The position numbers and the translations under genes were made by a program. Shown piece by piece: positions 1 to 12,942 of a stretch of DNA of 12,942 nucleotides. Each line of letters opens with the position of its first letter. The first letter of the stretch is position 1. Location of the stretch: the NCBI GenBank assembly GCA_016928125.1, contig JAFGLK010000501.1, positions 1-12,942 on the forward strand. The letters are read 5' to 3'. The notes below the pieces were generated by a model. That model searched no databases, was not told the origin of the DNA, and worked only from the letters and a program-made list of their open reading frames with translations. This stretch comes from Anaerolineae bacterium. Its GTDB lineage: Bacteria; Chloroflexota; Anaerolineae; UBA1429.

Positions 1-608
1 GAAAGAGACAGCATGTCGACATGCAGATGATCAACGTTCAGATCAAGGTAGCCCGCTGCCTGCACCGCATCGGTATGCAAGGTGATTCCCCGTGCCTGAG
101 CGATGCTGCCGATCTCGGCGATGGGCTCGATCGTGCCCACCTCATTATTGGCGTACATGATCGAGATCAGAACGGTCTCATCGGTGATGGCCCGTGCCAC
201 GGCGTCCGGATCCACCATCCCGTAGCGATCCACAGGCAGATAGGTGACACGATAGCCAAAGACATCCTCCAGTTGCCGGCAGGTGTGCTCAATGGCATGG
301 TGCTCGATCGAGCTGGTGATGATGTGACCACCGCCCACCCTCTGAGCTAGAGCGCTGCCGCGTAAGGCCAGATTATCGCTCTCGGTGCCGCAACTGGTAA
401 AGACGATCTCCGTGGGCGCCGCCCCGAGGATATCGGCCACCGTCTCTCGCGCGCTCTCCACGGCCTGCTGTGCGATCTGGCCCGCCTGATGCACACTGGA
501 AGCATTCCCATAACGCTCGGTGAAATACGGCAACATGGCATCCACGACTCGAGGATCGACGGCCGTAGTCGCTGCATGATCCATGTATACACGGGCAGCC
601 CTATTCAT
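1..608 (-). CDS. iscS: Cysteine desulfurase (NifS/IscS family), N-terminal part, cut by the window edge
   Basis: PLP enzyme that removes sulfur from cysteine to give alanine and an enzyme persulfide, feeding Fe-S cluster assembly and other thio-transfer in the cytoplasm. 202 codons are visible. The N-terminal MDHAATT motif is at residues 9-15, followed by GNASSVH (34-40), TSCGTESDN (71-79) and SSIEHHAI (99-106), in which H103 matches the PLP-stacking histidine. NNEVGT is at 154-159 and HTDAVQAAG at 178-186, with D180 and Q183 in the PLP-contact positions. The frame leaves the window at ...VDMLSL, just before the expected S-x-H-K motif, so the PLP lysine and persulfide cysteine are not seen. 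ATG 608 has GAGGGG upstream at a normal distance; an in-frame ATG lies at codon 9. It is third in the rrf2-cysE-desulfurase series, 126 nt after cysE. IscS and NifS subtypes cannot be separated from this fragment, so the symbol is tentative. Confidence 0.95.
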
Positions 609-652
609 GCGCTTTCCCCTCATCTTGTTTTCAGTGTTCCGAGTACCTCAAT

Positions 653-736
653 CTGCGGCGCGCATCCTGCGGCGCGCATCCTGCGGCGCGCATCCTGCGG
701 CGCGCATCCTGCGGCGCGCATCCTGCGGCGCGCATC
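653..736. repeat. Six perfect tandem copies of a 14-bp GC-rich unit
   Basis: The unit CTGCGGCGCGCATC occurs six times head to tail without a mismatch, at 653-666, 667-680, 681-694, 695-708, 709-722 and 723-736. Read along the minus-strand operon it is GATGCGCGCCGCAG. Each unit contains the short inverted repeat TGCG-GCG-CGCA, so a transcript could form serial small hairpins or alternative pairings between units. The array fills two thirds of the cysE-desulfurase gap and touches the last two bases of the cysE stop codon. The 14-nt period is not a multiple of three, and the array is not part of either gene's reading frame. A microsatellite-like slippage origin, a structured spacer or a protein-binding array are all possible. 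No other copy was seen in the window. Confidence 0.98.
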
Positions 737-1445
737 ACGACTCTGATTCGAAGGTCGTTGCCGGTACGCGCCTCTCTTCCAGGACTGTCGAGAGATCCTG
801 CGTCAACACATACACTTCCCTCTCGAGCTCGCGAATCCGCGCGTCCATCTGGCGACAGAGTTCAGCGATCGGGTCAGGGAGCTGAGCGTGCTGAAAGTCA
901 AAGCTCGATCGCTGCATCTCGACATGCGGACCTCGCACCACGCGAGCGGGCACGCCCACTGCCGTGGATTCGGCCGGCACGGGCCGGATGACCACTGCGC
1001 CGGAGCCAATCTTAGCATTGTTGCCGATCGTGATCGGTCCAAGCACCACAGCATTGGAGCCGATGATCACGCCATCCTCGATCGTGGGGTGACGCTTGCC
1101 TTTGTTGAGAGATGTGCCGCCCAACACAACCCCTTTGTAGACCAAGACGTCATCGCCGATCTCAGAGGTCTCGCCGACCACGATCCCCATGCCGTGGTCG
1201 ATGAAAAACCGGCGACCGATTGTGGCCGCTGGATGAATCTCGATGCCTGTGAGCCAACGGCTCAGGTGTGATAGAAAGCGCGCCAGCCAGCGCAATTTCC
1301 AGCCCCACAAGATGTGGGCCACACGGTGTGACCAGATCGCATGGAGCCCGGGATAGCAGGTGATGACTTCCCACCAGGTGCGCGCAGCCGGGTCCTTGGC
1401 GAACACTGTCTGTACGTCTTCTTGAAGCAATTTCCAAAGCATCAT
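735..1445 (-). CDS. cysE: Serine O-acetyltransferase (CysE/EpsC type)
   Basis: Transfers acetyl from acetyl-CoA to L-serine, giving O-acetylserine, the carbon acceptor for cysteine synthesis; cytoplasmic. At 236 aa it is the short EpsC-like form, not the roughly 270-aa enterobacterial form. Helical N-terminal part at residues 1-66, then a left-handed beta-helix of hexapeptide repeats at about 67-170. Signature stretches are [13 protein letters not shown] (67-79), [12 protein letters not shown] (81-92), LGGT (108-111), KRHPTI (117-122) and GVPARVVRG (164-172). H84 corresponds to the catalytic histidine of E. coli CysE, and E69 stands where E. coli has its partner aspartate. The tail, about residues 173-236, includes a charged, coiled-coil-like helix ([14 protein letters not shown]) and ends ESES, lacking the terminal isoleucine that E. 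coli CysE uses to bind CysK. Two ATGs lie in tandem: 1445 and 1442. An AGGG is 4 nt from the first and 7 nt from the second, so 1442 may be the real start. It lies 60 nt after rrf2 and upstream of the desulfurase that uses its end product. Confidence 0.96.
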
Positions 1446-1505
1446 ATATCCCTAGAGCCTGATGTGTCGTCGTGGCCGCTCGCCATCTTGGATTCGCCCC
1501 GCGGC

Positions 1506-1928
1506 TCAGAGGGCAGCGGGATCCCAATGCACCAAGTCGGCCAATGATGTGTTGTCCAGGGTCTCCTCCAGCCTATCCGCCACCAACTGCCAGACATTGC
1601 GGCTGGCACAGATCGGCTGGCGCTCACACTGGACACCGTCGTCGCGCATACAGTCAAGAGCGATCAGGCCACCTTCCACCGCGCGAAGCACATCGCCTAC
1701 GCTAATGGTTTCCGGGCGGCGCGCCAACAGATACCCGCCATGGGCGCCGCGAACGCTGGCAAGCAACTCAGAGTCGCGCAGGACCGCCGCAACGCGCTCC
1801 AGGTACGGCAGCGACAAATCCTGTACCTGGGCGACCTCGCGGAGTGGGGTTGGCCCTTGCCCGTAGCGCCGCGCCAATTCGACCATGGCGCGCAGCCCGG
1901 TGCGTTCCATCGCAGAGAATCTCATCAT
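1506..1928 (-). CDS. Rrf2 family transcriptional regulator (IscR/CymR-like)
   Basis: Winged-helix DNA-binding regulator, about 140 aa as usual for the family, probably dimeric. The N-terminus MRFSAMERTGLRAMVELA matches the Rrf2 opening, followed by the recognition helix region (DLSLPYLERVAAVLRDSELL) and the wing RGAHGGYLLAR. Three cysteines, C94, C102 and C108 (numbered from a TTG at 1931), form C-x7-C-x5-C, close to the C-x5-C-x5-C that holds [2Fe-2S] in E. coli IscR. The position matching the IscR histidine ligand is arginine here (C-A-S-R). An Fe-S or cysteine-state sensor is therefore likely but not certain. The TTG at 1931 lies inside the putative operator; ATG 1928 (AGG 5 nt upstream) or ATG 1925 (8 nt) are better starts. 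It heads an operon with cysE and the cysteine desulfurase, so it probably controls cysteine/Fe-S supply and its own synthesis. Confidence 0.93.
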   Translation of the reverse strand: MMRFSAMERTGLRAMVELARRYGQGPTPLREVAQVQDLSLPYLERVAAVLRDSELLASVRGAHGGYLLARRPETISVGDVLRAVEGGLIALDCMRDDGVQCERQPICASRNVWQLVADRLEETLDNTSLADLVHWDPAAL

Positions 1929-1929
1929 C

Positions 1930-1953
1930 AATACCTACCAAAAAGTCGGGATT
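1930..1953. promoter_or_regulatory. Candidate Rrf2 operator (inverted repeat)
   Basis: On the minus strand the arms are AATCCCGACT and GGTAGGTATT, separated by TTTT. The second arm matches the reverse complement of the first at 7 of 10 positions. The layout (AT-rich ends, a YCGACT core and a T/A-rich centre) resembles known Rrf2/IscR-type operators. It follows the -10 box directly and covers the expected transcription start and the leader of rrf2, so binding would block rrf2-cysE-desulfurase transcription. Seen: the repeat and its position. Inferred: the binding protein. Confidence 0.6.
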
Positions 1954-1982
1954 ATACTAGCACGGCCGTTTCAACTTGTCAA
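1954..1982 (-). promoter_or_regulatory. Sigma70-type promoter of the rrf2-cysE-desulfurase operon
   Basis: Minus strand TTGACA (1982-1977) is followed after 17 nt by TAGTAT (1959-1954). An overlapping perfect TATAAT (1956-1951) sits at a less favourable 20-nt spacing. The predicted start of transcription near 1947 gives a leader of about 20 nt before ATG 1928. Confidence 0.75.
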
Positions 1983-2093
1983 AGTGCCTCATCATCCGTA
2001 TCAGCATGTCGAGCCAACCAGGGCGGCAGGGGGAGCCTGAAGGCGGCTGGAATGGAAAGGCTATCAAAAGATTGTGAACAGAAACACCATCAT

Positions 2094-2122
2094 TTGCCCC
2101 GCTCAGAGCTTGGGTGTATGAT
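2094..2122 (+). promoter_or_regulatory. Probable promoter of the acetyl-CoA synthetase gene
   Basis: TTGCCC (2094-2099), a 17-nt spacer, then TATGAT (2117-2122). The start of transcription would be near 2129, giving a leader of about 27 nt with AGGGAG at 2143-2148. The -10 box overlaps the in-frame GTG at 2114, which argues against translation starting there. The promoter diverges from that of rrf2; about 110 bp separate the two -35 boxes. Confidence 0.6.
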
Positions 2123-2155
2123 AGCTGCCGCAAATCAAGTCTAGGGAGCTGGCTC

Positions 2156-4246
2156 ATGTTGGACATGTTCTTCCGTCCTCGCTCGGTCGCCGTCATTGGC
2201 GCCTCCACGAATCCTCAGAAGCTGGGGCATTCCGTGCTGGCGAACATCAAGGAGAGCGGCTTTCCGGGGCCGATCTACCCCATCAATCCCGGCGCCGATG
2301 AGATCTTGGGCCTCAAGGTCTATCCGTCCGTGCTCGATATCCCTGGCGTACTCGATCTGGTGGTCGTTTTGGTGCCAACGCGCCTTGTGCCACAGGTGCT
2401 CGAGGAGTCAGGTCAAAAGGGCGCGCAAGGTGCCATCATCATCACGGCGGGATTCAGGGAAACCGGCCCAGAAGGTATCGAGCGAGAGCGTGAGCTGCTG
2501 CGCATCGCGGCCAAGTATGGCATGCGCATCATCGGCCCGAACTGCCTAGGCATCATCGACACCCTGGCACCCATCAACGCGTCGTTTGCCGAGGGCATGC
2601 CAGACCAGGGCTCGATCGCCTTTATGTCTCAGTCGGGTGCGCTGTGCACGGCGATCCTTGACTATGCCCTGGCGGAGCAGATTGGATTCTCGCACTTTGT
2701 TAGCGTGGGCAATAAATCGGACATCGATGAGGTCTCTCTTCTGGATGCTTGGGGCGAGGATGAGCACACCAATGCTGTCATCGCCTACATCGAGGGCATC
2801 AGAGATGGCGTCGAGTTCATGAAGACCGCACGCAAGACCGCGCGCAAAAAGCCGATCATCGCGGTCAAATCGGGGCGCACGGCCTCGGGCTCCAGAGCCG
2901 TCTCATCACACACCGGCAGCCTCGCAGGCTCAGATGCGGCCTACGATGCCGCTTTTCTGCAGTCAGGCGTTTTGCGCGCCGAGACCGTCCAGCAGCTCTT
3001 TGACTATTCGACGGTCTTTTCCTACCAACCCATGATCAAGGGCAACCGTATCGCCATGATCACCAATGCGGGCGGTCCGGGCGTCATGGCTACCGACGCC
3101 TTGGAGGCCAATGAGCTCGTGTTGGCCTCGCTGACCCCGGAAACGGAGCAGGCTCTGGCGAAGGTCCTGCCCCCCGCAGCCAGCACCCATAACCCTATCG
3201 ATGTGCTGGGCGATGCCCGCGCGGACCGGTACGCCGCGGCCCTGGACATCGCCCTCAAGGACCCGGGCGTAGATGGGTTGGTCGTGATCCTCACGCCGCA
3301 GACTTCGACTGACATTGAGGAGACGGCCCAGGTGCTGTACGAGATCAGCAACCATTCGGGCAAGCCGGTCACGAGTTGCTGGATGGGCAAGAAGGAAGCC
3401 TCCAAAGGCATTGAGGTGCTGGCCAAGGCCAAGATCCCCAACTATCCATTTCCGGAGCGCGCCGTGGCAGCGCTGGGTGCCATGTATCGCTTTTCCAAAT
3501 GGCGCCAGCAGCCTGAGGCCGAGCCGCCCCGGTACGATGTAGACAAACAAGCGGTGGCAGACCTCCTCGCCGGAGTGCGGGCCGCAGAACGCGACTCGAT
3601 CGGCGACGCCGAAGCGCAGACCATTCTGAAAGCCTATGGCATCACCACACCCCAGTCCACCGTCGCCGCCACGCCGGATGAGGCGGTGGCCTATTGCGAG
3701 CAAATCGGTTATCCGGTCGTCATGAAGATCGCCTCACCCGATATCCTGCACAAATCGGATGTGGGGGGCATCATCGTCGGGGTGCGCAACGCGGACCAGG
3801 CGCGCAGCGCTTTCGACACGCTCATCGAGCGCGCCCGAGAGCATGTGCCCGATGCTGAGATCTGGGGAGCACAGGTGCAGGAGATGGTCATGGATGCCCG
3901 TGAGATCATCATCGGCATGAATCGCGATCCCCAGTTTGGGCCGTTGATCATGTTCGGCCTGGGAGGCATCTATGTCGAGGTGCTCAAAGATGTGACTTTT
4001 CGGGTCGCGCCCATGTCACGCGTTCAGGCCCAAGATATGATCGAGTCGATCAATGCCTACGGCTTGCTTCGGGGCGCTCGCGGTCAACAGCCTGCCGATA
4101 TTGATGCGATCATCGATACCATTCTGCGCATCTCGCAACTGGTGACCGATTTCCCCGAGATCGCTGAACTCGACATCAATCCGCTGCTGGTGCGCAACCA
4201 GGGCGAGGGCGCCGTGGCAGTTGACATGCGCCTGATTCTCAAGTAA
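2156..4246 (+). CDS. Acetyl-CoA synthetase (ADP-forming), fused alpha-beta chain
   Basis: Converts acetyl-CoA (or a related acyl-CoA), ADP and phosphate to the acid, CoA and ATP: the energy-conserving last step of acetate-forming fermentation in archaea and some bacteria; cytoplasmic. 696 aa, the usual length of the one-chain form. CoA-binding Rossmann domain at about 1-130 (SVAVIGAS at 10-17, GPNCLG at 127-132), succinyl-CoA-ligase-like domains to about 455, ATP-grasp beta part at about 470-696. H252 in SHTGSLAGSD matches the phosphorylated alpha-subunit histidine of Pyrococcus ACD, and H532 in LHKSDVGG the beta-subunit histidine that passes phosphate to ADP. The C-terminal ELDINPLLV (671-679) is typical. 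ATG 2156 is chosen because AGGGAG lies 7 nt upstream and the alternative GTG 2114 falls in the -10 box. Single-gene unit with its own promoter and terminator. The acyl substrate range cannot be read from sequence; a protein-acetyltransferase (Pat-like) relative is less likely, as no GNAT domain is present. Confidence 0.93.
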   Translation: MLDMFFRPRSVAVIGASTNPQKLGHSVLANIKESGFPGPIYPINPGADEILGLKVYPSVLDIPGVLDLVVVLVPTRLVPQVLEESGQKGAQGAIIITAGFRETGPEGIERERELLRIAAKYGMRIIGPNCLGIIDTLAPINASFAEGMPDQGSIAFMSQSGALCTAILDYALAEQIGFSHFVSVGNKSDIDEVSLLDAWGEDEHTNAVIAYIEGIRDGVEFMKTARKTARKKPIIAVKSGRTASGSRAVSSHTGSLAGSDAAYDAAFLQSGVLRAETVQQLFDYSTVFSYQPMIKGNRIAMITNAGGPGVMATDALEANELVLASLTPETEQALAKVLPPAASTHNPIDVLGDARADRYAAALDIALKDPGVDGLVVILTPQTSTDIEETAQVLYEISNHSGKPVTSCWMGKKEASKGIEVLAKAKIPNYPFPERAVAALGAMYRFSKWRQQPEAEPPRYDVDKQAVADLLAGVRAAERDSIGDAEAQTILKAYGITTPQSTVAATPDEAVAYCEQIGYPVVMKIASPDILHKSDVGGIIVGVRNADQARSAFDTLIERAREHVPDAEIWGAQVQEMVMDAREIIIGMNRDPQFGPLIMFGLGGIYVEVLKDVTFRVAPMSRVQAQDMIESINAYGLLRGARGQQPADIDAIIDTILRISQLVTDFPEIAELDINPLLVRNQGEGAVAVDMRLILK

Positions 4247-4267
4247 CATACGAGCCGACCCTAATCT

Positions 4268-4305
4268 AACCGGCACCCGAAGCCCCGATGCACGACGCGC
4301 CGGTT
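4268..4305. repeat. Inverted repeat in the acetyl-CoA synthetase-enolase gap
   Basis: AACCGGC (4268-4274) and GCCGGTT (4299-4305) are perfect complements around a 24-nt loop. The loop contains CGAAGCC, which recurs at 4330-4336 and 4340-4346 in and beside the terminator. It may be a weak 3'-UTR structure; no function can be assigned. Confidence 0.45.
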
Positions 4306-4332
4306 CGGTCACGGCCCCATTGAGACGCACGA

Positions 4333-4361
4333 AGCCTCTCGAAGCCCGAGGGGCTTTTTTT
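4333..4361 (+). terminator. Intrinsic terminator after the acetyl-CoA synthetase gene
   Basis: The stem AGCCTCTCG / CGAGGGGCT (9 bp with one T-G wobble) closes a 5-nt loop and runs straight into seven Ts (4355-4361). It lies 86 nt after the stop codon and 52 nt before enolase. No convincing promoter is visible between it and enolase, so partial read-through is possible. Confidence 0.92.
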
Positions 4362-4398
4362 CTGAGTATCTGTCTGAACGGCCTAACCATGATCTTGA

Positions 4399-5697
<1,299 letters not shown>

Positions 5698-5721
5698 CAC
5701 GACTCAGTCAAGACCGGAACT

Positions 5722-5748
5722 TGAGGGGAGCTCAGGCTCCCCTCATTT
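5722..5748 (+). terminator. Terminator-like hairpin after enolase
   Basis: A perfect 10-bp stem, TGAGGGGAGC / GCTCCCCTCA, closes a TCAG loop 24 nt after the eno stop codon. Only TTT follows, so the U-tract is weak; termination may be partial or factor-assisted. Confidence 0.75.
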
Positions 5749-5807
5749 GCGTGACCGCATGGGGCCTTGCCAAAGGCATGAGCCTCGCTCACAAGACGCC
5801 ATCATTC

Positions 5808-5836
5808 TTGCGATAGACCGCATGGCGTGATATAAT
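5808..5836 (+). promoter_or_regulatory. Strong promoter upstream of secG (extended -10)
   Basis: TTGCGA (5808-5813), a 17-nt spacer and a perfect TATAAT (5831-5836), preceded by TGA at 5828-5830, which gives the extended -10 pattern TGnTATAAT. This is the best promoter match in the window. Transcription would start near 5843, leaving a leader of about 60 nt before secG. Confidence 0.85.
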
Positions 5837-5889
5837 TCCGCCCGCAGTCCCAGACCTTTGCATGCAGCCGCCGCATGGGCGGACGCATC

Positions 5890-5895
5890 GGGAGG
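5890..5895 (+). promoter_or_regulatory. Shine-Dalgarno that fixes the TTG start of secG
   Basis: GGGAGG lies 8 nt before TTG 5904. The only upstream in-frame ATG (5862) would put this site inside the coding region and add 14 residues with no SecG-like character, so the TTG start is preferred. Confidence 0.75.
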
Positions 5896-5903
5896 CTATT
5901 TCA

Positions 5904-6125
5904 TTGAGTGTTTACCTGAATATCGTCCAGATCATCGTCTCGCTGGCCTTGATCGCGCTGGCCGTGATGCAGGGCAAAAGCACCGGCCTGGGCAGGATGT
6001 TTGGTGGAGACAGTTCAATCCACAGGACGCGACGTGGCGTGGAAAAGACCTTCTTCAACCTGACGATCATCATGGCGGTTGTCTTTTTCCTGACGGCGCT
6101 GCTCAACGTGCTTGTCCAATCCTAA
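5904..6125 (+). CDS. secG: Preprotein translocase subunit SecG
   Basis: Small integral membrane subunit of the SecYEG channel that stimulates protein export. 73 aa from TTG 5904, the usual size for SecG. Two membrane segments are visible: about residues 3-21 (YLNIVQIIVSLALIALAVM) and about 49-70 (FFNLTIIMAVVFFLTALLNVLV). Between them is the family-typical glycine-rich loop with GLGRMFGG and TRRGVEK. TTG is chosen because the expected SecG N-terminus begins at SVYLNIVQ and GGGAGG sits 8 nt upstream; the longer reading from ATG 5862 adds a polar stretch (HGRTHRE) atypical of the family. It is the first gene after a strong promoter and is followed 16 nt later by a solute-binding protein. Confidence 0.9.
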   Translation: MSVYLNIVQIIVSLALIALAVMQGKSTGLGRMFGGDSSIHRTRRGVEKTFFNLTIIMAVVFFLTALLNVLVQS

Positions 6126-6141
6126 ACAGGGGAGCCCGTGC

Positions 6142-7821
6142 ATGGCCCGCATCCGGGTACAGGTCGCTATCGCGCTCTTGGCGATCGTGCTTCTCGTCGC
6201 CGCGATGGGGTACCTGGCCTTTACGGTGACGACCGTCTCTGCCCCCGATTATGGCGGAACCTACGTCGAGGGCATCGCAGGTAATCCTCACACCATCAAC
6301 CCCGTCCTCTGTCAGACGAATCCCGTCGACCAGGATTTGGTCGCGCTTGTCTTTGACGGGCTAACTTCTGCTAACGAACGCGGTGAGATCGTCCCCGCGC
6401 TCGCTGAGCGTTGGGAGATCTCGCCGGATGGCACGAGCTACACTTTCTTTCTCCGACAGGACGTGGTATGGCATGATGGGGCGCCGTTTACGGCCGAGGA
6501 TGTGATGTACACGGTCGGCGCCATGCAGCATCCTGATTTTCAGGGCGTGCCCTTTCTGGCGGATATGTGGCGCACCGTGGCGGTGGAGCTGATCGACACC
6601 TACACGATTCGCTTTAGCCTTCGTGAACCGTTGGCCCCCTTCCTGGACTATACAACGATCGGAATGTTGCCAGCGCACATCCTGTCTGGCGCCTCGGTCG
6701 AGGCCATGGCGGAGAGCAAGTTCAACGCAGCGCCAATCGGAACTGGCCCCTTTGTCGTAGATGATGTCACCGCGCGCAGGATCGTCCTGGTGGCCAATGC
6801 GAGTTACTATCGCCCCCGGCCCTATCTGGATCGCATTGAGTTCATTTTCTATCCCGATCATCCTTCGGTCTATGAGGCCCGCAGGCGGGGCGAGATCGAG
6901 GGGATTGCTCGGGCTCTGCCTGAACACCTGCAAGCGATTCGAGAGGACGAGACGCTCACCCTCTATTCGGCCCCCCTTTCCGGCTATAACATCATCTTTC
7001 TAAACCTAGATCGAGGCATCTTTCAGGATCGTGCCGTGCGACAGGGCATCATGTGGGCTCTGGACCGTCAAGCGTTGGTCGATGAGATCCTCGACGGCCA
7101 GGGCGTGGTGTTGCACAGTCCTATCCTGCCCAACTCGTGGGCCTATGACCCAGATGTGCCAAAATACGAGCGTAACGTGCGCAAGGCGCGCCAGGCATTG
7201 GAGGAGGCGGACTGGTTCGACGACGACAACGATGGGGTGCGTGAGCGCGGCGATCTCAGGTTGGAGTTCACCCTGGCCACCAATGAAGACGACCCAGTGC
7301 GCGCCGAGCTGATTCAGGAAGTGAGCGCCCAACTCGCTGAGGTGGGCATTCGAGCCATTCCCGAAACGGTGAGCTGGGAGAAACTCATCAGCGAGCAACT
7401 GCGATTGCGCCGGTTCGATGCCGTGCTCTCAAGTTGGTCAAATCTGCCCCCCGATCCTGATCCCTATCCCTACTGGCATTCAAGCCAGGCCAACGAAGAC
7501 GGGCTCAATTTCGCGAGCTACATCAGCCCGAGCTCCGATGCACTGCTCGAGGAAGCCCGAGCGACCCACGATCAGGCGCGTCGCGTAGACCTCTACCGTC
7601 AGTTCCAGCATGCCTTTGCCAATGAGGTGCCCTCGGTTCTGCTTTATCAGCCCATCTACAACTATGCCATCGATGCAGGGGTCTACAATGTGCAAATCGG
7701 CCCGATGATCGACTCGAGCGATCGCTTCCGCACGATCTCGGGCTGGTACATGGCCACTCAGCGCATGCTCTACAGTGAGGCCCGCGAGAAAGGCCTCTCG
7801 GTTGAGCCTGCACGGCCCTGA
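6142..7821 (+). CDS. Family 5 extracellular solute-binding protein (peptide/nickel ABC type), membrane-anchored
   Basis: Periplasmic-type or cell-surface receptor of the DppA/OppA/NikA class, which captures oligopeptides or other small ligands for an ABC importer. 559 aa from ATG 6142 (GGGGAG 7 nt upstream; the in-frame TTG 6112 lies inside secG). A hydrophobic N-terminal segment at about residues 7-30 is not followed by a lipobox cysteine, so the protein is probably anchored by an uncleaved helix or cleaved by signal peptidase I. Family landmarks follow: LVALVFDGLTSAN, LAERWEISPDGTSYTFFLR, VVWHDGAPFTAEDVMYT, AAPIGTGPFVV, then AVRQGIMWALDRQALVDEIL. A Ca-loop-like DDDNDGVRERGD precedes the second domain, and the C-terminal region has the usual SVLLYQPIYNYA. 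No permease or ATPase gene lies in the window, so partner and ligand are unknown. It starts 16 nt after secG and is probably cotranscribed with it. Confidence 0.92.
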   Translation: MARIRVQVAIALLAIVLLVAAMGYLAFTVTTVSAPDYGGTYVEGIAGNPHTINPVLCQTNPVDQDLVALVFDGLTSANERGEIVPALAERWEISPDGTSYTFFLRQDVVWHDGAPFTAEDVMYTVGAMQHPDFQGVPFLADMWRTVAVELIDTYTIRFSLREPLAPFLDYTTIGMLPAHILSGASVEAMAESKFNAAPIGTGPFVVDDVTARRIVLVANASYYRPRPYLDRIEFIFYPDHPSVYEARRRGEIEGIARALPEHLQAIREDETLTLYSAPLSGYNIIFLNLDRGIFQDRAVRQGIMWALDRQALVDEILDGQGVVLHSPILPNSWAYDPDVPKYERNVRKARQALEEADWFDDDNDGVRERGDLRLEFTLATNEDDPVRAELIQEVSAQLAEVGIRAIPETVSWEKLISEQLRLRRFDAVLSSWSNLPPDPDPYPYWHSSQANEDGLNFASYISPSSDALLEEARATHDQARRVDLYRQFQHAFANEVPSVLLYQPIYNYAIDAGVYNVQIGPMIDSSDRFRTISGWYMATQRMLYSEAREKGLSVEPARP

Positions 7822-7898
7822 GCGCGCCGGCTCATCTTGGCTTCTCGACATGTCCATAGCACAGGAACGTGCTCAACTCGAAAAGGAGTCTTCTTGCC

Positions 7899-9068
7899 AT
7901 GACAGAACCTTTCGGGACTCTGCAACCTTCGGCTCGTCTTCTGCTTGGCCCTGGCCCTAGCCAGATCTCTCCGCGCGTATTGCGCGCCTGCGCCACACCC
8001 CTCTTGGGCTATCTCGATCCGGAATACGTGCAGTTGATGGATGAGACCCAGGTGCTCATGCGCGAGGTGTTCGAGACGGCGTACGAATGGACATTCTGCG
8101 CCCCAGGCACCGGCATGGCCGGGATGGAAGCGGCTTTTGTCAACGTCCTCGAACCAGGCGAGCAGGTCATGATCTGCGTGCAGGGTGTGTTTGGGGAACG
8201 CATGGTCGACGTCGCACGGCGCTGCGGCGCTGAGGTCATACGCGTGGACTCGGAATGGGGCACCGCCACGGCGCCAGAAAAGGTTGAGCAGGCCTTGCGC
8301 CAAGCCTCGCCCAAAGTGGTCGCCCTGGTCCATGCCGAGACCTCTACGGGTGTGTTGCAGCCCTTGGACGAGATCAGCGCGCTGGTTAAGAATGCGGGCG
8401 CGCTTTTCCTGGTCGATTGCGTCACATCACTGGGCGGCATGCCGGTCGAGGTCGATGCCCGGCAGATCGATATCGCCTACAGCGGCACCCAAAAGTGCCT
8501 TGGGGCGCCGCCCAGTCTCTCGCCCATGGCCCTGAGCCCCGCCGCAGTGGCAGCCTACCAGGCACGCTCCAGCGTTGTGCAGAGCTTCTATCTCGACATC
8601 GGCCAGATTTGGCGCTACTGGGGGCCAGCCCGCGCCTATCATCAAACGGGCATGATCAACATGATCTATGCGTTGCGCGAAGCCCTGCTTGAGATACGCG
8701 AAGAGGGTCTGGAGGCGCGCTTTGCGCGGCATCGTCTGAACCAGCAGGCCCTCATGGCTGGCCTGGAAGCCATGGGTTTGGAGTTGGCGGTGCAGGACCC
8801 GGCCATCCGCCTACCCTCGCTGACCACCGTAATGATCCCCGAGGGCATCGACGACAAGGCGGCGCGCGCTCAGCTTCTGGAGGCCTACGGCATCGAGATT
8901 GGGGGCGGGCTGGGCAAGTTCGCCGGCAAGGCCTGGCGCGTGGGCCTGATGGGCTATGCGTCGCAGCAGGCCAATGTGATGCTGCTGCTGACGGCCTTGG
9001 GCGATGTGCTCAAGAACGAGCGCATCGATGAGGGGCTATCTGCCGCAAGCGCAGTGTACGGCATCTAG
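7899..9068 (+). CDS. Class V aminotransferase, alanine/serine-glyoxylate (serine-pyruvate) type
   Basis: PLP-dependent transaminase of the AGT/SPT group, which moves an amino group between alanine or serine and glyoxylate, pyruvate or hydroxypyruvate; cytoplasmic. 389 aa, the normal length. The N-terminal LLLGPGPSQISPRVL (14-28), APGTGMAGMEAA (68-79), HAETSTGV (145-152), FLVDCVTSLGG (170-180) with D173, and YSGTQKCLGAPP (194-205) with the PLP lysine K199 are all present. RVGLMG (347-352) carries the arginine that binds the substrate carboxylate in this family. ATG 7899 is chosen because AAGGAG (7883-7888) lies 10 nt upstream; the in-frame GTG 7869 would place that site inside the gene. It lies 77 nt after the binding protein and 44 nt before the DUF1638 gene. 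The exact amino donor and acceptor cannot be read from sequence; glycine/serine metabolism or purine-derived glyoxylate handling are both possible. Confidence 0.9.
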   Translation: MTEPFGTLQPSARLLLGPGPSQISPRVLRACATPLLGYLDPEYVQLMDETQVLMREVFETAYEWTFCAPGTGMAGMEAAFVNVLEPGEQVMICVQGVFGERMVDVARRCGAEVIRVDSEWGTATAPEKVEQALRQASPKVVALVHAETSTGVLQPLDEISALVKNAGALFLVDCVTSLGGMPVEVDARQIDIAYSGTQKCLGAPPSLSPMALSPAAVAAYQARSSVVQSFYLDIGQIWRYWGPARAYHQTGMINMIYALREALLEIREEGLEARFARHRLNQQALMAGLEAMGLELAVQDPAIRLPSLTTVMIPEGIDDKAARAQLLEAYGIEIGGGLGKFAGKAWRVGLMGYASQQANVMLLLTALGDVLKNERIDEGLSAASAVYGI

Positions 9069-9112
9069 GCTCACGGCTAGATTGGCATGAATTGGAGCCG
9101 AGGTGTGAGGGT

Positions 9113-9886
9113 ATGCGACTGAAAGCCATTGCTTGCGAGGTCTTGGCGCGCCAGCTCTACTATGTGGCCGCCTTCTCAGAACACATCATCGATATCGAGT
9201 TGGTGAGCAAGGGCCTGCATTCGGAGCCAGACGTGCTGCGCGCCGAGGTGCAACGGCGCATCGACGAAATACCTCAGTCCAAGTTCGACGCGATTCTGCT
9301 GGTGTATGGGCTATGCAGTAACTCCATCGCTGGCCTGGTAAGCAAACACACTCGAATGATCGTGCCTCGAGCTCATGACTGCATCACCCTCTATCTCGGC
9401 TCGAAGGAGCGTTACGGTCAGGAGTTCCGCGAGACGCCTGGCACCTATTGGTATACCGCGGATTACATGGAGCGAGGCGGCGACGAAGGTGACAAGATCG
9501 CGCTCGGATCGGCCAGCGATGAGAAGGTGGCCGAAACCTATGCGCAGTATGTGGCCAGGTTTGGCCAAGATAACGCGGACTATTTGATGGAGGTGATGGG
9601 CGCCTGGCGACAACACTACAGCCGGGCGGCCTACATCGATAACGACGATATGACCTTGCCAGACTACTCGGCTGAGGTGCGCGAGGTGGCCGCGCGACGA
9701 GGATGGGACTTCCAGCGGCTGGGTGGCAATCTCCTGATCATCCGCGACCTGTTGGAGGGTCGCTGGGACGAGGCGCGCTTCCTGATTATCCCGCCCGGAG
9801 ATGCGATCGTCCCAACCTATGACGAACGGATCATCACGCATAGACAACCCGAACAGAGCGACCAGCCGTTGTCTGTGGCTCATTAG
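9113..9886 (+). CDS. DUF1638 domain protein of unknown function
   Basis: 257 aa from ATG 9113 (GAGG 9 nt upstream; a TTG 21 nt earlier is less likely). Recognised as DUF1638 from its conserved segments: [15 protein letters not shown] (6-20), KGLHSEP (33-39), [16 protein letters not shown] (60-75), [19 protein letters not shown] (83-101) and GTYWYT (110-115). No signal peptide or membrane helix is seen, so it is probably cytoplasmic. C8, H36, C68, H88 and C90 fall within the conserved blocks and could form a metal or cofactor site; that is inference. As I recall, family members in other genomes often sit near corrinoid-dependent methyltransferase genes, but none is in this window. It sits between an aminotransferase (44 nt before) and transketolase (14 nt after), which suggests a link to C1-C3 metabolism without proving one. 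No enzymatic role is assigned. Confidence 0.85.
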
Positions 9887-9900
9887 GAAAGGCAAGAGCG

Positions 9901-11910
9901 ATGCAGATCGATCCCAAGCTGGCCCAGCGGGCCGTAGACACCATACGGATGCTCGTCGTAGATGGCGTGGAGCAGGCTAACTCGGGCCATCCCGGCATGC
10001 CCATGGGGGCTGCCGACTATGCCTACACCCTATGGATGGGCTATCTGCGCCATAATCCCCAGGCTCCAAACTGGCCCAACCGCGACCGCTTTGTGCTTTC
10101 CGCCGGCCATGGCTCGATGTTGCTCTATGCTTTGCTGCACCTGAGCGGATACGATCTGCCGCTTGAGGAGTTGCAGCGTTTCAGACAGTGGGGGAGTAGG
10201 ACCCCAGGCCATCCCGAGTATGGCCTCACACCGGGTGTCGAGACCACCACCGGGCCTTTGGGCCAGGGCTTTGCCAACGGCATCGGCATGGCCATCGCCG
10301 CCAAGATGGCGGCCGCTCGCTACAACACTGCAGAGCACCGCATCGTCGATCATGATATCTATGGCATCGTGAGCGATGGCGATCTGATGGAGGGCGTGGC
10401 TTCGGAAGCCGCCTCGCTTGCTGGCCATCTGGGCCTGGGAAACGTCATCTACTTTTACGACGACAACCGCATCAGCATTGAGGGCTCCACCGATCTGGCC
10501 TTCACCGAGGACCGTGGCAAGCGCTTCGAGGCCTATGGCTGGCAGGTGATCCGCATCGATGGCCATGACCGTGCGGCGGCCGCCCGCGCCATTGAGGAGG
10601 CCCGGGCCGATCCGACCCGACCGGCTCTGATTGTCGCGCGCACGCACATCGGCCAGGGCGCGCCCAATATGGTCGACACGGCCGAGGTACATGGCTCGCC
10701 GCTGGGGCGCGAGGAAGCTGCAGAAACCAAGAGGAACCTGGGCTGGCCTCTAGAGCCGAGCTTTTTCGTCCCGGACGAGGTGCGCGCACGGTTTGCCCAA
10801 CGCGCTGCCGAACTGCAGAGCATCTACGAGGAGTGGCAAGCGACATATAAGGCCTGGGCCGAGATCAACCCGACCTTGGCCGCCGAACGCACCGCCGCCT
10901 TGAACGGAAGCTTGCCTGACGATCTGGAGGCGCAACTGCTGGCCTGCTTGCCTCAAAAGCCGGATGCGACCCGTCGCCTGAGCGGTCAGGTGATCCAAAA
11001 GATCGCTGAGATGATCCCCTCTTTCGTGGGCGGTTCAGCCGATCTGGCCCCTTCCACATCGACGCTCATCAAGGGCGGCGGCGATATCGGCCCAGGAGCC
11101 TTTGAGGGCCGCAACTTTCACTTTGGGGTCCGTGAGCACGCCATGGGCTCGATCCTGAATGGCCTCGCCCTCTATGACGGTTTCATCCCCTTTGGCGCCA
11201 CCTTTTTGGTGTTTGCCGACTATATGCGACCGCCCATCCGATTGGCCAACCTGATGGGCATCCAGGTGATCTATGTCTTCACGCACGACAGCATCTTCTT
11301 GGGAGAGGATGGCCCCACACACCAATCCGTGGAACAACTCGCCTCCTTGCGCCTGATTCCGGGTATGACGGTGATCCGGCCCGCCGACGGCCCCGAACTC
11401 GCGGCTGCATGGGCCTATGCCTTGCGCCACAGAGACGGTCCTACGGCCCTGATCCTGAGCCGCCAGAGCTTGCCAATCATCGCCCGAGAGCGCCCGTTCT
11501 CTGCGCAAGATGTCTACCAGGGGGCATATGTCGTCGCCGACTCGAGCAGCCCAACCCCGGAAGTGGTGGTGATCGCCACAGGCTCCGAGGTGCAGTTCGG
11601 GCTAGCTGCCAAGGCTGCGCTTGAGGCACGTGGCCACCCGGCGCGCGTCGTGTCAATGCCCAGCCGCGAGCTTTTCCTGAGGCAAGATGCGGCCCATCGC
11701 GCCCAGATCATCCCTCACGAAGCCAGAAAGGTCGTCATCGAGGCTGGTGTACGCTTTGGCTGGGGTGATATCGCGGGCCCTGACGCTCTCTTTATCACCC
11801 AGGACCATTTTGGTCACTCGGCGCCGTCCAAAGCGCTGATGGAGAATCTGGGCTTCACAGACGAGCAGATTGCCGCCAGGGTCGTGGCCTGGGTCAGAGA
11901 TCAAGCATAA
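9901..11910 (+). CDS. tkt: Transketolase
   Basis: ThDP- and metal-dependent enzyme that moves two-carbon ketol units between sugar phosphates in the pentose phosphate pathway; cytoplasmic. 669 aa, full length. ThDP/pyrimidine-binding domains in order: [11 protein letters not shown] (28-38) with H30, [14 protein letters not shown] (67-80) with H70, [14 protein letters not shown] (118-131), the cofactor motif SDGDLMEG (158-165) ending at DDNRISIEG (187-195) with D159 and N189 as metal ligands, and H264 in AEVHGSPLG. The Pyr domain has [10 protein letters not shown] (377-386), REHAMG (411-416) with the essential E412, and [14 protein letters not shown] (462-475) with H474; the C-terminal domain follows from about 540. 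The motif starts SDG rather than GDG, a common variant. The Shine-Dalgarno AGGAAAGG (9885-9892) overlaps the TAG stop of the DUF1638 gene, implying cotranscription and probable coupling. A hairpin follows the stop. Confidence 0.97.
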
Positions 11911-11916
11911 CGCCGC

Positions 11917-11951
11917 AGCCGAGTGGGGAGGGTAACCCCTTCCACTCGGCT
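11917..11951. terminator. Long hairpin between convergent tkt and MFS genes
   Basis: Sixteen-base arms, AGCCGAGTGGGGAGGG and CCCCTTCCACTCGGCT, close a TAA loop. The outer 10 bp pair perfectly; two G-T wobbles and one mismatch lie inside. It sits 6 nt after the tkt stop and 16 nt beyond the MFS stop, so it can serve both strands. No T-tract follows on either side, so it may be a 3'-end stabiliser or a non-canonical terminator. Confidence 0.75.
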
Positions 11952-11967
11952 GTCGAAAGCCCCTGGC

Positions 11968-12942
11968 TCACTTCTCGGAGCCTACCTTAAGTCGCCAGAA
12001 CGCCAGAACCCCCACCAGGCGCAAGGTCGAAGCCATCACAAAAGCCAGACGAATGCCAGTGAAATCGGCCAATGTGGTGCCGAGCATGGGCGCCACAAAG
12101 GCCGTGGTGTTGGCCAGAAAGGAATCGGCGGCCGCAAAGGTGGGGCGCTGGCTCTCTGGCGAGACGCGCAGAACGGTATTCTGCAGGAAAATACTCATGC
12201 CGCCGCTAAACAGGCCGATGATCGCCGAGGGAATGACCAGGAGCTCGGGCGTGCGGACCAGGGCCATCGAGAGCGGAAAGAGCACGTTGCCCAGCCCAGC
12301 CAGCCAAAGATAGCGGCGGAAGCGGGGCCTTCTCAGCAGGTGACCCAGCGTGAGATAGGCCACCACACTGAGCGCACGCTCGATGGTGAGCAATATGCCG
12401 ATCCAGGCGTCGGATGCTCCCAGCGTCCGCACGCGATAGATGGTAAAGAGCGCCGACGGCAGCGACGCGCCCATCCGAAAGATGAACGCAGCCAGGGCAT
12501 AATTGCTAAAGGCCGGCACACTGCGGATCAAGAGCAGCATATCCTTGAGGCCGACACGTTTCCTGGGGCTCGTACTTTGTGCAGGGGCCTGGGGCAGCTT
12601 GATACGCCCAAGGATCAACGCGCTGCCGATGCCCGCCAGGAAAGCCACGACAAAGAGCAGTTGATAATTGAGAGGATAGGGCGCCGAGTCGAGCCACTGA
12701 CCCGACAGGAAACCCACTATGGCAGCCACGATGCCGTGGATGGCCATCCGCAAGCTGAGCATCCGCGGTCGCCGGTCGGGAGCGATGCCCCGACCCCAGA
12801 TCGTCTGGATGGAGACGTTCAGCATAGCGCCAGGAACGGATGCCAGGCTCCGGGCTGCCACAAGCACAAAAGGGGCTACGCTCGGCGGCAGAAAAGGCAG
12901 GAAGGCAAACAAACCGATGATGGCCCGAAAGAACAGCCGCCC
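11968..12942 (-). CDS. Major facilitator superfamily transporter, N-terminus outside the window
   Basis: 324 codons are open to the right edge, with no start codon clearly required inside. A TTG at 12912 is a possible but unlikely start, because hydrophobic membrane sequence (FFRAIIG) continues upstream of it. About ten hydrophobic segments can be counted in two groups, separated by a basic cytoplasmic loop (SPRKRVGLKDM, about residues 125-135 of the visible part), so about two N-terminal helices are missing. The cytoplasmic GRGIAPDRRPRMLSLRMA resembles the charged loops of MFS efflux pumps, and the second half has SPESQRPTFAAADSFLANTTAF. A role as a small-molecule exporter is plausible, but the substrate cannot be told. 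It converges on transketolase with a 57-bp gap. Confidence 0.85.
   Translation of the reverse strand, partial: GRLFFRAIIGLFAFLPFLPPSVAPFVLVAARSLASVPGAMLNVSIQTIWGRGIAPDRRPRMLSLRMAIHGIVAAIVGFLSGQWLDSAPYPLNYQLLFVVAFLAGIGSALILGRIKLPQAPAQSTSPRKRVGLKDMLLLIRSVPAFSNYALAAFIFRMGASLPSALFTIYRVRTLGASDAWIGILLTIERALSVVAYLTLGHLLRRPRFRRYLWLAGLGNVLFPLSMALVRTPELLVIPSAIIGLFSGGMSIFLQNTVLRVSPESQRPTFAAADSFLANTTAFVAPMLGTTLADFTGIRLAFVMASTLRLVGVLAFWRLKVGSEK

Follow-up and report, generated by a model that had tools for sequence, protein, structure and literature searches.

A perfect 14-bp tandem array between cysE and a cysteine desulfurase gene of an Anaerolineae bacterium, probably a recent minisatellite

The spacer between cysE and a NifS-type cysteine desulfurase gene of an Anaerolineae bacterium contains a tandem array of exactly six identical 14-bp units. 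We consider it a recent, near-neutral bacterial minisatellite in a tolerant spacer and put the probability of this reading at roughly 70%; the slippage mechanism, the recency and the neutrality are what we infer. Such an array is rare, but its kind is already known. The whole stretch of DNA analysed, 12,942 bp, is referred to as the window, and its relevant features are collected in Table 1.

The array and its operon

Tandem Repeats Finder reported a period of 14, 6.0 copies, 100% matches and a score of 168 at 653–736, and a script check found the minus-strand array to be the unit six times over with every letter matching, which confirms the perfect array described in the first-pass annotation. 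Among 300 mononucleotide shuffles of the window no tandem repeat scored above 65, so that the array is not a product of chance. As read from the sequence, neither edge carries a partial unit. Since the genes lie on the minus strand, the transcribed unit is GATGCGCGCCGCAG. The same annotation had called the units GC-rich and had pointed to a self-complementary core, TGCG-GCG-CGCA; the GC content is indeed 78.6% in the array, compared with 47.7% in the rest of the spacer (609–652) and 60.8% in the window, and the core is present in the unit, where it belongs to an imperfect palindrome, TGCGGCGCGCA, contained in each copy. Units of bacterial minisatellites are roughly 10–100 bp long, and the array consists of head-to-tail 14-bp units with a score above chance.

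Table 1. Features at and around the array
Feature	Position	Strand	Description and basis
NifS-type cysteine desulfurase	1..608	minus	first 202 codons, ATG at 608, continues past the window edge; TIGR03402
Remaining spacer	609..652	minus	ribosome-binding-site-like GAGGGG 5′ of the desulfurase ATG; sequence
Possible mini-ORF	620..721	minus	33 codons, from the second unit; putative, sequence only
Possible mini-ORF	631..735	minus	34 codons, start at the TGATG overlap; putative, sequence only
Tandem array	653..736	minus	exactly 6 x 14 bp; minus-strand unit GATGCGCGCCGCAG
cysE, serine O-acetyltransferase	735..1445	minus	236 aa; TIGR01172, 247.8 bits (cut-off 210.65)
Rrf2-family regulator	1506..1931	minus	first gene of the operon; TIGR00738, 118.7 bits (cut-off 73.3); PF02082
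Imperfect palindrome AATCCCGACTTTTTGGTAGGTATT	1953–1930	minus	candidate Rrf2 operator
Promoter-like TTGACA-N17-TAGTAT	1982–1954	minus	candidate operon promoter

On the minus strand the order is Rrf2 regulator, cysE, array, desulfurase, and this layout bears out the earlier placement of the array in an operon-internal gap, outside the genes and just upstream of the desulfurase start. For the partial desulfurase gene TIGR03402 was the best of 26 families with 273.6 bits, a score below the cut-off of 530.75 that applies to the full length. The cysE–desulfurase spacer measures 126 bases (609–734) and holds 82 of the 84 array bases, because the first unit also supplies the final two bases of the stop TGA of cysE (737–735), so that this stop and the first array ATG overlap as TGATG. 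The C-terminal residues of CysE, FESES, line up with LESED and LEAED at the ends of its closest relatives (P0002–P0004, 78–79% identical), and the cysE stop is therefore probably at its ancestral place, with the array outside the gene. A purine-rich stretch resembling the GAGGGG region was also seen by eye in one relative (L111).

No sigma-70-like promoter was found at 608–740 in a scan that covered sites of this type, and no terminator-like site (GC-rich hairpin followed by a T run) was found there either; we therefore rejected the array as a promoter tandem repeat and as an intrinsic terminator or attenuator. No Rfam family reached its gathering score anywhere in the window.

The upstream end of the operon yielded some observations of its own. 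The mechanically assigned TTG start of the Rrf2 reading frame (1929–1931) lies inside the palindrome AATCCCGACTTTTTGGTAGGTATT, and the ATG at 1928 is the likelier start. Sequences like TTGACA plus AATCCCGACTTTTTGGTAGGTATT were seen by eye directly 5′ of rrf2 in most of 13 relatives, with TTGAC at −50 to −62 in 12 of them. In an automatic arm search the AATCCCGACTTTTTGGTAGGTATT site came out for 7 of 14 sequences, and for L117 a site overlapping it; single palindrome scores did not exceed those of shuffles, 239 of 700 of which reach 7 of 9. The palindrome is a candidate autoregulatory Rrf2 operator. Elsewhere in the window (9092–9886), a DUF1638 protein (129.2 bits) is encoded between an aminotransferase-like gene and a transketolase gene.

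The six inverted cores, TGCG-N3-CGCA, could also make the array a landing site for a DNA-binding protein, as the palindrome in each unit would allow. However, the unit does not resemble, by eye, the candidate Rrf2 operator of the same operon, and the period of 14 bp does not match the DNA helical repeat. Furthermore, no additional copy with 0–2 mismatches occurs elsewhere in the 12,942-bp window, where the six matches with 3 mismatches outside the array compare with a dinucleotide-shuffle mean of 5.84 (at most 3 mismatches), and two adjacent units are absent from the relatives described below. We regard a protein-binding array as highly improbable.

Absence from relatives and rarity of such arrays

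The named organisms among the best listed CysE matches were all Chloroflexota, Chloroflexi or Anaerolineae, with identities of 75% (P0006), 72% (P0018), 68% (P0020), 70% (P0021) and 77% (P0027, over 86% of the query). When species genomes were scanned, the CysE alignment matched at least 80 loci, with one Chloroflexota by title among the matches listed. From that genome we moved on to three sets of genomes, of which the phylum set contains 400 (118 with a CysE match at E ≤ 1e-60), the class set 396 (14 at E ≤ 1e-92) and the nearest-order set 15 (12 at E ≤ 1e-80). The closest CysE of the order is 77% identical over residues 2–176, and the six best-scoring ones are 70–75% identical over about 210–220 residues.

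The cysE–desulfurase junction could be read in 9 of the 12 CysE-bearing order genomes (L082, L083, L111–L114 and L116–L118); in the other three the contig stops in the cysE tail (L115) or inside cysE (L120), or another gene follows cysE (L119). None of the nine readable junctions carries the array, with the gene order the same. Two adjacent units, allowing up to 3 mismatches, were found in 0 of the 15 order genomes and 0 of the 400 phylum genomes, and viral contigs gave no exact two-unit match; in the window the unit occurs at one locus. Between the cysE stop and the conserved D-H/N anchor of the desulfurase lie 153 nt in the window and 23–87 nt in the nine relatives. The window would have 69 nt without the array and 83 nt with a single unit, so that a spacer with zero or one unit falls within the range of the relatives. 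Absence and spacer lengths together therefore fit the expansion of a single segment in the window's own lineage, where the array most likely arose by slippage or tandem duplication. The recent origin proposed in the first-pass annotation is, on these counts, probably right.

Two further observations were made among the CysE matches. In L119 (G411:C322) the gene directly after cysE is IscU-like, as judged by eye, and not a desulfurase, unlike in the nine order junctions. P0001, from a JGI contig of 1,297 bp, is identical to the window's CysE but for one residue (N to I), which suggests, at the level of protein sequence, a second strain in public metagenomes.

We surveyed arrays with a period of 8–40, at least three copies and at least 85% match. 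Among order relatives (80 stretches, 1,161,414 bp) there were four, with a highest score of 135 compared with 168 here; this is not a random sample, as 20 of the 80 loci (L163–L182) are pieces of nine contigs chosen for their cysE, with the first contigs from a number of genomes and long stretches of G408 making up the remainder. The notion that arrays are common in the lineage was rejected at four in 1.16 Mb, and by this count and these scores the array is not merely typical of its group. The control set of 80 cysE neighbourhoods among the matches listed (L001–L080; 1,475,107 bp), which includes one Chloroflexota (L007), contained one array of survey grade. The periods of three of the four order arrays, among them that of the G404 array described below, are divisible by three; the exception, with a period of 17 bp and 3.3 copies, separates two convergent ORFs (G413:C4, L206, 1017–1073). 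Its consensus unit is CGCGCCGCGAGTACTCT, with an AGTACT palindrome.

The 42 Chloroflexota cysE 3′ regions (13,102 bp) yielded a sole array of survey grade and nine weaker rows, one of which, in L121, is a 7-bp repeat with 4.1 copies. The former, in the cysE tail of G404 (G404:C310, L115), is made of 18-bp units that are in frame and unrelated to the present one, with 4.7 copies and 92% match over the last 85 bases, where the contig stops; it is a separate array at almost the same location. Because an unrelated array occurs in the cysE tail of this genome, the junction appears to tolerate tandem arrays. The protein tails of 120 listed CysE relatives, of which 6 without an LPDP anchor were left out, showed just a short ERLERLER in P0101; rows that are also in alignment A1 may contain gaps, and gap runs in P0015 and P0018 appeared as ‘repeat’.

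That the G404 contig ends inside its tandem array also means that such loci can break assemblies, and the present array could be mis-assembled or differ in its true copy number. Its 84 bp are, however, shorter than an ordinary short read, and the window continues for 12,206 bases past the array on the cysE side and for 652 on the other. An assembly artefact is accordingly very unlikely.

Predicted effects on the desulfurase start and on translation

The RNA of the array has a predicted folding energy of −46.2 kcal/mol compared with a mean of −46.4 kcal/mol for its own dinucleotide shuffles (z 0.07); with flanks z was 0.38, and as single-stranded DNA it was 0.56. The array RNA is thus no more stable than shuffled sequence, alone or with flanks. 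However, AUGCGC in the unit and GCGCAU at the desulfurase start are complementary, with a predicted pairing of 0.70–0.77, and the array might by this route alter the RNA at the start, set the ratio of CysE to desulfurase and perhaps act as a slow phase-variable switch. The predicted probability of an unpaired AUG drops from 0.73 at no unit to 0.39 at one unit. In a longer context (−150 to +60), deletion of the array raises it from 0.42 to 0.89 and the mean of the SD–AUG stretch from 0.44 to 0.68, so that presence versus absence of the array matters in the prediction. When the unit was replaced by 150 shuffled units, the AUG was as often paired in one of them (0.38 unpaired for the real unit, mean 0.77 for the shuffles) and the opening cost was as high in four; the figure of 1 in 150 is post hoc, because the pairing had been noticed in the folding before the test. 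The copy number of promoter tandem repeats in M. tuberculosis is reported to be phase-variable (PMC12817950).

The first-pass annotation had suggested that copy number could alter folding or translation and had proposed folding the transcript at different copy numbers. These predictions did not bear the suggestion out: the cost of opening the desulfurase start region was 4.2 kcal/mol at 0 units and 4.7–6.8 kcal/mol at 1 to 12 units, alternating between odd and even counts without an upward trend, and the mean unpaired probability of the SD–AUG stretch stayed at 0.44–0.45 throughout 1 to 12 copies. One unit equals twelve in the series of 0–12, and a copy-number effect on folding was rejected for this lack of a dose response. 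In the longer context the opening cost was 4.7 kcal/mol with the array, 4.1 with the array deleted and 4.3 with the array held unpaired. Nine array-free relatives, whose desulfurase start was chosen automatically as the nearest in-frame ATG 15–45 nt before the motif, range from 4.4 to 12.3 kcal/mol; eight of them lie above the window, which is second lowest of the ten, and occlusion of the start codon was for this reason not promoted as a striking effect. The array brings no terminator-like or promoter-like signal visible in the scans, and the opening cost is at the low end of the relatives. In these models a role for copy number is unsupported and the results on start pairing may be read as hints of more than passive spacing; tuning of desulfurase expression by the array is unlikely.

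All three sense frames are free of stops within the array, encode the same 14-residue cycle and meet an ATG in every unit. This openness is no evidence for coding, because the sole T of the unit precedes GC and a stop is impossible. The two longer mini-ORFs (Table 1) stop 22 and 11 bases 5′ of the desulfurase ATG, and a third, from 707 with 19 codons, stops 39 bases before it. Ribosomes that finish cysE might restart at TGATG, translate the repeat and be delivered near the desulfurase start, in the manner proposed for the mycobacterial interspersed repetitive units (MIRUs) discussed below; with mini-ORF stops at 631 and 620 and the start at 608, such a relay could let the array expand without uncoupling cysE and desulfurase. 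The overlap at the cysE stop, the ATG in each unit and the open frames are consistent with this, as is PMC12548453, which provides examples of coupling at −1 spacing, of coupling through short ORFs and of MIRUs. In G137 (L082), it is the desulfurase start that forms TGATG with the cysE stop. However, TGATG follows cysE in 2 of the 9 readable relative junctions (L082 and L116) and is the desulfurase start only in L082, the desulfurase of the window has a purine-rich site of its own, the third mini-ORF falls well short of the start and the open frames are uninformative; translation through the array as a relay is quite unlikely.

An extension of this idea would make the array a translational sensor through which cysteine supply is read by ribosomes, linking cysteine synthesis and use. 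Ribosomes leaving cysE would re-enter at TGATG and translate the repeat into a peptide, meeting a cysteine codon once in every 14 codons whatever the frame; moving freely, they would strip the AUGCGC units off GCGCAU at the desulfurase start, and in a cysteine shortage they would stall and the start would remain paired. We regard this as extremely improbable.

Known repeats and the probable origin of the array

Intergenic minisatellites and VNTR loci are an established class in bacteria, the latter defined by copy-number polymorphism between strains. Like them, the array has a short unit repeated head to tail and perfectly in a spacer, a unit length that is not a multiple of three and no counterpart found in relatives; as a VNTR it is a candidate. 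Perfect tandem repeats of at least 50 nt in total are also found in archaeal Borgs, which share with the array a recent and independent origin, probable in the case of the array, an often intergenic position and lengths not divisible by three. Borg repeats are, however, enriched in A and pervasive, and partial repeats often flank them, whereas the array is GC-rich, stands alone in the window and lacks partial units, and no relation is implied.

MIRUs have copies at many loci of a genome. According to PMC12548453, MIRUs are apparently mobile, have inserted at start codons and are coupled at −4 nt to the downstream gene, whereas the present unit, 14 bp long and known from one site, shares bases with the upstream stop at −1 spacing; both MIRUs and the array lie beside a stop/start overlap, and in both small sense-strand ORFs could maintain coupling. 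A MIRU-style −4 nt coupling to the downstream gene was rejected, as the array overlaps the upstream stop and its longer mini-ORFs end short of the desulfurase start. The repeats at M. tuberculosis lpdA and cysG, described in PMC12817950 as promoter elements of 54–58 bp, are likewise tandem repeats shortly upstream of a gene, but the spacer of the array has no promoter-like site. Among the papers searched, none combined cysE, cysteine desulfurase, tandem repeat and intergenic.

Our preferred reading remains that of a minisatellite. A 14-bp stretch of the spacer right after the cysE stop would have been duplicated, and replication slippage or unequal recombination would then have expanded it to six copies, so recently that all of them are still free of mutations. 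The resulting array would occupy a place that tolerates additional DNA, between the cysE stop and the ribosome-binding site belonging to the desulfurase itself. It is most likely a passive spacer that is nearly neutral to selection and may drift in copy number, and nothing found suggests a function beyond lengthening the gap. If the array tuned the desulfurase, it would represent phase-variable control of iron–sulfur cluster supply, which the predictions do not favour. If the minisatellite reading is true, the array would be one more slippage-born repeat in an operon spacer and a possible strain marker for an uncultured lineage.
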